Below, in pieces: positions 1-64,000 of a DNA stretch of 64,000 nt. A program made the position numbers and the translations under genes. Positions within the stretch are counted from its first letter, which is position 1. Every line of letters begins with the position of its first letter. The stretch lies in NCBI RefSeq assembly GCF_947305105.1, contig NZ_CAMZCS010000017.1, positions 1-64,000 of the forward strand, given 5' to 3'. The DNA comes from an uncultured Fibrobacter sp. (GTDB taxonomy: Bacteria > Fibrobacterota > Fibrobacteria > Fibrobacterales > Fibrobacteraceae). The notes under the pieces were generated by a model, which saw only the letters and a program-made list of their open reading frames with translations, was not told where the DNA came from and did no database searches.

Positions 1-1368
1 ATTTGCATGTGGGAATACAAGGATTGGATGCCTAAAATCGCGAACCTCTGGCGCACCACTTTTGATATTGGTCCCGAATGGATTTCCACATCCTGGTACC
101 GCGGCGTTTACGAAATTATCGATGCCAATAACAAGTACTGGCAAATTGCAAAGCCCGGCCACTGGAACGACCCGGACATGCTCGAGGTAGGCAACAGGGG
201 CCTCTCTTACGAAGAACAACGCTCCCAGATGACGATGTGGTCCATCATGGCTGCCCCCATCATGATCAGTTCCGACGTGCGCAGTATGAGCAATGAGACC
301 AAGGAACTCTACCTGAACAAGGACATGATTGCCATTAACCAGGATTCCCTGGGCGTTCAGGGCCATCGCATTTCTGACAAGAACGGCAAGCAGGTATGGA
401 CAAAGCCATTGAAGAATGGCGACATCGCCGTGGCGCTCCTCAACAATAACAACTCTACCCAGACCGTTGAATGCGATTTTAAGGACATCGGCGTAGACGG
501 TGAAGTGGAAGTTCGCGATGCTTGGAAAAAGAAGGACTTGGGTCCGGTTTCCCACGTTTCTATCGAACTCCCGGCTCACGGTTCTGCACTGCTCCGCTTG
601 GTTCTCAAGCCGGTTCCGCGCGCACCGTTCAAGGGTGAAGCTCTCGCTATTCCGGGCAAGATTGAAATGGAAGATTTCGACGTGAACGGCGTGGGTCAGG
701 GTAACACCACCTACAATGAAACCGATGCCGAAAACCGTGGCGACAGTGACTACCGCAAGGAAACGGGCGTTGACCTTTACAAGAAGGCTACGGGCGTCAT
801 TGTGGGTTACAACCAGGCTGGCGAATGGCTCGAATACACCGTGAAGGTCGCCTCTACCGGCACTTATGTCATGAATGCCGCGGTTGCTTCTGCCAACAAT
901 ACCTCGAGTTTCCAGCTCTCCGTGGACGGCAAGAACATCACCGAAGAAATTGCTGTGCCTGCCGCTACTACGGGCGAAGACAACTACGACGAATACAACG
1001 TGGTCACGGCCGACGTGGAACTGACCGAGGGCGAACATATCCTGCGCTTTACGGTAACCGGCGACTGGATGGACATCGACTACATCAACTTCATTGATAA
1101 GGAAAAGGGCGAAGAGGCTTCGACACCTGAGCCCGGAACGGAAACGGAACCCGAACCCGGACTCCGTCTCGGTAAGGTGAATTTTGTACGTAGTTCTGCC
1201 GAATCGCTCAAGGTGTTCAGTATGACGGGCAAGTTCCTGGGCCGTTTGGAAATGCAGGGTGTGCAATCGGCTCGCGAAATGTCCGAGAGTTTGCGCCGTG
1301 CAGGATTTGCTCAGGGTGTGTACCTTGTACGTAGCGGCAACGTTGCCCACCGCGTCCAGGTGAAATAA
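1..1368 (+). CDS. GH27 alpha-galactosidase with CBM6 and C-terminal basic domain (5' partial)
   Basis: The reading frame is open from the first base, so the N-terminus and catalytic nucleophile region lie outside the window. The visible start (about residues 1-125) is the second half of a GH27 barrel: the WNDPDML motif carries the family's acid/base Asp, followed by the MAAP, INQD and LGVQG blocks typical of alpha-galactosidases. A beta-sandwich follows, then a CBM6 module (about 210-365, IPGKIEMEDFD...GEWLEY...DIDYINF), a Pro/Glu linker and a C-terminal basic domain (VFSMTGKFLGR...GVYLVR...VQVK). It should remove terminal alpha-galactose from hemicellulose outside the cell. The CBM6 is closest to that of the GH10 xylanase in this window. 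Family assignment is firm; the exact substrate is inferred. Confidence 0.9.
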   Translation: MCMWEYKDWMPKIANLWRTTFDIGPEWISTSWYRGVYEIIDANNKYWQIAKPGHWNDPDMLEVGNRGLSYEEQRSQMTMWSIMAAPIMISSDVRSMSNETKELYLNKDMIAINQDSLGVQGHRISDKNGKQVWTKPLKNGDIAVALLNNNNSTQTVECDFKDIGVDGEVEVRDAWKKKDLGPVSHVSIELPAHGSALLRLVLKPVPRAPFKGEALAIPGKIEMEDFDVNGVGQGNTTYNETDAENRGDSDYRKETGVDLYKKATGVIVGYNQAGEWLEYTVKVASTGTYVMNAAVASANNTSSFQLSVDGKNITEEIAVPAATTGEDNYDEYNVVTADVELTEGEHILRFTVTGDWMDIDYINFIDKEKGEEASTPEPGTETEPEPGLRLGKVNFVRSSAESLKVFSMTGKFLGRLEMQGVQSAREMSESLRRAGFAQGVYLVRSGNVAHRVQVK

Positions 1369-1381
1369 AAACGAATATTCC

Positions 1382-1448
1382 CTATTGATAACTTATCAAT
1401 AGAACTCCCTTCGCGGGGGTTCTTTTTTTTGTGTGCCGTAGGTATTTT
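1382..1448 (+). promoter_or_regulatory. Putative activator site plus -10 box of the GH5 gene
   Basis: The palindrome TTGATAACTTATCAA (1385-1399) extends outward to a 10-bp inverted repeat (1382-1402) around one centre base. A TATTTT -10 box lies at 1443-1448, starting 44 bp after the 15-mer ends. No -35 box is visible. The terminator of the upstream gene lies between the two elements. Confidence 0.65.
1401..1431 (+). terminator. Intrinsic terminator of the GH27 gene
   Basis: The stem AGAACTCCC / GGGGGTTCT around TTCGC is followed by a run of eight T. Confidence 0.85.
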
Positions 1449-1475
1449 TGTATTGGTGTAAAAAAAGAGGATGTT

Positions 1476-2870
1476 ATGAAGGGTTCAAAATTCATTGCGG
1501 CCACGATTGTCGCATTTTCTTGCATCGCTTTTTCGGCGGTGAGTTCCTTTGCAATCACGAGCCAGTTTCGTGGCGTCAACTGGGCCGACAAACGCGATAA
1601 CTTCGTCTCCGATGTGTTGGTACTTTCGGGGCTGAGCCAGTCGTACGACTACGAGTCGGCTTCTGTGGTGGCGGAACGCGTCATCGGGCAGTTCCAGGAA
1701 GTGCTGGGCACGAACAGCGTGAGAATCCCGGTGAACGAGCCGACGGTGCTTAGGCACCTTGCCGCCTATTCGGGCGTTCTGGACGTAGCGCTGAAGCGTG
1801 GCCGCCTGTTGATGGCTTACTGGGGCCCTGCGCAGCCGGCTCCTCCTAAAGACATGAACGACTGGTGGAAAATGTGGGCGACGCTTGTCGAGAAGTACGG
1901 CAAGCACCCGAATGCTTATTTTGAAATTTTCAACGAACCGCACATGTACAGCAAGGAGGAACTTCGCGAAATATATGCGACGTGGCTCGAAAAGTTCCCG
2001 GACGTGCCGCGCGACCATATTTTGCTCGACGGCTCGGGCCTTGCCTGGAACGTGCCCGACATTGCCGACGACCCGCGCTTCGAGGGCTGCCTGTTCGCGG
2101 TTCACGAATACACCTTCTGGAATATGAGTATCACCACCGAAGAAGGCTGGAAAGGAAGCTTCAAGGGGAAGGTGGGCAAGTATGTCGACCGTACGGTCTG
2201 TACGGAATGGGGCGGCGCGATGGGCCCCGGCGAAAAGAATGGCGTGCATTACGACTACATGGATTACAACCAGCCGCCGAACAACTATTTCACGGCCTAC
2301 ATCCGCGGCATGAGCGACCAGCTGCATGATTGGGAAATGGGCAGTTTCTACTGGCCGGGTCTCCGTGACGGTGACTGGTACAGCATGACCAAGCGCGTCG
2401 GCGAAGGGGCAAATATCAAGCTCGAAGTTGTGAACCAGTCGGGCGTGGACCGCATGCAGCGTGCCTGGGCGGACACCGTGGCGGTTGAACAACCCAAGGA
2501 TACCACCGTTACCGATACGACATCGACGGGTACGGTTGTTGCGGATACGAGTGTGAAGGATACGGCTTCTCATGCCGCCGACTCGATTGCTCCGGTTTCG
2601 CCTAAGGATTCTACGGTCGCTCCTGTCGCTTCCACGGATTCGTCTGCGGAGGCGGATAGCTCGGCGGCTCTCCATGGGAATGTCCGGTGGCAGCGCATGT
2701 CTCCGGAGCCTCTCCAGGTGTTCAGCATGACGGGACGCTTCCTCGGCCGCGTGGCCTTGCGCGTCGGTGCCGGTGTGGATGTTTCGGCGTTGCTTAAGAA
2801 TGCCGGCTACGCTGGTGGTGTCTATTTGGTGCGAGGTGGTGGCTTGAATGCTCAAATTCGCGTAAAATGA
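1476..2870 (+). CDS. Secreted GH5 glycoside hydrolase
   Basis: The start at 1476 is chosen because AAAGAGGATGTT precedes it and a clean signal peptide follows (about residues 1-26); an upstream in-frame start would spoil it. Residues about 27-330 form a GH5 barrel: FEIFNEPH holds the acid/base Glu154 and CTEWGG the nucleophile Glu244. A Thr/Ser/Asp-rich linker (about 333-397) and the basic C-terminal domain (VFSMTGRFLGR...GVYLVR) follow. Unlike most neighbours it has no CBM6. It probably cleaves beta-linked backbone glycans (cellulose, mannan or xyloglucan-like) at the cell surface; the subfamily, and hence the substrate, cannot be told by eye. Confidence 0.85.
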   Translation: MKGSKFIAATIVAFSCIAFSAVSSFAITSQFRGVNWADKRDNFVSDVLVLSGLSQSYDYESASVVAERVIGQFQEVLGTNSVRIPVNEPTVLRHLAAYSGVLDVALKRGRLLMAYWGPAQPAPPKDMNDWWKMWATLVEKYGKHPNAYFEIFNEPHMYSKEELREIYATWLEKFPDVPRDHILLDGSGLAWNVPDIADDPRFEGCLFAVHEYTFWNMSITTEEGWKGSFKGKVGKYVDRTVCTEWGGAMGPGEKNGVHYDYMDYNQPPNNYFTAYIRGMSDQLHDWEMGSFYWPGLRDGDWYSMTKRVGEGANIKLEVVNQSGVDRMQRAWADTVAVEQPKDTTVTDTTSTGTVVADTSVKDTASHAADSIAPVSPKDSTVAPVASTDSSAEADSSAALHGNVRWQRMSPEPLQVFSMTGRFLGRVALRVGAGVDVSALLKNAGYAGGVYLVRGGGLNAQIRVK

Positions 2871-2893
2871 TGGATTTCTGCGTATTCTAATTA

Positions 2894-2957
2894 TTGATAA
2901 CTTGTCCATGCGAAATGCCTTTTGAATGAAAAAAAGCCCCCTTTTTGGGGGTATTTT
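2894..2957 (+). promoter_or_regulatory. Putative activator site plus -10 box of the GH43 gene
   Basis: TTGATAACTTGTCCA (2894-2908) is followed exactly 44 bp later by TATTTT (2952-2957). A C5/G5 hairpin (2937-2951) abuts the -10 box. No -35 box is seen. Confidence 0.65.
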
Positions 2958-2958
2958 T
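2931..2958 (+). terminator. Probable intrinsic terminator of the GH5 gene
   Basis: An A-run, then CCCCC-TTTTT-GGGGG, then TATTTTT. The T-rich tail doubles as the -10 region of the next gene. Confidence 0.6.
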
Positions 2959-3008
2959 ACAGGGTGGGTTATGAAAACCGCCGCTTAAATGGCGAAAGGG
3001 ATGTTACA

Positions 3009-5111
3009 ATGAGTTTTGTAAAATGTGCAAAATGGGCTGTTGCCCTTGTTGGATTTGGCCTCTGTTCGCAGGCAATGGCTGAAAACCCGATTATCCAGAC
3101 ATATTATTCTCCAGACCCGGCTCCTGTCGTCTTTGGCGACACGGTCTGCGTGTATACCGGTAACGACGAAGGGGGCCACTTCTTCACGATGCACGGCTGG
3201 CGCGTTTCTTGCACCACCGATATGGTGAACTGGACCGACAAGGGGACGCTTATCCTCTCCAACGAAAGCTTTGGTGGCAATGCCAAGAAGAACGGTGACT
3301 GGGCCGCTCAAGTCGTGCGCCGCAACGGTAAGTATTACTACTACGTGACCGTGGAATCGACCCGCGGTGGCCGCGCTATCAACGTCGCTGTGGCCGACAA
3401 GCCCGAAGGTCCGTTCAAGGATGCCCGCAACGGTCAGCACCTCGCCGGCCCGAACTGGGACTACATCGATCCGACCGTATGGATTGACGATGACGGCCAG
3501 GCATGGCTCTACTGGGGTAACCCGAAGCTCTATTACGCCAAGCTCAAGGAAAACATGATTGAGTTCGACGGCGAAATCAAGGTGTTCGACATGAGCCGCG
3601 GCTTCTCTCCGAATGGCAACTCCGTGTACACCGAAGGCCCGTGGATCCACAAGCGCGACGGTAAGTACTACATGCTCTACGCATCGCATGGCACTGGCAA
3701 CGGCGGCGAGAGAATCTCGTATTCCACGAGCGACTCCCCGACGGGTCCGTGGACTTGGGGCGGCCTCATCATGGAACCGGGTAACGGTGCTGCGTTCACC
3801 AACCACTGCGGTATCATCGACTTCAAGGGCCGTAGCTTCTTCTTCTACCACAACCAGAAAAATGTGAGCGGTGGCGGTTACAGCCGTTCAACTGCGATTG
3901 AAGAATTTACCTGGAATGCCGACGGCACGATTCCGACCATCAAGCCGACCGATAATGGCGTGGTCAAGCCCATCAAGAACCTCGACCCGTTCGAGCGTGT
4001 GGAAGCCGAGACCAAGTCTTGGGTGGGCGGCATCAGCGTTGATAAACCGCGTGACCCCGAAGGTGGAAACTACACCATCATCAACCATGTGGCATCGGAA
4101 AATGGTGCAGTTTACCTCACCAATATGGGTAGCAATTTCTATACGAAGGTCCGTTCTGTGGACATGGGCGATGGTGCCGACAGTATCACCATTTGCACAA
4201 AGGGTGATGCAGGCAAACTCGAACTCCATGCGGGTTCCGAAAAGGGTGCGCTCCTTGCCTCTATCGATGTCCCGTCCAGTTCCAAGTGGGAAGAACATAC
4301 TTTTGCCTTGACAGATGCGGCTGGTGTCGATGACTTGTTCTTTGTCGTGAAACAGGGCGGTTTTGATTTTGACTACTGGTACATGGTCAGCAACGCTTCT
4401 GCTGTTCCGCAGACTCCTTACAATGATGTCGCTGCCGCGGTGCCGGGCAAGATTGAAGCCGAGAACTACGACGTGGGCGGCCACAACAAGGCCTTCTACG
4501 ACAACGACCGCGAAAATCAGGGTGGAGCTTACCGCGAAGACGAAGTCGACATTGTGGCGATTGACGATTCCAAGTGTGGCGAGGCAGCCTGCACAGGCTT
4601 TGCCATTGGCTACACCAACGAAGGCGAATGGGTAGAGTACACCATCAATGTCGCTGCCGATGCGACGTACAAAATTACCGCAAATGTGGCGACCGCATCG
4701 GATGCTTCTGCGATGCAGTTGCTCGTAGACGACAAGGCAATCACGGAATCAGTGGCTATCGAAAAAATAGACTCGGTGTGGACAACATACAAGATCGTCG
4801 ATGTCGGCTCTGTGGAACTCAAGAAGGGCGAACATGTGCTCAAGTTGCTCATTACGGGCGGTTATCTGAATGTGGACTGGTTGCAATTTACCGACCCGAA
4901 TGCAGAACCGGCTCTTGCCATTAAAACTCCGGTTGTGAATGCTGCAAAGTCGCAGCGCTACGAGGTTTTCTCCGTGTCTGGCAAGCGCTTGGGCCGTGTG
5001 AATGTTACCGGCGGGACCATTGCGGAATCCTTGAAGATGGCGGGCTACAGGCCTGGAATCTACATGGTGCGTAACGCTTCCGGCGTGCATGTGGTGAACA
5101 CGGCCAAGTAA
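3009..5111 (+). CDS. Secreted GH43 arabinofuranosidase/xylosidase with two CBM6-like modules
   Basis: Start 3009 follows an AAAGGGATG ribosome site and gives a signal peptide ending near residue 24. Residues about 26-320 are a five-bladed GH43 domain: YYSPDPAP carries the likely general base Asp36, DPTVWIDDDGQAWLYWG the pKa-modulating Asp, and EGPW the acid Glu. Two jelly-roll modules follow (about 325-465 and 480-625). The second is a typical CBM6 (PGKIEAENYD...GEWVEY...NVDWLQF) and the first a more divergent relative. The C-terminal basic domain is VFSVSGKRLGR...GIYMVR. It probably removes arabinose from arabinoxylan; beta-xylosidase is the alternative. Confidence 0.88.
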   Translation: MSFVKCAKWAVALVGFGLCSQAMAENPIIQTYYSPDPAPVVFGDTVCVYTGNDEGGHFFTMHGWRVSCTTDMVNWTDKGTLILSNESFGGNAKKNGDWAAQVVRRNGKYYYYVTVESTRGGRAINVAVADKPEGPFKDARNGQHLAGPNWDYIDPTVWIDDDGQAWLYWGNPKLYYAKLKENMIEFDGEIKVFDMSRGFSPNGNSVYTEGPWIHKRDGKYYMLYASHGTGNGGERISYSTSDSPTGPWTWGGLIMEPGNGAAFTNHCGIIDFKGRSFFFYHNQKNVSGGGYSRSTAIEEFTWNADGTIPTIKPTDNGVVKPIKNLDPFERVEAETKSWVGGISVDKPRDPEGGNYTIINHVASENGAVYLTNMGSNFYTKVRSVDMGDGADSITICTKGDAGKLELHAGSEKGALLASIDVPSSSKWEEHTFALTDAAGVDDLFFVVKQGGFDFDYWYMVSNASAVPQTPYNDVAAAVPGKIEAENYDVGGHNKAFYDNDRENQGGAYREDEVDIVAIDDSKCGEAACTGFAIGYTNEGEWVEYTINVAADATYKITANVATASDASAMQLLVDDKAITESVAIEKIDSVWTTYKIVDVGSVELKKGEHVLKLLITGGYLNVDWLQFTDPNAEPALAIKTPVVNAAKSQRYEVFSVSGKRLGRVNVTGGTIAESLKMAGYRPGIYMVRNASGVHVVNTAK

Positions 5112-5141
5112 AAAAGAATTCCTATATACACATCCCAAAAG

Positions 5142-5180
5142 TCAGGCGTTCCGGATAATCGGAGCGTCTGATTTCTTATT
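5142..5180 (+). terminator. Intrinsic terminator of the first GH43 gene
   Basis: A 12-bp stem with wobbles (TCAGGCGTTCCG / CGGAGCGTCTGA) around GATAAT is followed by a T-rich stretch. Confidence 0.75.
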
Positions 5181-5196
5181 TTACGCTTTCCTCTTT

Positions 5197-5260
5197 TGGA
5201 TAAAGTGTCCACGATAACTTGAGCCTGTTCGGTGAAAAAACACATTGTTAAAGGTATCTT
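5197..5260 (+). promoter_or_regulatory. Putative activator site plus -10 box of the beta-helix enzyme gene
   Basis: TGGATAAAGTGTCCA (5197-5211) is the most symmetrical TGGA/TCCA copy. TATCTT (5255-5260) starts 44 bp after it ends. No -35 box. Confidence 0.65.
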
Positions 5261-5289
5261 ATAGAAGGGTCCAAAAAGAGGATGAAACA

Positions 5290-7917
5290 ATGTGTAGAAT
5301 GTTTGGTTTTGTTGCTTTTGCAACGTTTTGCTTAGTGGGTAGTTTGGGCTTTGCTCAGGAACAGGCGACTTTCTATGTTGCACCCAGTGGCAGTGATGCC
5401 AATCCGGGAACGGAAGCGGCACCCTTCAAGACAATAACCAAGGCGCAGAAGGCCGTTCGCGAAATCAACGGCACCATGACGGGCGATATCGTCGTGTACT
5501 TGCGCGAGGGAACCTACCAGCTGAACAGCACGGTGAACTTTGACGAACGCGACGGCGGCAAGGACGGCCATTACGTGCGCTACAAGGCCTACAATGGCGA
5601 AAATCCGCTAATCACGGGCGGCATGCCAATTACTGGCTGGGCCATCCATGATGAGGCGAATGGTATCTGGAAGGCCGAAGGCGTCGAAGGCAATTTCCGC
5701 CAGTTGTACGTGAATGGCAAGAAGGCCGTTCGCGCTTGCTTCCCCAACGCAATTGCAGCAAATGACAAGGGCGCAGGCTCTTTTGATCACGATTTTGTAC
5801 GCCTTACGAAGGTGGACTCTTCGGGCCGCGCCTTTGATGTTTCTGCGGACTACGTCAAGAATATCAAGAACATCGAGGATGTTGAAATCCATCTGATGAT
5901 CGCCTGGGCCGAAAGCATCTTGCGATTGGAAAAAGTTCAGGTGAACGGCGGTACTGCAAAACTCATCCCCAAGGATCCTGAACGTACCAAGTTGTTCCAT
6001 CGCGCATACCCGATGCTCGGTACGGCCTTCACGAGCAATCCGCCCAAGCAGCAGGTTTTCTATCTGGAAAACTCCTACGATTTGCTTGATGCTGCGGGTG
6101 AATGGTACCTGGATGAAAAGGAACATGTGCTTTACTACAAGCCCCGTTCCGGAGAAAGCATGGCTACGGCCAATGTGGTTGCTCCCCGTTTCAATACTTT
6201 GTTCAACGTTTTAGGTAAGGATACCAAGAACAAGGTGGGCTATATGAGTTTCGAAGGCCTAAACTTTGCTCATTCCAACTATACCCGCCCCAGCGAAGAA
6301 GGTTTCCTGGATTTGCAGGCGGCAAACTTCAATGTGGATGTCCTTCCGGATCCTGGTCGCGGGAATTGGGAAAGGTTGAACAGCAACAAGTTCTTGCTGT
6401 GGCGTCCGGATGCCGGCTTCCGTGTCGAAAATGCTCACCATTTCCTGGTCAAGAACTGCACCTTTACGCAAATGGCAGCGACCGGTCTTGACTTTGTATC
6501 GGGCACGAACGACGACGTAATCGAAGGCAACGTGTTCTACGAAATTGGCGCTGCAGGCATTATGCTTGGCAAGTTCTATCAGGACTCCACGACCGAAATT
6601 CATATCGCCTACAATCCGAGCGACAAGGAAGAAATCAGTACACGCGACACCATTCGCAATAACCTCGTGACCAACGTGACAAACGAACACCAGGGTGCTG
6701 TGGGTATCGGTGCAGGTTACCCGCGCTATGTGGTGATTGAAAATAACGAAATTTCCTACACTTACTATTCAGGAATTTCCCTTGGGTTTGGCTGGACCAA
6801 AGACCAAACGGCCATGACCAACAACCATGTCAACAAGAACAATATTCACCACATTTCTCGCCTGCTTTGCGATTCCGGACCGATTTACACTTTGAGCAAC
6901 CAGGGCACTGGTAGCGAAATCAAGGAAAACTACCTCCACGATTATAGTGCCTCCAAGTGGTCCGATTACTGGGTCTTGCCAATTTACCTCGATGAAGGCT
7001 CCAGCGGCTTTACGGTCGAAAATAACTCGTACAAGAATTCTCCGAGTGGTGTCGGCCAAAACCAGCCGGGACAATTTACTCAAAGGAACAATGGCGGTTA
7101 TATTGAGTCTGTTGCTGCCGCTGCGGGCCTTCAGGGTGAATTCAAGAATCTTGCAGACAAGATTTCGAACATCCCGCTGGCTGATTTCTCAAATCCGATT
7201 CCGCAGGCTCCGTTCAAGAACGCCTTCGTGTTCCCGGCTTTGGTGCAGGCAGAAGATTACGACGAAGGCGGCCAAGGTGTTTCTTACAGCGACAAGGATA
7301 TTGCCAACCAGGGAAATGCCTACCGTGAAGATGGCGTGGATGTTGTCGGGCTGGAATGCACCGATTCCGCTGCGACCCAAGGCTGCAAGGGCTATGCCGT
7401 TGGCTATACGCAGGCTGGCGAATGGATGGAATACTCCGTGAACGTGCCCGCCGACGCCAAGTACTTTGTCAAGGCGAATGTGGCTACGGCCTCCGAAACG
7501 TCTAGCTTCATGTTGCTGGTGGACAATAATGCTGTTACAGATACCGTTGCGGTCCCGAAAACCGATTCGACTTGGGACGTGTATAAGGAAATCGATGTGG
7601 GCACTGTTGAACTCAAGCAGGGCGAGCATGTGATCCGGCTGCTTATTACGGGTGACTACCTGAACATTGACTGGATCCAGTTCGCGGATTCGGCAAACCA
7701 GACTTTGCCGCCAACGCAATGGGTTGAAAAGGTGCGGCTTGAGGTGAGCCCGGAAACTGCTTACGACGTATTTGGACTTACAGGCAAATATTTAGGCCGC
7801 GTGGAATTGCGCGGAGAATCCGTCCGCAATGCGCTCGTACGCGAAGGCTTTGCCCAGGGTATTTACCTTGTTCGTGGATCTAGACATGCCAAAGCCTTGC
7901 GCGTGCAGGTGAGATAA
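5290..7917 (+). CDS. Secreted parallel beta-helix glycosidase (GH141-like) with CBM6
   Basis: Start 5290 follows AAAGAGGATGAAACA and opens a signal peptide of about 22 residues. The mature N-terminus (FYVAPSGSDANPGT...PFKTI) is the hallmark entry of right-handed beta-helix polysaccharide enzymes. The ITGG...LYVNGKKAVRA block and repeated N-rich helix turns (to about residue 630) resemble GH141, a family with fucosidase and xylanase members; GH120 is a weaker alternative. A CBM6 (about 650-795) and the basic C-terminal domain (VFGLTGKYLGR...GIYLVR) follow. The CBM6 is clearly sister to the second CBM6 of the GH43 gene just upstream. It probably removes a side chain from xylan or pectin; the activity is unproven. 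Confidence 0.75.
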   Translation: MCRMFGFVAFATFCLVGSLGFAQEQATFYVAPSGSDANPGTEAAPFKTITKAQKAVREINGTMTGDIVVYLREGTYQLNSTVNFDERDGGKDGHYVRYKAYNGENPLITGGMPITGWAIHDEANGIWKAEGVEGNFRQLYVNGKKAVRACFPNAIAANDKGAGSFDHDFVRLTKVDSSGRAFDVSADYVKNIKNIEDVEIHLMIAWAESILRLEKVQVNGGTAKLIPKDPERTKLFHRAYPMLGTAFTSNPPKQQVFYLENSYDLLDAAGEWYLDEKEHVLYYKPRSGESMATANVVAPRFNTLFNVLGKDTKNKVGYMSFEGLNFAHSNYTRPSEEGFLDLQAANFNVDVLPDPGRGNWERLNSNKFLLWRPDAGFRVENAHHFLVKNCTFTQMAATGLDFVSGTNDDVIEGNVFYEIGAAGIMLGKFYQDSTTEIHIAYNPSDKEEISTRDTIRNNLVTNVTNEHQGAVGIGAGYPRYVVIENNEISYTYYSGISLGFGWTKDQTAMTNNHVNKNNIHHISRLLCDSGPIYTLSNQGTGSEIKENYLHDYSASKWSDYWVLPIYLDEGSSGFTVENNSYKNSPSGVGQNQPGQFTQRNNGGYIESVAAAAGLQGEFKNLADKISNIPLADFSNPIPQAPFKNAFVFPALVQAEDYDEGGQGVSYSDKDIANQGNAYREDGVDVVGLECTDSAATQGCKGYAVGYTQAGEWMEYSVNVPADAKYFVKANVATASETSSFMLLVDNNAVTDTVAVPKTDSTWDVYKEIDVGTVELKQGEHVIRLLITGDYLNIDWIQFADSANQTLPPTQWVEKVRLEVSPETAYDVFGLTGKYLGRVELRGESVRNALVREGFAQGIYLVRGSRHAKALRVQVR

Positions 7918-7930
7918 AAAAATAGACAGT

Positions 7931-7976
7931 AAACAGTAGGTAGTAGGAAGGAATCTCCTACTGCCTGTTTTTGTTT
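7931..7976 (+). terminator. Probable intrinsic terminator after the beta-helix enzyme gene
   Basis: An imperfect long stem (AAACAG...GTAGTAGG with CCTACTGCCTGTTT) runs into a T-rich tail. Confidence 0.65.
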
Positions 7977-8122
7977 ACTTTTGCCGCATTATGTCTCTGC
8001 AAAAAACGGCAAAATATAGCCTCTAAAATAGCTTGAATATGCCATCTTGAGAAATTCCGGAGTTGGCTTTTTGATTTAAAAAGAGTATATTTATAAAAGA
8101 ATGTCCTTTGAATGGGGTTTTT

Positions 8123-8356
8123 ATGTCCTTGGAACTTCTAGAAAGAAAACTACGAACACTGCCTGAAGACAGCTTTGATGAGGTCGATGAGTTTTTCGAT
8201 TTCATTTTGTTCCGTTCTGAACGGGAATGTTCGCAGAATGATTTTAACGAGGATACAAAAGCCGCTCTTCGCGAAGTTGAAGAAATGAAGGCTGACCCGT
8301 CGAAAGGCAAGTCTTATACAGATGTCGATACGATGATGCGGGAGTTGCTCGCATAA
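8123..8356 (+). CDS. Antitoxin of a RelB/YafQ-type module
   Basis: This 77-residue protein starts at ATG 8123 (GGGG 8-9 nt upstream); a TTG at 8108 is less likely. The N-terminal half (LLERKLRTLP...EVDEFFDFILF) resembles the short DUF2281-type antitoxin head. The C-terminal half (ALREVEEMKADPSKGKSYTDV) is the RelB/DinJ-like toxin-neutralising tail. Its stop overlaps the toxin start (TAATG), as expected of a translationally coupled pair. A TATATTT -10 box (near 8088) gives the pair its own promoter. The module sits between two hemicellulase units and is unrelated to them in function. Confidence 0.75.
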   Translation: MSLELLERKLRTLPEDSFDEVDEFFDFILFRSERECSQNDFNEDTKAALREVEEMKADPSKGKSYTDVDTMMRELLA

Positions 8357-8634
8357 TGTATTCTGTAAAGCCGACTAATCAGTTTAAGCGAGATCTTAAA
8401 CTAGTTCAAAAACGTGGATACGACATACAGAAAATGACAGATGTCATCAAAAAACTTGCTGCGGGTGAAACTTTGCCAGAAGCGAATCGTGACCATGCTC
8501 TATCTGGAAATTTCAAGGGATGTCGGGAATGTCATATTGAGCCCGATTGGCTGTTGATTTATGAAATAGAGAAAGATAACTTGATACTGTATTTGACTAG
8601 GACAGGGACTCATTCAGACTTGTTTAAAAAATGA
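8356..8634 (+). CDS. YafQ-family mRNA interferase toxin (RelE superfamily)
   Basis: This is a 92-residue basic protein with the full YafQ signature. It has the N-terminal FKRDLK helix, an L.G.ETLPE.NRDH.L.G block, the RECHIEPDWLLIY core with conserved His and Asp, and the C-terminal LYLTRTGTHSDLF block whose His is the catalytic residue of the family. YafQ toxins cleave mRNA on the ribosome at in-frame codons. The length is normal and no key residue is missing, so the toxin looks active. It overlaps the antitoxin by one base. The partner antitoxin is not a simple DinJ. Confidence 0.88.
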   Translation: MYSVKPTNQFKRDLKLVQKRGYDIQKMTDVIKKLAAGETLPEANRDHALSGNFKGCRECHIEPDWLLIYEIEKDNLILYLTRTGTHSDLFKK

Positions 8635-8668
8635 TAGGAAAAGAACAGTTAGAGAAGCCTTTTCCCTT

Positions 8669-8731
8669 TTGACAAAAAATCCACACTAGTTGCATAATCG
8701 TTGTAAAAATCCTCCTTAAATGGGGTATTTT
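8669..8731 (+). promoter_or_regulatory. Putative activator site plus -10 box of the GH2 gene
   Basis: TTGACAAAAAATCCA (8669-8683) is followed by TATTTT at 8726-8731, 43 bp after the site ends, one less than in the other six copies. Confidence 0.6.
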
Positions 8732-8745
8732 TCTAGAGGGTGTAA

Positions 8746-12291
<3,546 letters not shown>

Positions 12292-12314
12292 AACCTCCTA
12301 CACACCATACCCGA

Positions 12315-12352
12315 GGGCATCTGCGGAAAATATTCGCAGGTGCCCTTTTTTA
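12315..12352 (+). terminator. Intrinsic terminator of the GH2 gene
   Basis: GGGCATCTGCG and CGCAGGTGCCC pair around a 9-nt loop and are followed by TTTTTT. Confidence 0.9.
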
Positions 12353-12404
12353 CAAATTAACTGAATTTTTGCGCCACCCTGTTGGGTCTACCGATTATCG
12401 CTTA

Positions 12405-12468
12405 TTGATAATTCGTCCAAAAAGAATTGTTTCGCCGCATTCTAGATGGCGGAATAATAAGATATCTT
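12405..12468 (+). promoter_or_regulatory. Putative activator site plus -10 box of the GH95 gene
   Basis: TTGATAATTCGTCCA (12405-12419) is followed exactly 44 bp later by TATCTT (12463-12468). No -35 box. Confidence 0.65.
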
Positions 12469-12508
12469 AGGGATATCCGAAAAAGGGTTCCTTAAATGAG
12501 GAGGATGT

Positions 12509-15490
12509 ATGGGTTTTGTCAAGCGCTTTGCCGCCGAATTTTTCTGTTTGTCTAGCTTTGTGCTTGGGACCGTTGTTCCGGTACAGGCTGAAAATCCCCT
12601 GACACTTTGGTACAATACCGATGCTGGTACTGAGTTTACGAATGCGCTTCCCATTGGCAATGGCTACATGGGCGGCCTTATCTATGGTGGCGTCACGAAG
12701 GACTATATTGGCCTGAACGAAAGTACGGTTTGGTCCGGCGGCCCCGGCGACAACAACAAGCAGGGTGCTGCAAACTACTTGAAAGATGCGCGTGATGCGC
12801 TGTTCCGCGGCGATTACCGTGCGGCGGAATCCATCGTGAACGACCGCATGATTGGCCCGGGTCCGGCGAGTTTCCAGCCGGTGGGCGACCTCGTGATTAC
12901 CACGTCTCATAACGGGGCGGGGGACTACCGCCGCGAACTCGACCTCCGTACGGCTATCGCGAAGACGACGTATTCGGTGGGCGGCGTGAAGCATACGCGC
13001 GAGTATTTCGCGAGCTATCCGGACCATGTCATCGTGGTGCATCTCTCGGCCGACAAGGACGGCTCCGTGAATTTCGGCGCGACTATGACGACTCCGCACC
13101 GCAGCAACAGCATGTCTTCGGAAGGCAATACGCTCATTTACGACGTGACTGTCAATTCCATCAAGTTCCAGAACCGCTTGAACGTGTTTGCCGACGGTGG
13201 CAAGGTATCGGTGTCGGGCGGCAACATTTCCGTGGAAGGCGCGAACAGCGCAACGCTTGTGCTCACGACCGCAACGAACTTCAAGGCGTTCAACGATGTT
13301 TCCGGCAATCCGGGCTCCATCGCCGCAGACATCATGAGCAAGGTCAAGGGCAAATCCTACGACGAACTCAAGGCTACGCATTTGGCCGATTACCAGGCAA
13401 TTTTCAACCGCGTGAGCCTTAATCTGGGTGAACCCGACAAGAGCGCGGGTGACATCACCAGCACCCGCGTGAAAAACTTCAACTCGACAAACGACCCCTC
13501 CCTTGTTGAACTCCATTACCAGTATGGCCGTTACTTGCTCATCGCAAGTTCCCGCAAGGGCGGGCAACCGGCCAATTTGCAGGGCATCTGGAACAAGGAC
13601 ACGAACCCGATTTGGGGCAGCAAGTACACTACGAACATCAACCTCGAAATGAACTATTGGCCGGTTGAAACGGCCAACCTCGGCGAATGCGTGTGGCCGC
13701 TCATCGACAAGATCAAGAGCATGGTGCCGCAGGGCGAAAAGACCGCCAAGGTGCATTGGGGCGTGGACGAAGGCTGGGTGGAACACCACAATACCGACCT
13801 CTGGAACCGTACCGCCCCGATTGACGGTGCCTGGGGCCTTTGGCCGAGCGGTGCCGGCTGGCTCAGCACGCACCTCTGGGAACATTTCCTCTTTAACCCG
13901 ACCGACAAGGCGTACCTGCAGGATGTCTACTCGACCATGAAGGGGGCTGCGCTCTTCTTTGTGAACAGCCTCGTGGAAGAACCGGAAACGGGCAACAAGT
14001 ACCTGGTCACGGCCCCGAGCGATTCCCCGGAAAACGACCACGGCGGCTACAACGTGTGCTTTGGCCCGACGATGGACAACCAGATTATCCGCGACGTGCT
14101 GAACTATACGATTGAAGCGTCCAAGATTTTGGGCGTCGACGAGGATGTGCGTACCAAGATGGAAGCGACAGTCAAGAGACTCCCGCCCACCAAGACGGGC
14201 AAGTACGGGCAGATTACGGAATGGCTCCAGGACTGGGACGATCCGAACAACAAGAACCGTCACATTTCGCACCTGTACGGCCTTTTCCCGAGCGCGCAGA
14301 TTACCCCGGAAGAAACTCCCGACTTGATCAAGGGTGCCGCCGTCACGCTGGAGCAGCGAGGCGACGATGCGACCGGCTGGTCTCTCGCCTGGAAAATCAA
14401 CTTCTGGGCCCGCATGCACGATGGCGACCATGCCTACAAGATGATCCGCATGCTCCTTACCCCGAGCAAGACGTACAACAACCTGTTTGACGCGCATCCG
14501 CCGTTCCAGATTGATGGTAACTTCGGTGCGGTCTCCGGCGTGAACGAGATGCTTTTGCAGAGCCACAACAACAGGCTTAACTTGCTCCCGGCACTCCCCT
14601 CGCAGTGGAAGGACGGCTCTGTCAAGGGTATCCGCGCCCGTGGCGGTTTCGAAATCGATTCGATGGCTTGGAAGGGCGGCAAGCTGGCCTACATTTCTAT
14701 CAAGTCGCTTGTAGGGCAGACCCTCAATGTCGTGAATGGCTCGAATACGTTCTCTACATCGACAGTCCCCGGCGCAGTCTATGAATTCGATGGCAACCTG
14801 AAACTCACCAACCAGCCGTATGAACCGGTCAAAATCCCCGGCAAGATTCAGGCCGAAAGCTATATCGCCATGGACGGCGTGCAGATTGAACCCGACGAAG
14901 AAGGCGAGCCCAACTTGGGCTGGATTAACGATGGCGACTGGTCCAGCTATCTGGTGAATGTGCCTACCGCTGGAACGTACAAGGTCCGTGCCCGTGTCGC
15001 ATCCGGAGCCGAAGAAAAGTCCACGGTCGTGATTGCTGATTCTGCGGGGAAAGCGCTAGGTTCGTTGACCGTTGACCCTGCCAAGACGACTGGATGGAAC
15101 GACTGGTACGAAAGCGAAACGGAAATTGAGCTCCCGGTGGGCGAGCAGACGCTTGTGTTGCAGTATTCCGGTGGGGAATCGTACCTCTTGAACATCGACT
15201 GGTTTGAGCTGGAAGCGACTTCTTCGACTACGGTGATTCAGGAACGTGTGCCGACAACGCTGTCCGTGCACGAAGTGAAAATGTCCCGTGCAACACTCGC
15301 GCTGATGGTGAATGTCCCTGGGAACAATGCCTACACGGCGATGCTCTACGATGCTAACGGGCATCTCGTTTCGAGGAAGGCGGGCAGCGGTACAGGTGCT
15401 GTGCAATTCACCTCGCTGAAGTCGGGTGTTTATGTGGCGGTGGTCCGCTGCGGTTCTGCAACCAAGACCTTGAAAATGAATCTCCTGTAG
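12509..15490 (+). CDS. Secreted GH95 alpha-L-fucosidase/galactosidase with CBM6
   Basis: Start 12509 follows GAGGAGGATGT. A signal peptide ends near residue 27. Residues about 28-765 match GH95 throughout: ALPIGNGYMGGLIYGG and LNESTVWSGGP at the N-terminus, LQGIWNKD and NINLEMNYWPVE in the helical barrel, GGYNVCFGPTMDNQIIRD, and FQIDGNFG near the end of the catalytic region. GH95 enzymes invert terminal alpha-L-fucose or alpha-L-galactose. A CBM6-like module (about 770-905) follows. The final domain (AMLYDANGHLVSRK...LKSGVYVAVVR...LKMNLL) differs from its neighbours and looks more like a classical type IX secretion tail. Likely target: fucosyl or L-galactosyl side chains of xyloglucan or xylan. 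Confidence 0.9.
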   Translation: MGFVKRFAAEFFCLSSFVLGTVVPVQAENPLTLWYNTDAGTEFTNALPIGNGYMGGLIYGGVTKDYIGLNESTVWSGGPGDNNKQGAANYLKDARDALFRGDYRAAESIVNDRMIGPGPASFQPVGDLVITTSHNGAGDYRRELDLRTAIAKTTYSVGGVKHTREYFASYPDHVIVVHLSADKDGSVNFGATMTTPHRSNSMSSEGNTLIYDVTVNSIKFQNRLNVFADGGKVSVSGGNISVEGANSATLVLTTATNFKAFNDVSGNPGSIAADIMSKVKGKSYDELKATHLADYQAIFNRVSLNLGEPDKSAGDITSTRVKNFNSTNDPSLVELHYQYGRYLLIASSRKGGQPANLQGIWNKDTNPIWGSKYTTNINLEMNYWPVETANLGECVWPLIDKIKSMVPQGEKTAKVHWGVDEGWVEHHNTDLWNRTAPIDGAWGLWPSGAGWLSTHLWEHFLFNPTDKAYLQDVYSTMKGAALFFVNSLVEEPETGNKYLVTAPSDSPENDHGGYNVCFGPTMDNQIIRDVLNYTIEASKILGVDEDVRTKMEATVKRLPPTKTGKYGQITEWLQDWDDPNNKNRHISHLYGLFPSAQITPEETPDLIKGAAVTLEQRGDDATGWSLAWKINFWARMHDGDHAYKMIRMLLTPSKTYNNLFDAHPPFQIDGNFGAVSGVNEMLLQSHNNRLNLLPALPSQWKDGSVKGIRARGGFEIDSMAWKGGKLAYISIKSLVGQTLNVVNGSNTFSTSTVPGAVYEFDGNLKLTNQPYEPVKIPGKIQAESYIAMDGVQIEPDEEGEPNLGWINDGDWSSYLVNVPTAGTYKVRARVASGAEEKSTVVIADSAGKALGSLTVDPAKTTGWNDWYESETEIELPVGEQTLVLQYSGGESYLLNIDWFELEATSSTTVIQERVPTTLSVHEVKMSRATLALMVNVPGNNAYTAMLYDANGHLVSRKAGSGTGAVQFTSLKSGVYVAVVRCGSATKTLKMNLL

Positions 15491-15535
15491 AGCGCATTTG
15501 AAAAAGTACTCCACACCCAACGCGTAAAAACGCGG

Positions 15536-15560
15536 CGCCCCGGGGAGACCCGGGGCGTTT
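15536..15560 (+). terminator. Intrinsic terminator of the GH95 gene
   Basis: CGCCCCGGG - GAGA - CCCGGGGCG, then TTT. Confidence 0.8.
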
Positions 15561-15601
15561 CTGTCGTTTGCCTTGTGGCTCCTTAATACATCGCTACCAT
15601 A

Positions 15602-15629
15602 TAAAAAGGCGCCCCGGAGACGGGCGCCT
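15602..15629 (-). terminator. Intrinsic terminator of the CE1-type esterase gene
   Basis: Read on the minus strand, AGGCGCCC - GTCTCCG - GGGCGCCT is followed by TTTTAT. Confidence 0.85.
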
Positions 15630-15654
15630 GAGGAGAGAATATGAAGAATAAATA

Positions 15655-17205
15655 TTACTTCACGAAGCTGGCGGGCAATGTGAACTGCTTGAGGAACGGC
15701 CAGCCGATGCTTGCGTCACCGTAGTCGTGACCACCGCCCTGCTTGGTGCAGAGCACGACCTTCGTGCCGTCCTTGCAGTTGGAGTACTCGTCACAACCGT
15801 TGGAGTTCTTGGTCGGGGAGCCCTGGCATTCGTTCTTTTCGGCCCAGAACCTGAAGGTGCCTTCGGCGCCGAGGAAGTTCAGACCGTCGTTGAATCCGCT
15901 ATCGCCACCCTGATATCTGCAGACCGGGTCGTTTGTGCCGCGGAAGTTGATGACGGAGATAGGACGAGACATCTTGCAAGCGGCGCTGTTGGTCTTGTTC
16001 AAGTCCATAGCTGCCGGAGCAACTGCTGCAAAGACATCGGACATCATGCAAGCCACGTGGTTACTCATACCGCCACCCATCGAGAAACCGGTTGCGTAGA
16101 TGCGCTGCGGGTCGATGCAGGCGATTTCTTTGAGCTTATCAATCATTGCGTAAGAGAACTTGACGTCGTCGTCGTTGGAGCAGCAGGGGCCGACGTTCCA
16201 GCCGTTACCCATTCCACCCGGTTTGCCAGTGCCGTCCGGGTAAAGCGTGATTACGCCTTCGGGGTCAGTCTTGGCCTTGTACGGAGAGCTGCCAAATTCG
16301 CCATTACCAGAACCGCCAATCGGATGGTAGTCAATAACGAGCGGTACGGGCTTGTCGCCCTTGTAGGCATTCGGAATGTGCATGATGAAAGTACGCTTCT
16401 TGCCATCGACGGTCACGTCCATGTTTTGCTTGTCTCCGACCTTTGCTGTCTTGCCGGAGCAGTCAACAGTCACTGTCGTGGGGCCATCGCTGGATGCGGG
16501 AGCTACGCTAGAAGAGCTCTGCTGGCTGGGGCCCGGATTGCTGCTCGATGTGATGGAGGAACTGCTGGCGGCTTTTTCCGAGGAACTGCTGCCATTAGTT
16601 CCGCTGGAGCTGCTTACTGCGGTAGCGGCCTTCATGACAATCCTGACACCGGCTTCGTTTTCGGCTTGCATCTGGTAGTTGAGGCTTTGGAAGCCAGCTT
16701 TTGCGAACATGAGCATGGGCAGCAAATCGCCTTCCTTAAGCAAAGCGCCCTTGGCAGTGAGCATGTAGGTGCTGTTCGAGCCATTGGTCGTGATGCGGAG
16801 GAACGATGTACGCTGTCCCGTGACCTTGTTCAGGTCGAGAGTCAGGGAACCATAAATTTCGCGGAATTCTTTGTCGTAGACGACTTTGCCGAGGGCGTCC
16901 ATCACGGCAACCTTCAGGGTCTGCGCCTTGAGGCCTTCCATCGTCAAAACTTTGCCCGTATAGTGCACGGAAACCTGGCGAGAGAGATCCTGCGTCAGAG
17001 CGGAAGCACCGTCGCTGGAAAGGGCGAAGTTGCCTAAGGCATCACTCTGCGTTCCAAAGCCGCCAAAATTGAAAGTGTTGATGTCTACTTGGGGAATCCC
17101 TTCGCCTGCTTCTGTCACCACCGTGCCAGAAATGGACCATGCGAAGGTCATTGTGCTCAGCAATGCAACCCCACTTGCAATTGCCTTGACGTGTGAACCG
17201 ATCAT
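15655..17205 (-). CDS. Secreted CE1-type feruloyl/acetyl-xylan esterase with unusual domain order
   Basis: This 516-residue protein starts after AAGGAGTACAC. After the signal peptide comes a small carboxypeptidase-regulatory-like repeat (about 22-65), then about 70-155 resembling a sorting-type C-terminal domain (VAVMDALGKVVYD...FLRITT), a Ser-rich linker (about 195-250) and an alpha/beta-hydrolase (about 255-516). The hydrolase is of the polyhydroxybutyrate-depolymerase/feruloyl-esterase type: Ser375 in GFSMGGG, Asp426 in GTNDPVC and His493 in GGGHDY form a triad, and paired Cys suggest disulphides. It is the only gene in the cluster on the minus strand and lacks the usual C-terminal tail. 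It probably removes ferulate or acetate from arabinoxylan, helping the GH10 and GH43 enzymes. Confidence 0.82.
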   Translation of the reverse strand: MIGSHVKAIASGVALLSTMTFAWSISGTVVTEAGEGIPQVDINTFNFGGFGTQSDALGNFALSSDGASALTQDLSRQVSVHYTGKVLTMEGLKAQTLKVAVMDALGKVVYDKEFREIYGSLTLDLNKVTGQRTSFLRITTNGSNSTYMLTAKGALLKEGDLLPMLMFAKAGFQSLNYQMQAENEAGVRIVMKAATAVSSSSGTNGSSSSEKAASSSSITSSSNPGPSQQSSSSVAPASSDGPTTVTVDCSGKTAKVGDKQNMDVTVDGKKRTFIMHIPNAYKGDKPVPLVIDYHPIGGSGNGEFGSSPYKAKTDPEGVITLYPDGTGKPGGMGNGWNVGPCCSNDDDVKFSYAMIDKLKEIACIDPQRIYATGFSMGGGMSNHVACMMSDVFAAVAPAAMDLNKTNSAACKMSRPISVINFRGTNDPVCRYQGGDSGFNDGLNFLGAEGTFRFWAEKNECQGSPTKNSNGCDEYSNCKDGTKVVLCTKQGGGHDYGDASIGWPFLKQFTLPASFVK

Positions 17206-17263
17206 GTGTACTCCTTTTTGGTTCGTTCTAATTTAACCACCGATCATGTGGATGACCGTTGAG

Positions 17264-17291
17264 CATACTCCTAGCTTAATATAGGAGTATG
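17264..17291 (-). promoter_or_regulatory. Esterase promoter embedded in an inverted repeat
   Basis: CATACTCCTA (17264-17273) and TAGGAGTATG (17282-17291) form a perfect 10-bp dyad. The minus-strand TATATT -10 candidate (17283-17278) lies in its centre. A repressor bound here would block the -10. The leader to the start codon would be about 65 nt. Confidence 0.5.
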
Positions 17292-17378
17292 GGAGGAAAC
17301 ACTGTATTTTCCAGAATAAATCAAAAGAATAAGTGTTGTGAATATTGAGAAAAAAGGGAGGAAATTGTAAAAAGTCAA

Positions 17379-17410
17379 CACTTTTTGTATGGGAATGTTT
17401 ACAAAAAGTG
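17379..17410. repeat. Perfect 11-bp inverted repeat in the divergent region
   Basis: CACTTTTTGTA (17379-17389) and TACAAAAAGTG (17400-17410) with a 10-nt spacer. It could be an operator or a hairpin; there is no neighbouring transcript end that requires a terminator here. Confidence 0.7.
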
Positions 17411-17454
17411 CCGAAAAACGTTCAAATGTCAATAAATTACGGACGAGATTTGTC

Positions 17455-17518
17455 TTGATAAAAAATCCATAAAAACGGTTTTGGAACAAATAATAAGTCC
17501 TGTTTTCAAGGGTATTTT
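17455..17518 (+). promoter_or_regulatory. Putative activator site plus -10 box of the second GH43 gene
   Basis: TTGATAAAAAATCCA (17455-17469) is followed exactly 44 bp later by TATTTT (17513-17518). No -35 box. Confidence 0.65.
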
Positions 17519-17579
17519 ATAGTCGTGGTTTTGTTGTGCAGCGCCCTCCCGCGAAGGGTGGTGTTGCCAAGGAGTAAGT

Positions 17580-19895
17580 ATGGGAACGTTTAAGCGCCTT
17601 TCTAGGCTTGTTGTGGCCGTTTTGGCTGTTTTTGCCGTTTTTGATACCGCAAATGCGGATACGGTCAATAACCCGATTCTCTATGTCGATAGCCCGGACC
17701 CCTCCATTGTCCGCGTAGACGACGCCTATTACATGGTGACGACGACCATGCATTTTGCGCCGGGCGTGCCTGTTTTCAAGAGTACCGACCTTGCGCAGTG
17801 GCGCACGGTGGGGTATGCCTACCAGACACTCATCAACAACAATAATATGAACCTGAACGGCCAGGACGCCTACGGCAAGGGCTCCTGGGCTTCGAGCATC
17901 CGCTACCGTGACGGCTTTTTCTATGTATTGACACCGTCATACACCAGCAATAAGACGCACCTCTACAAAACGGCAGATGTGGAAAATGGCCCCTGGACCG
18001 AGGTGCAGTTGCCCTTCTATCACGACCCGTCCTTGTTCTTCGATGACGACGGCACCGCATGGGTGTTCTACGGCAGCGGAGACCAGATCAGCTACGTGCA
18101 GCTCAACGACGATGCCTCGGGCGTCAAGCAGGGCGGCAAGAGCGGCAAGCTCGGTGGCGTGAGTATCAACCGGGTGACAGGTTCCAGCAACTATTACGTG
18201 CAGCAAGAAGGCTCGCACATGGAAAAGATTAACGGGGAGTATTACCTGTTTACGATTTCTTGGCCTGCCGGCGCCTGCCGTACGGAAGTTGTCTATCGTT
18301 CCAAGAGCCTCTTGGACGGTTTTTCCGGCCGCATTTTCTTGCAGGATAACGGTGTCGCCCAGGGTGGCATTTTCGACACTCCGGATGGCAAGTGGTATGC
18401 GCTTTTGTTCCGTGATTCTGGCCCCGTGGGCCGCATGTCGCACCTTGTTCCGATGGTCTGGAAAGATGGCTGGCCGGAACCCGAAGGAGGCAACAAGAAG
18501 GCCCCTGCGACACTTGAATTGCCTAATTCCCCGTTGCCGGGCTATGGCATGGTCACAAGTGATGATTTCGATTCTGACGTGCTTCCGCTCGAATGGCAGT
18601 GGAACCACAATCCCGACGACAAGAACTGGAGCTTGACGGCGAATCCCGGGTATTTCCGCATTACCACGAGCCGCACCGATTCTAGAATTGTGACCGCGAA
18701 GAATACGCTCACCCAGCGTACGTTCGGCCCCAAGTGCTCCGGCAGGACGCTCGTGGATGGCTCGGGCATGAAGGACGGCGATATTGCGGGCCTTGTCGCC
18801 CTGCAAGACGACAAGGGTTTTGTCGCGCTAGCCAAGAGCGGCGATAGCTACAAGGTCGTGATGTACAGCGGAAGCGAAAAGGGCGAAGCCGAAAAGGCGA
18901 GTGAACCGCTTTCCGATTCCAAGGTTTATCTGCGTGTTGATTTTGACTTGCCGATTGATCGCGGTACGGCCTCGTTCTACTACAGCACCGATGGTTCGGA
19001 ATGGAAAAAGATTGGGGACAACGTAAGCCTCAGTTATTCGCTCCACATGTTCGTAGGCTACCGCTTTGGCCTGTTCAATTACGCGACCAAGACGGCGGGC
19101 GGCTATGCCGACTTTGACTGGTTCAAGATTGGTACCGACTACAAGGACGAAATCTACCTAGATGCCATTGAGCAGGATACCACTCCTCCGGCTCCGTACA
19201 AGGGAGTTCGCGCCGCAATTCCGGGCAAGATCGAAGCCGAGAACTATGATGAGGGCAAGGCGAACCGCGCCTACCGCGATAGTGACAGCGAAAACGAGGG
19301 CGGGGTCTACCGCGAAGATGGCGTGGACATTGTGCAGCTGGATTCTGCTGATGCTTCCAAGGGCTATGCGATCGGCTATACTGCCGACGGCGAATGGCTC
19401 CGCTATTCTGTCGACGTGAAGACTGCCGGTGATTACACCGTCTATGTGAGCATGGCGACCAATGCCGACGATGTGGGCGTCCAGCTGTTCGTCGATGATG
19501 TTGCGGTCACGGATACGCTTGTTGCAACCAAAGGCGAAGACTGGTCTTCCTACGCGACTGTATCGGCGAACATTGCCGGGTTGACGGCGGGCGAGCATGT
19601 GCTCAAGGTGCTGATTGTCGGCAACTACGTGAATATTGACTACATCAATTTCGTCAGTGGCAAGGATGCTCCGGAAACTGATTCGACGACGGGTATGTAC
19701 AAGGCTCTTCGTCACGAAATTGTGGGCCCGCGTACTTATGGAATTTACGATTTGGGAGGCCGTTTTGTAGGCAAGGTGATCATGGATCGCACCGCTGCCG
19801 CGACAACGCTCCGGGCGAAGGGTTTGAGGCCTGCCGTCTATATTGTCCGCGAGGTTCGTGGTCGTGAATCGTTTATGGTCAATGTCGCGAAATAA
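17580..19895 (+). CDS. Secreted GH43 beta-xylosidase-like enzyme with C-terminal beta-sandwich and CBM6
   Basis: Start 17580 follows AAGGAGTAAGT and gives a signal peptide ending near residue 26. The GH43 propeller (about 27-310) opens with the SPDPSIVRVDDAYYM block containing the catalytic base Asp, and FFDDDGTAWVFYG contains the modulating Asp. Residues about 320-530 form the concanavalin-like second sandwich found in exo-acting GH43 xylosidases (DFDSDVLPLEWQWNHNPDD, SFYYSTDG). A CBM6 (about 545-695) and the basic C-terminal domain (IYDLGGRFVGK...AVYIVR) complete it. It likely trims xylo-oligosaccharides or arabinose from products of the GH10 enzyme next door. It is not a close paralogue of the first GH43. 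Confidence 0.88.
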   Translation: MGTFKRLSRLVVAVLAVFAVFDTANADTVNNPILYVDSPDPSIVRVDDAYYMVTTTMHFAPGVPVFKSTDLAQWRTVGYAYQTLINNNNMNLNGQDAYGKGSWASSIRYRDGFFYVLTPSYTSNKTHLYKTADVENGPWTEVQLPFYHDPSLFFDDDGTAWVFYGSGDQISYVQLNDDASGVKQGGKSGKLGGVSINRVTGSSNYYVQQEGSHMEKINGEYYLFTISWPAGACRTEVVYRSKSLLDGFSGRIFLQDNGVAQGGIFDTPDGKWYALLFRDSGPVGRMSHLVPMVWKDGWPEPEGGNKKAPATLELPNSPLPGYGMVTSDDFDSDVLPLEWQWNHNPDDKNWSLTANPGYFRITTSRTDSRIVTAKNTLTQRTFGPKCSGRTLVDGSGMKDGDIAGLVALQDDKGFVALAKSGDSYKVVMYSGSEKGEAEKASEPLSDSKVYLRVDFDLPIDRGTASFYYSTDGSEWKKIGDNVSLSYSLHMFVGYRFGLFNYATKTAGGYADFDWFKIGTDYKDEIYLDAIEQDTTPPAPYKGVRAAIPGKIEAENYDEGKANRAYRDSDSENEGGVYREDGVDIVQLDSADASKGYAIGYTADGEWLRYSVDVKTAGDYTVYVSMATNADDVGVQLFVDDVAVTDTLVATKGEDWSSYATVSANIAGLTAGEHVLKVLIVGNYVNIDYINFVSGKDAPETDSTTGMYKALRHEIVGPRTYGIYDLGGRFVGKVIMDRTAAATTLRAKGLRPAVYIVREVRGRESFMVNVAK

Positions 19896-19933
19896 GCCTT
19901 GTTTTTTTAGTCAAAAAAAAACTGTTTTCCATC

Positions 19934-19967
19934 GCCAAAATGTCAACGTCATCATTGACAAAATGGC
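19934..19967. repeat. Dyad upstream of the xylanase promoter
   Basis: GCCA-AAA-TGTCAA (19934-19946) and TTGACA-AAA-TGGC (19955-19967) are symmetrical around an 8-nt centre. It ends 9 bp before the shared activator site, so it may be a second operator specific to the GH10 gene. Confidence 0.55.
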
Positions 19968-19976
19968 AATGGCGCA

Positions 19977-20040
19977 TGGACTATTTATCCATAGATTTTA
20001 AGCCTCGGAAAAGGCTCTATGGATGGTGTCGGGATAGATT
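19977..20040 (+). promoter_or_regulatory. Putative activator site plus -10 box of the GH10 xylanase gene
   Basis: TGGACTATTTATCCA (19977-19991; reverse complement TGGATAAATAGTCCA) is followed 44 bp later by TAGATT (20035-20040), the weakest -10 of the set but at the identical spacing. Confidence 0.6.
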
Positions 20041-20078
20041 ATAAATAGTATGGAATTAACCAAAACAAGGATGTGGAT

Positions 20079-21926
20079 ATGCTTAGCTTTAAATCTATAA
20101 TTACCTCAGCCGTGCTTCTTGCATCAGCGTATTCGTTCGCTGGCCCTGGGTTGGCTGACGGTGCCGCCAAGTTTGTCGGTAACATTACGACACGTGGCCA
20201 GGTGCGTTCCGACTTTGGAACCTACTGGAACCAGATTACCGCCGAAAACGAATGTAAGTGGCAGTCTATCGAAGGCACTCGTGGCAATCGCAACTTCAGT
20301 GGCTGTAAGGCTGCCTATAACTGGGCCAAGCAGAATGGTGGCCACTTCAAGTTCCACGCTCTCGTGTGGGGCTCGCAGTACCCGAACTGGCTTGGCAACC
20401 TCAGCGCCGACGACACCAAAAAGGCTATTACGGACTGGTTTGACGCTGTCAAGAAGGAATTCCCCGACCTCGAAATGATTGACGTGGTGAACGAAGCCAT
20501 CCGTACCGGAAACAACCAGTACCACTCCGGCTATCCCAACACCAAGATTATCCAGGCCCTCGGTGGCGACAACAACGGTGACTATACCTTCGTGACCACG
20601 GCATTCAAGATGGCTCGTGAACGTTGGCCGGATGCAATCCTTATTTACAATGATTACAATACCGTTCAGTGGCAAAAGAACGAAGGTATTCAACTTATCC
20701 AGACCATCAAGAAAAATGGCGCTCCTGTCGATGCCTATGGCCTCCAGGCCCACGACATGATGACCCAGGGCGGCGGCGCCGGTGGTACCGGTGGCGGCGG
20801 CGGATGCTTGAGCCTCAATACCTTGAAGAGCGTCCTTGATGAAATCTGGCAGAAAACGCAAACGCCGATGTTCATTTCCGAATATGATATCGGTACGGAA
20901 AATGACCAGACCCAGAAGCAGTGCTATCAGGAACAGATTTCCTTGTTCATGGAAAATGAGCATATTGCCGGTATCACTATTTGGGGTTATATCTATGGAG
21001 CAACGTGGACTACGAACGGAAACTCCGGTATCATCAAGGATGGAAAAGACCGTCCGGCCATGACATGGCTCAAGGATTACCTCTCCAAGAACAAGGGTGT
21101 AAATACCACGGGGCTCGTGGGTGGCGAACCTGTTGAGCCGGAACCGCAACTCCCGTTCAAGGGTGCCGCCTTCGCTATTCCGGGCAAGATCGAGGCCGAA
21201 GACTTCGACGTTCCGGGCAAGGGCAAGAACGATGACGGTACGAGCAACGAATCCTATAGCGACGATTCCGAAAATCATGGCGATTCCGATTACCGCTCGG
21301 ATACCGGTGTTGACCTCTACAAGAAGGCTACCGGCGTCGTGGTGGGCTACAACAGCGAAGGCGACTGGCTTGAATACACGATCAACGTGGCCGAAGCCGG
21401 CGAATATACCTTCTTTGCTGCCGTTGCTGCCGCGGGTTCTACCTCCAGCTTCCAGATGTCTCTTGACGGCAATCCCCTTACTGAAAAAATCAGTGTTCCT
21501 GCCGCCTCGTCTGGCGAGAATAACTACGAAGACTACAACAAGGTCTCTGCCAACGTGACTCTCCCGGCTGGCCAGCATGTCCTCCGCATGGACGTGACGG
21601 GCTCCTGGTTCGACGTGGACTACTTCACCTTTGTGAAGGGTGCCAATGCGACCGACCCGGAACCGATTGCAACCAATCCTACCAATCCTACCGACCCTGG
21701 CGACCCGCTGGCTATCGTGGCTGACCCCAAGTTGGACGAAAGCAATACTTTGCAGCACTACTATGTGTTCGATATGCAGGGTATGCGCTTGGGCATCATT
21801 AGCGGATATGGTTTCAAGGCGACCGCGGAATTGCTCAAGTCTTCTAGCGATATCAAGACTTCGGGTGTTTACTTCCTGCGTAACCGTGCGACAGGCAAGA
21901 TGCAGGCTGTGCGAGTGGTCCGCTAA
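20079..21926 (+). CDS. Secreted GH10 endo-beta-1,4-xylanase with CBM6
   Basis: ATG 20079 is preferred to the GTG at 20073 because AAGGATG sits at a normal distance and the signal peptide (about 21 residues) then starts cleanly. Residues about 22-345 are a GH10 barrel: VVNEAIR has the acid/base Glu139 and ISEYDIG the nucleophile Glu268, with WGSQYPNWL and the LQAHDMM block in the expected places. A Gly-rich loop (about residues 230-240) interrupts the barrel. A CBM6 (about 365-525) very like that of the GH27 enzyme and the basic C-terminal domain (VFDMQGMRLGI...GVYFLR...RVVR) follow. It is the cluster's main backbone-cutting xylanase. Confidence 0.93.
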   Translation: MLSFKSIITSAVLLASAYSFAGPGLADGAAKFVGNITTRGQVRSDFGTYWNQITAENECKWQSIEGTRGNRNFSGCKAAYNWAKQNGGHFKFHALVWGSQYPNWLGNLSADDTKKAITDWFDAVKKEFPDLEMIDVVNEAIRTGNNQYHSGYPNTKIIQALGGDNNGDYTFVTTAFKMARERWPDAILIYNDYNTVQWQKNEGIQLIQTIKKNGAPVDAYGLQAHDMMTQGGGAGGTGGGGGCLSLNTLKSVLDEIWQKTQTPMFISEYDIGTENDQTQKQCYQEQISLFMENEHIAGITIWGYIYGATWTTNGNSGIIKDGKDRPAMTWLKDYLSKNKGVNTTGLVGGEPVEPEPQLPFKGAAFAIPGKIEAEDFDVPGKGKNDDGTSNESYSDDSENHGDSDYRSDTGVDLYKKATGVVVGYNSEGDWLEYTINVAEAGEYTFFAAVAAAGSTSSFQMSLDGNPLTEKISVPAASSGENNYEDYNKVSANVTLPAGQHVLRMDVTGSWFDVDYFTFVKGANATDPEPIATNPTNPTDPGDPLAIVADPKLDESNTLQHYYVFDMQGMRLGIISGYGFKATAELLKSSSDIKTSGVYFLRNRATGKMQAVRVVR

Positions 21927-21971
21927 TAACGCGTAGATTCTCTCATAAAACCAAATCCTAATCCATGCACC

Positions 21972-22010
21972 ATCGGTCCCGGTTTCTCCAACGCTGGGAT
22001 CGATTTTTTA
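21972..22010 (+). terminator. Intrinsic terminator of the GH10 gene
   Basis: ATCGGTCCC and GGGATCGAT pair (one wobble) and are followed by TTTTTT. It overlaps the end of the convergent HPt gene and marks the end of the hemicellulase cluster. Confidence 0.7.
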
Positions 22011-22364
22011 TGCTTTCAGGAGGGTACGGATATTCTCGATGACGCTGCTGTACAGGTCCAGTACGTTGCTGAACAGCGTCACCGACGATTCGGTGAACGC
22101 CCCGGGGCGGAGGTCTTCGGTCAAGGCGCTGCTTGCTTCGTAGAGCTTCTGGAATCCGAGATTGGCGGCCACGCCCTTGAGCGTGTGCGCTGCACGGAAC
22201 GCCTTTTCGGCATCCTTCTCTCCGAAGGCCTTTTCGAGGTCGTTGAAACTCGGATCTTGCAAGAACAGCCCGAGGTACTTGGTGATGCGTTCTTCCTTGT
22301 GGAGGCGGTTCAAGACATTTTCCAGGGATTCGTCAACGCTAGTGTAGAATTCTTGTAGGGTCAT
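22008..22364 (-). CDS. Histidine phosphotransfer (HPt) protein
   Basis: This 118-residue, probably all-helical cytoplasmic protein carries the HPt motif AAHTLKGVAANLG with phospho-accepting His60. It starts 24 bp after the stop of the hybrid kinase and is surely cotranscribed. It most likely takes phosphate from the kinase's receiver domain and passes it to a response regulator encoded elsewhere. No other domain is visible. Confidence 0.88.
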   Translation of the reverse strand: MTLQEFYTSVDESLENVLNRLHKEERITKYLGLFLQDPSFNDLEKAFGEKDAEKAFRAAHTLKGVAANLGFQKLYEASSALTEDLRPGAFTESSVTLFSNVLDLYSSVIENIRTLLKA

Positions 22365-22388
22365 GGGATACCTCTTGGTTTGAACGTC

Positions 22389-24446
22389 CTAGGCCTTGAT
22401 AAAGAATTGGGCCAAGTAGTCGGAAAGTTTTTGCGGGTCGACCGGTTTGGCGACATGCCCGTTCATTCCGACCTGGAAGGCCTTTTGGCGGTCTTCTTCG
22501 AAGGCGTTCGCGGTCATGGCGACAATCGGGACCTGAGAATAGCCGGAATTGCCCAGTTTGCGGATTTCACAGGCGGCTTCGTAGCCGTCCATGACGGGCA
22601 TCTGTATATCCATCAGCACAAGGTCGTAGAGGCCGGGCTTGTTGCTCTTGATTCTTTGGAGAGCGTCGGCGCCGTTTTCGGCTTCGTCCACGATGAATCC
22701 GAGTTCCTTCAGGTGGTCTAGCGCAATTTCGCGGTTCAGTTCGTTGTCCTCGACGAGCAGGACCCTTTTCCCTTCGAACAAGCCGCTCTGGATTTCCTTG
22801 GGCTTGGCGTTGCTGTCCTTCTTGTAGGTGTAGAATTTTTCCTGGATATTGAAGGTGAGGTGGCAGGTCACGGTCGTGCCCTTGCCCTGCTCGCTTTCGA
22901 TTTCCATTGTTCCGCCCATCATCTCGACGAGGTTCTTGGTGATAGAAAGCCCGAGCCCGGTCCCGTTCACCCCGCTTGCGGTGGAGCTTTGTTCACGGGA
23001 GAAGGCGTCGAAAACATGCGCCAGGAATTCCTTGCTCATGCCGATGCCGTTGTCTTCGATGATGAAGTCGAAGCAGGCGAGGCCCTGGAAACTCGGGGTC
23101 TGCCTTACGGTGAACAAAATCCGGCTGTTGTGCGGGGAATACTTGATGGCGTTGCTCAAGATGTTCAGGAGGACGCGCTCCAGGTGCATGGCGTCGGCGT
23201 AGACGTTTTCGTTCTGGATGTTTTTCAGCGAAAGTTCCAAAGTGGTTTCGCTCTTGGCCGCAGATTCCTGCATGATGGAGGTGAACTTGGTGATGAACTC
23301 CGGCAGGTTGATTGGGTCGTTCTTCAGGTTGATTTTGCCGCTTTCGATATGCGCCATGTCGAGCACGTCGTTGATGAGGCTCAGCAGGTGATCCCCGGCG
23401 AGGGCGACCTTTTCGAGATAATCGATGGCTTGGACTTTGTTGTCGATGTACTTGCGGGCTAAGGAGGCAAACCCGAGGATGGCGTTCATCGGGGTGCGGA
23501 TATCGTGGCTCATGTTGAACAGGAAACGGCTCTTCGCGGCGTTCGCTGCCTCGGCCTTGGCGGTTGCTTCTTGCAGTTCCGTTTTCTGGCGGTTCTGCTG
23601 TTCGCGTAATTCAAGTTCGGCTTTCCGTTCCTCGTCCACATTGCTTAAGCCTAGGATGACGCAGTTCCCGGTGTGGCTGTCCTTGTCGCGGGTGAGCTTT
23701 GCGCGGTAGAACTGCTCGTTTCCGTCGATGTTCGCCTTGAACTCGATAAAGAGGGCTGGCTCGCGTTCGAGGTAATTGAGGATGTAGTCCCTCTGCAGGC
23801 GTGCGTATACCTTCATGCGGTCGCTCTTGGTCACGAGACCGTCCACCAGGTTTTCCATCTGCTTGCTGTAGGGGGGCTGGGTCTCGAACTTCTTGAGGCA
23901 GTCCTCCATCCGCTTGCTGGTGCGGTAGCAGAAGTAGGTGTCGCGGTCCAGGTCGACGTAGAAGATGCTTTCGAAGTCGCTGGTGATGCCGTTCAGCATG
24001 GCATCCATCTGGGCTATCCGGGTATGCTTGCGTTCGCGTTCGGACACGTCCTTTACTACGCAGAGTGTGTAAATATCGCCGTCGTCGCCCTTCATCAGGT
24101 AGAACTTCTGTTCGAGGCAGATGGGGGTGGTCCCTTCGGCGGGGACGGTCCAGTAACTGGCTTGGGTAGTCAGTACGTTCTTATTGAACTTTTCGATGAG
24201 CTTTTCTCGGCTTGCCGTTTCCAGGAACTCCCTGGACTTGGTGAGCACGTTTTCTTTTGCCCAAAGGTTGAGCAGCTCCGTGTAGTGGACCTCTCCGTGA
24301 GGCCTCCCTTTCCGCATCGGGACGGGACGGCCCCTGACAAATCTATAGAAATCGCCAATTACGACATCCTTGGTCAGGTTGCATTCGAAATAGCCGTAAG
24401 CTTTGTAGGTCAGCGCGTCGAGTAGATTTTGCTCAATTTTAATCAT
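22389..24446 (-). CDS. Hybrid sensor histidine kinase
   Basis: Start 24446 is chosen because a TATATT -10 box lies 8 nt upstream, giving an almost leaderless transcript; a longer frame would run through the promoter. The protein has no convincing membrane segment. About residues 1-300 look like tandem PAS-like sensing regions, followed by a coiled linker. HisKA (FNMSHDIRTPMNAILGF, phospho-His), an ATPase domain with N, G1 and G2 boxes (IEDNGIGMS, GTGLGLSI) and a receiver domain (VEDNELNRE; phospho-Asp in LVLMDIQMP) follow. With the adjacent HPt protein this is a four-step phosphorelay. The signal is unknown; a link to polysaccharide sensing is only positional. Confidence 0.9.
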   Translation of the reverse strand: MIKIEQNLLDALTYKAYGYFECNLTKDVVIGDFYRFVRGRPVPMRKGRPHGEVHYTELLNLWAKENVLTKSREFLETASREKLIEKFNKNVLTTQASYWTVPAEGTTPICLEQKFYLMKGDDGDIYTLCVVKDVSERERKHTRIAQMDAMLNGITSDFESIFYVDLDRDTYFCYRTSKRMEDCLKKFETQPPYSKQMENLVDGLVTKSDRMKVYARLQRDYILNYLEREPALFIEFKANIDGNEQFYRAKLTRDKDSHTGNCVILGLSNVDEERKAELELREQQNRQKTELQEATAKAEAANAAKSRFLFNMSHDIRTPMNAILGFASLARKYIDNKVQAIDYLEKVALAGDHLLSLINDVLDMAHIESGKINLKNDPINLPEFITKFTSIMQESAAKSETTLELSLKNIQNENVYADAMHLERVLLNILSNAIKYSPHNSRILFTVRQTPSFQGLACFDFIIEDNGIGMSKEFLAHVFDAFSREQSSTASGVNGTGLGLSITKNLVEMMGGTMEIESEQGKGTTVTCHLTFNIQEKFYTYKKDSNAKPKEIQSGLFEGKRVLLVEDNELNREIALDHLKELGFIVDEAENGADALQRIKSNKPGLYDLVLMDIQMPVMDGYEAACEIRKLGNSGYSQVPIVAMTANAFEEDRQKAFQVGMNGHVAKPVDPQKLSDYLAQFFIKA

Positions 24447-24454
24447 AATAAAGG

Positions 24455-24596
24455 AATATACACTATTAATAAGAAAAATAGAATGGAAAAAAAAGAATGG
24501 CATGCCCCTCCGTGAAAAACATCACGAAAATAGGCACGAACAGGAAATCTATGAGCAGAAATGAGCGTCGGCCAAGGATGGGGAGGGCTATATATT
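24455..24596. promoter_or_regulatory. Divergent promoters for the kinase and acyltransferase genes
   Basis: A minus-strand TATATT (24460-24455) lies 8 nt before the kinase ATG. A plus-strand TATATT (24591-24596) lies 17 nt before the acyltransferase ATG. Neither gene has a clear ribosome site. Confidence 0.55.
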
Positions 24597-24613
24597 GCTA
24601 AATTTCGGCTATA

Positions 24614-25783
24614 ATGCCGAAACCTGCGAATTATTTCCCGGCCATCGACGGGCTGCGCCTGCTGGCGAGCCTCAATATCGTGATGCTCCACCTGGGCAGT
24701 TCCAATGCCCTTGCCTACATGGCCGACTGCACGTGGCTCATGCCCATTTTCAATGCACCCGCTTTTGCCGCAGGCATTTTCTACGTGCTGGCGGGCTTCC
24801 TTTTCGCAAGCAAGTTCAGCGACCCCGAGCGCCGGATTCCGGTCATCCCGTTCATGTTCAGCCGCATTGCCAAGCTCTACCGGCTCCACTTCTTCATGAC
24901 GCTTCTGATGTTTGTCGTGCTGGTGTTCAAGTTGAGCGGGTACACGCACTTGCCCTCTTTTGGCGAACTGGGAGATTGCGCATCGAAGGGCCTTGCCGCC
25001 ATGACCCATCCTTGGCGCAGCCTGCTCATGCACATTTCGCTCACGTGGTCCATCGTCCCCGATTTGGGCATGAAGTTGAACGAACCTTCGTGGTCGTTGA
25101 CGAGTTTCTTTGTCTGCTATGCCATCACGCCGTGGTTCAGCCGCTGGCTGTTCCGGCAGAATAACCGTACGCTCTGGGTGCTTTTCGGTGCGGTCTTTAT
25201 CCCGGGGATTGTGTGGGCCGTGGTCTTCGGCTTGACCGATAATCTTTGGTTCGATGGCTATGCCGCCAAGTACAGGTTCTTCCACATGTTCGCTCCAGTC
25301 CGCATTTTCGAGTACTTGTTCGGCATGGTGATTTACCGCCTCTACAACGAGGGGTTCTTTGATTTCCTCAAGCGCGACTATGTGAGCGGTGTGGCGCAGG
25401 TGCTCTTGCTTGCGGCCCTTTACGGGAGCTTGTTCTTGTTGAACCCGAACTTGAATGCCGGTTTCAATTACGCTTTCCACCACAGTCTCCCGGTGTTCAT
25501 TTACGGGCTTCTCGTACTTTCTCTGTTGAGTGGAAAGGGCTTCCTCGCATTGTTCTTCTGTATCCCGCTTGTTCGTAAAATCGGTCGTGCGTCTTTCTAC
25601 CCGTACTTGATTCACCTGCCGATTATCACGATTGCCTGGGGTATCTGCAACTTGAACCGTCCCAAGAATACATTGCTCCTGTTGCTGTTCATTTATACGG
25701 TGAGCACACTTTATATGGAGTTCAAGGTGTGGCGTCGCAAGAAGGCGAAGGCCTCAAAATCGGCTTCGGGAACGGCCCGCTAA
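24614..25783 (+). CDS. Acyltransferase family 3 membrane protein
   Basis: This 389-residue polytopic protein has about ten hydrophobic segments. The N-terminus (FPAIDGLRLLASLNIVMLHLG) is the acyltransferase-3 signature, including the catalytic His of the family near residue 28. Such proteins move acyl groups, often acetyl, onto extracellular glycans or lipids. The C-terminus is a short basic cytoplasmic tail. It stands alone between divergent promoters, so its substrate is unclear; modification of a surface polysaccharide is the usual guess. Confidence 0.85.
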   Translation: MPKPANYFPAIDGLRLLASLNIVMLHLGSSNALAYMADCTWLMPIFNAPAFAAGIFYVLAGFLFASKFSDPERRIPVIPFMFSRIAKLYRLHFFMTLLMFVVLVFKLSGYTHLPSFGELGDCASKGLAAMTHPWRSLLMHISLTWSIVPDLGMKLNEPSWSLTSFFVCYAITPWFSRWLFRQNNRTLWVLFGAVFIPGIVWAVVFGLTDNLWFDGYAAKYRFFHMFAPVRIFEYLFGMVIYRLYNEGFFDFLKRDYVSGVAQVLLLAALYGSLFLLNPNLNAGFNYAFHHSLPVFIYGLLVLSLLSGKGFLALFFCIPLVRKIGRASFYPYLIHLPIITIAWGICNLNRPKNTLLLLLFIYTVSTLYMEFKVWRRKKAKASKSASGTAR

Positions 25784-25846
25784 GTACATCAGATTTCCTG
25801 TTGTAAAAATTTCTAAACGTTGCGTGCGGAACGTTGTGACGAAGTG

Positions 25847-25876
25847 CACAAACTTTGTGTAAAAACACGTGTTTTT
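25847..25876. repeat. Two palindromes upstream of the GH8 gene
   Basis: CACAAACTTTGTG (25847-25859) and the perfect 16-bp AAAAACACGTGTTTTT (25861-25876) are adjacent. They lie about 110 bp before the GH8 -10 candidate (TATTTA, 25985-25990). The hemicellulase activator site is absent here, so GH8 appears to be under different control. The second palindrome could instead be a weak terminator for the acyltransferase gene. Confidence 0.5.
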
Positions 25877-26034
25877 CTTCACTGTTCTCAATTGAAACCG
25901 ATTTATTACACTTGGAAATCTTTTAAAAATGCTATTTGATTTTATATTTATAATGTCTGCCTTTAAATTGGATTGGTGTTTGTGTATTTAGAGGTGGTGC
26001 TGGGAGTTATCCATTTTTTTCAGAAGGTAACAGA

Positions 26035-28311
26035 ATGAAAAAAGCATTTACAGTTTTGACAACGGCGGTAGCCCTCGCTGCGGTCTCCTCTATGGCCGCT
26101 CCGAAGTACCCCTTCCCCCAAAACATGAAGCATCCTCACGGCAACGTCATTGAGTATGCCGATGCTTCCATGATCAAGGAACACTTCAACAAGTGGAAGC
26201 AGGCCTGGTACGATGCAGGCAAGGGTTGGATTTATTCTCCGGAAGGCACTGGCTCTACGGTGTCCGAAGCTATAGCTTACGGTATGTTGATTGCCGTGTA
26301 TATGGACGACGGCACCAATGGTGCCAAGGACATGTTCGACAAGCTCTATGGAACATGGAAGAGTAATTCTGTAGGCTCTAATGGCGGCATGAACTGGCGC
26401 GTTGGTGAGGGTCAGCAGGGTGGTACGGCTTCCGATGCCGACTTTGACGCAGCCCTTGCCCTCGTGATGGCCGCCAAGCAGTGGCAGAGTGACTCCTACC
26501 TGAACGACGCCAAGTCGCTTATCAGCTGGATTGCATCGAGCGATATCAATGGCAGCCAGATCAAGCCGGGTAACCAGTGGAACGATGCGTTCAACCCGAG
26601 CTATGCGACTACGGCCAACTTCCAGATTTTCCAGGATGTTGCCGGTGGTTCTTGGACGGGCGTGATTTCTCAGGCATACAATGATTTGAACGCTTGCCAG
26701 AACTCCTCTACGGGCCTTGTTCCGGACTGGTGCGACTGGAGCAGCCATCAGCCGGTAAAGACTTCTGCTTCTGTGCAGCAGTCCGAAAATGCCGGTTTCT
26801 TTGACGATGCTGCCCGTACTCCGTGGCGCATGGCCTGGGCTTACTATTGGTTTGGCGATACCAAGGCCAAGGCTTTCAACGCCAAGATTACCAGCTGGCT
26901 CTATAGTGTCGCTCCTGTGGCGAGTGAAATTAACTCCGGTTATTATGTAAACGGAAAGGCTGAAACGTCCGTCAAGCGTAACTTCGCCTCTTCCACCTTC
27001 TCCGGTGGTCTTGGCCTTGCCGCTGCTTGCGATGAAACTGAAATCGGTCAGAAGTATCTCGGTACCGTCTATAGCTACCTCGCTTCCAAGACGGCTTGTG
27101 CTAAGGCCCAGAACTGCGGCGAAGGCGACAATCCGGGTGAAAAGTACTACATGTCTACCCTGAACCTCCTTTACCTCCTCCTCATGACCGGTAACATGCC
27201 GAACTTTAACGACATGTCCAAGTTTACCGCCTTCACTCCGGACCCGAGCAAGGCTCCGTCCCTGAGCGATGTCAATGGTAAGCAGATGGAAATGAAGGAC
27301 ACCACCGTGGGTGTTTCCGGTTTCTGGCACTGGGGTGCTTACCATGACAAGTATAAGAATTCCGGTACGGTGATGAAACCGGATTCCGGTACGTCTCCGC
27401 TGGTTCTCCGTGGTGGCAAGATTTATGCCGAAGCTTCCATGCAGATTGGTCCTGAACCGGATTGGACTGCGGAAAAGAAGCAAGTTTGTGATACTGATCC
27501 GGATAGGTGCGAACTTCTGTACCCGTCTGCCGGTATCGCCATGTCCTTCCTCCCCGACAGCAAGCAGGGCGTTGACCTCAAGGCTCTCAATGTAGCGAAA
27601 CTCCGTATCGATATTAAGACCTCCGGTCCTATCCGCATGGCTATCCTCAACGGCAAGTCCGTGGAAGCCGGTTCCGAACCGGGCATCTATGTCAAGAACT
27701 CTGCTGACTACCAGGTTATTGAATATGATCTGACTCCGTACGACTATGGTTTCAAGGGTCTAGATGGTGAAGCAATCGACATCCTTGACTGGGTTGATCA
27801 GAACACGGCTCCGGAAGGTTCTCAGATTATCAAGGACGTCAGGGGCCTCAAGTTCGAAGTCAAGCAGAGGGAAGGCGGCATTGGTGACGTTTCCATCAGG
27901 GCTATTGAATTCCTCGATGCGAGCGGCAACGTGATTGATCCGGTCTTGATCACCAAGATGCCGGGTGTCCGTAGCGAAATCGCTGAAGCTCCGGCTTCTT
28001 CCGATTCTCCGGCTGGTTCCAGCTCGTCTGGTTTGACCGACCCGAATTCCTCCGGTGCTGTCACGTCCGGTTCTTCGGGCGTTGCTCTCCCGGCATTCTA
28101 TGCTCCGGCTAGGTTCAATGCTTCTGTCAATGGCCTCCAGATCCAGATCAGCAACGCTGCTGTTGGCTCTAACTTCGCTGTGTTCTCCATGCAGGGCAAG
28201 GTCATCCAGACTGGCATGATCAAGAACGGCAGCCAGCTCGTTACGGTCAAGAACAAGGGTGCCTACGTGATTCGCGTCGGCAACGAAGTTCGCTCCGTCA
28301 TCGTGAAGTAA
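26035..28311 (+). CDS. Secreted GH8 endoglucanase/xylanase
   Basis: The start at 26035 follows AGAAGGTAACAG and opens a 21-residue signal peptide. Residues about 22-410 are an alpha/alpha-barrel GH8 domain: TVSEAIAYGM carries the acid Glu78, and the SDADFDAALAL block (134-138) holds the catalytic Asp cluster. A beta-sandwich (about 425-640) resembles carbohydrate-binding domains of the CBM11/CIA30 fold rather than CBM6. A Ser-rich linker and a C-terminal domain (VFSMQGKVIQTG...GAYVIR...VIVK) follow. GH8 members cut beta-1,4-glucan or xylan internally. It uses strongly biased codons, as a highly expressed gene would. Confidence 0.9.
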   Translation: MKKAFTVLTTAVALAAVSSMAAPKYPFPQNMKHPHGNVIEYADASMIKEHFNKWKQAWYDAGKGWIYSPEGTGSTVSEAIAYGMLIAVYMDDGTNGAKDMFDKLYGTWKSNSVGSNGGMNWRVGEGQQGGTASDADFDAALALVMAAKQWQSDSYLNDAKSLISWIASSDINGSQIKPGNQWNDAFNPSYATTANFQIFQDVAGGSWTGVISQAYNDLNACQNSSTGLVPDWCDWSSHQPVKTSASVQQSENAGFFDDAARTPWRMAWAYYWFGDTKAKAFNAKITSWLYSVAPVASEINSGYYVNGKAETSVKRNFASSTFSGGLGLAAACDETEIGQKYLGTVYSYLASKTACAKAQNCGEGDNPGEKYYMSTLNLLYLLLMTGNMPNFNDMSKFTAFTPDPSKAPSLSDVNGKQMEMKDTTVGVSGFWHWGAYHDKYKNSGTVMKPDSGTSPLVLRGGKIYAEASMQIGPEPDWTAEKKQVCDTDPDRCELLYPSAGIAMSFLPDSKQGVDLKALNVAKLRIDIKTSGPIRMAILNGKSVEAGSEPGIYVKNSADYQVIEYDLTPYDYGFKGLDGEAIDILDWVDQNTAPEGSQIIKDVRGLKFEVKQREGGIGDVSIRAIEFLDASGNVIDPVLITKMPGVRSEIAEAPASSDSPAGSSSSGLTDPNSSGAVTSGSSGVALPAFYAPARFNASVNGLQIQISNAAVGSNFAVFSMQGKVIQTGMIKNGSQLVTVKNKGAYVIRVGNEVRSVIVK

Positions 28312-28329
28312 TCCATAAAGGATTTTTAG

Positions 28330-28362
28330 AAAAAGGTCGTGGGTCCGCCCGCGGCCTTTTTT
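28330..28362 (+). terminator. Intrinsic terminator of the GH8 gene
   Basis: GGTCGTGGG - TCCG - CCCGCGGCC with flanking A- and T-runs. The T-run leads straight into the BatA -10 box. Confidence 0.85.
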
Positions 28363-28363
28363 G

Positions 28364-28370
28364 TATATTC
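28364..28370 (+). promoter_or_regulatory. -10 box of the BatA-like gene
   Basis: TTGTATATTC contains TATATTC at 28364-28370, about 46 nt before the start codon. The same 10-mer occurs before the BatB-like gene. Confidence 0.6.
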
Positions 28371-28416
28371 TACTCTGTTTCGGGGAAATCCCCTTGATAA
28401 TGGAATTGGAATCGAA

Positions 28417-29511
28417 ATGGATATCGGTGCACTGCATTTTCAGAATCCCGAAGCCTTTTGGCTGCTCGTTTTTGTCCCTGTCCTTGTCGCGCTTTATGTT
28501 TACCGCAATCGGCGCCGCAAGAGCACTATCAAGTTTCCTGCGCTTTCTATCGCACGTAGGGCTGTCCCCAGCCGCCGCGTCCGTTTGAGGCATGTTGTAC
28601 CGGCCTTGCGCCTTTTGGCCCTCTGCTGCTTCGTTTTTGCGCTTGCACGCCCGCAGAACGCGATGGAAGTGGAATACACCTCTACCGACGGCGTCGATAT
28701 CATGCTTGCCTTGGACGTGTCGGGCTCCATGGGCACGCTCGACATGCTGACTCGTGCCGAACAGGCAAAACTCGGGGTGATGAACGCCGAACGCCTGCTC
28801 AAGAGTGGCGATTTTTGGAAGTATAGCCGCTTGGGGTATGCCAAGGAAGTCATAGCCGAGTTCATCCAGAAGCGTCACAGCGACCGTATCGGCCTTTCCG
28901 TATTTGCGGGGCGCTCTTTTACCCAGTGCCCCCTGACATTGGATTACGGCTCCCTGCTCGAGATTCTTTCGGCGGTGAACGATTCAACCGCTACGGGTAA
29001 CGGAACAGCCATTGGCGATGGCCTCATGAACTCGCTTGCCCGCATCAAGAAGTCTACTGCGAAGTCCCGTGTCGTCGTGCTGTTGACGGATGGCAAGGAC
29101 AACGCGAGCCTTGTTTCTCCGTTGCATGCTGCCGATGTGGCCAAGGCGCTCGGCGTGAAGGTCTACACGGTCGGCGTGGGCAAAAAGAAGGGCAAGATTC
29201 TCGGGTTCCAACAGAACCCCTGGACGGGCGAGATTTCGTGGGCCGAAAGGGAAATTACCCCCGAAGAGGGCATCGACGAAGAGGTGCTCAAGGGCATTGC
29301 GCAGAAGACGGGTGGCCGCTTCTATCGCGCCGAAAATCGTGAAGAACTCGAGAATATCTATTCCGAAATCGATGAACTCGAAAAGACAGAAATAGAAACT
29401 GTCGCTTATGCACGGTATTCGGAAAAATTCTACCCGTGGCTCTTGGTGGGTGCGTTGCTTATCTTGCTCGAGCTTTTGCTTGCCAATACGCGCTTTGTCA
29501 GGATTCCCTGA
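28417..29511 (+). CDS. batA: BatA-like von Willebrand factor A membrane protein
   Basis: ATG 28417 is the first start downstream of the -10 box; a longer frame would begin inside the terminator. The protein has two N-terminal membrane segments (about residues 12-30 and 58-78), a periplasm-facing VWA domain (about 88-295) with an intact metal site (DVSGSM...DG), and a C-terminal membrane anchor. This is the BatA layout of the Bacteroides aerotolerance operon, where these proteins act with a MoxR ATPase on envelope stress; no MoxR, BatC/D/E or DUF58 gene lies nearby. Its stop codon abuts the stop of the opposite-strand gene. Confidence 0.82.
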   Translation: MDIGALHFQNPEAFWLLVFVPVLVALYVYRNRRRKSTIKFPALSIARRAVPSRRVRLRHVVPALRLLALCCFVFALARPQNAMEVEYTSTDGVDIMLALDVSGSMGTLDMLTRAEQAKLGVMNAERLLKSGDFWKYSRLGYAKEVIAEFIQKRHSDRIGLSVFAGRSFTQCPLTLDYGSLLEILSAVNDSTATGNGTAIGDGLMNSLARIKKSTAKSRVVVLLTDGKDNASLVSPLHAADVAKALGVKVYTVGVGKKKGKILGFQQNPWTGEISWAEREITPEEGIDEEVLKGIAQKTGGRFYRAENREELENIYSEIDELEKTEIETVAYARYSEKFYPWLLVGALLILLELLLANTRFVRIP

Positions 29512-30663
29512 TTAGGGCTCGAATCCAGTCCTCGAGTATAGCGAGGTCGTCGGTTTGAAGCAGTTGTTCTTGGCGTCGTCCAGGAATTCGATGACGTTGT
29601 TCACTCCCGGCTTGCCGAATTCGGAATAGTTGATGCTGAAAGTTATCGGCCAAGGGACAAGCCTTTGCAGCTTAGCGGAGTTGCTGGTGGAAATGAGCAT
29701 GTTGCAGAAGGCTTCCACGTCGTTCCAGGTCTTTTTTTCAAGGACAATGGCGAAAGAGTGTTTTTGGTAATGGGCCAAGAACATGTTGTCGCTGGGCATT
29801 CGCTCCCGCAAAAAATTGGCGAATGCTATAACAATTTCTTCTACCTTTTTCCGGCCGAATTTGCGGCGGACATGGCGCATGTTGTCCAGCGTGATTGTCA
29901 ATAAGAACAGTCGCTGTTCTGAGGTGAGGTCTGCTGTCTTGTCTCGGAGGAAGTTGTTGAGTCTGCGCTCGTTGTTGAGGCCTGTCTGCTGGTCCATGGT
30001 GATGAGCATGCTCTGCTGGGAAATATGGATGTGCAGGAGCACCAGGGTCACGACAGGCGTTACGATGGGGATTTCGAGTTTTTGTAGGATTATCTGGATA
30101 ATGATGGCGACTACAGGAATGAGCATGATCCAGCAAAGATATTGCTGTTGCCTCCAGCCTGTTTTTGTGTTGTTCTTGTGTGCCGATCTAAAGGAAATGA
30201 AACTCGCCATCACTATGTAGAAAATGCTGATGGAATTCGTTATGGTCCACAGTTCGGTGACGCTGAGTTCCTTGTGCCCAGGCTGCAGTTGGTAGATGCG
30301 CGTGATGCAGTATAGGACGCCCATGACGAGCGGGATGGTGATGGGAATGGCGTATTTACGGAAATGGTAGGCGCTCCCGAAAATCTTGTAATGGACGAAC
30401 AGGTTCCAGAGATAGGGAATGAATTGCGTTAGCGCCGCAGTGAGCACGACGATGAGGTACTTGACATCCGGATTCGAGAACCTGTCGGGGAACTGGAGCT
30501 TGCCGCCGATGTCCAGGATGGTTTCCGCGATCATCAGGATGAGAATCTTCTTGAACGTGCGTTCTTCGGGGAACTGCAAAAGCGAAATACGATACTGGTA
30601 CAAGACCAGCAGCAGGATGGCTGTACAGCAGATGCCGATTTCTATTAGCGCAACATTGTGCAT
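29512..30663 (-). CDS. Membrane protein with degenerate GGDEF domain
   Basis: About seven hydrophobic segments fill residues 1-225, like a MASE-type sensor. A C-terminal domain then begins with MDQQTGLNNERRLNNFL, the conserved DxLTGLxNR entry of diguanylate cyclases. The GGDEF signature position instead reads like YQKHSFAIVL, so the active site is lost and cyclase activity is not expected. It could bind c-di-GMP or act as a membrane scaffold. A TATAAT -10 lies at 30719-30714 on the minus strand. It lies between batA and batB on the other strand, with no gap to the batA stop. Confidence 0.7.
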   Translation of the reverse strand: MHNVALIEIGICCTAILLLVLYQYRISLLQFPEERTFKKILILMIAETILDIGGKLQFPDRFSNPDVKYLIVVLTAALTQFIPYLWNLFVHYKIFGSAYHFRKYAIPITIPLVMGVLYCITRIYQLQPGHKELSVTELWTITNSISIFYIVMASFISFRSAHKNNTKTGWRQQQYLCWIMLIPVVAIIIQIILQKLEIPIVTPVVTLVLLHIHISQQSMLITMDQQTGLNNERRLNNFLRDKTADLTSEQRLFLLTITLDNMRHVRRKFGRKKVEEIVIAFANFLRERMPSDNMFLAHYQKHSFAIVLEKKTWNDVEAFCNMLISTSNSAKLQRLVPWPITFSINYSEFGKPGVNNVIEFLDDAKNNCFKPTTSLYSRTGFEP

Positions 30664-30987
30664 TTCAAATCCATAACCCCAAAAAACTGAAAACCCATTA
30701 GGGAGATAGCAATATTATAAGAAAAAAGAACGGAAGTGGCCCAAAAAATATTGAAAAATAAATGAAAAGAAATTTTTTTCGGATTGGTATATTAACGCTA
30801 TGTCTACAATATATTCACAAAAATGTAAACAGAAATGAGCATATCTGTTTCCTGCCGCAAAAAAAACAATAGCGGTTGGAGTCTTTTCTCTCAATTGAAT
30901 TCGAGCGATGGGCGTATAACGCAGTTTTTTGTATATTCAGGGTGTTTTTGGAGATGGCCCGTAACGGGCTCTCCATAGGAGACTTGA
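30664..30987. other. Intergenic region between the GGDEF-like and BatB-like genes
   Basis: About 324 bp without a gene. Minus strand: TATAAT -10 for the GGDEF-like gene. Plus strand: two orphan TATATT boxes (30788-30793, 30810-30816), then a 7-bp hairpin AAACAGA/TCTGTTT (30827-30850), then the BatB -10 (30932-30938) and a leader hairpin (30949-30975). A short transcript from the orphan boxes is possible but has no T-run terminator. Confidence 0.5.
30932..30975 (+). promoter_or_regulatory. BatB-like promoter and 5' leader hairpin
   Basis: TATATTC (30932-30938) is followed about 11 nt later by TGGAGA-TG-GCCCG-TAA-CGGGC-TCTCCA (30949-30975), an 11-bp stem with a two-base bulge, ending just before AGGAG (30977-30981). 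The hairpin would sit at the very 5' end of the mRNA. Confidence 0.6.
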
Positions 30988-32016
30988 ATGCGATTTGCCG
31001 AACCTGATTTTCTGTGGTGCCTGTTTACGTTGCCGCTGTTTGCCTTGCTGTTCGTCTACGCGTATCACCGTCGCAAGAAACTTGCCGCACGTTTTGTTTC
31101 GCTCTCCATGCTCCCCAAGCTTTCGACCTCGGTGTCCCCTTGGCGGCGCTTGACCAAGATTTTGCTGCTTTTGCTTGCGCTTGCGTTCCTGTTCGTTGCG
31201 CTTGCCCGCCCGCAGTGGGGCCACAAGATGGAACATATCGAGCGTCGTGGCCTCGACCTCGTGCTTTTGCAGGACATTTCCCTTTCGATGTTGGCGGAGG
31301 ATATCAAGCCGAACCGCCTTGTGCGTTCGCGTCACGAAATTGCCGCCTTCCTGGAATCGCTTTCGGGTGACCGCGTGGGCCTAGTCGCGTTCAGTGGCGA
31401 GGCGCAGGTGATGGTGCCGCTCACGCTTGATTACGGTACCGTGCAGATGATGTTGCAAGAACTGAATCCGGGTTGGCTGATGCCGGGTACGAACTTGGAA
31501 TCGGCTATCCGCAAGGGGATGCAGTTGTTCAAGAATTCCGGCGGTGCCGGGAAGTATTCCGTGATGATTTTGATGAGCGACGGCGAAGAACTTGAAGCCG
31601 AAGCCGTGAACGCGGCGAAGGAAGCCGCCGAACTCGGTATCAGGATTTATACGGTGGGTATAGGCTCCCGCGAAGGCGTGCCCATACCGGTAAAGACCAA
31701 GAACGGCGAGGTCGCCTACAAGAAGGACGTGCAGGGCAACATTGTCACTACGCGCCTCGAAGAAGGGACTTTGCAAGAAATTGCCAACGTGACGGGTGGC
31801 CTGTATTTCTATGCGAACCCGAGCGAGTTCCAGTTGCAGAAGGTGCTGACGGAAATCGCATCGCTCGAGAAAAAGGAGCAGGCGACGGATCGTCTGGAAA
31901 ACTACCAGGACCGCTACCAGATATTCTTGGGTCTTGCGGCGCTCTTGTTCCTTGTCGAGGCGCTTGTTTCCGAACGTGGCCGCCGTCGCCGCCAGCTTGC
32001 TGGCCGCTTCAGCTAA
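30988..32016 (+). CDS. batB: BatB-like von Willebrand factor A membrane protein
   Basis: The start is fixed by TAGGAGACTTGA. Two N-terminal membrane segments (about residues 8-25 and 55-75) precede a VWA domain with the metal-site pattern D-I-S-L-S, the threonine loop (MPGTNLESAI) and the MSDGEE motif. A membrane helix near residues 310-330 ends in an Arg-rich cytoplasmic tail. It matches the BatB half of the aerotolerance pair whose BatA half lies 1.5 kb upstream on the same strand. In known operons the two genes are adjacent; here an opposite-strand gene has come between them. Confidence 0.82.
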   Translation: MRFAEPDFLWCLFTLPLFALLFVYAYHRRKKLAARFVSLSMLPKLSTSVSPWRRLTKILLLLLALAFLFVALARPQWGHKMEHIERRGLDLVLLQDISLSMLAEDIKPNRLVRSRHEIAAFLESLSGDRVGLVAFSGEAQVMVPLTLDYGTVQMMLQELNPGWLMPGTNLESAIRKGMQLFKNSGGAGKYSVMILMSDGEELEAEAVNAAKEAAELGIRIYTVGIGSREGVPIPVKTKNGEVAYKKDVQGNIVTTRLEEGTLQEIANVTGGLYFYANPSEFQLQKVLTEIASLEKKEQATDRLENYQDRYQIFLGLAALLFLVEALVSERGRRRRQLAGRFS

Positions 32017-32029
32017 TTTGACCGAAGGA

Positions 32030-32167
32030 ATAAAAGAAGACCCAGTGCTGGCGGGCACTGGGCTCCTTGGGAAGATAGATAAAAGCCTCCCGGGTGGGTT
32101 TGACTCTTGAGAGTCGGGCGGCCCGAGCGAACTCGGCAACCGATGATGTATCCACCAGGAAGGCTCA
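32030..32167 (-). ncRNA. Candidate structured small RNA (unknown family)
   Basis: The minus strand has a TATATTC -10 (32179-32173) with a weak TCGACC at -35 spacing, so transcription should begin near 32166. A closing helix of about 12 bp (AGCC.UCC.GGUGG with CCACC..GGA.GGCU) encloses two hairpins: CGG..CCGAG-UUCG-CUCGG.CCG and GACUC-UCAA-GAGUC. This forms a three-way junction of about 90 nt with UUUUAUC at its 3' side. A further hairpin, CCCAGUGC/GCACUGGG (about 32041-32062), followed by UCUUCUUUUAUU, is a good terminator. No gene lies downstream on this strand, so it is not an mRNA leader. It does not fit tRNA, SRP, 6S or any riboswitch I know. Confidence 0.6.
32031..32063 (-). terminator. 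Terminator of the candidate small RNA
   Basis: On the minus strand CCCAGTGC - CCGCCA - GCACTGGG is followed by TCTTCTTTTATT. Confidence 0.65.
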
Positions 32168-32278
32168 TTAATGAATATATGTTGTTTTTTGAGGGGTGGT
32201 CGATAAAAATGTCAAATCGATACTCCAATTTGGATTGTATGGTTTCCGTCGCCTGTTCATTTGCTATTTTCTAGTCAA

Positions 32279-33793
32279 ATGCGTAAGTTTGTATCGTTTT
32301 CTGCCATTACCGCACTGGCCCTGGTTGCGTGTTCCGGGGCTCCAGCTCCCGAGACGTCGGCTGGGGAGGTGACTCCGCGTGTTGCCGCTCAGGATTCCGC
32401 TGTGGCGCCTGCTCCTGCAACTCCTGCCGCTTCCGCTGTACCGGCTAGCTACAAGGATATCGCTTTCCCCGAGTTCCGCTATGTCGCTCCGTACCCGAAA
32501 GATTTCAGGGTGCAGCTTTCCGACAGCATTACGGGTTACGTCGTGTCGGACCGGACACTCCCGCTTGTGAATTTTACCGTGTTCTTTGATGAACCGCACG
32601 AATCCCTCGCTCTCAAGGACGAAGCTGCTAGTTCTATGGTCGGTGCCATGTTCCGCCGTGGCGGTGCCGTAGGGCTTCCGGCCCATGCGCTGGACGATTC
32701 TCTTGAATTCGTGAGTGCGGGCATTTCGACTTCGACGGGAACATTTACGTCGTCGTTCGATATCGACTGCCTTTCGAAGGATTTCCCTGCGATGCTCGCT
32801 CTGGTGAAGAAGATTGTAAAGGAACCCGCGTTCGACAAGGATCAACTCGAAATCGTGAAGGCGAACTTCGTGACCAGTTACGATCGCCGTTACGATACTC
32901 CGGGGAAGGTCTTGCAGGCGTTGCAGATGAAGGTGAACTACGCTCCTTCGCCCAGGCTCTGGGATGCAAACGCACAGGAATACTCCAAGGTCTCTGTCGC
33001 CGATGTGAAACGCCTTTCTAAGGGACTGTTCTCGTCCCGTCGCATCATCTTTGCGCTGTCGGGCGATGTGGACCGCGATTCTGCGGTGACCATGCTCAAG
33101 GAATTTTTCGCCGACCTCCCGACGGCTCCGGTTGCCGTGAAGGTTCCGCCGAAACCGCTCGAGTTCTTGCGCAAGCCAGGTGTTTACGTGGTGGACCGCG
33201 ACATTACCCAGGCGAACATCGTGATGAACCAGCCGTTCGTGCGTAGGCCCCATCCCGATTACTATCCTGCTGCCGTCGCAAGCTTTATCCTTGGCGGGGG
33301 GAGTTTCTCGAGCCGCTTGATGAACCGTGTGCGCAGCGACGAAGGCCTTGCCTATAGCGTCTATAGTGCAGTCGGCAACGAGTACCGCGACACGGCGCTC
33401 ACGACGATTGCCTTGCAGACCAAGGTGGAGTCGGTTGATTTTGCCATCAAGCTCGTATTCGAAGAAGTGGAAAAATTGGCGAAGGATGGCCCGACCGCCG
33501 AAGAACTCGCCCAGGCGAAAAAGTCCTTGGTCGAGAGCCTGCCAAGTTTGTTCGATTCTCCGGAAGCGACGGCTGTCATCTTTGCGAAGGGAGAGCTCCT
33601 GGGCAAGACCTACGACCATTACTTGGAATACGTGAAGGAAATCAATGCGGTAACAGCCGAACAGGTGAAGGCGATGATTGCCAAGTATTTCAGCCGCGAC
33701 AAGATGACGATTTCCATTGTCGGCCCGGTGGCGAAGTTCGATGCGCTGAAACCCTTCACGGTCCTTTCTCTGGACAGTCTTGAGTTTAGGTAG
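32279..33793 (+). CDS. M16-family peptidase-like lipoprotein lacking the zinc motif
   Basis: ATG 32279 has a TATTTT -10 box ending 8 nt upstream, implying a leaderless mRNA. The leader ends in LALVAC, a lipobox, so the protein should be lipid-anchored. It has the two-lobed M16 fold: the N-terminal lobe with TVFFDEPHES, and a C-terminal lobe with the family's GGGSFSSRL and R...GLAYS motifs. The HxxEH zinc site expected near residue 115 is replaced (DEAASSMVGAMFRRGG), so this is likely the non-catalytic subunit that pairs with an active M16 protein. No active partner is in the window. The next gene follows after 3 bp. Confidence 0.8.
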   Translation: MRKFVSFSAITALALVACSGAPAPETSAGEVTPRVAAQDSAVAPAPATPAASAVPASYKDIAFPEFRYVAPYPKDFRVQLSDSITGYVVSDRTLPLVNFTVFFDEPHESLALKDEAASSMVGAMFRRGGAVGLPAHALDDSLEFVSAGISTSTGTFTSSFDIDCLSKDFPAMLALVKKIVKEPAFDKDQLEIVKANFVTSYDRRYDTPGKVLQALQMKVNYAPSPRLWDANAQEYSKVSVADVKRLSKGLFSSRRIIFALSGDVDRDSAVTMLKEFFADLPTAPVAVKVPPKPLEFLRKPGVYVVDRDITQANIVMNQPFVRRPHPDYYPAAVASFILGGGSFSSRLMNRVRSDEGLAYSVYSAVGNEYRDTALTTIALQTKVESVDFAIKLVFEEVEKLAKDGPTAEELAQAKKSLVESLPSLFDSPEATAVIFAKGELLGKTYDHYLEYVKEINAVTAEQVKAMIAKYFSRDKMTISIVGPVAKFDALKPFTVLSLDSLEFR

Positions 33794-33796
33794 CGG

Positions 33797-34882
33797 ATGG
33801 CTTGCTCAACTGCAATAGGTCTGGTAAAGCGTTGCCTTTGTGCCCTTGCCTTGTTGCAGGCGGTGTGTTTTGCCGGTGCTCCGGCTGAACCGGCAAAGGA
33901 TGCTTCTATCCACATGGCTCCTATTGCCGAGAACCGTTTGCGTGCGGTAATCAAGTCTCGTCTCAATAACGACGACGACTACCGGTCGCTCTGTTCTGGC
34001 GTCAAGATTTGCCTGGACATGGATTATCCGACGTGCAAGCCCGAAGACCAGGCCCCATGGCCGAAGGTGAAGTACGATGCGGAATTCTGCGCTCCGTATA
34101 TTGAAATAACCAAGCGTGGGTTCAAGGCGGATCCGGGTGTCCCGATGTCCATCGAAGTTTATGCCCGTCTCGGTCGCCAGTACCGTGTGATTTACGAGAA
34201 CAAGGGGACGCTGCCGCTCGGTGCCGATGTCATCAGTTATTTGTTCGACAACATGCCTTTTACTGCGGACCTGATTAACGCTTATCTGGATTCCCATTAC
34301 GAACTGCGTTACACGAGCCCGAATCGCAGGTTCTTCTCGGGGAGTAACGGCCGGAGCCTTTCGGGCGATTTCTACTGGGCCTTGCAAGATAGTGCGGGCT
34401 ATAAGTTGGGCATGCGCAACCTGTTCTTTGGCTACGGTCATGCGAAAATCTTGAAATGGTCCTTGCACGGGACTGCGGTTGCCTACCTCGACATGGACGA
34501 GGTCAACCGGAACGAACTTAAGTACAAGCTAACGGCTATCGTGTTCCCGGCGAATACCGTGTTGAACTCGATTATGCAGATGAAGGTATTCAAGAGCGTT
34601 GTTGACGAAAAAATCGACCACATCGTCAACGATATCAAGAAGGCCTCGAAATCCTACTTCTCCGGCAACAAGGAGCCGATGCTCAATAGTGCTGTGCTCA
34701 AGTCCGATATGAATGTCCAGTACATTATCGATTTCGAGAATGTCGTGAACGGGGGCCACTGGCGCCTGGGTGATTTTGAGAAGCTCCAGAAGGAAAGGGC
34801 CGAACGGGACAAGAACAGTGTCCCCATTATCATGAACGAAAAGTCGGCCCCGCTTTTCATCGAAAAAAAGAAAGGAAAATAG
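33797..34882 (+). CDS. Secreted protein of unknown function
   Basis: I do not recognise the family. The 361-residue product has a hydrophobic leader (about residues 8-27), then a charged, mostly soluble region with four Cys between about 66 and 98 that could form disulphides, and a Lys-rich C-terminus (EKKKGK). It starts 3 bp after the stop of the M16-like gene and ends 2 bp before the methyltransferase start, so all three form one operon. A role linked to the M16-like protein is a positional guess. Confidence 0.6.
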   Translation: MACSTAIGLVKRCLCALALLQAVCFAGAPAEPAKDASIHMAPIAENRLRAVIKSRLNNDDDYRSLCSGVKICLDMDYPTCKPEDQAPWPKVKYDAEFCAPYIEITKRGFKADPGVPMSIEVYARLGRQYRVIYENKGTLPLGADVISYLFDNMPFTADLINAYLDSHYELRYTSPNRRFFSGSNGRSLSGDFYWALQDSAGYKLGMRNLFFGYGHAKILKWSLHGTAVAYLDMDEVNRNELKYKLTAIVFPANTVLNSIMQMKVFKSVVDEKIDHIVNDIKKASKSYFSGNKEPMLNSAVLKSDMNVQYIIDFENVVNGGHWRLGDFEKLQKERAERDKNSVPIIMNEKSAPLFIEKKKGK

Positions 34883-34884
34883 AG

Positions 34885-35532
34885 ATGAGTGAATTGGAAT
34901 CGTTGCTTGCCCGTGTGACGGAACGCCGTCGTGACTTGCTGACGGAGGTCGTCAATCGCCGTACAAGGCATTTCTGCATGGTTCTCGAGGACTTGTTCGA
35001 CCCGCACAATATTTCGGCGGTCATCCGCACGGCAGAAGTGTTCGGGCTCCAGGACGTGCATATCATCGAAGAGGACAACGCCTACAGCGTGAACAAGTCT
35101 ATCCTCAAGGGCAGCTACAAGTGGATGAGCCTTTACCTGTACAAGAAGCGCATGCTGTGCATGGAAAAGCTCCGCGCGAAGGGCTACAAGATTGCCGTCG
35201 CGAGCACGAACACGACGAACTCCGTGCTGGACCTCGACTTGAGCCAGCCTACCGCCTTCTATCTCGGGAGCGAGTTCCACGGGAACCATCCCGATACGCT
35301 CGCCCATGCCGATTACGAGTTCAAGTTGCCGCAGTACGGCATTACCGAGTCCATGAACGTCTCGGTTGCCGGTGGCGTGCTCATGACTTACCTCGACGTG
35401 TACATGCAGAGGGAAGGCCGCGAAAAGTTCGCCCTGCCTGCCGCCGAACGGGACCAGTTGCTTTTGGATTGGCTGGATCGCCACGTGAACGGTATCGAAA
35501 ACAACAGTCCTATTGTCCGTGTAGATGGATAA
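34885..35532 (+). CDS. TrmH/SpoU-family RNA 2'-O-methyltransferase
   Basis: The 215-residue protein shows all three SpoU motifs: DPHNISAVIRTAEVFG (motif 1, with the catalytic Arg), FYLGSEFHG (motif 2) and ITESMNVSVAGGVLMT (motif 3, the trefoil-knot SAM site). Length and the N-terminal helix match TrmH, which methylates G18 of tRNA; a different tRNA or rRNA target cannot be excluded. AAAGGA at the end of the preceding gene serves as its ribosome site. A terminator follows the gene. Confidence 0.85.
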   Translation: MSELESLLARVTERRRDLLTEVVNRRTRHFCMVLEDLFDPHNISAVIRTAEVFGLQDVHIIEEDNAYSVNKSILKGSYKWMSLYLYKKRMLCMEKLRAKGYKIAVASTNTTNSVLDLDLSQPTAFYLGSEFHGNHPDTLAHADYEFKLPQYGITESMNVSVAGGVLMTYLDVYMQREGREKFALPAAERDQLLLDWLDRHVNGIENNSPIVRVDG

Positions 35533-35565
35533 TGGCCCGTTTTATATGTGAAAAGGGCATTTTTG
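35531..35565 (+). terminator. Intrinsic terminator after the RNA methyltransferase gene
   Basis: ATGGCCC and GGGCAT pair across a 16-nt loop and are followed by TTTTT. Confidence 0.65.
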
Positions 35566-35615
35566 CACTTATGCAAATAAAATTTGAAATGGAATTACTA
35601 GATTAGGTACAGAAA

Positions 35616-36536
35616 ATGAAGAAGAATTCTGTACTATACTTTTCTGTAGGCCTCGTCGTTCTCCTAGCCGTGGTTGTGCTGGTGTTCGGCATTTTCTTCT
35701 TGAACGAGAAGGACCCGCGGGAAAAATTCAATACGTTCCATTTGAAGTTTACGCAGGTGAGCACCCTTGTCCTGGATGACCCTGTCAAGATTAATGGCGT
35801 CAAACTCGGCAAGGTCGAAAATATCGAACTTTCCGGCCACCGCGTCGTGGTGACCATCCGCCTGCGCGACGATGTGAGAATCCCGAAGGATTCCGAAATC
35901 CGCGTCCAGAATATCGGTATCATGGGCGAACGCCAGATTGGCATTATTCTCGGTGACGAGGAAAAGTATTTTACTCCGGGCGATACGATCGACGGCCAGT
36001 TCGATGCCGGCATTGCCGAAGCGCTTGGTCTGGCTGGCGAAGTTTGCGACAGCACCAAGGTCTTGCTCGAATCGGTGAAGGCCGCGCTGAACGGGACTAT
36101 CTCCAATCCGGAATTCCAGGACCGTTTCAAGACCTTGCTCGACAAGGCTGAAAATCTCGAGGACCGCCTGATGGGCCTCGTGCAGAACACGGATCCGCAG
36201 CTCAAGAGGACTTTGGCTGGGCTTAACGAAGCGACGGGCAAGGTGAACCAATTGGTCGACGGCGTGAAACAGCCTATCGACAGCCTCTTTGCCAATACGG
36301 ACAAGGTGGTGGGCAATGCCAACAACCTCATCGGTGAGCTGGAAGGCGTCACCAAGCACCTGGACGAACTGGTTGGCCAGGTGCAGGCGAAGACGCAGGC
36401 TAAGGACAACACCGTTGGGCTCCTGTTGAACGATAAGACACTGCACGACGAACTGGTCAAGACGGTTCGTTCTGCGGACAGCCTTTTCAGAATCATTCTT
36501 CAGGATGGTCTGGATATAAATGTGGACTTCTTCTGA
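35616..36536 (+). CDS. MCE/MlaD-family membrane protein
   Basis: One N-terminal membrane helix (about residues 6-29) precedes an MCE domain (about 37-120; VLDDPVKINGVKLGKVENI...IRVQNIGIMGERQIGI), then a long helical tail rich in heptads (about 145-290). This is the layout of MlaD/PqiB-like periplasmic lipid-transfer proteins. The usual partners, an MlaE permease and MlaF ATPase, are not adjacent. A TAGATT -10 candidate lies 11 nt before the ATG. It is followed after 8 bp by the HPr gene, an unexpected neighbour. Confidence 0.82.
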   Translation: MKKNSVLYFSVGLVVLLAVVVLVFGIFFLNEKDPREKFNTFHLKFTQVSTLVLDDPVKINGVKLGKVENIELSGHRVVVTIRLRDDVRIPKDSEIRVQNIGIMGERQIGIILGDEEKYFTPGDTIDGQFDAGIAEALGLAGEVCDSTKVLLESVKAALNGTISNPEFQDRFKTLLDKAENLEDRLMGLVQNTDPQLKRTLAGLNEATGKVNQLVDGVKQPIDSLFANTDKVVGNANNLIGELEGVTKHLDELVGQVQAKTQAKDNTVGLLLNDKTLHDELVKTVRSADSLFRIILQDGLDINVDFF

Positions 36537-36544
36537 GGAAAACG

Positions 36545-36817
36545 ATGATTGTAAAAACATTGACGGTCACTAACAAACTTGGCGTGCATGCCCGACCTGC
36601 GGGCATGATCGTGGATATCACGGGGCAAGCCAAGAGTGATGTTTCCATTGTTTTCGAAGGCTCGAAGGCAAATGCCAAGAGCATTTTGAATGTAATGATG
36701 CTTGCGATTCCTGCTGGCTCCGAAGTCAAGTTCGAAGTCGATGGCGAGGATGAAGAAACCATAGTTCAACAATTGGAACAACTCTTTAATGACCACTTCA
36801 ACGAAGAACCGTGTTGA
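36545..36817 (+). CDS. ptsH: HPr phosphocarrier protein
   Basis: This 90-residue HPr has the phospho-His15 site (LGVHARPAG) and the KSILNVMML block with Ser46, the HPr-kinase site of other bacteria. It should accept phosphate from enzyme I, whose gene overlaps its 3' end by 29 bp. No sugar-specific EII gene is in the window. In bacteria with few PTS sugars such HPr/EI pairs often serve regulation rather than transport; that is an inference here. A ribosome site overlaps the preceding stop (GAGGAAAACG). Confidence 0.93.
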   Translation: MIVKTLTVTNKLGVHARPAGMIVDITGQAKSDVSIVFEGSKANAKSILNVMMLAIPAGSEVKFEVDGEDEETIVQQLEQLFNDHFNEEPC

Positions 36818-38633
36818 GCTTGATCCGGCAGTGAAGGTCGGGGATTCTGGGAAGGCCAAGACGAGAATCGTCCAGGTCGGTGTGCCTTCTTCGCCCGGCT
36901 TTGCCATGGGGAGAGTCTTCCCCGTAATTAATCGCGAGATTTCCGTTGTCGAAGAAACCCTGCCCGAAAGCAGGATTCCTACCGAGGAGCAACTCTTCCT
37001 GAAAGCTGTAAGCAAGACGGCCAAGGAAATCGCACAAATCAAGGAAATATCTGAATCTCGTGCGGGCCTCAAAGACAGCATGATCTTTGCGACGCACTTG
37101 ATGATTTTGCAGGACCCGCAACTGGTGAACGGGGTCCTCGAGAAAATTCGCGTCGGCCACAAGAATGCCCGCTGGGCGGTTCACGTTGTGCTGGGCGCCT
37201 TTATTGACAAGTTCGAGGCGATTGATTCGCCTGCCATGCGCGACAAGGCGACGGACTTGAGGGATTTGTACAACCGCCTGATGGCGGCCATGGAAGATTC
37301 CGGACCGGTATTAGAGGACATTGCTGCCGAAGACGGTGTGGTCCTCGTGGCCCACGAAATTTTACCCAGCTTGCTCATGTCGATCAAGCCGGGGCAGGTC
37401 AGCGCGATTGTCATGGACACGGGCGGACGCACGAGCCATGTCGCCATTCTTGCCCGTTCGTTGCAGATTCCTGCGGTGTTCGGCTTGCGCAACTTGGCGG
37501 GCCTCGTCAAACCCGACGACATGATCATTGTCGATGGTTCGGGTGGCAAGGTCATCGTGAACCCGAATGAAGACGATATCCGCCGGTTCCACGAACGCCA
37601 GGAAGTCTACGAACGCCAGCGCAGGGAACTGTACACCATGCGCCAGCTCGAACCGATGACGCGCGATGGCAAGTACATTACGTTGCATGCAAACATCGAG
37701 TTGCCGACGGAATCCGACAAAGTCAAGGATTACGGTGCGACGGGGATAGGCCTGTTCCGTTCGGAATTCCTCTATTTCCGCAAGGATGTCCCCTCGGAAG
37801 AAGAACAGGAAGATGCTTACCGCCTGATTCTTTCGAACATGGCGCCCAACCCGGTGACTATCAGAACGCTCGATGCTGGTGGCGACAAACTGGTCCCTGG
37901 CGTGACCTCGCCGAACGAAGCGAACCCGTTCATGGGGTGGCGTTCCATCCGCGTGTGCCTCGACAAGAAGGACATTTTCCGGTCGCAGCTCAAGGCGATG
38001 CTCCGGGCCAGTTCTGCGGGTAACTTGAGAATTTTGCTCCCGATGATTTCTAGCATGAGTGAACTCCACCAGGCTAAGGAATGTATCGAGGAATGCCGCC
38101 AGGCGGTGATTGCAGAAGGCACGAAAATCGGCGACATCAAGGTCGGGGTGATGATTGAAGTCCCTGCTGCCGTGATGCTTGTGGAAAAACTCGCCAAGGA
38201 AGTCGATTTCTTTAGCCTCGGTACGAACGACCTGATTCAGTTCACCTTGGCCGTAGACCGCACGAACGAACTTATAACGGATATGTTCCAGCCGCACCAT
38301 CCGGCCGTGCTGAGCATGATTTACCAGACGGTCGTTGCTGCCCACAGGGAGGGGATTCCCGTTGCGGTGTGCGGCGAAATGAGTTCGGACCCGCTGAGCG
38401 TACTTTTGCTCGTGGGGCTTGGTGTGGATGAACTTTCGATGACGCCGTGGAGCGTCATGGCAACGAAGAAGATTATCCGCTCCATTAACTTTGAAGATGT
38501 CCGCGAAACGGCCTTGACTATCCTGCAATTGGACGATGCCAAGGACGTGAACGAATACTTGTACAAGAAGTATGCGCAGACGATTACGGATTTGGGTATT
38601 TCCAGCTTCGTGGGCCAGGTAGAACGCCTGTAA
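36789..38633 (+). CDS. ptsI: PTS enzyme I (phosphoenolpyruvate-protein phosphotransferase)
   Basis: The 614-residue enzyme carries the swivelling-domain phospho-His217 (DTGGRTSHVAI), the PEP-binding barrel with FRSEFLY, LDAGGDK and GTNDLIQ motifs, and the conserved Cys near the C-terminus (AVCGEMSSDP). It has about 25 extra N-terminal residues before the usual start of similarity, created by the 29-bp overlap with ptsH; a GTG at 36831 is a weaker alternative start. It transfers phosphate from PEP to HPr in the cytoplasm. Confidence 0.93.
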   Translation: MTTSTKNRVELDPAVKVGDSGKAKTRIVQVGVPSSPGFAMGRVFPVINREISVVEETLPESRIPTEEQLFLKAVSKTAKEIAQIKEISESRAGLKDSMIFATHLMILQDPQLVNGVLEKIRVGHKNARWAVHVVLGAFIDKFEAIDSPAMRDKATDLRDLYNRLMAAMEDSGPVLEDIAAEDGVVLVAHEILPSLLMSIKPGQVSAIVMDTGGRTSHVAILARSLQIPAVFGLRNLAGLVKPDDMIIVDGSGGKVIVNPNEDDIRRFHERQEVYERQRRELYTMRQLEPMTRDGKYITLHANIELPTESDKVKDYGATGIGLFRSEFLYFRKDVPSEEEQEDAYRLILSNMAPNPVTIRTLDAGGDKLVPGVTSPNEANPFMGWRSIRVCLDKKDIFRSQLKAMLRASSAGNLRILLPMISSMSELHQAKECIEECRQAVIAEGTKIGDIKVGVMIEVPAAVMLVEKLAKEVDFFSLGTNDLIQFTLAVDRTNELITDMFQPHHPAVLSMIYQTVVAAHREGIPVAVCGEMSSDPLSVLLLVGLGVDELSMTPWSVMATKKIIRSINFEDVRETALTILQLDDAKDVNEYLYKKYAQTITDLGISSFVGQVERL

Positions 38634-38644
38634 CGTAGTTGGGC

Positions 38645-38674
38645 TTGCGGTTGCAATGTTGTTGCAACTCGCAA
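38645..38674 (+). promoter_or_regulatory. Strong hairpin in the leader of the lytic transglycosylase gene
   Basis: TTGCG-G-TTGCAA - TGTTG - TTGCAA-CT-CGCAA pairs 11 bp. It is not followed by T's, so it is not a standard terminator. It lies between the ptsI stop and the ribosome site of the next gene. Confidence 0.55.
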
Positions 38675-38687
38675 ATAGAGAGAAAAT

Positions 38688-41012
38688 ATGAGATTTGGTT
38701 ATTTTGTATGTGTTTTGTTGATGGCGTCGCTTGCTTTGGGCTCCGACACAGTGACTGTTGCACCGGCAATGTCTTCGACCGCCGTGCTCGATTCAACGGC
38801 GACAGTCATTCCTCCGAGCCCCTATGCGGATTTGGAACAAATTCCTTCGGCTCATTTTCAGAATGTAGTCATTCGTGCTGAACGGGCGCGGAATAATTCG
38901 TTGGATTCAACGCTCCCTAAAAAAGTCCGTGACTTTGCGAAGGCGGCCTACTATTATTACAAAGAAGATTGGGACAGCGCCTATGCGGCATACGATACCT
39001 TGCGTGCTGCCGATCCGCAGTTGACGGGTGAGGTCATTTTGCGCATGGCGCGTTCCAAGTACCGTCAAGGCGACTACCGCGGGATGTGGAACACTTTGAA
39101 GTTAGGCAAGGGGCTTGAAAAAGATGAAAAGTGGATGCGGGTTTCTTCGCGCCTGCGCATCGAGGCCGCCATGGCCGATTCGACCCTCAGCGACCGTGCT
39201 CATGCGGATTCCCTCAAGGTCTTTTTGGACAAGTATTCCAAATCGTCGGATGCCCATGTGCTCAAGTACCGCTATGCGCGTTACCTGGAAAAGTTCAAAC
39301 AACTGAAGGCGGCCAAGCGCCTGTATACACAGTTGCTTACAAGCCCGACCTCGTTCAAAGATTCTGCGTTTGCAGCTATTCGCCGTTTGCGCAAGGTCCG
39401 GGGCGTCGAGGAAACATTGCCCGAAAAGGTGGCGTACGCCAGGATGGCCTGTGCCAAGGACGAGGCCAGCGTGTGCCTTTCCTTGCTCGATTCCATCCGC
39501 ATTCTCGATTCGGCTTTGGTCATCTCGAACCCGGAAATGGTGGTCCCGCCACCCGAAGACACGACGCTCATGCCTCTCCCGCCGAGTACGCTTGCGCGTG
39601 ATGTCCGCATTGTCTTGTGGGAAAAACGCGCGGTCAGCTTGCGGACTCTTAAGCGGGATGCGGAATCCATTGCGCAGTTCCGTTACCTTTTGGATTCTGT
39701 GGAGGCGCGCCCGCTGTGGATGCAGTCCACTTTGCGCCTGTTGCGCAACAACTCTGCGAAAAACGCCGCCGAAATCAAGAGGCTCGATTCCTTGCTGCAC
39801 GAGGTGAACCAGTTTAGCAAAGAAAACGCAAACAACCTTTGGGTCCGCGGTTTCGAGTACGAGCAGAAGGAACAATTTGACAGTGCCCTGATTTGCTTTA
39901 GGCAGTTGACGGATAAACGGTTTAGGAACAACGTGAAGAGGCAGTGGGCCAAGTTCCGCATAGGGTTCATTTACTACAAGCAAGAAATGTGGAACGAAGC
40001 TATTGCGGCCTTTACGGAAGCGACCAAGGAACAGTTCCTCTGGAGTGGCAGTGGCGCCCGTATGTTCCTCGGCGATGTGTACATGAAGCTCGGTAAGGAT
40101 TCGTTGGCTCGGGCTGCGTACCTGGACTGCATCCGGGATTTCCCGCTGGCTTACTATGCCCATCGCAGTCGCATCAAGTTGGAAGAGTACAAGCTCATGG
40201 CCGCGAAAGACATTCCGTTCGCTCACGGCATTCCGATGTCGCCGGAGCAGACGCTCGCCTGGATTCGCTCCTCGCAGAAGGGCGTCCGTGCCGATACATC
40301 GTACAATCCCGAACGTTACAAACGGATCAAGACGCTGTTCCAGTATGGCTTTGCCGAAGAGGCGTTCGCTGTTTACGACGAGGCCCGCAAAAAGAACTAC
40401 AAGCGCTTGGATTTCCTTTACGAATACGGCAAGCTCTTTTACGAGATGGGGGAGACGGCTGCCGGTTACCGCCTGGCCCGCCAGTTCCAGAACAATATCG
40501 ATCGCCGCCGGTTGATGGCTCCTCCGATAGATGTTCTGCATTACCTTTACCCCGTGCCGTACACCGAACAAGTCGTGTACCATTCGGGTACGCGTATCGA
40601 CCCGTTCTTTGTCTACAGCGTGATGCGCCAGGAATCTATATTCAACTTCGAAATCACGTCGCCTGTGGGGGCTTGCGGACTTTTGCAGATTATGCCGAAG
40701 ACAGGAAAAATGCTGGCCGATGCCGAACAGATTCCGGACTTCGACCCGAAACTCCTGTACAACGCCTACATGAATATCCGTTTGGGCGTCCGTTACTTGG
40801 TGGATTTGAAGGCCGAGTACCAAGACGACTACATGTATGTGCTCGGGAACTACAATGCAGGGCCTAAGCCGACCAAGCGTTGGCAGGCTGCCGGTGAAGG
40901 GCTCCCTTGGGATATCCGCGTCGAAGAAATCAGCTATTGGGAAACCCGTGGCTATGTGAAGCGCGTCATGGGCAATTACTGGATTTACCAAGAAATTTAC
41001 GACAAACTGTAA
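38688..41012 (+). CDS. Soluble lytic murein transglycosylase with TPR-like superhelix
   Basis: A signal peptide (about 18 residues) leads into a long helical region of TPR-like repeats (about 60-600), as in Slt70. A C-terminal SLT domain follows: SVMRQESIF carries the catalytic Glu, SPVGACGLLQIMP the substrate groove, and VLGNYNAGP the closing motif. It cleaves peptidoglycan glycan strands in the periplasm to 1,6-anhydro products. It begins 54 bp after ptsI and probably shares its transcript, with a leader hairpin in between. Length 774 residues, slightly longer than Slt70. Confidence 0.9.
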   Translation: MRFGYFVCVLLMASLALGSDTVTVAPAMSSTAVLDSTATVIPPSPYADLEQIPSAHFQNVVIRAERARNNSLDSTLPKKVRDFAKAAYYYYKEDWDSAYAAYDTLRAADPQLTGEVILRMARSKYRQGDYRGMWNTLKLGKGLEKDEKWMRVSSRLRIEAAMADSTLSDRAHADSLKVFLDKYSKSSDAHVLKYRYARYLEKFKQLKAAKRLYTQLLTSPTSFKDSAFAAIRRLRKVRGVEETLPEKVAYARMACAKDEASVCLSLLDSIRILDSALVISNPEMVVPPPEDTTLMPLPPSTLARDVRIVLWEKRAVSLRTLKRDAESIAQFRYLLDSVEARPLWMQSTLRLLRNNSAKNAAEIKRLDSLLHEVNQFSKENANNLWVRGFEYEQKEQFDSALICFRQLTDKRFRNNVKRQWAKFRIGFIYYKQEMWNEAIAAFTEATKEQFLWSGSGARMFLGDVYMKLGKDSLARAAYLDCIRDFPLAYYAHRSRIKLEEYKLMAAKDIPFAHGIPMSPEQTLAWIRSSQKGVRADTSYNPERYKRIKTLFQYGFAEEAFAVYDEARKKNYKRLDFLYEYGKLFYEMGETAAGYRLARQFQNNIDRRRLMAPPIDVLHYLYPVPYTEQVVYHSGTRIDPFFVYSVMRQESIFNFEITSPVGACGLLQIMPKTGKMLADAEQIPDFDPKLLYNAYMNIRLGVRYLVDLKAEYQDDYMYVLGNYNAGPKPTKRWQAAGEGLPWDIRVEEISYWETRGYVKRVMGNYWIYQEIYDKL

Positions 41013-41071
41013 ATAACCCTGTGGCATAAATTCTACATTGGCCCAAACGTAATTATTGTGATTTTCTGAAG

Positions 41072-41908
41072 ATGCTCTTTTTCTTGTTGACTATTGGCCC
41101 CGCGTTTTGCTTTGCCTGCGGCAACATTCTCGAGAAATCGGGAATTTCCAAGGTAGGCAAACGGACGGGAGGTGTCGCGAACCCTTGGCAATTCTTTAAG
41201 GGTGTCGTGAGCAATGGCTACTGGTGGCTTGGAATTTCTTGTTCGGTAATTGCGACGCTTGGTTACTATGTGGCCATGGCCCGTTACGATTTGAGCCAGG
41301 TACAGCCGATGATGGTGCTGAACCCTGTGCTTACGGCCCTCATGGGATTTTGGCTTCTCAAGGAAAAGTTGACCAAGCGCATTATCATTGCCATTTGTTT
41401 TGTGGTGGCGGGGCTTACTTACTCGGTCGAGACGATGGGGGAGGCCACCGGTACGCAGAATGTTGCGATGCTCTGGAGCTATGCGGGAATTCTTAGTGTG
41501 GCGACTTTGTTTGTACACCTGTGCTATAAAAATCGTGAGATAGTGGATTCCCTGATTATGGGGATGGGCTTTGGGCTTTCGGCGGTGTTCTACAAGAGCA
41601 TGGCCATGGATTTTGATTTGGATACTCTCGGTATAGACACCATTCTTGGGCTCCTTCTGGATGCTCGCCTGTGGGGCTATGTGGCGACGTACTCTATTGC
41701 GTTCCTCTATTCGCAGGTGTCTTTCTCGAGAGGGCGCGCCCTCTTCATTGTTCCGTTCAGCGCTGCGGTCGGTGCTGCCGTGCCGACTCTTGGCGGCGGA
41801 ATTGTGTTCGCAGAATCCTTCCCGTTAGGGAAAATCGTTTCGGTGTCCCTGGTGCTGGTTGGTGCGGCGCTTTTTGTTGTCCGTAGGCCGAGAAAAATAC
41901 AAAAATAA
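41072..41908 (+). CDS. DMT/EamA-like membrane transporter
   Basis: The 278-residue protein has about nine to ten hydrophobic segments in two halves, with the GYYVAMARYDLSQVQPMMVLNPVLTALMGF block typical of drug/metabolite transporters at the end of the first half. The second half (YSQVSFSRGRALFIVPFSAAVGAAVPTLGGG) repeats the pattern. It has a short basic C-terminus. Substrate unknown; no operon partner within 45 bp downstream, where the CotH lipoprotein begins under its own -10 box. Confidence 0.78.
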   Translation: MLFFLLTIGPAFCFACGNILEKSGISKVGKRTGGVANPWQFFKGVVSNGYWWLGISCSVIATLGYYVAMARYDLSQVQPMMVLNPVLTALMGFWLLKEKLTKRIIIAICFVVAGLTYSVETMGEATGTQNVAMLWSYAGILSVATLFVHLCYKNREIVDSLIMGMGFGLSAVFYKSMAMDFDLDTLGIDTILGLLLDARLWGYVATYSIAFLYSQVSFSRGRALFIVPFSAAVGAAVPTLGGGIVFAESFPLGKIVSVSLVLVGAALFVVRRPRKIQK

Positions 41909-41953
41909 ATTTGTATTGCAAGCAGAATTCCCAAATAGTTTTATATTGGGAAG

Positions 41954-44737
41954 GTGAATTTATTTGTTGACCGAGTTGGATGGTGGATTGTAGTCGTTTT
42001 TTTGTGCGCTTGCACGGACTACAAAAATGAACTTCTGGAACCGCATGAAGTGGGGCCTGTTGAGGAGTTCTATCTTTCTTCTTCGGCTGCGAAAATCCCG
42101 GATTTCCCTGTAAAAGAAAATGCCGCACTCGTAATTAGCGAGGTGGATCCAATCAATATTGATTACAAGGATCACGAAGGTGGCGATGCGGGCTGGGTGG
42201 AAATTGTCAACAAATCGTCGCGGAAAATAGACTTGTCCGGGTACTCGTTGACGGATAACTTGAAGAAGAAGCATAAGTGGGATTTTGGCAAGGTTGTCTT
42301 GCACCCTTCGGAACGCTTGGTGGTGTTCATGTCTGGGAAGGATTATCCAGATTTTGTTCCGCCGTCTGATTCAGTGAACATGATTGGGAAGGGATGCTCG
42401 ATATGGACGGATGCGCAGAATGACCCGCCGGGAAAAAGCTTTGCCGAACCTCTGCCTGGAAAAAAGGGAGTTTGTTTTTCGGAAAATGGTCATCGCGTAA
42501 TTGGAGCGCGTATGCAGCTCCACGAAAATGTGGAACTGGGCTGGTCTTCGATTTCTGTTTTCGTGGGTACGCGTGGCGGTGGGCGAGACCAGGTCATGGA
42601 CCTTACAGGGCGCAACGAGTTGTTGCTGACGGGTTATGTTCCAAAAGATTGTAGAGTTTCGCTGCGTCTGGCACAACCGGATGTTGACGAAAAGAATGGA
42701 TACGAGGTGGAACTGACGGGTACAGGCGATTCCAGTACGACTTATTCCTTCAGTATCCCAGAGGGGACGGACTATCCCGATCTTGCCAATATTTACGGAA
42801 CTCGCTTTAGTCCAGGGCTCCAAGAGACGCGTCTTTTGGATGTGAAGTTTACTTCGTATGTTGTTCGAAATCGGGGCCGAGAACCCCATGCGTCGTTCAA
42901 GTTGGACAAGGATGGAGGGGATCTCTATCTCTTGGATTCGATGGGTGAAGTGGAATCCTATGTTTTTTATCCGGAGGCGGTTCTTGGAAAGTCATGGTCG
43001 CTGGGCCAATGCTCCGCGAGTGAGGAGTGTTGGGGGTATGCGGTTCCCTCGCCTTACAAGGAGGTGCAAGAAGAAGTATTGCCGCTCCGGTCTCCCGAAA
43101 TACAGGAACTCCCTCCGTCTGGATTTTATCAGGATGCTTTTGATATTGAGTTTCCGGCCAATCAACTTGTGCGTTGCGAAAAAGGTGGAATGCTGCCTTC
43201 GGCAGAAAGCCCGCAGGTCGTTTCGCTTCGGGTGAAATCCAATACGGTGTTGCGCTGTGCGTCGTTTTTCTCTGGGACATTGCCGGGGGATGTTGAAACC
43301 CGGACGTACATATTCGAGAATCCTCCGACGGTTCCGGCCGTGTTTATTGCTGCCGATTCAAATTCCTTGTTTAACGCCGATAGTGGCATTTACGTCAAGG
43401 GAGACGATGCGTGGAGCGCTATGCCGTATTATGGGGCGAATTACTGGCAGGACAAGGAAATTCCAATATTTATAGAACTGATGGAGCCGGGAAAACAGAA
43501 GCCTGCATTTGCAGAGAATGCGGGGTATTCCATTTTTGGCAACTACAGCAGAGCGAGCGCGAAGAAATCCGCTGCGATAACATTTCGCGAGAAGTATGGA
43601 AAAAAACGTTTGGAATACAAACTGTTCCCCGAATTCCCGTCGCTCAAAAAATTCAGGTCGTTCTTGTTGCGCAATAACGGTAGTGGGTTTAGCTCGACCT
43701 ATTTTTTGGACCGCTTGGCAAGCTCTGTGACGGAAGGGCTTGGGATTGATTACCAGCGTGGACGGGCTGCTGTTGTATTTTATAATGGAGTGTATTTTGG
43801 CCTCCATAATATTCGCGAACGATCTTCGAAGTATTACTTTGAAACGCATTACGGTTACGATCCCGATCAGATTGATTTGTTGAAGGCGGACAACACGGTC
43901 TCTGCAGGAGACGCCTCGGATTTCATTAGTTTGTCTCATTGGCTCAACGAAAATTACTTGGACGATGAGGAAAATTATGAATATTTCGCATCACAGGTGG
44001 ATGTAGATAATTTCCTGAATTATATGTTGTCTGAAATATTCCTGGACAATAGAGATTGGCCTGCGAATAACGTAAAAAAATGGCGCAGGAGTGATACGGA
44101 GTCCCCTTGGAAGTGGTTCCTTTACGATTTGGATTTCGGGTTCGGTAGCGGTTTTAACGATAGCGAAGATAATATTTTTGATTTTGTTACGGCAGAGAAT
44201 GGCCCGGATTGGCCGAACGGGCCCAAGTCAACATTGCTGCTGCGGCGCTTGCTTGACAACGAAGGTTTTCGTACCGCGTTTATCAATCGCATGACAACGC
44301 TCCTTTCTATGAATTTTGAATCCAGCCGCCTGTTGGCGAGGATAGAGGCTTTGAACGACGAGATTGCAGACGAGATTGCACGCGACCAAAAACGTTGGAA
44401 CTTGAGTGCCCGGCGGATGGACGATGCTATGTCGCAGATGATTTCATTTGCAAAGACGCGCCAAGCTGTAGTGATAGACGAATTGATGGAGCATTTTAAT
44501 CTCCAGAAAAAATGCAAAGTTGAACTCATTTCCGAAGGGCGTGGAACTATCGCGGTTCACGGGTTGCCTTTGGATCGTTCGGACATGTATATTACATTCT
44601 TTAAAGGTGAGCCTGTGACTCTTTCGGCTCAACCACACGAAGGCAGTCGCTTTGTGGGGTGGGATGACGGTAGCGACGACAGTGTAATTGAAATTTTACC
44701 TTGCAGAGTGACGCGCATCACAGCCTCATTCCGTTGA
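41954..44737 (+). CDS. CotH-kinase lipoprotein with lamin-tail domain (first copy)
   Basis: GTG 41954 has a TATATT -10 box ending 6 nt upstream, implying a leaderless mRNA. The leader ends in VFLCAC, a lipobox. A lamin-tail domain (about residues 58-200; ISEVDP...GGDAGWVEIVN...DLSGYSLTD) is followed by further beta-rich regions, a chitobiase-like domain (about 375-460) and a CotH kinase-fold domain (about 500-850). In the latter, NRDWPANN and YDLDFGFG have the spacing of kinase HRDxxxxN and DFG motifs. A small C-terminal repeat (GWDDGSDD) ends the protein. CotH proteins phosphorylate secreted proteins; targets here are unknown. Confidence 0.82.
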   Translation: MNLFVDRVGWWIVVVFLCACTDYKNELLEPHEVGPVEEFYLSSSAAKIPDFPVKENAALVISEVDPINIDYKDHEGGDAGWVEIVNKSSRKIDLSGYSLTDNLKKKHKWDFGKVVLHPSERLVVFMSGKDYPDFVPPSDSVNMIGKGCSIWTDAQNDPPGKSFAEPLPGKKGVCFSENGHRVIGARMQLHENVELGWSSISVFVGTRGGGRDQVMDLTGRNELLLTGYVPKDCRVSLRLAQPDVDEKNGYEVELTGTGDSSTTYSFSIPEGTDYPDLANIYGTRFSPGLQETRLLDVKFTSYVVRNRGREPHASFKLDKDGGDLYLLDSMGEVESYVFYPEAVLGKSWSLGQCSASEECWGYAVPSPYKEVQEEVLPLRSPEIQELPPSGFYQDAFDIEFPANQLVRCEKGGMLPSAESPQVVSLRVKSNTVLRCASFFSGTLPGDVETRTYIFENPPTVPAVFIAADSNSLFNADSGIYVKGDDAWSAMPYYGANYWQDKEIPIFIELMEPGKQKPAFAENAGYSIFGNYSRASAKKSAAITFREKYGKKRLEYKLFPEFPSLKKFRSFLLRNNGSGFSSTYFLDRLASSVTEGLGIDYQRGRAAVVFYNGVYFGLHNIRERSSKYYFETHYGYDPDQIDLLKADNTVSAGDASDFISLSHWLNENYLDDEENYEYFASQVDVDNFLNYMLSEIFLDNRDWPANNVKKWRRSDTESPWKWFLYDLDFGFGSGFNDSEDNIFDFVTAENGPDWPNGPKSTLLLRRLLDNEGFRTAFINRMTTLLSMNFESSRLLARIEALNDEIADEIARDQKRWNLSARRMDDAMSQMISFAKTRQAVVIDELMEHFNLQKKCKVELISEGRGTIAVHGLPLDRSDMYITFFKGEPVTLSAQPHEGSRFVGWDDGSDDSVIEILPCRVTRITASFR

Positions 44738-44815
44738 TGTTAGTTGTACAACAAATAAAAAAGAAATTTTAACATTTTGGGGGGTGTGGGCGGTTAAAAT
44801 GTCTACTTTAAAGAC

Positions 44816-47800
44816 ATGCAGTACAGACAATCTCCACTCTCGACTGTATGGATTAAGGTTTTGTTTTGTTCGGCATGCATTGCCTTAATGTCATGCTCCA
44901 ATGATTCGAATTCCAACGATTCGAATCCCATCGCCCAGTCTGGTGACCCCCAGGGCGGTGATGGCGTCATTGTCGGTTCGTCCTCTAGCGGCGGAGACGG
45001 TGATGTCACCCCCGGCTCGACGGATTCCCAACCGGGTAGTTCCACCTATGTCGACCCTGTCACGGGCGAAGTCGTCGCCGGATCCAGCGGTAGCGGGGTC
45101 CCGGCCAGTAGCACGGCCCGCGATTTTTCGGCAAAGGACTCTCACGAGGGCCTCCTTCCCGGCGAGGATTCGACGCAGGTTCCCTTGACGGAGCCTCCTC
45201 CCTATGTAGGGAATTTCCCGGTGGTCTTCAGTGAAGTTTCACCATCGAACGCAAGTCTTAAGGACGAAGATGGTAACGACCCGGGTTGGCTCGAGTTGTA
45301 CAATACTTCGGATTCCCCGGTGGATTTGAGCGGCATCGCGCTCAGTAACGACCTCAAGTTCCCGCGTCGCTGGTCGTTCGGCAAAGCGGTCATTCCGGCC
45401 AAGTCCTACATGGTCGTATTCATGTCGGGCAAGAACTACTCCGACTATACGCCTCCTTCCGATTCCATCAATCTGATTTCCACGAACTGCCAAGCGAACG
45501 AAAGCGTTGTCAGCGGTATGGGCGGATTTGACTTTGGCGGATTCAACATGGGTGGCATGGGTATGGGTGGTGACCAAGGCGGCATGGGCATGGGTATGGG
45601 CGGTACCACGGGTACAAGCGCTCCGGCCGTCAGCAATTTGCCGGGCCAGTCCGCTCTGTGCTTTAACCAGAATGGTGTCAATATGTTTGGCGCTGTCTTG
45701 AGTGTGCCTGCCGGTGCTTCGAACGCTTCGTTTGTCGTCAATTCCAGCACGACTAACTTGAGCAAGGTGAACCAGCTGGTGCTCAAAGGCTTTGTCACGA
45801 AGGGTCACAAAATCCGTTTGAACCTGAACGACAACAACGGTTCTATCGGTAGTTGGAGCGGCAAGAACCTCAAAGGTACAGGTGACTCCTCTACTGTATA
45901 TAGTATCCGTCTTGGCGACAAGGCCATGGGCCTCAACCTCGCAAATGTATCCGGTACGACGTTCTTCTCGGAATCGCAGGCCGTCGAAAATACCGAAATC
46001 AAGATTTTCTCCTACATTGGCCGTAACCGTGGCCATGAACCCCATACTACGTTCAAGGTGGACAAGGATGGCGGTGCGCTTTACCTCGTGAACAAGGAAG
46101 GCGGAATTTTGGACTCTGTCCGGTACAACGCCGTTCCTGTCACTGCGACATGGGGCAAGAATGCTGCTGGCCAGTGGGGTATTGCCGACCCGAGCCCGTA
46201 TGGTGCCACGATTGGCGAAGTGAGCGCAACTCAGGCTGCTTCCGGCGAATCGTCCGTGCCTCCGTCCGGGTTCTATTCTTCGCCTGTGACGGTCACGCTC
46301 CCGCAGGGTAGCCGTTGTGCTACGGGTGGTGCTGAACCGACAATCAACAGCAGCCCGGTGACGCAGTCTCTGAATATTTCTGCCACGACGGTGCTCCGTT
46401 GCGTGACGTATGTCGATGGGGCCTACCGGAGTGAAATGCTTAACCGCACTTATGTGTTCGAAACGCAGCCTTCGCTCCCCGTTCTCTTTGTCACGACAGA
46501 TCCGCTGTCCATGTTCAGCCCGGATTCGGGTTTGTACATGACCGGTGATGGTGCCCAGATGATGGACCCGCACAAGGGTGCGAATTACTGGAGCAACAGG
46601 GAACTCCCCGTGTATGTGGAACTGTTTGAACCCGGTGTCAAGCAACCTGGATTTGGAATCATGGGCGACTTCAAGATTTCGGGCCAGTACAGCCGTGCCA
46701 AGGAAAAGAAGTCGTTCTCTGTCACCTTCCGCGAACAGTACGGCGACAAGCGCCTTAAATACACTCTGTTCCCCGACCACCCCGAACTGACCAAGTTCAA
46801 GGCGTTCTCGGTGCGTAACTTCGGCAACAACTGCGGAAATGACTACGTTCGTGACCGCGTGGGAACGCAGATTACGGAAGGCCTGGATGTTGATTACCAG
46901 CGTGGCCGCTACGTGATTGTCTATTACAATGGCGCATACTACGGCATCCACGATATGCGCGAACGTAACAACGAGTACTATTACGAGACCAAGTATGGCT
47001 ATGACGGCAACGACATCGACTTGCTCGACGCCAATGACGAGGCGACGGCCGGTTCCAGCGCCGATTACGTGGCCATGATGGATTGGCTCCAGTCCAATAG
47101 CTTGAAGGATGATGCGAACTTTACCAAGATCGCGAACCAGATTGATATAGACAACTATATCAACTATATGCAGACTGAAATGTTCATAAACAACCGCGAC
47201 TGGCCGCACAACAACATGAAGAAGTGGCGCGTGGCAAGCCAGAAGACCAAATGGAAATGGTTTATTTACGATACCGACTTCGGGTTTGGAACAAACTATT
47301 CCATGAGCAATACGAATATCTTCAGCTATGTCACTAGTGCAAACGGTACGCAGATGGCTGCGGGCTTCGGCATGGGTGGCGCCGCTGGTGGTAACGGCAC
47401 GGCCAAGGAAACACTGCTGCTCCGCAGGCTTCTTGAAAATGCGACGTTTGCGCGTGCGTTCGTGAACAGGTTTGTCGTGTTGCTGGCCTCTTATTTCACT
47501 TCGGAACGCATTCTGCAGATGGTTAATGACTTGCAGAGCCAAGTCCAGTCCGAAATGGCGCGTGACCAGGAATTCTGGGGTTATAATGCCTCCTCTATGG
47601 AACAGGATCTGGCTACGATCAAGAGCTTCGCTTCGTCTCAGCAGGGCAAGATTACGTCGGAGATGGAAACGTTCTTCTCGCTGAGCAATCCGGTTCAGAT
47701 GACGATTGGCACGTCCGGTTCTGGTGAAGTCCTCGTGGATGGCCTCCCGATAGGCAAGTCCTCACTCACGGCAAACTTCTACAGCAACGTTCCGGTAACG

Positions 47801-47917
47801 CTTATTGCTAGGGCAACTAACGGTAGTGTGTTCTCTAGTTGGAGCGATGGCGTGAAGGATGCAAAGCGTGTTGTCTCTCCGGGCGAAGTGACTAACATTA
47901 CGGCTCAATTCAAGTAA
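44816..47917 (+). CDS. CotH-kinase lipoprotein with lamin-tail domain (second copy)
   Basis: The 1033-residue protein is a paralogue of the preceding gene in the same order: lipobox (ALMSC), Ser/Asp/Gly-rich spacer, lamin-tail domain (about 135-290), chitobiase-like domain, CotH kinase domain (NRDWPHNN...YDTDFGFG) and C-terminal repeat (SWSDGVKD). It has a Gly/Met-rich insert (about residues 233-264) that the first copy lacks, and a shorter Gly-rich insert near 850. A TACTTT -10 box ends 6 nt before the ATG. The 78-bp gap and separate -10 suggest its own transcript. Confidence 0.84.
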   Translation: MQYRQSPLSTVWIKVLFCSACIALMSCSNDSNSNDSNPIAQSGDPQGGDGVIVGSSSSGGDGDVTPGSTDSQPGSSTYVDPVTGEVVAGSSGSGVPASSTARDFSAKDSHEGLLPGEDSTQVPLTEPPPYVGNFPVVFSEVSPSNASLKDEDGNDPGWLELYNTSDSPVDLSGIALSNDLKFPRRWSFGKAVIPAKSYMVVFMSGKNYSDYTPPSDSINLISTNCQANESVVSGMGGFDFGGFNMGGMGMGGDQGGMGMGMGGTTGTSAPAVSNLPGQSALCFNQNGVNMFGAVLSVPAGASNASFVVNSSTTNLSKVNQLVLKGFVTKGHKIRLNLNDNNGSIGSWSGKNLKGTGDSSTVYSIRLGDKAMGLNLANVSGTTFFSESQAVENTEIKIFSYIGRNRGHEPHTTFKVDKDGGALYLVNKEGGILDSVRYNAVPVTATWGKNAAGQWGIADPSPYGATIGEVSATQAASGESSVPPSGFYSSPVTVTLPQGSRCATGGAEPTINSSPVTQSLNISATTVLRCVTYVDGAYRSEMLNRTYVFETQPSLPVLFVTTDPLSMFSPDSGLYMTGDGAQMMDPHKGANYWSNRELPVYVELFEPGVKQPGFGIMGDFKISGQYSRAKEKKSFSVTFREQYGDKRLKYTLFPDHPELTKFKAFSVRNFGNNCGNDYVRDRVGTQITEGLDVDYQRGRYVIVYYNGAYYGIHDMRERNNEYYYETKYGYDGNDIDLLDANDEATAGSSADYVAMMDWLQSNSLKDDANFTKIANQIDIDNYINYMQTEMFINNRDWPHNNMKKWRVASQKTKWKWFIYDTDFGFGTNYSMSNTNIFSYVTSANGTQMAAGFGMGGAAGGNGTAKETLLLRRLLENATFARAFVNRFVVLLASYFTSERILQMVNDLQSQVQSEMARDQEFWGYNASSMEQDLATIKSFASSQQGKITSEMETFFSLSNPVQMTIGTSGSGEVLVDGLPIGKSSLTANFYSNVPVTLIARATNGSVFSSWSDGVKDAKRVVSPGEVTNITAQFK

Positions 47918-47935
47918 TTTTTTTCATTGAAAAAT

Positions 47936-47970
47936 GGGCATTCCGTTAAAACGGGATGCTCTTTTTTTAT
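47936..47970 (+). terminator. Intrinsic terminator of the second CotH gene
   Basis: GGGCATTCCGT - TAAA - ACGGGATGCTC (two wobbles) followed by TTTTTTT. The -10 of the next gene starts 12 nt after the T-run. Confidence 0.85.
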
Positions 47971-47994
47971 GCCATTTTCTATTTTTTCAGTACT

Positions 47995-49365
47995 ATGTCT
48001 TACAATACCAAGATTCTTTGCATTGGCGCGGGCTATGTCGGTGGCCCCACTATGACTGTTATTGCCGACAAGTGCCCCGACGTGAAGGTTACCGTAGTCG
48101 ATATCAACCAGGCCCGTATTGACGCCTGGAACAGCGACAATCTCCCGATTTTTGAACCCGGCCTCGACGATGTTGTGAAGCGTGCCCGTGGTCGCAACCT
48201 CTTCTTTAGCACCGACATTCCGGCTGCCATCAAGGAAGCGGATATCATTTTCGTCTCCGTGAATACCCCGACCAAGACGTTCGGTCACGGTGCCGGCAAG
48301 GCTTCTGACCTGCAGTACTGGGAAAAGACGGCGCGCAACATTCTTGAAATTGCCGACGAAGGCAAGATTATTGTGGAAAAGTCCACCCTTCCGGTGCGTA
48401 CGGCCGCTGCGATGGAACGCATCCTGAACAGCAACGACAAGGGCCTGCACTTCGAAGTGCTCAGCAACCCCGAGTTCCTTGCCGAAGGTACCGCCATTAA
48501 CGACTTGTTTGAACCGGACCGCGTGCTCATCGGCTCCCATCAGACAGAATCGGGCCTCGCTGCCTGCCAGAAGCTGGTTGACGTCTATGCCCACTGGGTG
48601 CCGCGTGACCGCATCCTTACGACGAACCTCTGGAGTTCCGAACTCACGAAGCTTACCGCGAACGCCTTCTTGGCTCAGCGCATCAGCTCCATCAACTCCA
48701 TCAGCGCCCTTTGCGAAAAGACTGGCGCCGACGTGGACGAAGTCGCCTACGTGATGGGCAAGGACCGCCGCATTGGCCCGAAGTTCCTCAAGGCCTCTAT
48801 CGGCTTTGGCGGTAGCTGCTTCAAGAAAGACATTCTGAACCTCGTGTACCTGTGCGGTTACTATGGACTCCCCGAAGTCGCTGCTTATTGGGAATCGGTT
48901 GTGAAGATCAACGAGTGGCAGACCCACCGCGTGGTGGACCGCATGCTCGAGACAATGTTCAACACGATTGCAAGCAAGAAGATTGCCGTGTTCGGTTTCG
49001 CATTCAAGGCAAACACCGGCGATACCCGCGAAAGCCCTGCGAACCTCGTGGTGCGCGACCTGCTCGCCGAACATGCACAGCCGGTCGTGACCGACCCGAA
49101 GGCTATCCCCGATGCGAAGCGCGACCTGAAGGATGTCATTGACCAGGTCCAGTTCGAAGAAGACCCGTACAAGGCCGCCGAAGGCGCACATGCCGTGGTG
49201 GTCTGCACCGAATGGAAGTGCTTTGCCGAACTCGACTGGACCCGCATCTACAAGGGTATGGCCAAGCCTGCCTTTGTGTTCGATGGCCGCAATATCCTCG
49301 ATGCCGACGCCCTCCGCAAGATCGGTTTCGAAGTGTCCAGCATCGGCAAGGGAAAAGCGGAGTAA
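47995..49365 (+). CDS. UDP-glucose 6-dehydrogenase (eukaryote-like form)
   Basis: ATG 47995 follows a TATTTT -10 box by 9 nt. The 456-residue enzyme has the N-terminal NAD fold ([13 protein letters not shown]), [17 protein letters not shown], the catalytic Cys275 in [10 protein letters not shown], and the C-terminal UDP-binding fold ([15 protein letters not shown]). It oxidises UDP-glucose to UDP-glucuronate, a precursor for acidic exopolysaccharide. Length and motif wording are closer to animal and plant UGDH (catalytic Cys near 276) than to the shorter bacterial Ugd. It opens the glycan gene block, with the next start 3 bp downstream. Confidence 0.93.
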
Positions 49366-49368
49366 GGA

Positions 49369-50430
49369 ATGATTGAGAATGTATGCCAGGTAGGCCCTGC
49401 TTTATTTGTGCAGGGGGGAATTAGTTCTGTCCTTTTAAGCTACAAGAAGCTGTTCGGCTTGAAGGATGGCAATTTCCTTGCTACTTACAATGGCTCTTTT
49501 TCTCGTTCGATACCTTTGGTGATAAAGACGTGCTTAAGCATCCTCTTTAAGGCGAATAAAAACATTGCGCTCTATGAACTGCATACTGCAAATTACGGCA
49601 GTTTTTGGCGCATGTTCTTTGTGAGCTTGGCTATTCGCTTGCGTGGAAAGAAATATGCTCCGCATATTCACGGTAGTGTATTTGACCAATTTTGTACAAA
49701 TGCATCTTTTTTCGGGAAAAAAGCCATTCGCTCCTATTTTAGGCATGCGTCCAAGATAATCATCCTGTCTTCCGAAATGGAAGCCTTCTTGCGCTCGTTT
49801 GATCCCAAATTGAATAATTTTGCTACGGTCCCGAATCCTGGCGAGAACATCGCTTCCCAGGCCGTTGACCTGTCGCAGCATTCGGAACCCGTCAAGGTCG
49901 TCTTTTCGGGACGCTTTGGCGATCGCAAGGGCGTCCTGGACTTGGTCAAGGCCTTTGATGCCGCCGTTTTCGAGGTCCCTGTTGAACTGTATCTCTTTGG
50001 CGATGGCGAAGTAGAACGTGTCAAGGCTGCTGTGGCGCAAAGCAAGAAAAAGGATTTGATCCATGTTTCTGGATGGCTGCAGCATGATGAGTATATCAAG
50101 CGCCTGCCGGAATTTGACCTTCTCGTTTTACCGTCTTACGCAGAACGTTTCAGCATGAGCCTTGTTGAAGCTTTGGGCATGGGCTTGCCCGTTATCTCGA
50201 CTTTTGTGGGCGGAACGGCCGAAGTTGTCGAGGATGGCGTGTGTGGCCTGTTGTGCAATCCAGGCGATATCCAGGCCATTGCAAGAGCTCTCGAAAAAAT
50301 TGTCAATAATAAAGAATTGCGGATGCAGATGGGGCTTGCCGGATGGAACCGTGCCAGGTCCAATTTTAGTCCAGATGTTGTTTTGGATAAGCTGGAACGA
50401 GTTTATGAAAATTCTGCATATTGTCTATAG
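49369..50430 (+). CDS. GT4-type glycosyltransferase (first of the locus)
   Basis: The 353-residue protein is a GT-B glycosyltransferase. The acceptor half is less conserved; the donor half has VVFSGRFGDRKGVLDLVKAF, LFGDGE and the nucleotide-sugar motif PSYAERFSMSLVEALGMGLPVI. A tight AAGGA ribosome site overlaps the stop of the dehydrogenase gene, so the two are coupled. It probably adds one sugar to the lipid-linked repeat unit on the cytoplasmic face. Donor and acceptor cannot be read from the sequence. Confidence 0.85.
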   Translation: MIENVCQVGPALFVQGGISSVLLSYKKLFGLKDGNFLATYNGSFSRSIPLVIKTCLSILFKANKNIALYELHTANYGSFWRMFFVSLAIRLRGKKYAPHIHGSVFDQFCTNASFFGKKAIRSYFRHASKIIILSSEMEAFLRSFDPKLNNFATVPNPGENIASQAVDLSQHSEPVKVVFSGRFGDRKGVLDLVKAFDAAVFEVPVELYLFGDGEVERVKAAVAQSKKKDLIHVSGWLQHDEYIKRLPEFDLLVLPSYAERFSMSLVEALGMGLPVISTFVGGTAEVVEDGVCGLLCNPGDIQAIARALEKIVNNKELRMQMGLAGWNRARSNFSPDVVLDKLERVYENSAYCL

Positions 50431-51454
50431 CATGACTCTTGGCGGCATCGAAACGATGTTGGTGAATATTGCAAATTCACAATCTCGTTATGCGGATGTG
50501 TATGTGCTAGTCATTAACGATGTGTATGATCAGGAACTTATGGGCATGTTTTGCCCACAAGTGAATGTTGTGTATAATCAGAGGCCAGCTGGGAGTAAAT
50601 CTCCGTTACATTTGATCCGATTGAACCGTCATATCATGAAGATTCATCCGGATGTGATTCACTTGCATAGTCCAAAGTCGTGGCGCTTTTTATTCCATCC
50701 TTTTATTCGATGCCCGATATTTGTCACGATCCATGATGTTTATAACGAACAGGATCCTTTTAAATGTATTCATAAGTTCAAGACGGTCTTTGCAATTTCA
50801 GAGAGTGTTCGACAGAGTGTTTTGGAGCATTACGGTAAAGAAAGCATTGTCGTGGAAAATGGCATCTCGGTGGATTCGTTTAAAAAACGTTCTCCCGACG
50901 ATAGAAAGGTTCGAAAATTTGTCCAGGTGAGTCGCCTAGAAGCGCATAAAAAAGGGCAGCTCCTTTTGATGGAAGCTTTGGATCTATTTCATGAGGCGCA
51001 TCCGGAATGCGAATTTACTTTGGATTTTATTGGGGATGGTTCGTCAAGAGAATTACTCGAGAAAACGGCTTCAGAGCTGAAGTGGCACGATAAGATTCGT
51101 TTTTTAGGTTCGCAGAGCCAGAAGTATCTTTTTGAAAATTTGTGCAATTACGATTTGGTGATACAACCCTCGTTGTTTGAAGGTTTTGGGCTCACCATTG
51201 CCGAGGCCATGGCTGCACAGGTGCCTGTCTTGATTGCGGATAATGCCGGCCCTATGAGTATTATAGAATCCGGTAAGTATGGTACGTTCTTTAAATGTGG
51301 GGACGTAAACGATTGTGCACGAAAAATCGAGTCCTTTGTTTTAGGAAATTTCCCAAAAGAAACAGTCGAAAAAGCATTTGAGCATGTTCGCAAAAATTAC
51401 AATGTTGCTAATACTGCAAGGGCGTATTTTGAACATTATTCCAAGGCTCTTTAA
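50405..51454 (+). CDS. GT4-type glycosyltransferase (second of the locus)
   Basis: ATG 50405 is used because the protein then begins with the typical GT-B entry MKILHIVYSMTLGGIETML; the frame is open far upstream but only as overlap with the previous gene. It overlaps that gene by 26 bp. The donor half shows VSRLEAHKKGQ, FIGDGSSR and PSLFEGFGLTIAEAMAAQVPVL. The codons are markedly A/T-rich compared with the dehydrogenase two genes upstream. It probably acts on the same glycan repeat. Confidence 0.87.
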   Translation: MKILHIVYSMTLGGIETMLVNIANSQSRYADVYVLVINDVYDQELMGMFCPQVNVVYNQRPAGSKSPLHLIRLNRHIMKIHPDVIHLHSPKSWRFLFHPFIRCPIFVTIHDVYNEQDPFKCIHKFKTVFAISESVRQSVLEHYGKESIVVENGISVDSFKKRSPDDRKVRKFVQVSRLEAHKKGQLLLMEALDLFHEAHPECEFTLDFIGDGSSRELLEKTASELKWHDKIRFLGSQSQKYLFENLCNYDLVIQPSLFEGFGLTIAEAMAAQVPVLIADNAGPMSIIESGKYGTFFKCGDVNDCARKIESFVLGNFPKETVEKAFEHVRKNYNVANTARAYFEHYSKAL

Positions 51455-51548
51455 TTATGTGTAAGCGAGGATTTATTTCAATGAATGCCTCGGCTTGATG
51501 CGGAATTATAGAGGAACCTGAAAATCGAAAGGATGCGAGATTGCTGAT

Positions 51549-52610
51549 ATGAAAAAGAAAGAAGCAATAATTATTGGGTGGATAAATTCAGGCAAGCTCG
51601 CGGATTGTGGTGAAACCATGAAAAACCAGTTGTTGATTCAAAAACTGGAATCGTTTGGTGTTCGCTGCCATCAAGTCGATTTCAAGAACTGGCGCAAACA
51701 TCCTTGGGTTTTCTTGCAATTGGCATTGCTTATGCTTTTTCATCGTCGTTATGTGCTTGTTTTTTCGACAAGTACAGTGAATGTATATTCAATGATGAAA
51801 TTGATGAAAAAATTAAGATGGAAGCAGCCTTCTATCCATTGGGTTATTGGCGGGAATTTGGGGAACCAGGTCAATAATGGAATGTATGCGGCGAACGTAA
51901 TCGATTATATTGATTTGACGATTGTTGAAAGCCCGATAATGAAGGAACAGTTGGCGCAAAGTGGAGTGAAAAAAGTCAAGGTCCTTCCGAACTTTAAGCC
52001 GATTCCGTATTATCCCAATATAGACAACCGATTGGCGACTTTGAACAACCGTCCTTTGAAGTTTGTTTTCCTTAGCAGGATTATGTGCGAGAAAGGCTGC
52101 GATTATATATTGGAAAGTGCCAAGATCCTTAATGATGAGGGGCTGGAAAACAAGTACTCGATAGATTTCTACGGAAAGGTCGCCGATTCCTTTGAGAAAG
52201 TTTTTACGCAAAAAGTTTCGAAGCTCCCTAATGTACAGTATAGCGGTTTTTTGAATTTGCGCGACAATGCTGGCTATGATAAACTTGCGGAATACGATGT
52301 CATGTTATTCCCGACTTATTGGAATGGCGAAGGCTTTGCCGGTATTTTCATTGATGCCTTTATATGTGGCTTGCCGCTTATTGCTACAGATTGGGCTCAT
52401 AACAGGCAGTTTATGCAGGATGGCGAAACAGCAATGTTTATTCCTGTTCACGATGTTGTTGCCCTTAAAGAGTGCATGAAAAAATGTATAGAGCAAAAGT
52501 ATAATCTGGCTGAGATGGCAAGAAATTGCCAGAAAAATGCGGCATTGTATGATATTGACAATGTTTTGACATCGCAAACGATGAAAGAGATGGGCCTATG
52601 GCAAGAATAG
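51549..52610 (+). CDS. GT-B-type glycosyltransferase (third of the locus)
   Basis: A 94-bp gap with an AAAGGATGCGAG ribosome site separates it from the second glycosyltransferase. The N-terminal half is unusual, but the C-terminal half has KFVFLSRIMCEKGCDYILESA, DFYGK and the donor-site block FPTYWNGEGFAGIFIDAFICGLPLI. This places it in the GT4-like group. It overlaps the next gene by 13 bp. Substrates unknown. Confidence 0.82.
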   Translation: MKKKEAIIIGWINSGKLADCGETMKNQLLIQKLESFGVRCHQVDFKNWRKHPWVFLQLALLMLFHRRYVLVFSTSTVNVYSMMKLMKKLRWKQPSIHWVIGGNLGNQVNNGMYAANVIDYIDLTIVESPIMKEQLAQSGVKKVKVLPNFKPIPYYPNIDNRLATLNNRPLKFVFLSRIMCEKGCDYILESAKILNDEGLENKYSIDFYGKVADSFEKVFTQKVSKLPNVQYSGFLNLRDNAGYDKLAEYDVMLFPTYWNGEGFAGIFIDAFICGLPLIATDWAHNRQFMQDGETAMFIPVHDVVALKECMKKCIEQKYNLAEMARNCQKNAALYDIDNVLTSQTMKEMGLWQE

Positions 52611-53719
52611 TTTTGTTCGGAGATTTCAAGGTCAATCAGGTGAAACACCTGAATCTGAGCAGTGAGTTGACTTTGTTGCTCAATTCTAGCGATGTCAACA
52701 TGGCTAATTTCGAAGCGCCAATAAAAACGAATGGCGCTCCCTTGAAAAAAAGTGGCCCCAATATTTGCCAGCACATCGAGTCGCCAAACTGGCTGATTGA
52801 CCGGGGCTTCAATGTCGTGTCTATGGCCAATAACCATACAATGGATTTTGGCGAACAGGGAATGGTCGCCACACAAAAGGCTTTCGAAAAAATCGTCACG
52901 GTTGGTTGTGGGCCTTGGGATGAGGCTTATTGCCTTAAAACAATTGACACAAAGGATGGCAAAAAGGTTGGCTTTATCGCATGCACGCAATGTGAGTTTG
53001 GAACGCTAACCGAAAAAGGCGGCTGTGGATGTGCATGGGCCATGAGCCCGGCTATCAATAAGTTGATTGTTGACAGCCGCGACAAAGTGGATGCGTTGAT
53101 TATTATGCCCCACGGTGGCGTTGAGTATATGGACATGCCTCTTCCTGAATGGAGGGAAGTTTACAAGCAATGGATTGATTTGGGCGCAGATGCTGTAATT
53201 GCAAGCCACCCGCATGTTCCGCAAGGCTGGGAAATCTACAAGAACAAGCCGATATGCTATAGTCTAGGGAATTTCTGTTTCGAAGCGCTAAAGGAAAATA
53301 ATGTTCCAAAGCATTGGTATGAGAGCTTGTGTTGCGTTTTGGAAGTTTCGGGCTCTCATGATATTGAAATGCAAATTCGTCCGATCAAGTTCGATGGCAA
53401 GGACCTGTATATTAGTGATAACGATTCTCAGGAGTTCGCTGAGCATTTGAAATGGATGAATGACACGTTGTCTGATGACGAAGCGTACAAGAAGGAAGTG
53501 AACAAAAGCGTAAAAAAACTTCTGCCTCATTATATGGGAATGTTCTCCAGAGGTGGGCTAGTGACCGGTGCCTTGCAGAAGAATTTTATTAAAGGCTTTT
53601 TGGAAGGCTTGATGGGTCGAGGATTTTTCAATAAGGTCCATGCTCTTAATAATATTCAATGCGAGAGTCATCGTTGGGCTATTCTCCGCGCCTTAAGGCT
53701 AAAGGAAAATATAAAATGA
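52598..53719 (+). CDS. CapA-like (PGA_cap) metallophosphatase-fold protein
   Basis: The 373-residue protein matches the capsule-synthesis CapA family: FGDFKVN at the N-terminus, NFEAPI, the MANNHTMDFGEQGM block, MPHGGVEY and ASHPHVPQGWE with its metal-binding His residues, then SLGNF. CapA proteins are needed for poly-glutamate capsules, but many homologues lie in polysaccharide loci. No CapB/CapC ligase genes are present here and no signal peptide is obvious, so a cytoplasmic phosphodiesterase-like role in glycan assembly is possible. It overlaps both neighbours (13 and 4 bp). Confidence 0.82.
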   Translation: MARIVLFGDFKVNQVKHLNLSSELTLLLNSSDVNMANFEAPIKTNGAPLKKSGPNICQHIESPNWLIDRGFNVVSMANNHTMDFGEQGMVATQKAFEKIVTVGCGPWDEAYCLKTIDTKDGKKVGFIACTQCEFGTLTEKGGCGCAWAMSPAINKLIVDSRDKVDALIIMPHGGVEYMDMPLPEWREVYKQWIDLGADAVIASHPHVPQGWEIYKNKPICYSLGNFCFEALKENNVPKHWYESLCCVLEVSGSHDIEMQIRPIKFDGKDLYISDNDSQEFAEHLKWMNDTLSDDEAYKKEVNKSVKKLLPHYMGMFSRGGLVTGALQKNFIKGFLEGLMGRGFFNKVHALNNIQCESHRWAILRALRLKENIK

Positions 53720-54621
53720 AATCTTTGATAAATTTCATTGTCACGATTCTTACTCACTTGCATGTGCTGACTCCGCTTAGAACTTCTAAATTGAAATTCT
53801 TGGTCAAGTGCCATAAATGGCCGAATTTCAAGCATCCGAAGGATGTTAATGAGAAAATCAATTGGATGAAATTCTACGGTGATACATCCATGTGGCCGAT
53901 ATATGCAGACAAGTATAGGGTCCGTGAATTTGTGAAAGAATGTGGGCTGGGCAATACGCTTATTCCTCTGATTGGCAAATGGGATTCTGTAGATGAAATC
54001 GATTGGGATGCCCTACCGAATCAATTTGTGATGAAGTGTAACAATGGAAGTGGCGATGTTGTTGTGTGTACGGATAAAAGTAAACTAGATATCGAAACGA
54101 CCAAGAAACATTTTGAGAAACTGCTCAAGAAAAAGTTGAGCGTATTGTCTGGCGAACTTCACTATGCAAAAATTAAGCCCTGCATTATTGCGGAGCAAAT
54201 GTTGGATGTTTCCACGCAGCCTTGTAATTCTACGTCCCTGATTGATTACAAGGTTTGGGTCTTTGATGGCAAGCCGTTGTTTACGTGGTGTACATGGAAC
54301 CGTCAGCAGTACCATGCAAATGTGGCTGTTTACGACATGGATTGGAATTTTCATCCAGAATGGTCGGTGTGGACGAGCCACTATGTAATGCCGAAGGATC
54401 GTGTCCCAAAACCAGCTTGCTTTGACAAGTTGATGGATGCGGTCAGTCGGTTGGGAAGGGGAATACCCGTAGCCCGTATAGATATGTATGTGTGTGGCGA
54501 AAAAATCTATTTTGGCGAAATTACAATGACTTCGCAGGCCGGATTTATGGATTTCTATACGCAGGAATTCCTGGATAAAATGGGCCAGCTGACTGTTTTG
54601 CCGATAGATTGCGAAAAATAG
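53716..54621 (+). CDS. TupA-like ATP-grasp protein
   Basis: ATG 53716 overlaps the CapA stop by 4 bp (ATGA). The protein of about 301 residues has the TupA-like ATP-grasp pattern: KINWMK near the N-terminus, ADKYRVREFV, the FVMKCNNGSG ATP loop, and DIDMYV/GEITMTSQAG-type C-terminal metal and phosphate motifs (read here as RIDMYV and FGEITMTSQ). Members in teichuronopeptide and exopolysaccharide loci are thought to link amino acids to glycan carboxyl groups. With UDP-glucuronate made in the same operon, amidation of uronic acids is a reasonable inference. Confidence 0.8.
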   Translation: MKSLINFIVTILTHLHVLTPLRTSKLKFLVKCHKWPNFKHPKDVNEKINWMKFYGDTSMWPIYADKYRVREFVKECGLGNTLIPLIGKWDSVDEIDWDALPNQFVMKCNNGSGDVVVCTDKSKLDIETTKKHFEKLLKKKLSVLSGELHYAKIKPCIIAEQMLDVSTQPCNSTSLIDYKVWVFDGKPLFTWCTWNRQQYHANVAVYDMDWNFHPEWSVWTSHYVMPKDRVPKPACFDKLMDAVSRLGRGIPVARIDMYVCGEKIYFGEITMTSQAGFMDFYTQEFLDKMGQLTVLPIDCEK

Positions 54622-54705
54622 CTATAACTGATTTGTGCTTGAAAAAAGGGTGTTGCCGTTGCCCTTGTCTGCTGGGGAGCGGTTGAATAAATGCCCCTGT
54701 TAGAG

Positions 54706-54711
54706 TATATT
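54706..54711 (+). promoter_or_regulatory. -10 box inside the glycan locus
   Basis: TATATT at 54706-54711 in the 168-bp gap after the ATP-grasp gene gives a leader of about 70 nt, so the second glycan operon (54790-59422) can be transcribed separately. Confidence 0.45.
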
Positions 54712-54789
54712 TGTATGCACGTTAGACAACACTCCGAAGTCGCATTGACGATGGAATTCCACCAGGCATAGTTCTAAGGTCTCTTGATT

Positions 54790-55782
54790 ATGTGTGAACA
54801 GACTTTGATATCGATTATTGTTCCGATCTATAAGGTAGAACGCTACTTGGAGAAGTGTGTCAATAGTATTTTGGCCCAGACGTATTCGAATCTGGAAATC
54901 ATTTTGGTGGATGACGGCTCTCCGGATAATTGCCCTCAGTTGTGCGACCAGTTTGCGAAAAAGGACTCTAGAATTGTTGTCGTTCATAAAGAAAATGGCG
55001 GCCTTTCGTCTGCCCGGAATGCTGGAATCGATATTGCCAAAGGTGAATATATTGGTTTTGTCGATAGCGATGACTGGTGTGAGCCGGATATGTTCGAATG
55101 TCTTCACGATGCTTTGGCGAAATCGGGCTGCTCCATCGCTATTTGCGGTGTTGAACATGACGATGAAAACGGCAAAGCGTTAGGGTCGCGTTGCTTGAAT
55201 CCAGGTTCGTTGACGCTTCCGCAAGAGCAGGTTTTGCATTATTTCTTTGACGGCTCGTCTATGCCGTCTTGGGCCTGGAATAAATTGTACAAGAAGTCTT
55301 TGTGGGAAAACATACGGTACCCATTAGGAAGGAATTTTGAAGATATTCCAGTGACGCGTGCCTTTATTATGCAAGCGACCGAGGTTGCCTTTGTCCCGAA
55401 AGTCCTGTACCATTATTCAACCCGTTCCGATAGTATCAGTGGGACGACAATCAATTCGGATTTTTGGTACCTGATGCAGGAAGTTGAAGAAAACGTTAGG
55501 CTTTCTCGTGATGTGTATGGCGGTCGTTACGACAAGGAAGCCAGATCTGTTCTTGCCGGGCATTGTTTCCATTTCATGCGAAAAATCATTGTGGGCAACA
55601 ATCGGGCGTTCTTTGACAAATTGCCCAGTCTCCTGAAAACGCTGAAGGAGAATGGCGAGTATATTCGCTACGCATTGAATTTAAAACCATGGGATAAGGT
55701 TTTTGCGCGAGTTTTGTGTAAGGGCGTAAGCCCCATGATTGTTTTCCGTATCCGAAAAATTTTAGTGGCTGTTTTCAAGTAG
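54790..55782 (+). CDS. GT2-family glycosyltransferase
   Basis: ATG 54790 has AAGG at 10 nt; the in-frame TTG six bases upstream is too close to it. The 330-residue GT-A enzyme shows ISIIVPIYKVERYLEKCVNSI, LVDDGSPDNC, NGGLSSARNAGI and the metal-binding FVDSDDW motif. It is a single-domain inverting transferase for one sugar of the repeat unit. A short hydrophobic C-terminus may attach it to the membrane. The next gene begins at the base after its stop. Confidence 0.9.
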   Translation: MCEQTLISIIVPIYKVERYLEKCVNSILAQTYSNLEIILVDDGSPDNCPQLCDQFAKKDSRIVVVHKENGGLSSARNAGIDIAKGEYIGFVDSDDWCEPDMFECLHDALAKSGCSIAICGVEHDDENGKALGSRCLNPGSLTLPQEQVLHYFFDGSSMPSWAWNKLYKKSLWENIRYPLGRNFEDIPVTRAFIMQATEVAFVPKVLYHYSTRSDSISGTTINSDFWYLMQEVEENVRLSRDVYGGRYDKEARSVLAGHCFHFMRKIIVGNNRAFFDKLPSLLKTLKENGEYIRYALNLKPWDKVFARVLCKGVSPMIVFRIRKILVAVFK

Positions 55783-57057
55783 ATGCAATATTTAATAGCA
55801 GTTGTCTTTTTCATGCTCTTGTGCTATGATTATAAGCGCACCGTTTTTTTGTTGGCGCCATTGCACTTGATTTTGTTGATGCTTGTTTTCCCGGGGGTGC
55901 CGTTTTCAATGAACGAGGTGGTGGCTGCCATGGTGACGGCCCTTGCTCCGTTTAAGTTGAGGCGAAAAGAACGAGACATGATGAGAACGTATCCGTTCTG
56001 GATAGGTTCCGTGGCCATGTTCCTGTCTATTGCCGGGACATCCTACTTCATTGCACCGCATTGGCCTACTGCGATGATGACTTTCAACGCGTATTATATT
56101 TATCCGTTAATCCTTTGGGCCTGTATCGAGACAAAAGAAGACTTGCAGTCCTTGCTGAAGGCTGTCATGATATTTGTCGTTGCCATGGGATTGTACAGCT
56201 TGTTTGAGATGGTGAGCGGTTCTAATCCCGTGATTCGATATATTATTTCAAGTGGAATGGGCAATGATAGTGTTTTGGATTACGACAAGATGCGCTTCGG
56301 TGTTAAGAGGTGCCAAGGATTCTTGTCTACGCCGGCTCCGACTGGACTCATTTATGGGTTGACTCTGGCGACGATTTATTGGGTTACAGACAAATTTTCA
56401 ATAGACATGAAAAAATTCCTATTGTTGCTGTATCCTCTGAGCGCTATTGGCATGTTTATTACAGGGACTCGTTCGGTGATTGCAGCTTCGTGTGTGGCTC
56501 TTCTGGGTGTGGCTGGGCATGAAATGTTGAAAGCTCGATTCATGTTTGTGAAGATTGTCCTCTTGTTGATTGTTTTGGGATTCTGTGCTCCGTTTTTTAT
56601 AGAAGTTATAAACGCCTTTGTCAATACGGACCAGACTTCTGTTGGTGGCAGCAATACCGATATGCGCTTGGAACAGCTGCTGATTAGCTTGTATTATTGG
56701 GCGAATTCCCCGATTTGGGGGAATGGGTCTGGGTTTATCTGGAGTTATGTTCAGGATGTGGACAAGGATATTTATGGAGCCGAGAGTATTTGGTTCCAGT
56801 TGCTTGTGGATTATGGTGCTGTAGGAGCAGTCGCCTATATGACTTGTATTATAAATTCTATGGTAAGCCTCTGTAAAAAGCATTTTATCTGGATTTTCTT
56901 ACCCCTTGGGTTCCTTGTCGGAAAAACGATGTCTACGGTTATAGGCATTGAAATGTCTGTTTTGTTCATTTTCTCTATTATACTCTTGAAGTATGAAATT
57001 TTATTCAATGCAAAAGAAAATGAAAAGGAAAACAAACCGTTAGAGGAAGCCCCTTGA
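55783..57057 (+). CDS. Wzy-like polysaccharide polymerase / O-antigen ligase-family membrane protein
   Basis: The 424-residue protein has about ten to eleven hydrophobic segments and a large extracytoplasmic loop near residues 280-340 (TSVGGSNTDMRLEQL...IWGNGSGF), as in WaaL/Wzy proteins. The Arg-containing GTRS motif in the middle helix region fits the family. It most likely joins lipid-linked repeat units outside the inner membrane. The gene abuts the stop of the GT2 gene and its own stop overlaps the next start (TGATG). No Wzx flippase was found in the window. Confidence 0.8.
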   Translation: MQYLIAVVFFMLLCYDYKRTVFLLAPLHLILLMLVFPGVPFSMNEVVAAMVTALAPFKLRRKERDMMRTYPFWIGSVAMFLSIAGTSYFIAPHWPTAMMTFNAYYIYPLILWACIETKEDLQSLLKAVMIFVVAMGLYSLFEMVSGSNPVIRYIISSGMGNDSVLDYDKMRFGVKRCQGFLSTPAPTGLIYGLTLATIYWVTDKFSIDMKKFLLLLYPLSAIGMFITGTRSVIAASCVALLGVAGHEMLKARFMFVKIVLLLIVLGFCAPFFIEVINAFVNTDQTSVGGSNTDMRLEQLLISLYYWANSPIWGNGSGFIWSYVQDVDKDIYGAESIWFQLLVDYGAVGAVAYMTCIINSMVSLCKKHFIWIFLPLGFLVGKTMSTVIGIEMSVLFIFSIILLKYEILFNAKENEKENKPLEEAP

Positions 57058-58256
57058 TGAAACCTATTTTGGACATCTTGGATAAGAATGATTGTTGCGG
57101 ATGTGGCAGCTGTGCTCAAAGTTGCCCAAAACAATGCATTCGGATGGCTCCGAATCAAGAAGGCTTCTTTTATCCTCAAATAGATCGCGATGCTTGCGTT
57201 GAATGTGGATTGTGCCAAAAACATTGCCCTCAAATGCAGGAACCTATTCGTAGACCCTTGCAGAAAGCCTATATTGTCCAATGTGGTGATGTGGATCGGT
57301 TGGCCAAGAGCGCCTCTGGAGGAGCCTTTGCGGCGCTTGCTACAGGTGTTTTGGAAAGGAATGGCGCTGTTGTAGGTGCTGCTTTCTCGGATGCTCTTGT
57401 TGTGACCCATGTTGTTGTTGAACGCATGGAGGATTTACATAAGCTCCAAGGTTCCAAGTATGTGGCTAGCTTTTTGGGCGACATCTATGGTCAGGTGAAG
57501 TCGATTCTTGCAGAAGGTCGGGAAGTTCTTTTTTCTGGGACACCTTGCCAGATTGCGGGCTTAAATGCATTCTTGTCGAAGAAATATGATAATCTCACAA
57601 CTGTGGATTTGGCATGCCATGGAACCCCCAGCGCGCAATTGTTTGGCGCTTATTTGAAATGGCTTGGCGAAAAACACGGAGAAGTGGTTGAGAAATATTG
57701 CTTTCGCGATAAGGGCCCCAGTGGTTGGGGCATGGTAGGGTCGTTTACCTGCAATGGAACTGTGACAACATTGAATCCTTTCTGCGATCCATATTATGCT
57801 ACTTTCTTGCGAGGGGAGACATATCGAAAATCTTGTTATAGATGTAAATATGCGAACCTTGATCGGCCGGCTGATTTGACAATTGGTGATTTTTGGGGGA
57901 TCTCGCAATATTCGGGAAAGCACGATTTTTCCGAAAAGTTGGGACTGTCCCTGCTTTTGGTGAATACGGAAAAAGGGCGCGAGGTATTCGAGGGCCTCTC
58001 GGACAAAGTGAAATCTATGGGATTGTCTGTAGATGAAGCCTGCGCTGGAAATGGAAACTTGTATCATCCGACAAAAGAACCGGCTATCAGAGATGTGATA
58101 TACAAGAAAATGGAAACGCTGCCTTTTGACGAACTCCAGAAAAACTACTTGGCTCATGAGAGCCCGTTCATGTGGCGCATCAGGCGTTTCCGTCGTAAAT
58201 TGATTCCTCGAAAAATTAGAGATTCCCTTAATCGTTTGTTGCGGCGAAAAAGATGA
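57057..58256 (+). CDS. Coenzyme F420 hydrogenase/dehydrogenase beta-subunit-like iron-sulphur protein
   Basis: The 399-residue protein starts with two 4Fe-4S ferredoxin motifs (CCGCGSCAQSCPKQC and CVECGLCQKHCP), then the FrhB-type N- and C-domains (SGGAFAALATG, GTPCQIAGL, CHGTPS, SCYRCKYANLDRPADLTIGDFWG). In glycan loci such proteins are typically next to a polysaccharide pyruvyl transferase, as here, so they are thought to supply a redox step in ketal-pyruvate decoration; the actual reaction is not known. Fibrobacters are not known to make F420, so the cofactor is uncertain. It overlaps both neighbours. Confidence 0.88.
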   Translation: MKPILDILDKNDCCGCGSCAQSCPKQCIRMAPNQEGFFYPQIDRDACVECGLCQKHCPQMQEPIRRPLQKAYIVQCGDVDRLAKSASGGAFAALATGVLERNGAVVGAAFSDALVVTHVVVERMEDLHKLQGSKYVASFLGDIYGQVKSILAEGREVLFSGTPCQIAGLNAFLSKKYDNLTTVDLACHGTPSAQLFGAYLKWLGEKHGEVVEKYCFRDKGPSGWGMVGSFTCNGTVTTLNPFCDPYYATFLRGETYRKSCYRCKYANLDRPADLTIGDFWGISQYSGKHDFSEKLGLSLLLVNTEKGREVFEGLSDKVKSMGLSVDEACAGNGNLYHPTKEPAIRDVIYKKMETLPFDELQKNYLAHESPFMWRIRRFRRKLIPRKIRDSLNRLLRRKR

Positions 58257-59422
58257 AGCGTGTTGGTATTATTACAATGCATAAGGTGCTGAACTATGGT
58301 TCGGCTCTTCAGGCGTATGCTTTGCAACGTAAAGTGGAAGATTTAGGGTGCCAGGCGACAATCATTGATTATCTGTATCCCAATAGGGAACATTGTGAGC
58401 GCCAGCAGGTCAAATTTTTCCCAAAACGCAGTTTGGTCCATTTCGCCTTGATTGCTTTGGTTGGCGTGCTGCTGAAGATACTCCGGGTAAAATCGAAAAA
58501 GAAAAAGGCCGATGCCGCGATTCGCCGGTTCCGGCAACACTCGGCGTTCCGTGCTTTTTATCGGAAGTATTTCAAACTCTCAAAGGAATATACGACGATA
58601 GAATCGTTGATGGATTCTCAGGAATGCTACGACATTTATATGACGGGCAGTGACCAGGTGTGGAATCCGCAGTACATGGTGGACGATCCGAATTTTTTGC
58701 TTGGCTTTGCGCCTGCGGGTGCTAGGAAGTATAGCTATGCCGCAAGTTTTGCCGGAAAGGCAATCCCAGAAGGTTCGGTGGAACTCTATCGAAAGTATCT
58801 GGAACAGTATAAGCGCATTTCGGTCCGGGAACAGTCCACTTCGGATGTTGTTAAAGGGCTGATTGGCTCCCCGGCAGAGATTGTTTGCGATCCGTCATTA
58901 TTGCTGGATCGGGAAGAATGGTTGAAATTCTGCCCGGCTGCTCCTTTGGTCAAGGAAAAATATTTGTTGGTCTATATCCTGCATTATTCTTTTGACCCGT
59001 ATCCATCGATTATTCCTTTTGTAAACAAACTTGCCCGCGAACGCAATTTGCAAGTCGTGGTCCTTCATGGCCTCAAAGAAGGCTATAGTATTGAAGGGGC
59101 TTTGTCTTTTGACAGCGTCGGGCCTGTCGAATTTCTCCGCTTGTTCCGGGATGCGTCGCTGGTGGTGACCACATCGTTCCATGGGACTGCTTTCTCGCTG
59201 AACTTTGGTCGGGATTTTTACTCTGTCGTCAAGCAAATAAATGGTTCCGATAGTCGCGTCGTTGATTTGCTTTCTGTTTGCGGAGCGCGTCACCATTTGG
59301 TTGAACTCAATTCCCTAGAATCTTTGCAGGGCAGTTCGGTGGATGCGATGGAAACAGAAAAACTCAGTGAATTCCGAAATCGCTCCATTGATTATTTGCA
59401 GAAGATTTTGACAGAAGACTAA
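58253..59422 (+). CDS. Polysaccharide pyruvyl transferase family protein
   Basis: The 389-residue protein has the family's N-terminal block (NYGSALQAYALQRKVEDLG), the GSDQVWNP motif, SYAASFAGK, DPSLLLD and the C-terminal TSFHGTAFSLNF. Members transfer pyruvate from PEP onto a hexose as a ketal, adding negative charge to surface polysaccharide. It overlaps the iron-sulphur gene by 4 bp. Its stop lies 3 bp from the stop of the convergent PssE-like gene, with no hairpin terminator between. Confidence 0.88.
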   Translation: MKRVGIITMHKVLNYGSALQAYALQRKVEDLGCQATIIDYLYPNREHCERQQVKFFPKRSLVHFALIALVGVLLKILRVKSKKKKADAAIRRFRQHSAFRAFYRKYFKLSKEYTTIESLMDSQECYDIYMTGSDQVWNPQYMVDDPNFLLGFAPAGARKYSYAASFAGKAIPEGSVELYRKYLEQYKRISVREQSTSDVVKGLIGSPAEIVCDPSLLLDREEWLKFCPAAPLVKEKYLLVYILHYSFDPYPSIIPFVNKLARERNLQVVVLHGLKEGYSIEGALSFDSVGPVEFLRLFRDASLVVTTSFHGTAFSLNFGRDFYSVVKQINGSDSRVVDLLSVCGARHHLVELNSLESLQGSSVDAMETEKLSEFRNRSIDYLQKILTED

Positions 59423-59425
59423 TTG

Positions 59426-59893
59426 TTAGCCAATGACGCTCTTTATTTCGTCTATGAGCGATTGGCTCGCATAATCGCCTAATTTATGAAGCGGAACGAG
59501 GTCCTTTTTCAAAAGGAGCGCTTTCAGCTCGTCTTCGGTATAGGCTGTGTAAACGTAGCCGAGGGCTTGCATTTTTTCGGCCGTTGCTAACTGGTGCTCG
59601 TTCCGGTGTTCCCCAAAGCTCGCCTTTCTAGGAAAGATGATGATGGGCTTTTCCGCTTTGAGCGCAGAGACGATAGTCCCCATGCCGGCGTGGGCCACGA
59701 TAAGCCTTGCAGACATGAAGATTTCGTTGAATTCTGTGGGAGGGAGGAATTCAACGGTGCGAATATTCTTGAAGTGGAGTTCGCTTTTGTATGTCTGGGC
59801 GATGACTTCTTCGCCTAAAGCAGGTGCGATTTCATCGATTATTTTGAGCAGGCGGTCAAAGGGGGCTTGTGTCCCTATCGTGCAAAAAATCAT
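59426..59893 (-). CDS. PssE/Alg13-like glycosyltransferase catalytic subunit
   Basis: This 155-residue protein corresponds to the C-terminal half of GT28 enzymes (MurG-like): IFCTIGTQAPFDRLL, the HAGMGTIVSALKAEKPIIIFPR donor-binding block, and HRNEHQ. Alone it lacks the membrane-bound acceptor half, which is supplied by the PssD-like protein encoded 3 bp upstream. The pair resembles eukaryotic Alg13/Alg14 and bacterial PssE/PssD, which add the second sugar to a lipid-linked glycan. Confidence 0.88.
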   Translation of the reverse strand: MIFCTIGTQAPFDRLLKIIDEIAPALGEEVIAQTYKSELHFKNIRTVEFLPPTEFNEIFMSARLIVAHAGMGTIVSALKAEKPIIIFPRKASFGEHRNEHQLATAEKMQALGYVYTAYTEDELKALLLKKDLVPLHKLGDYASQSLIDEIKSVIG

Positions 59894-59896
59894 GGG

Positions 59897-60355
59897 CTAG
59901 TCTCCCAAAATGTTCCCGGCGTACTTGACTTTTCCCTTTGCCAAATCCGGCCATTGAGTGTAGACATTTTTTACGAATTTACGTGCGAGTTTCCCACATC
60001 CGCTGAGCTGCTTGACATTTGCAATAGAGTCAATCCATAGGGTATTGATGAAAAGAAGACGTGCTGCTAAGAGAGTGAGCAAACCAGGCGCAGCCCCGGT
60101 TGTGAGGACCGCATTGGGACGGACCTTCAATAAAATGAAGAAAATCTTTATTGTTGCTGGAATCGACTTCCAAATAGTCCAACGGTTGAAATCTGGAACG
60201 TGAAAGAACTTTTTACCAGGAACCATCTTTTCACATTTGGGATGTGTACTCATATATACAACCTCGTAGCTTTCCTCTAGAGGTTGGGTGATTCGAAGTA
60301 GCTGAACCCAGTGGCCCCCAATGGATGCCACTGCTAAAATACGTTTCTTGTGCAT
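59897..60355 (-). CDS. PssD/Alg14-like glycosyltransferase membrane subunit
   Basis: The 152-residue protein carries the Alg14 pattern: LAVASIGGHWVQLLRI, a hydrophobic membrane-associated helix (IKIFFILLKVRP), TTGAAPGLLTLLAARLL and WIDSIANVKQLSGCGKLA. It anchors and activates the PssE-like partner. A TATATT -10 (60371-60366, minus strand) ends 10 nt before its ATG, so the pair may be transcribed without the CotH gene upstream. Confidence 0.87.
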   Translation of the reverse strand: MHKKRILAVASIGGHWVQLLRITQPLEESYEVVYMSTHPKCEKMVPGKKFFHVPDFNRWTIWKSIPATIKIFFILLKVRPNAVLTTGAAPGLLTLLAARLLFINTLWIDSIANVKQLSGCGKLARKFVKNVYTQWPDLAKGKVKYAGNILGD

Positions 60356-60390
60356 GACTGGCTTAAATATACTTTTTTTGCAAGAAAATG

Positions 60391-62283
60391 TTATCGGAAG
60401 GTTGCAGTATAGACTGCTTTGTCCGTTGGCGATATGGTGCGCGGATTTTCACGAGATCCGTCTTCCCATTTGTCAAAAATGAAGCCTTCGTCCGGTTCGG
60501 CTGTCAAGATCATGTCGACATCCCCGAAAAATTTCCCTGTGTAGTTTCCAGGAACAGACCGGCCTTCTATGAGAATTTTCCCATGACCTATGGAATTGAA
60601 TGACAGGGTAATCTCTTTGGGCAAATCGAACTCTTTCTTGTATTCTTCCCAGATGTCGATGTCCCTTTGCTTTGCCCATGTTTTCATGGTCTCGCCGTCT
60701 TTATAAAAAGTGAGTGTCCGGTGGAATCGGCTCAGGTCGCGGTCCATTTCATCTGGATCCAATTGAGAAACTGTTTTGTCTACGGCTTTCTCTACGTTCT
60801 CGCTGTTGAAAAAACGGTTGAACAGGATGGCCGAGCGGTGCAAGAATTTTTGCTTGAACTTGGGGTTTTCGATAATGGCTGTGAAAAAATTGCCAAATTC
60901 CTTTTTCACTGATCTTTTCCGGATCCATTCGAACATGGTTTCCGTTTCGTCAAAACCGTTGATTGTCCTTTCGTAATCAAAGCCATAATCTATATCGAAA
61001 ACGATGAACTTCCAAAGAGTACTGGGGGTTTTCCATGCCCTCACGTTGTTGTGTGGCCAATCGTCATTTTGTGCATAGACTTCGTAAGCTATATAGTCTG
61101 CGAAGTTGTTCATGTCTATTTGCGCTTCAAGCCAGTTGTAGTTTTCTTGATGGTCCTTGTCGAAAGAGTTGTTCAAGATGAATTCCATCAATTCGTAGTA
61201 GTCATTTGTCCCGTCATTTGTTTTGATGTCCCCGTTTCCGTTGTGCTTCGCAATGGTGACGATGTCGTCATCTATGCCGTGATTTGTTTCGATGAAGTGC
61301 TTGTTGATTTTCTCTCGGAGGTCGTGTATGCCGTAGTAGCGGCCGTTGTAGAAAACGACGACTTGCTGGCTTCTCTGGTAGTCCAGTCCCGTTCCTTCAA
61401 GAATTCGCGTCGCTGCCGCGTCGCCATAGAAATCACGACCAAAGCGGGAACCATTGTTACGCAATAAGAATGACTTGAACTTGTTTGCCTCTGGCCTGGT
61501 ATCGAATAGAGGATAGACTAGTTTCCCTTCTTGATATTCCTGCCTCATTTCGATTTTGACAGATTTTTTCGGCCACCAGCGACTATAGTTGCCGGCGAAC
61601 GAAATGCCTGCGTCTATTTCGAAATCGCTTTCTGTGGACTGGCTCCCCTTGCTGAAATATTCAACGTGAACAGGAAATTCGATGTCTTCCCAATAGGGCG
61701 CAGTCCTGCATGGTTCTGCGCAGGTAGATCTGTTGTTTATGTAGTATTCCTTCAGAAAGACCGGATCCACTGTGATGGATACGATGGGCATTTTTATGGC
61801 GCTGTCGATAATAAAGGTGTGCGTCTCTATGGGGGTTACAGGGATGTTGTCCTCGAAACCTGTGCAGCGTACGATCGAGTTTTTTTCGACAGGGATGCTT
61901 TCTTGAAAGATCGGGGAATCGTTTGTTGGAACAGATCCGTCAGTGGTGCAGTGCACGACCATGTTGGAATTTGACGTTTGAAGTGCGATTGATACGGATT
62001 TGTTACAAATATGTGTTTTGGCGTTATAAAAAAAGAGACGAGAGTCGTCGATCAGTTCAAGCTCGCTGGAATCTGCGGTGTTCACTTCTTTGGCAAAATA
62101 GGTGTTGCCTGTAGCGTAGGCATCTACTTTAGAAAACGAAAGAAGAAACTCAGAAGCGGTGTTGTCTTCAAGGAGTTGTCCAAGGGGCTCATCAAGGGGT
62201 TCTTCAAAGGGAAACGACGAATTGCTGCACGCAATCATCAGATTTGTCGCAAAGAGGGAAAATGCCTTAATGCGCCATTTCAT
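60391..62283 (-). CDS. CotH-kinase lipoprotein (third copy, without lamin-tail domain)
   Basis: The 630-residue protein has a lipobox (NLMIAC), a spacer, a chitobiase-like beta domain (about 85-160; VHCTTDGSVPTNDSPIF), a CotH kinase-fold domain (about 190-540) and the C-terminal repeat (WEDGSRE). The kinase-like motifs are NDDWPHNN and FDIDYGFD, slightly changed from the other two copies. The lamin-tail domain is missing. It starts 1 bp after the stop of a GT2 gene, so it is transcribed with glycan genes, linking CotH proteins to this locus more directly than the two copies upstream. Confidence 0.84.
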   Translation of the reverse strand: MKWRIKAFSLFATNLMIACSNSSFPFEEPLDEPLGQLLEDNTASEFLLSFSKVDAYATGNTYFAKEVNTADSSELELIDDSRLFFYNAKTHICNKSVSIALQTSNSNMVVHCTTDGSVPTNDSPIFQESIPVEKNSIVRCTGFEDNIPVTPIETHTFIIDSAIKMPIVSITVDPVFLKEYYINNRSTCAEPCRTAPYWEDIEFPVHVEYFSKGSQSTESDFEIDAGISFAGNYSRWWPKKSVKIEMRQEYQEGKLVYPLFDTRPEANKFKSFLLRNNGSRFGRDFYGDAAATRILEGTGLDYQRSQQVVVFYNGRYYGIHDLREKINKHFIETNHGIDDDIVTIAKHNGNGDIKTNDGTNDYYELMEFILNNSFDKDHQENYNWLEAQIDMNNFADYIAYEVYAQNDDWPHNNVRAWKTPSTLWKFIVFDIDYGFDYERTINGFDETETMFEWIRKRSVKKEFGNFFTAIIENPKFKQKFLHRSAILFNRFFNSENVEKAVDKTVSQLDPDEMDRDLSRFHRTLTFYKDGETMKTWAKQRDIDIWEEYKKEFDLPKEITLSFNSIGHGKILIEGRSVPGNYTGKFFGDVDMILTAEPDEGFIFDKWEDGSRENPRTISPTDKAVYTATFR

Positions 62284-62284
62284 T

Positions 62285-63304
62285 TCACTTCCCGCTGGAC
62301 TTGAACAATAATTCTGAAATAAACTTCATTGGGCCATGGCAAGATATGCAATGGTACAATGCTTTCATTTTCCCGATGAGCGAACGCTTTTGGTAATGGG
62401 ATGTCGTCTTTAATTTTGTCCACATCCCATAATCCCAATACAAATTGAAGTTGTTGAGGTCTATTTTTTCTTGGATGGCTTTGGAATATTGATATTTAGT
62501 GAATTTGTCGTAGCTGCGAAGCGATTTTTCACAACCTTCTATATGGGCCGATCTCTTCGCGAAAGCCTGTTTCCCGATTAAAGTGGAACTGGACCATGAA
62601 CCTTGGCTGAAAATCCGGTACACAGACATGGCCTCGGGCATATAATGAACTCTGCCAGCGTATGCACAAGACAATATTAAGGGGAAATCGCCGACAGGGC
62701 TTACGTCCCAATATTCTTCGGCATAGAAATTCTTGATTTCGGTATGATAGACAATGGTGTTCGTGCCGAAAAAGCCGCCGCCCCCTAAAATTATTTCTTC
62801 GGTGGGGATGTCGCGCGCTGTTTCGAATTTGGGGAATAGCCCTTCGATATTGCCTGTTCTGTCGTTGAGTTTCATGCAGCGGTGAATGACCGCAGAACAA
62901 TCAGGGTGCGATTCTAGATAACTTATTTGACGCTGTAACTTTTGCGGATCGGTCCAGAAGTCGTCCCCTTCGCATACGGCAATATATTTGCTGTTCAGCA
63001 TCGAATTGACGATTCTGGTGAAACTGCCGTCGTTCTTGGAATACTGATTTTCTGTTTCTATCAGGGGCTTTATAATCTTGGGATATTTTTCAGCGTATTC
63101 CTGGATGATTTTGGCGGTGTTGTCCGAGGAGGCGTCGTCGTGTACACAAACTTCGAATGGAAAGTCCGTTTCTTGGATTAGGAACCCCTCTAGACACTGT
63201 GCGATGAATTTTTCGTGATTGAACGCAGTGCAACGGATGCTCACGAGAGGTTTCTCGTTTGCAGGCCATTTGGCTGTCACTTCATCTTGGGTTCGGGTTA
63301 TCAT
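62285..63304 (-). CDS. GT2-family glycosyltransferase (minus strand)
   Basis: ATG 63304 starts the protein 19 residues before the conserved VSIRCTAFNHEKFI; an upstream in-frame ATG (63367) would place the TATATT -10 boxes inside the coding region. The 339-residue protein has the GT-A motifs VCVHDDASSDNT, AVCEGDDFWTD (DxD-like) and GDFPL. It is a single-domain glycosyltransferase. It is the first gene of a minus-strand operon with the third CotH gene. The short tandem repeat upstream carries its likely promoter. Confidence 0.85.
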   Translation of the reverse strand: MITRTQDEVTAKWPANEKPLVSIRCTAFNHEKFIAQCLEGFLIQETDFPFEVCVHDDASSDNTAKIIQEYAEKYPKIIKPLIETENQYSKNDGSFTRIVNSMLNSKYIAVCEGDDFWTDPQKLQRQISYLESHPDCSAVIHRCMKLNDRTGNIEGLFPKFETARDIPTEEIILGGGGFFGTNTIVYHTEIKNFYAEEYWDVSPVGDFPLILSCAYAGRVHYMPEAMSVYRIFSQGSWSSSTLIGKQAFAKRSAHIEGCEKSLRSYDKFTKYQYSKAIQEKIDLNNFNLYWDYGMWTKLKTTSHYQKRSLIGKMKALYHCISCHGPMKFISELLFKSSGK

Positions 63305-63335
63305 ATATTTTAAAAGAACGGCTTTAAATGTTGCA

Positions 63336-63373
63336 TACTGTGGACAAATATATCGTACTGTAGACAAATATAT
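63336..63373. repeat. Two tandem 18-bp copies upstream of the minus-strand GT2 gene
   Basis: TACTGTGGACAAATATAT (63336-63353) and TACTGTAGACAAATATAT (63356-63373) differ at one base and have a period of 20. On the minus strand each contributes an ATATAT-type -10-like box. Confidence 0.75.
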
Positions 63374-63475
63374 TTATATGAGGGGGTTTAGTCAACTTTT
63401 CCCCCTGGGGAATAATTGTTTTGGTTTTTTATTTTCTAAATTAGGCCTATAGATTGTTTCAATAATAGGTTTAGC

Positions 63476-64000
63476 ATGGCAAAGACTGTTTATCTAGGAA
63501 TGATTGGTGACATTATGCACCCGGGCCTCATCAATATCATCAATGAAGGGGCCAAGTATGGCGACGTGATAATTGGGCTTTTTACGGACAAGGCGATAGC
63601 GACGCATAAGCGTCTTCCGTACTTGAACTACGAACAGCGCAAGAATGTCATCGAGAATATCAAGGGCGTTTCGAAAATTGTTCCCCAGGACGAGTGGAGC
63701 TACGTAGAGAATCTGAAAAAATACAAGCCGGACTACATCATCCATGGCGATGACTGGCTTTATGGCCCGGACAAATATATCCGTGACGAGGTATTCAAGG
63801 TCATGGAATCCTTGGGCGGGAAGGTCATCGAGATTCCCTATACGCAGGGCATCACTTCGACTGGGCTTAAAAAAGAAATTGAATCGCTGGGTACGACCCC
63901 GCAGGCAAGGCTTTCTTCGCTGCGTCGTCTGATTGCGGCCAAGCCGATTGTCCGCATTCTGGAATCCCACAACGGGCTTACGGGCCTTATCGCAGAACAT
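63476..64000 (+). CDS. Cytidylyltransferase-phosphoenolpyruvate mutase fusion (3' partial)
   Basis: The frame runs off the window after 175 codons. Residues about 1-140 are a nucleotidyltransferase of the cytidylyltransferase type (GMIGDIMHPGLINIINEGAKYGDVIIGL; a degenerate HxGH, here HPGL; YTQGITST near the end matches the ISTT-type motif). From about residue 145 the sequence changes to the start of a PEP mutase (LSSLRRLIAAKPIVRILESHNGLTGLIAEH). PEP mutase makes phosphonopyruvate, the first step of phosphonate biosynthesis; the fused transferase suggests CMP activation of a phosphonate. Placement beside glycan genes suggests phosphonate decoration of the polysaccharide. Confidence 0.82.
   Translation, partial: MAKTVYLGMIGDIMHPGLINIINEGAKYGDVIIGLFTDKAIATHKRLPYLNYEQRKNVIENIKGVSKIVPQDEWSYVENLKKYKPDYIIHGDDWLYGPDKYIRDEVFKVMESLGGKVIEIPYTQGITSTGLKKEIESLGTTPQARLSSLRRLIAAKPIVRILESHNGLTGLIAEH

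Follow-up and report, generated by a model that had tools for sequence, protein, structure and literature searches.

The window, i.e. the whole stretch of 64,000 bases that was analysed, comprises bases 1-64000 of contig C17 (65,362 bases) in a Fibrobacter MAG of 3.57 Mb (99.97 % complete, 2.69 % contamination), so that 1,362 bases of the contig lie past it. The open reading frame starting at 63476 on the + strand is still open at the window edge (64000), and its full product has 436 amino acids. This gene and its companions in the surface-glycan locus are listed below.

55783..57057, + strand: Wzy/O-antigen-ligase-like membrane protein of the glycan locus
58253..59422, + strand: polysaccharide pyruvyl transferase of the same locus
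62285..63367, - strand: family 2 glycosyltransferase, divergent neighbour of the fusion gene and part of the same locus
63476..64000, + strand: the first 175 of the 436 codons of the gene fusing a cytidylyltransferase-like domain to PEP mutase (pepM/ppm); the gene ends at C17:64786
63476..63883, + strand: PF01467 cytidylyltransferase-like domain, residues 1-136; nearest solved relative, the cytidylyltransferase domain of Fom1 (5x3d)
63518..63529, + strand: HPGL, residues 15-18; the corresponding motif of Fom1 and other active relatives is HxGH
63920..64000, + strand: first part of the PEP mutase domain (residue 149 onwards); the active-site motif is encoded farther along this contig, past the window edge

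The cut gene encodes a PEP mutase, the C-P-bond-forming enzyme, in a Fibrobacter surface-glycan locus. An earlier note on this DNA had claimed a PEP mutase fused to a cytidylyltransferase-like domain, and the profiles bear this out: residues 12-106 match PF01467 (46 bits, Pfam cut-off 21), residues 149-407 match PEP_mutase PF13714 (179 bits, cut-off 31.5), and the protein scores 405 bits with TIGR02320 against an NCBIfam equivalog cut-off of 320. The structures matching the PEP mutase domain, 5unc and 1m1b, are separate from the Fom1 structure nearest to the N-terminal domain. Reading on past base 64000, as the note had proposed, revealed the rest of the PEP mutase with the active site IIEDKVGLKQNSLFG, which fits the Ppm signature EDKxxxxxNS; the motif whose absence would have spoken against the note is thus present.

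Further genes were observed in this part of the window. Beside the glycan locus, at 60391-62283 (-), lies a gene for a lipoprotein-like CotH-domain protein with Fn3-associated and CHB_HEX_C domains, and at 52598-54621 (+) a PGA_cap capsule protein gene adjoins a TupA-like ATP-grasp gene.

The cassette beyond the window

The phosphonopyruvate decarboxylase gene (ppd) predicted just beyond the window is indeed there: a TIGR03297 gene adjoins the fusion gene directly downstream, starting at C17:64800 and running off the contig after 187 aa. With the region that follows in a relative as DNA query, the remainder was located on contig C46, at the end of that contig. The ends of C17 and C46 have 55 identical bases in common, and the two contigs joined give an intact decarboxylase of 375 amino acids, the join being based on the 55-bp overlap and synteny, in a MAG. 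The decarboxylase of the relative L034 matches TIGR03297 over its full length (522 bits). On C46, ppd is followed by genes for a metallophosphoesterase (242 aa, resembling 3rqz), an SDR (332 aa, resembling dTDP-glucose 4,6-dehydratase, 6bi4), a DUF6564 protein (247 aa) and an oxidoreductase (393 aa), in this order. The identical order was found on unbroken contigs of other Fibrobacter, e.g. L034 (contig of 449,936 bp) and L036. G045, whose completeness is 100 %, has the cassette as well.

Past the cassette, C46 carries three LicD genes, DegT, a Wzx flippase and a Wzz/tyrosine-kinase protein. Because there are glycan genes on both the C46 and the window sides, the cassette lies inside the glycan locus; the earlier note was right about the glycan setting, and the edge at which it placed the gene is only that of the contig. 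The location also bears on the use of the product. The closest solved relative of the cytidylyltransferase domain, Fom1, belongs to fosfomycin biosynthesis, which would suit a soluble phosphonate (antibiotic or phosphorus store) with no surface decoration; we regard this as very improbable for a cassette that sits among Wzx, Wzz, Wzy-like and LicD genes, and LicD genes repeatedly adjoin pepM relatives. Cassettes of several types have a DegT aminotransferase gene next to pepM (L121, L123, L034, L156, L159, and contig C46, L119:10883-13306), often together with LicD and a gene for an ATP-grasp-like protein, and these genes are possibly a linked glycan module.

The DUF6564 protein, which matches its family with 311 bits, is predicted to be a LicC/PntC-like nucleotidyltransferase. 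The best PDB match of the DUF6564 profile is LicC (1jyk, E 0.0012), and the AlphaFold model (pLDDT 69) has LicC (1jyl) as its top Foldseek match, with PntC (6pd2) among the matches. AGxxxRF(N), LKCL and EGD are invariant in 11 homologues, and their Arg, Lys and Asp correspond to the nucleotidyltransferase signature G-x-x-x-R...K plus the Mg-binding Asp. DUF6564 is thus like LicC and PntC (1jyk, 6pd2) in predicted fold, in its N-terminal nucleotide-binding motif and, with respect to PntC, in gene position, whereas the sequence similarity is barely detectable and DUF6564 has its own Pfam DUF. We found no mention of DUF6564 in the open-access literature searched.

The oxidoreductase begins with a GxGxxG Rossmann motif and has a weak Pfam match below the cut-off. 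Its model (pLDDT 73) gave weak Foldseek matches to malate dehydrogenases (TM about 0.5), and profile comparison with the Fibrobacter malate dehydrogenase was not significant (probability under 1 %); in view of this value we do not claim a malate dehydrogenase-like identity, despite the likeness in motif and fold search. Our guess would be that the enzyme reduces phosphonoacetaldehyde or reductively couples it to an amine.

The fused cytidylyltransferase-like domain

In this superfamily, the second His of HxGH takes part in catalysis. The motif reads HPGH in Fom1 and HPGL in the window protein, and on a pepM tree of 101 sequences its loss is one change on one branch (SH-aLRT 100 for the HPG[L/Y] clade), all 89 members of the clade having Leu or Tyr at this position. 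A separate LicC-like transferase, PntC or DUF6564, is encoded near 81 of the 85 HPG[L/Y] loci with sufficient flanks (four more of the 89 were truncated and left out); the exceptions are L053 and L057, where no PntC was seen, and L076 and L083, where pepM is at the contig start. No separate LicC-like gene was found near any of the 10 two-domain fusions with intact HxGH (HHGH, HPGH, HTGH). The Fisher p of 1e-10 for HxGH state versus separate transferase is descriptive only, because the loss is a single event and the cases are not independent.

Within the HPG[L/Y] clade the mean identity of the cytidylyltransferase domain, 78 %, is close to that of the PEP mutase domain, 81 %; omega was 0.01-0.04 and 0.005-0.02, respectively, in close pairs only, dS being saturated for most pairs. 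Residues L18, K39, H44, W74 and S75 (window-protein numbering, counted by hand) are specific to the domains of this clade. Conservation at the level of the mutase together with clade-specific residues argues for a retained, altered role and not for decay. Judged from its motif, the fused domain lacking the second His most likely no longer catalyses activation, and the strong purifying selection on it suggests that it probably still has a function, either structural or in ligand sensing.

It had been proposed in the earlier note that this domain could make a CMP-activated phosphonate for transfer to sugars. The logic of activation plus transfer stands, with a LicC-like protein in the cassette and LicD nearby; the fused domain as the activator is doubtful, because of its HPGL motif and the separate DUF6564 gene. 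Conceivably, the fused domain has kept its cytidylyltransferase activity in a rearranged active site, DUF6564 acting elsewhere, e.g. on a sugar phosphate made with the SDR. H44 and K39 are fixed in the clade, conservation of the domain is strong and includes several fixed positions that differ from the HxGH-intact relatives, no second transferase is visible at L053 and L057, and triple fusions indicate that two transferase domains can coexist (PMC6697681). We nevertheless find an active fused domain rather unlikely, given the change of the second His to Leu or Tyr and the presence of a separate LicC-like gene at nearly all such loci and at none of the HxGH-intact two-domain loci.

Some loci depart from the general pattern. 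At L053:5174-9853 and L057:9989-14678 the HPGL fusion is accompanied by an AEP transaminase and a CDP-alcohol phosphotransferase-like gene with no visible PntC, thus HPGL may still work; these two loci are the chief exception to the reading of a decayed domain. Triple fusions of the order LicC-like::PF01467::PEP mutase were seen at eight loci (L153-L158, L161, L162), followed by a decarboxylase and an Fe-ADH-type gene; the motif is HSGH in the two where it was read. An intact HxGH therefore does not exclude a second transferase, and we rejected the strict rule that it does. L159:5036-7837 and L160:3624-6372 each have a pair of neighbouring PEP-mutase-type genes (motifs HGGH and HPGH), the second gene with ~350 extra N-terminal residues.

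Exchange of back ends

The genes following pepM-ppd were labelled type A (PntC and AEP transaminase), type B (phosphoesterase, SDR, DUF6564 and oxidoreductase, as here) or type C (Fe-dependent alcohol dehydrogenase). Type C was found at L121-L123, from three other Fibrobacter genomes, and at L134, L135 and L169. An Fe-dependent alcohol dehydrogenase is what one expects in a hydroxyethylphosphonate route, and it is absent from the cassettes with the DUF6564/oxidoreductase back end. On the 101-sequence pepM tree the A/B/C label undergoes at least 13 changes, and A and B swap even among near-identical Fibrobacter pepM genes. The AEP module and the DUF6564 module replace each other behind a common pepM-ppd front end, also across phyla.

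Among 80 Fibrobacter genomes the pepM fusion is present in 26 (partial copies included), the oxidoreductase in 20 and the AEP transaminase in 4; the latter two never occur in the same genome (0/80). The oxidoreductase is accompanied by pepM in 18 of its 20 genomes (Fisher p 6e-10 for co-occurrence in the 80 genomes), the other two, G020 and G053, being incomplete MAGs. In Bacteroidales, the four-gene back end follows pepM-ppd at L058, L064, L071, L074, L080, L081, L099 and L102; in a planctomycete MAG (L085) the SDR is missing from it, and in a 'Deltaproteobacteria' MAG (L049) it starts and then meets the contig end. In one Bacteroidota family 56 of 349 genomes have pepM and two have DUF6564, in both cases 3-4 kb from pepM. 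Between Fibrobacter and MAGs of Bacteroidales, planctomycetes and Akkermansia the identity of pepM is 80-91 %, a level that suggests horizontal transfer within gut communities.

We also observed other arrangements. At L052 and L055 (also L062, L068 and L072) pepM-ppd-PntC has no AEP transaminase nearby, and at L052 and L055 a polyprenyl-synthetase-like gene follows; this is perhaps a further back end. L136-L139 have pepM (HHGH), ppd and AEP transaminase beside a gene whose sequence is CDP-alcohol phosphatidyltransferase-like, a probable phosphonolipid pathway. In assemblies G052 (C11, C133) and G040 (C14, C8) pepM occurs more than once and is interrupted by contig breaks, which suggests that multi-copy cassettes break these assemblies.

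The earlier note had also foreseen an aminotransferase just beyond the window and an aminoethylphosphonate-type product. There is none at the cassette, and a search of the whole genome for the AEP transaminase TIGR03301 (PhnW/AepZ) gave 42 bits at best, against a cut-off of 361. Since the enzyme is absent from both cassette and genome, an AEP product is not predicted. It could be argued that AEP is made all the same, by an ordinary aminotransferase encoded elsewhere (the DegT on C46, within the same glycan locus, or a class I enzyme), and activated by the fused domain. AEP has been reported in bacterial polysaccharides: PMC9311074 cites Baumann 1992 for this and also Vinogradov 2001, a study of the outer-membrane glycans of F. 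succinogenes S85. In our view this explanation is unlikely. A dedicated AEP transaminase accompanies pepM at 51 of the 89 HPG[L/Y] loci of the tree and in no cassette with the four-gene back end, and the HPGL motif speaks against activation by the fused domain. DegT also adjoins loci of the alcohol-dehydrogenase type, hence it is no specific replacement, and we rejected it as a substitute.

Proposed pathway and comparison with known systems

We consider it fairly probable that the locus is a phosphonoglycan cassette in which a phosphonate other than AEP is activated by DUF6564 and transferred by LicD, the fused domain being most likely non-catalytic. By family membership, PEP mutase would convert PEP to phosphonopyruvate, and the product of the next gene would decarboxylate this to phosphonoacetaldehyde. 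Without transamination to AEP, the conserved set of metallophosphoesterase, SDR, DUF6564 and 393-aa Rossmann oxidoreductase may turn the aldehyde into another phosphonate, probably by NAD(P)H reduction; hydroxyethylphosphonate or a derivative is the simplest guess. Fold, motif and linkage suggest that DUF6564 activates it as a CMP-phosphonate, which the neighbouring LicD would move onto the glycan. The fused domain, its second HxGH His lost, would no longer take part in activation and may serve a structural or ligand-sensing role. More tentatively, and with the odds rather against it, the four-gene set, with a new oxidoreductase family, could be a third, undescribed finishing route for surface phosphonates, leading from the shared phosphonoacetaldehyde to a CMP-phosphonate that is neither AEP nor plain HEP, with the fused cytidylyltransferase as a non-catalytic regulatory domain and the module crossing gut phyla and swapping with the AEP module.

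The aepXYZ-type AEP cassette of Bacteroidota, e.g. that of the Bacteroides fragilis capsular polysaccharide, consists of PEP mutase, Ppd, AEP transaminase and PntC. Our cassette shares with it homologous pepM and ppd genes and the glycan setting, and its pepM is 80-91 % identical to many rumen Bacteroidales copies, whereas phosphoesterase, SDR, DUF6564 and oxidoreductase stand in place of AEP transaminase and PntC. HEP-type loci of Fibrobacter and Bacteroidota, some in the same genus (L121-L123), have the PepM-Ppd front end and nearby LicD in common with it; unlike our cassette, they have an intact HxGH in the fused domain, an Fe-ADH and no separate nucleotidyltransferase.

Fusions of PEP mutase with a cytidylyltransferase are already known: in the survey of Rice et al. 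2019 (PMC6697681) PF01467 is fused to 23.6 % of Ppm proteins, and some loci were noted to have a nucleotidyltransferase nearby in addition to the fused one. The Fom1-type Ppm/PF01467 fusions of Pnt systems (PMC6697681) have the same domain order and both Pfam families as the window protein, which differs in having lost the second His (HPGL). A term search of the survey text found no mention of this motif. Within the open-access literature searched, the back end free of AEP transaminase, the fact that it and the AEP module exclude each other, and the HPG[L/Y] clade appear unreported.

The steps after phosphonoacetaldehyde in surface phosphonate pathways have been called enigmatic (PMC6697681), and at that point this locus offers, in place of the AEP branch, a compact alternative that recurs. 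AEP should not be deduced from the presence of pepM and ppd in a genome. The cassette provides a testable function for DUF6564 and for an orphan oxidoreductase family, and it offers a possible answer to why many loci have two cytidylyltransferases: in the HPG[L/Y] clade the fused one looks catalytically dead.
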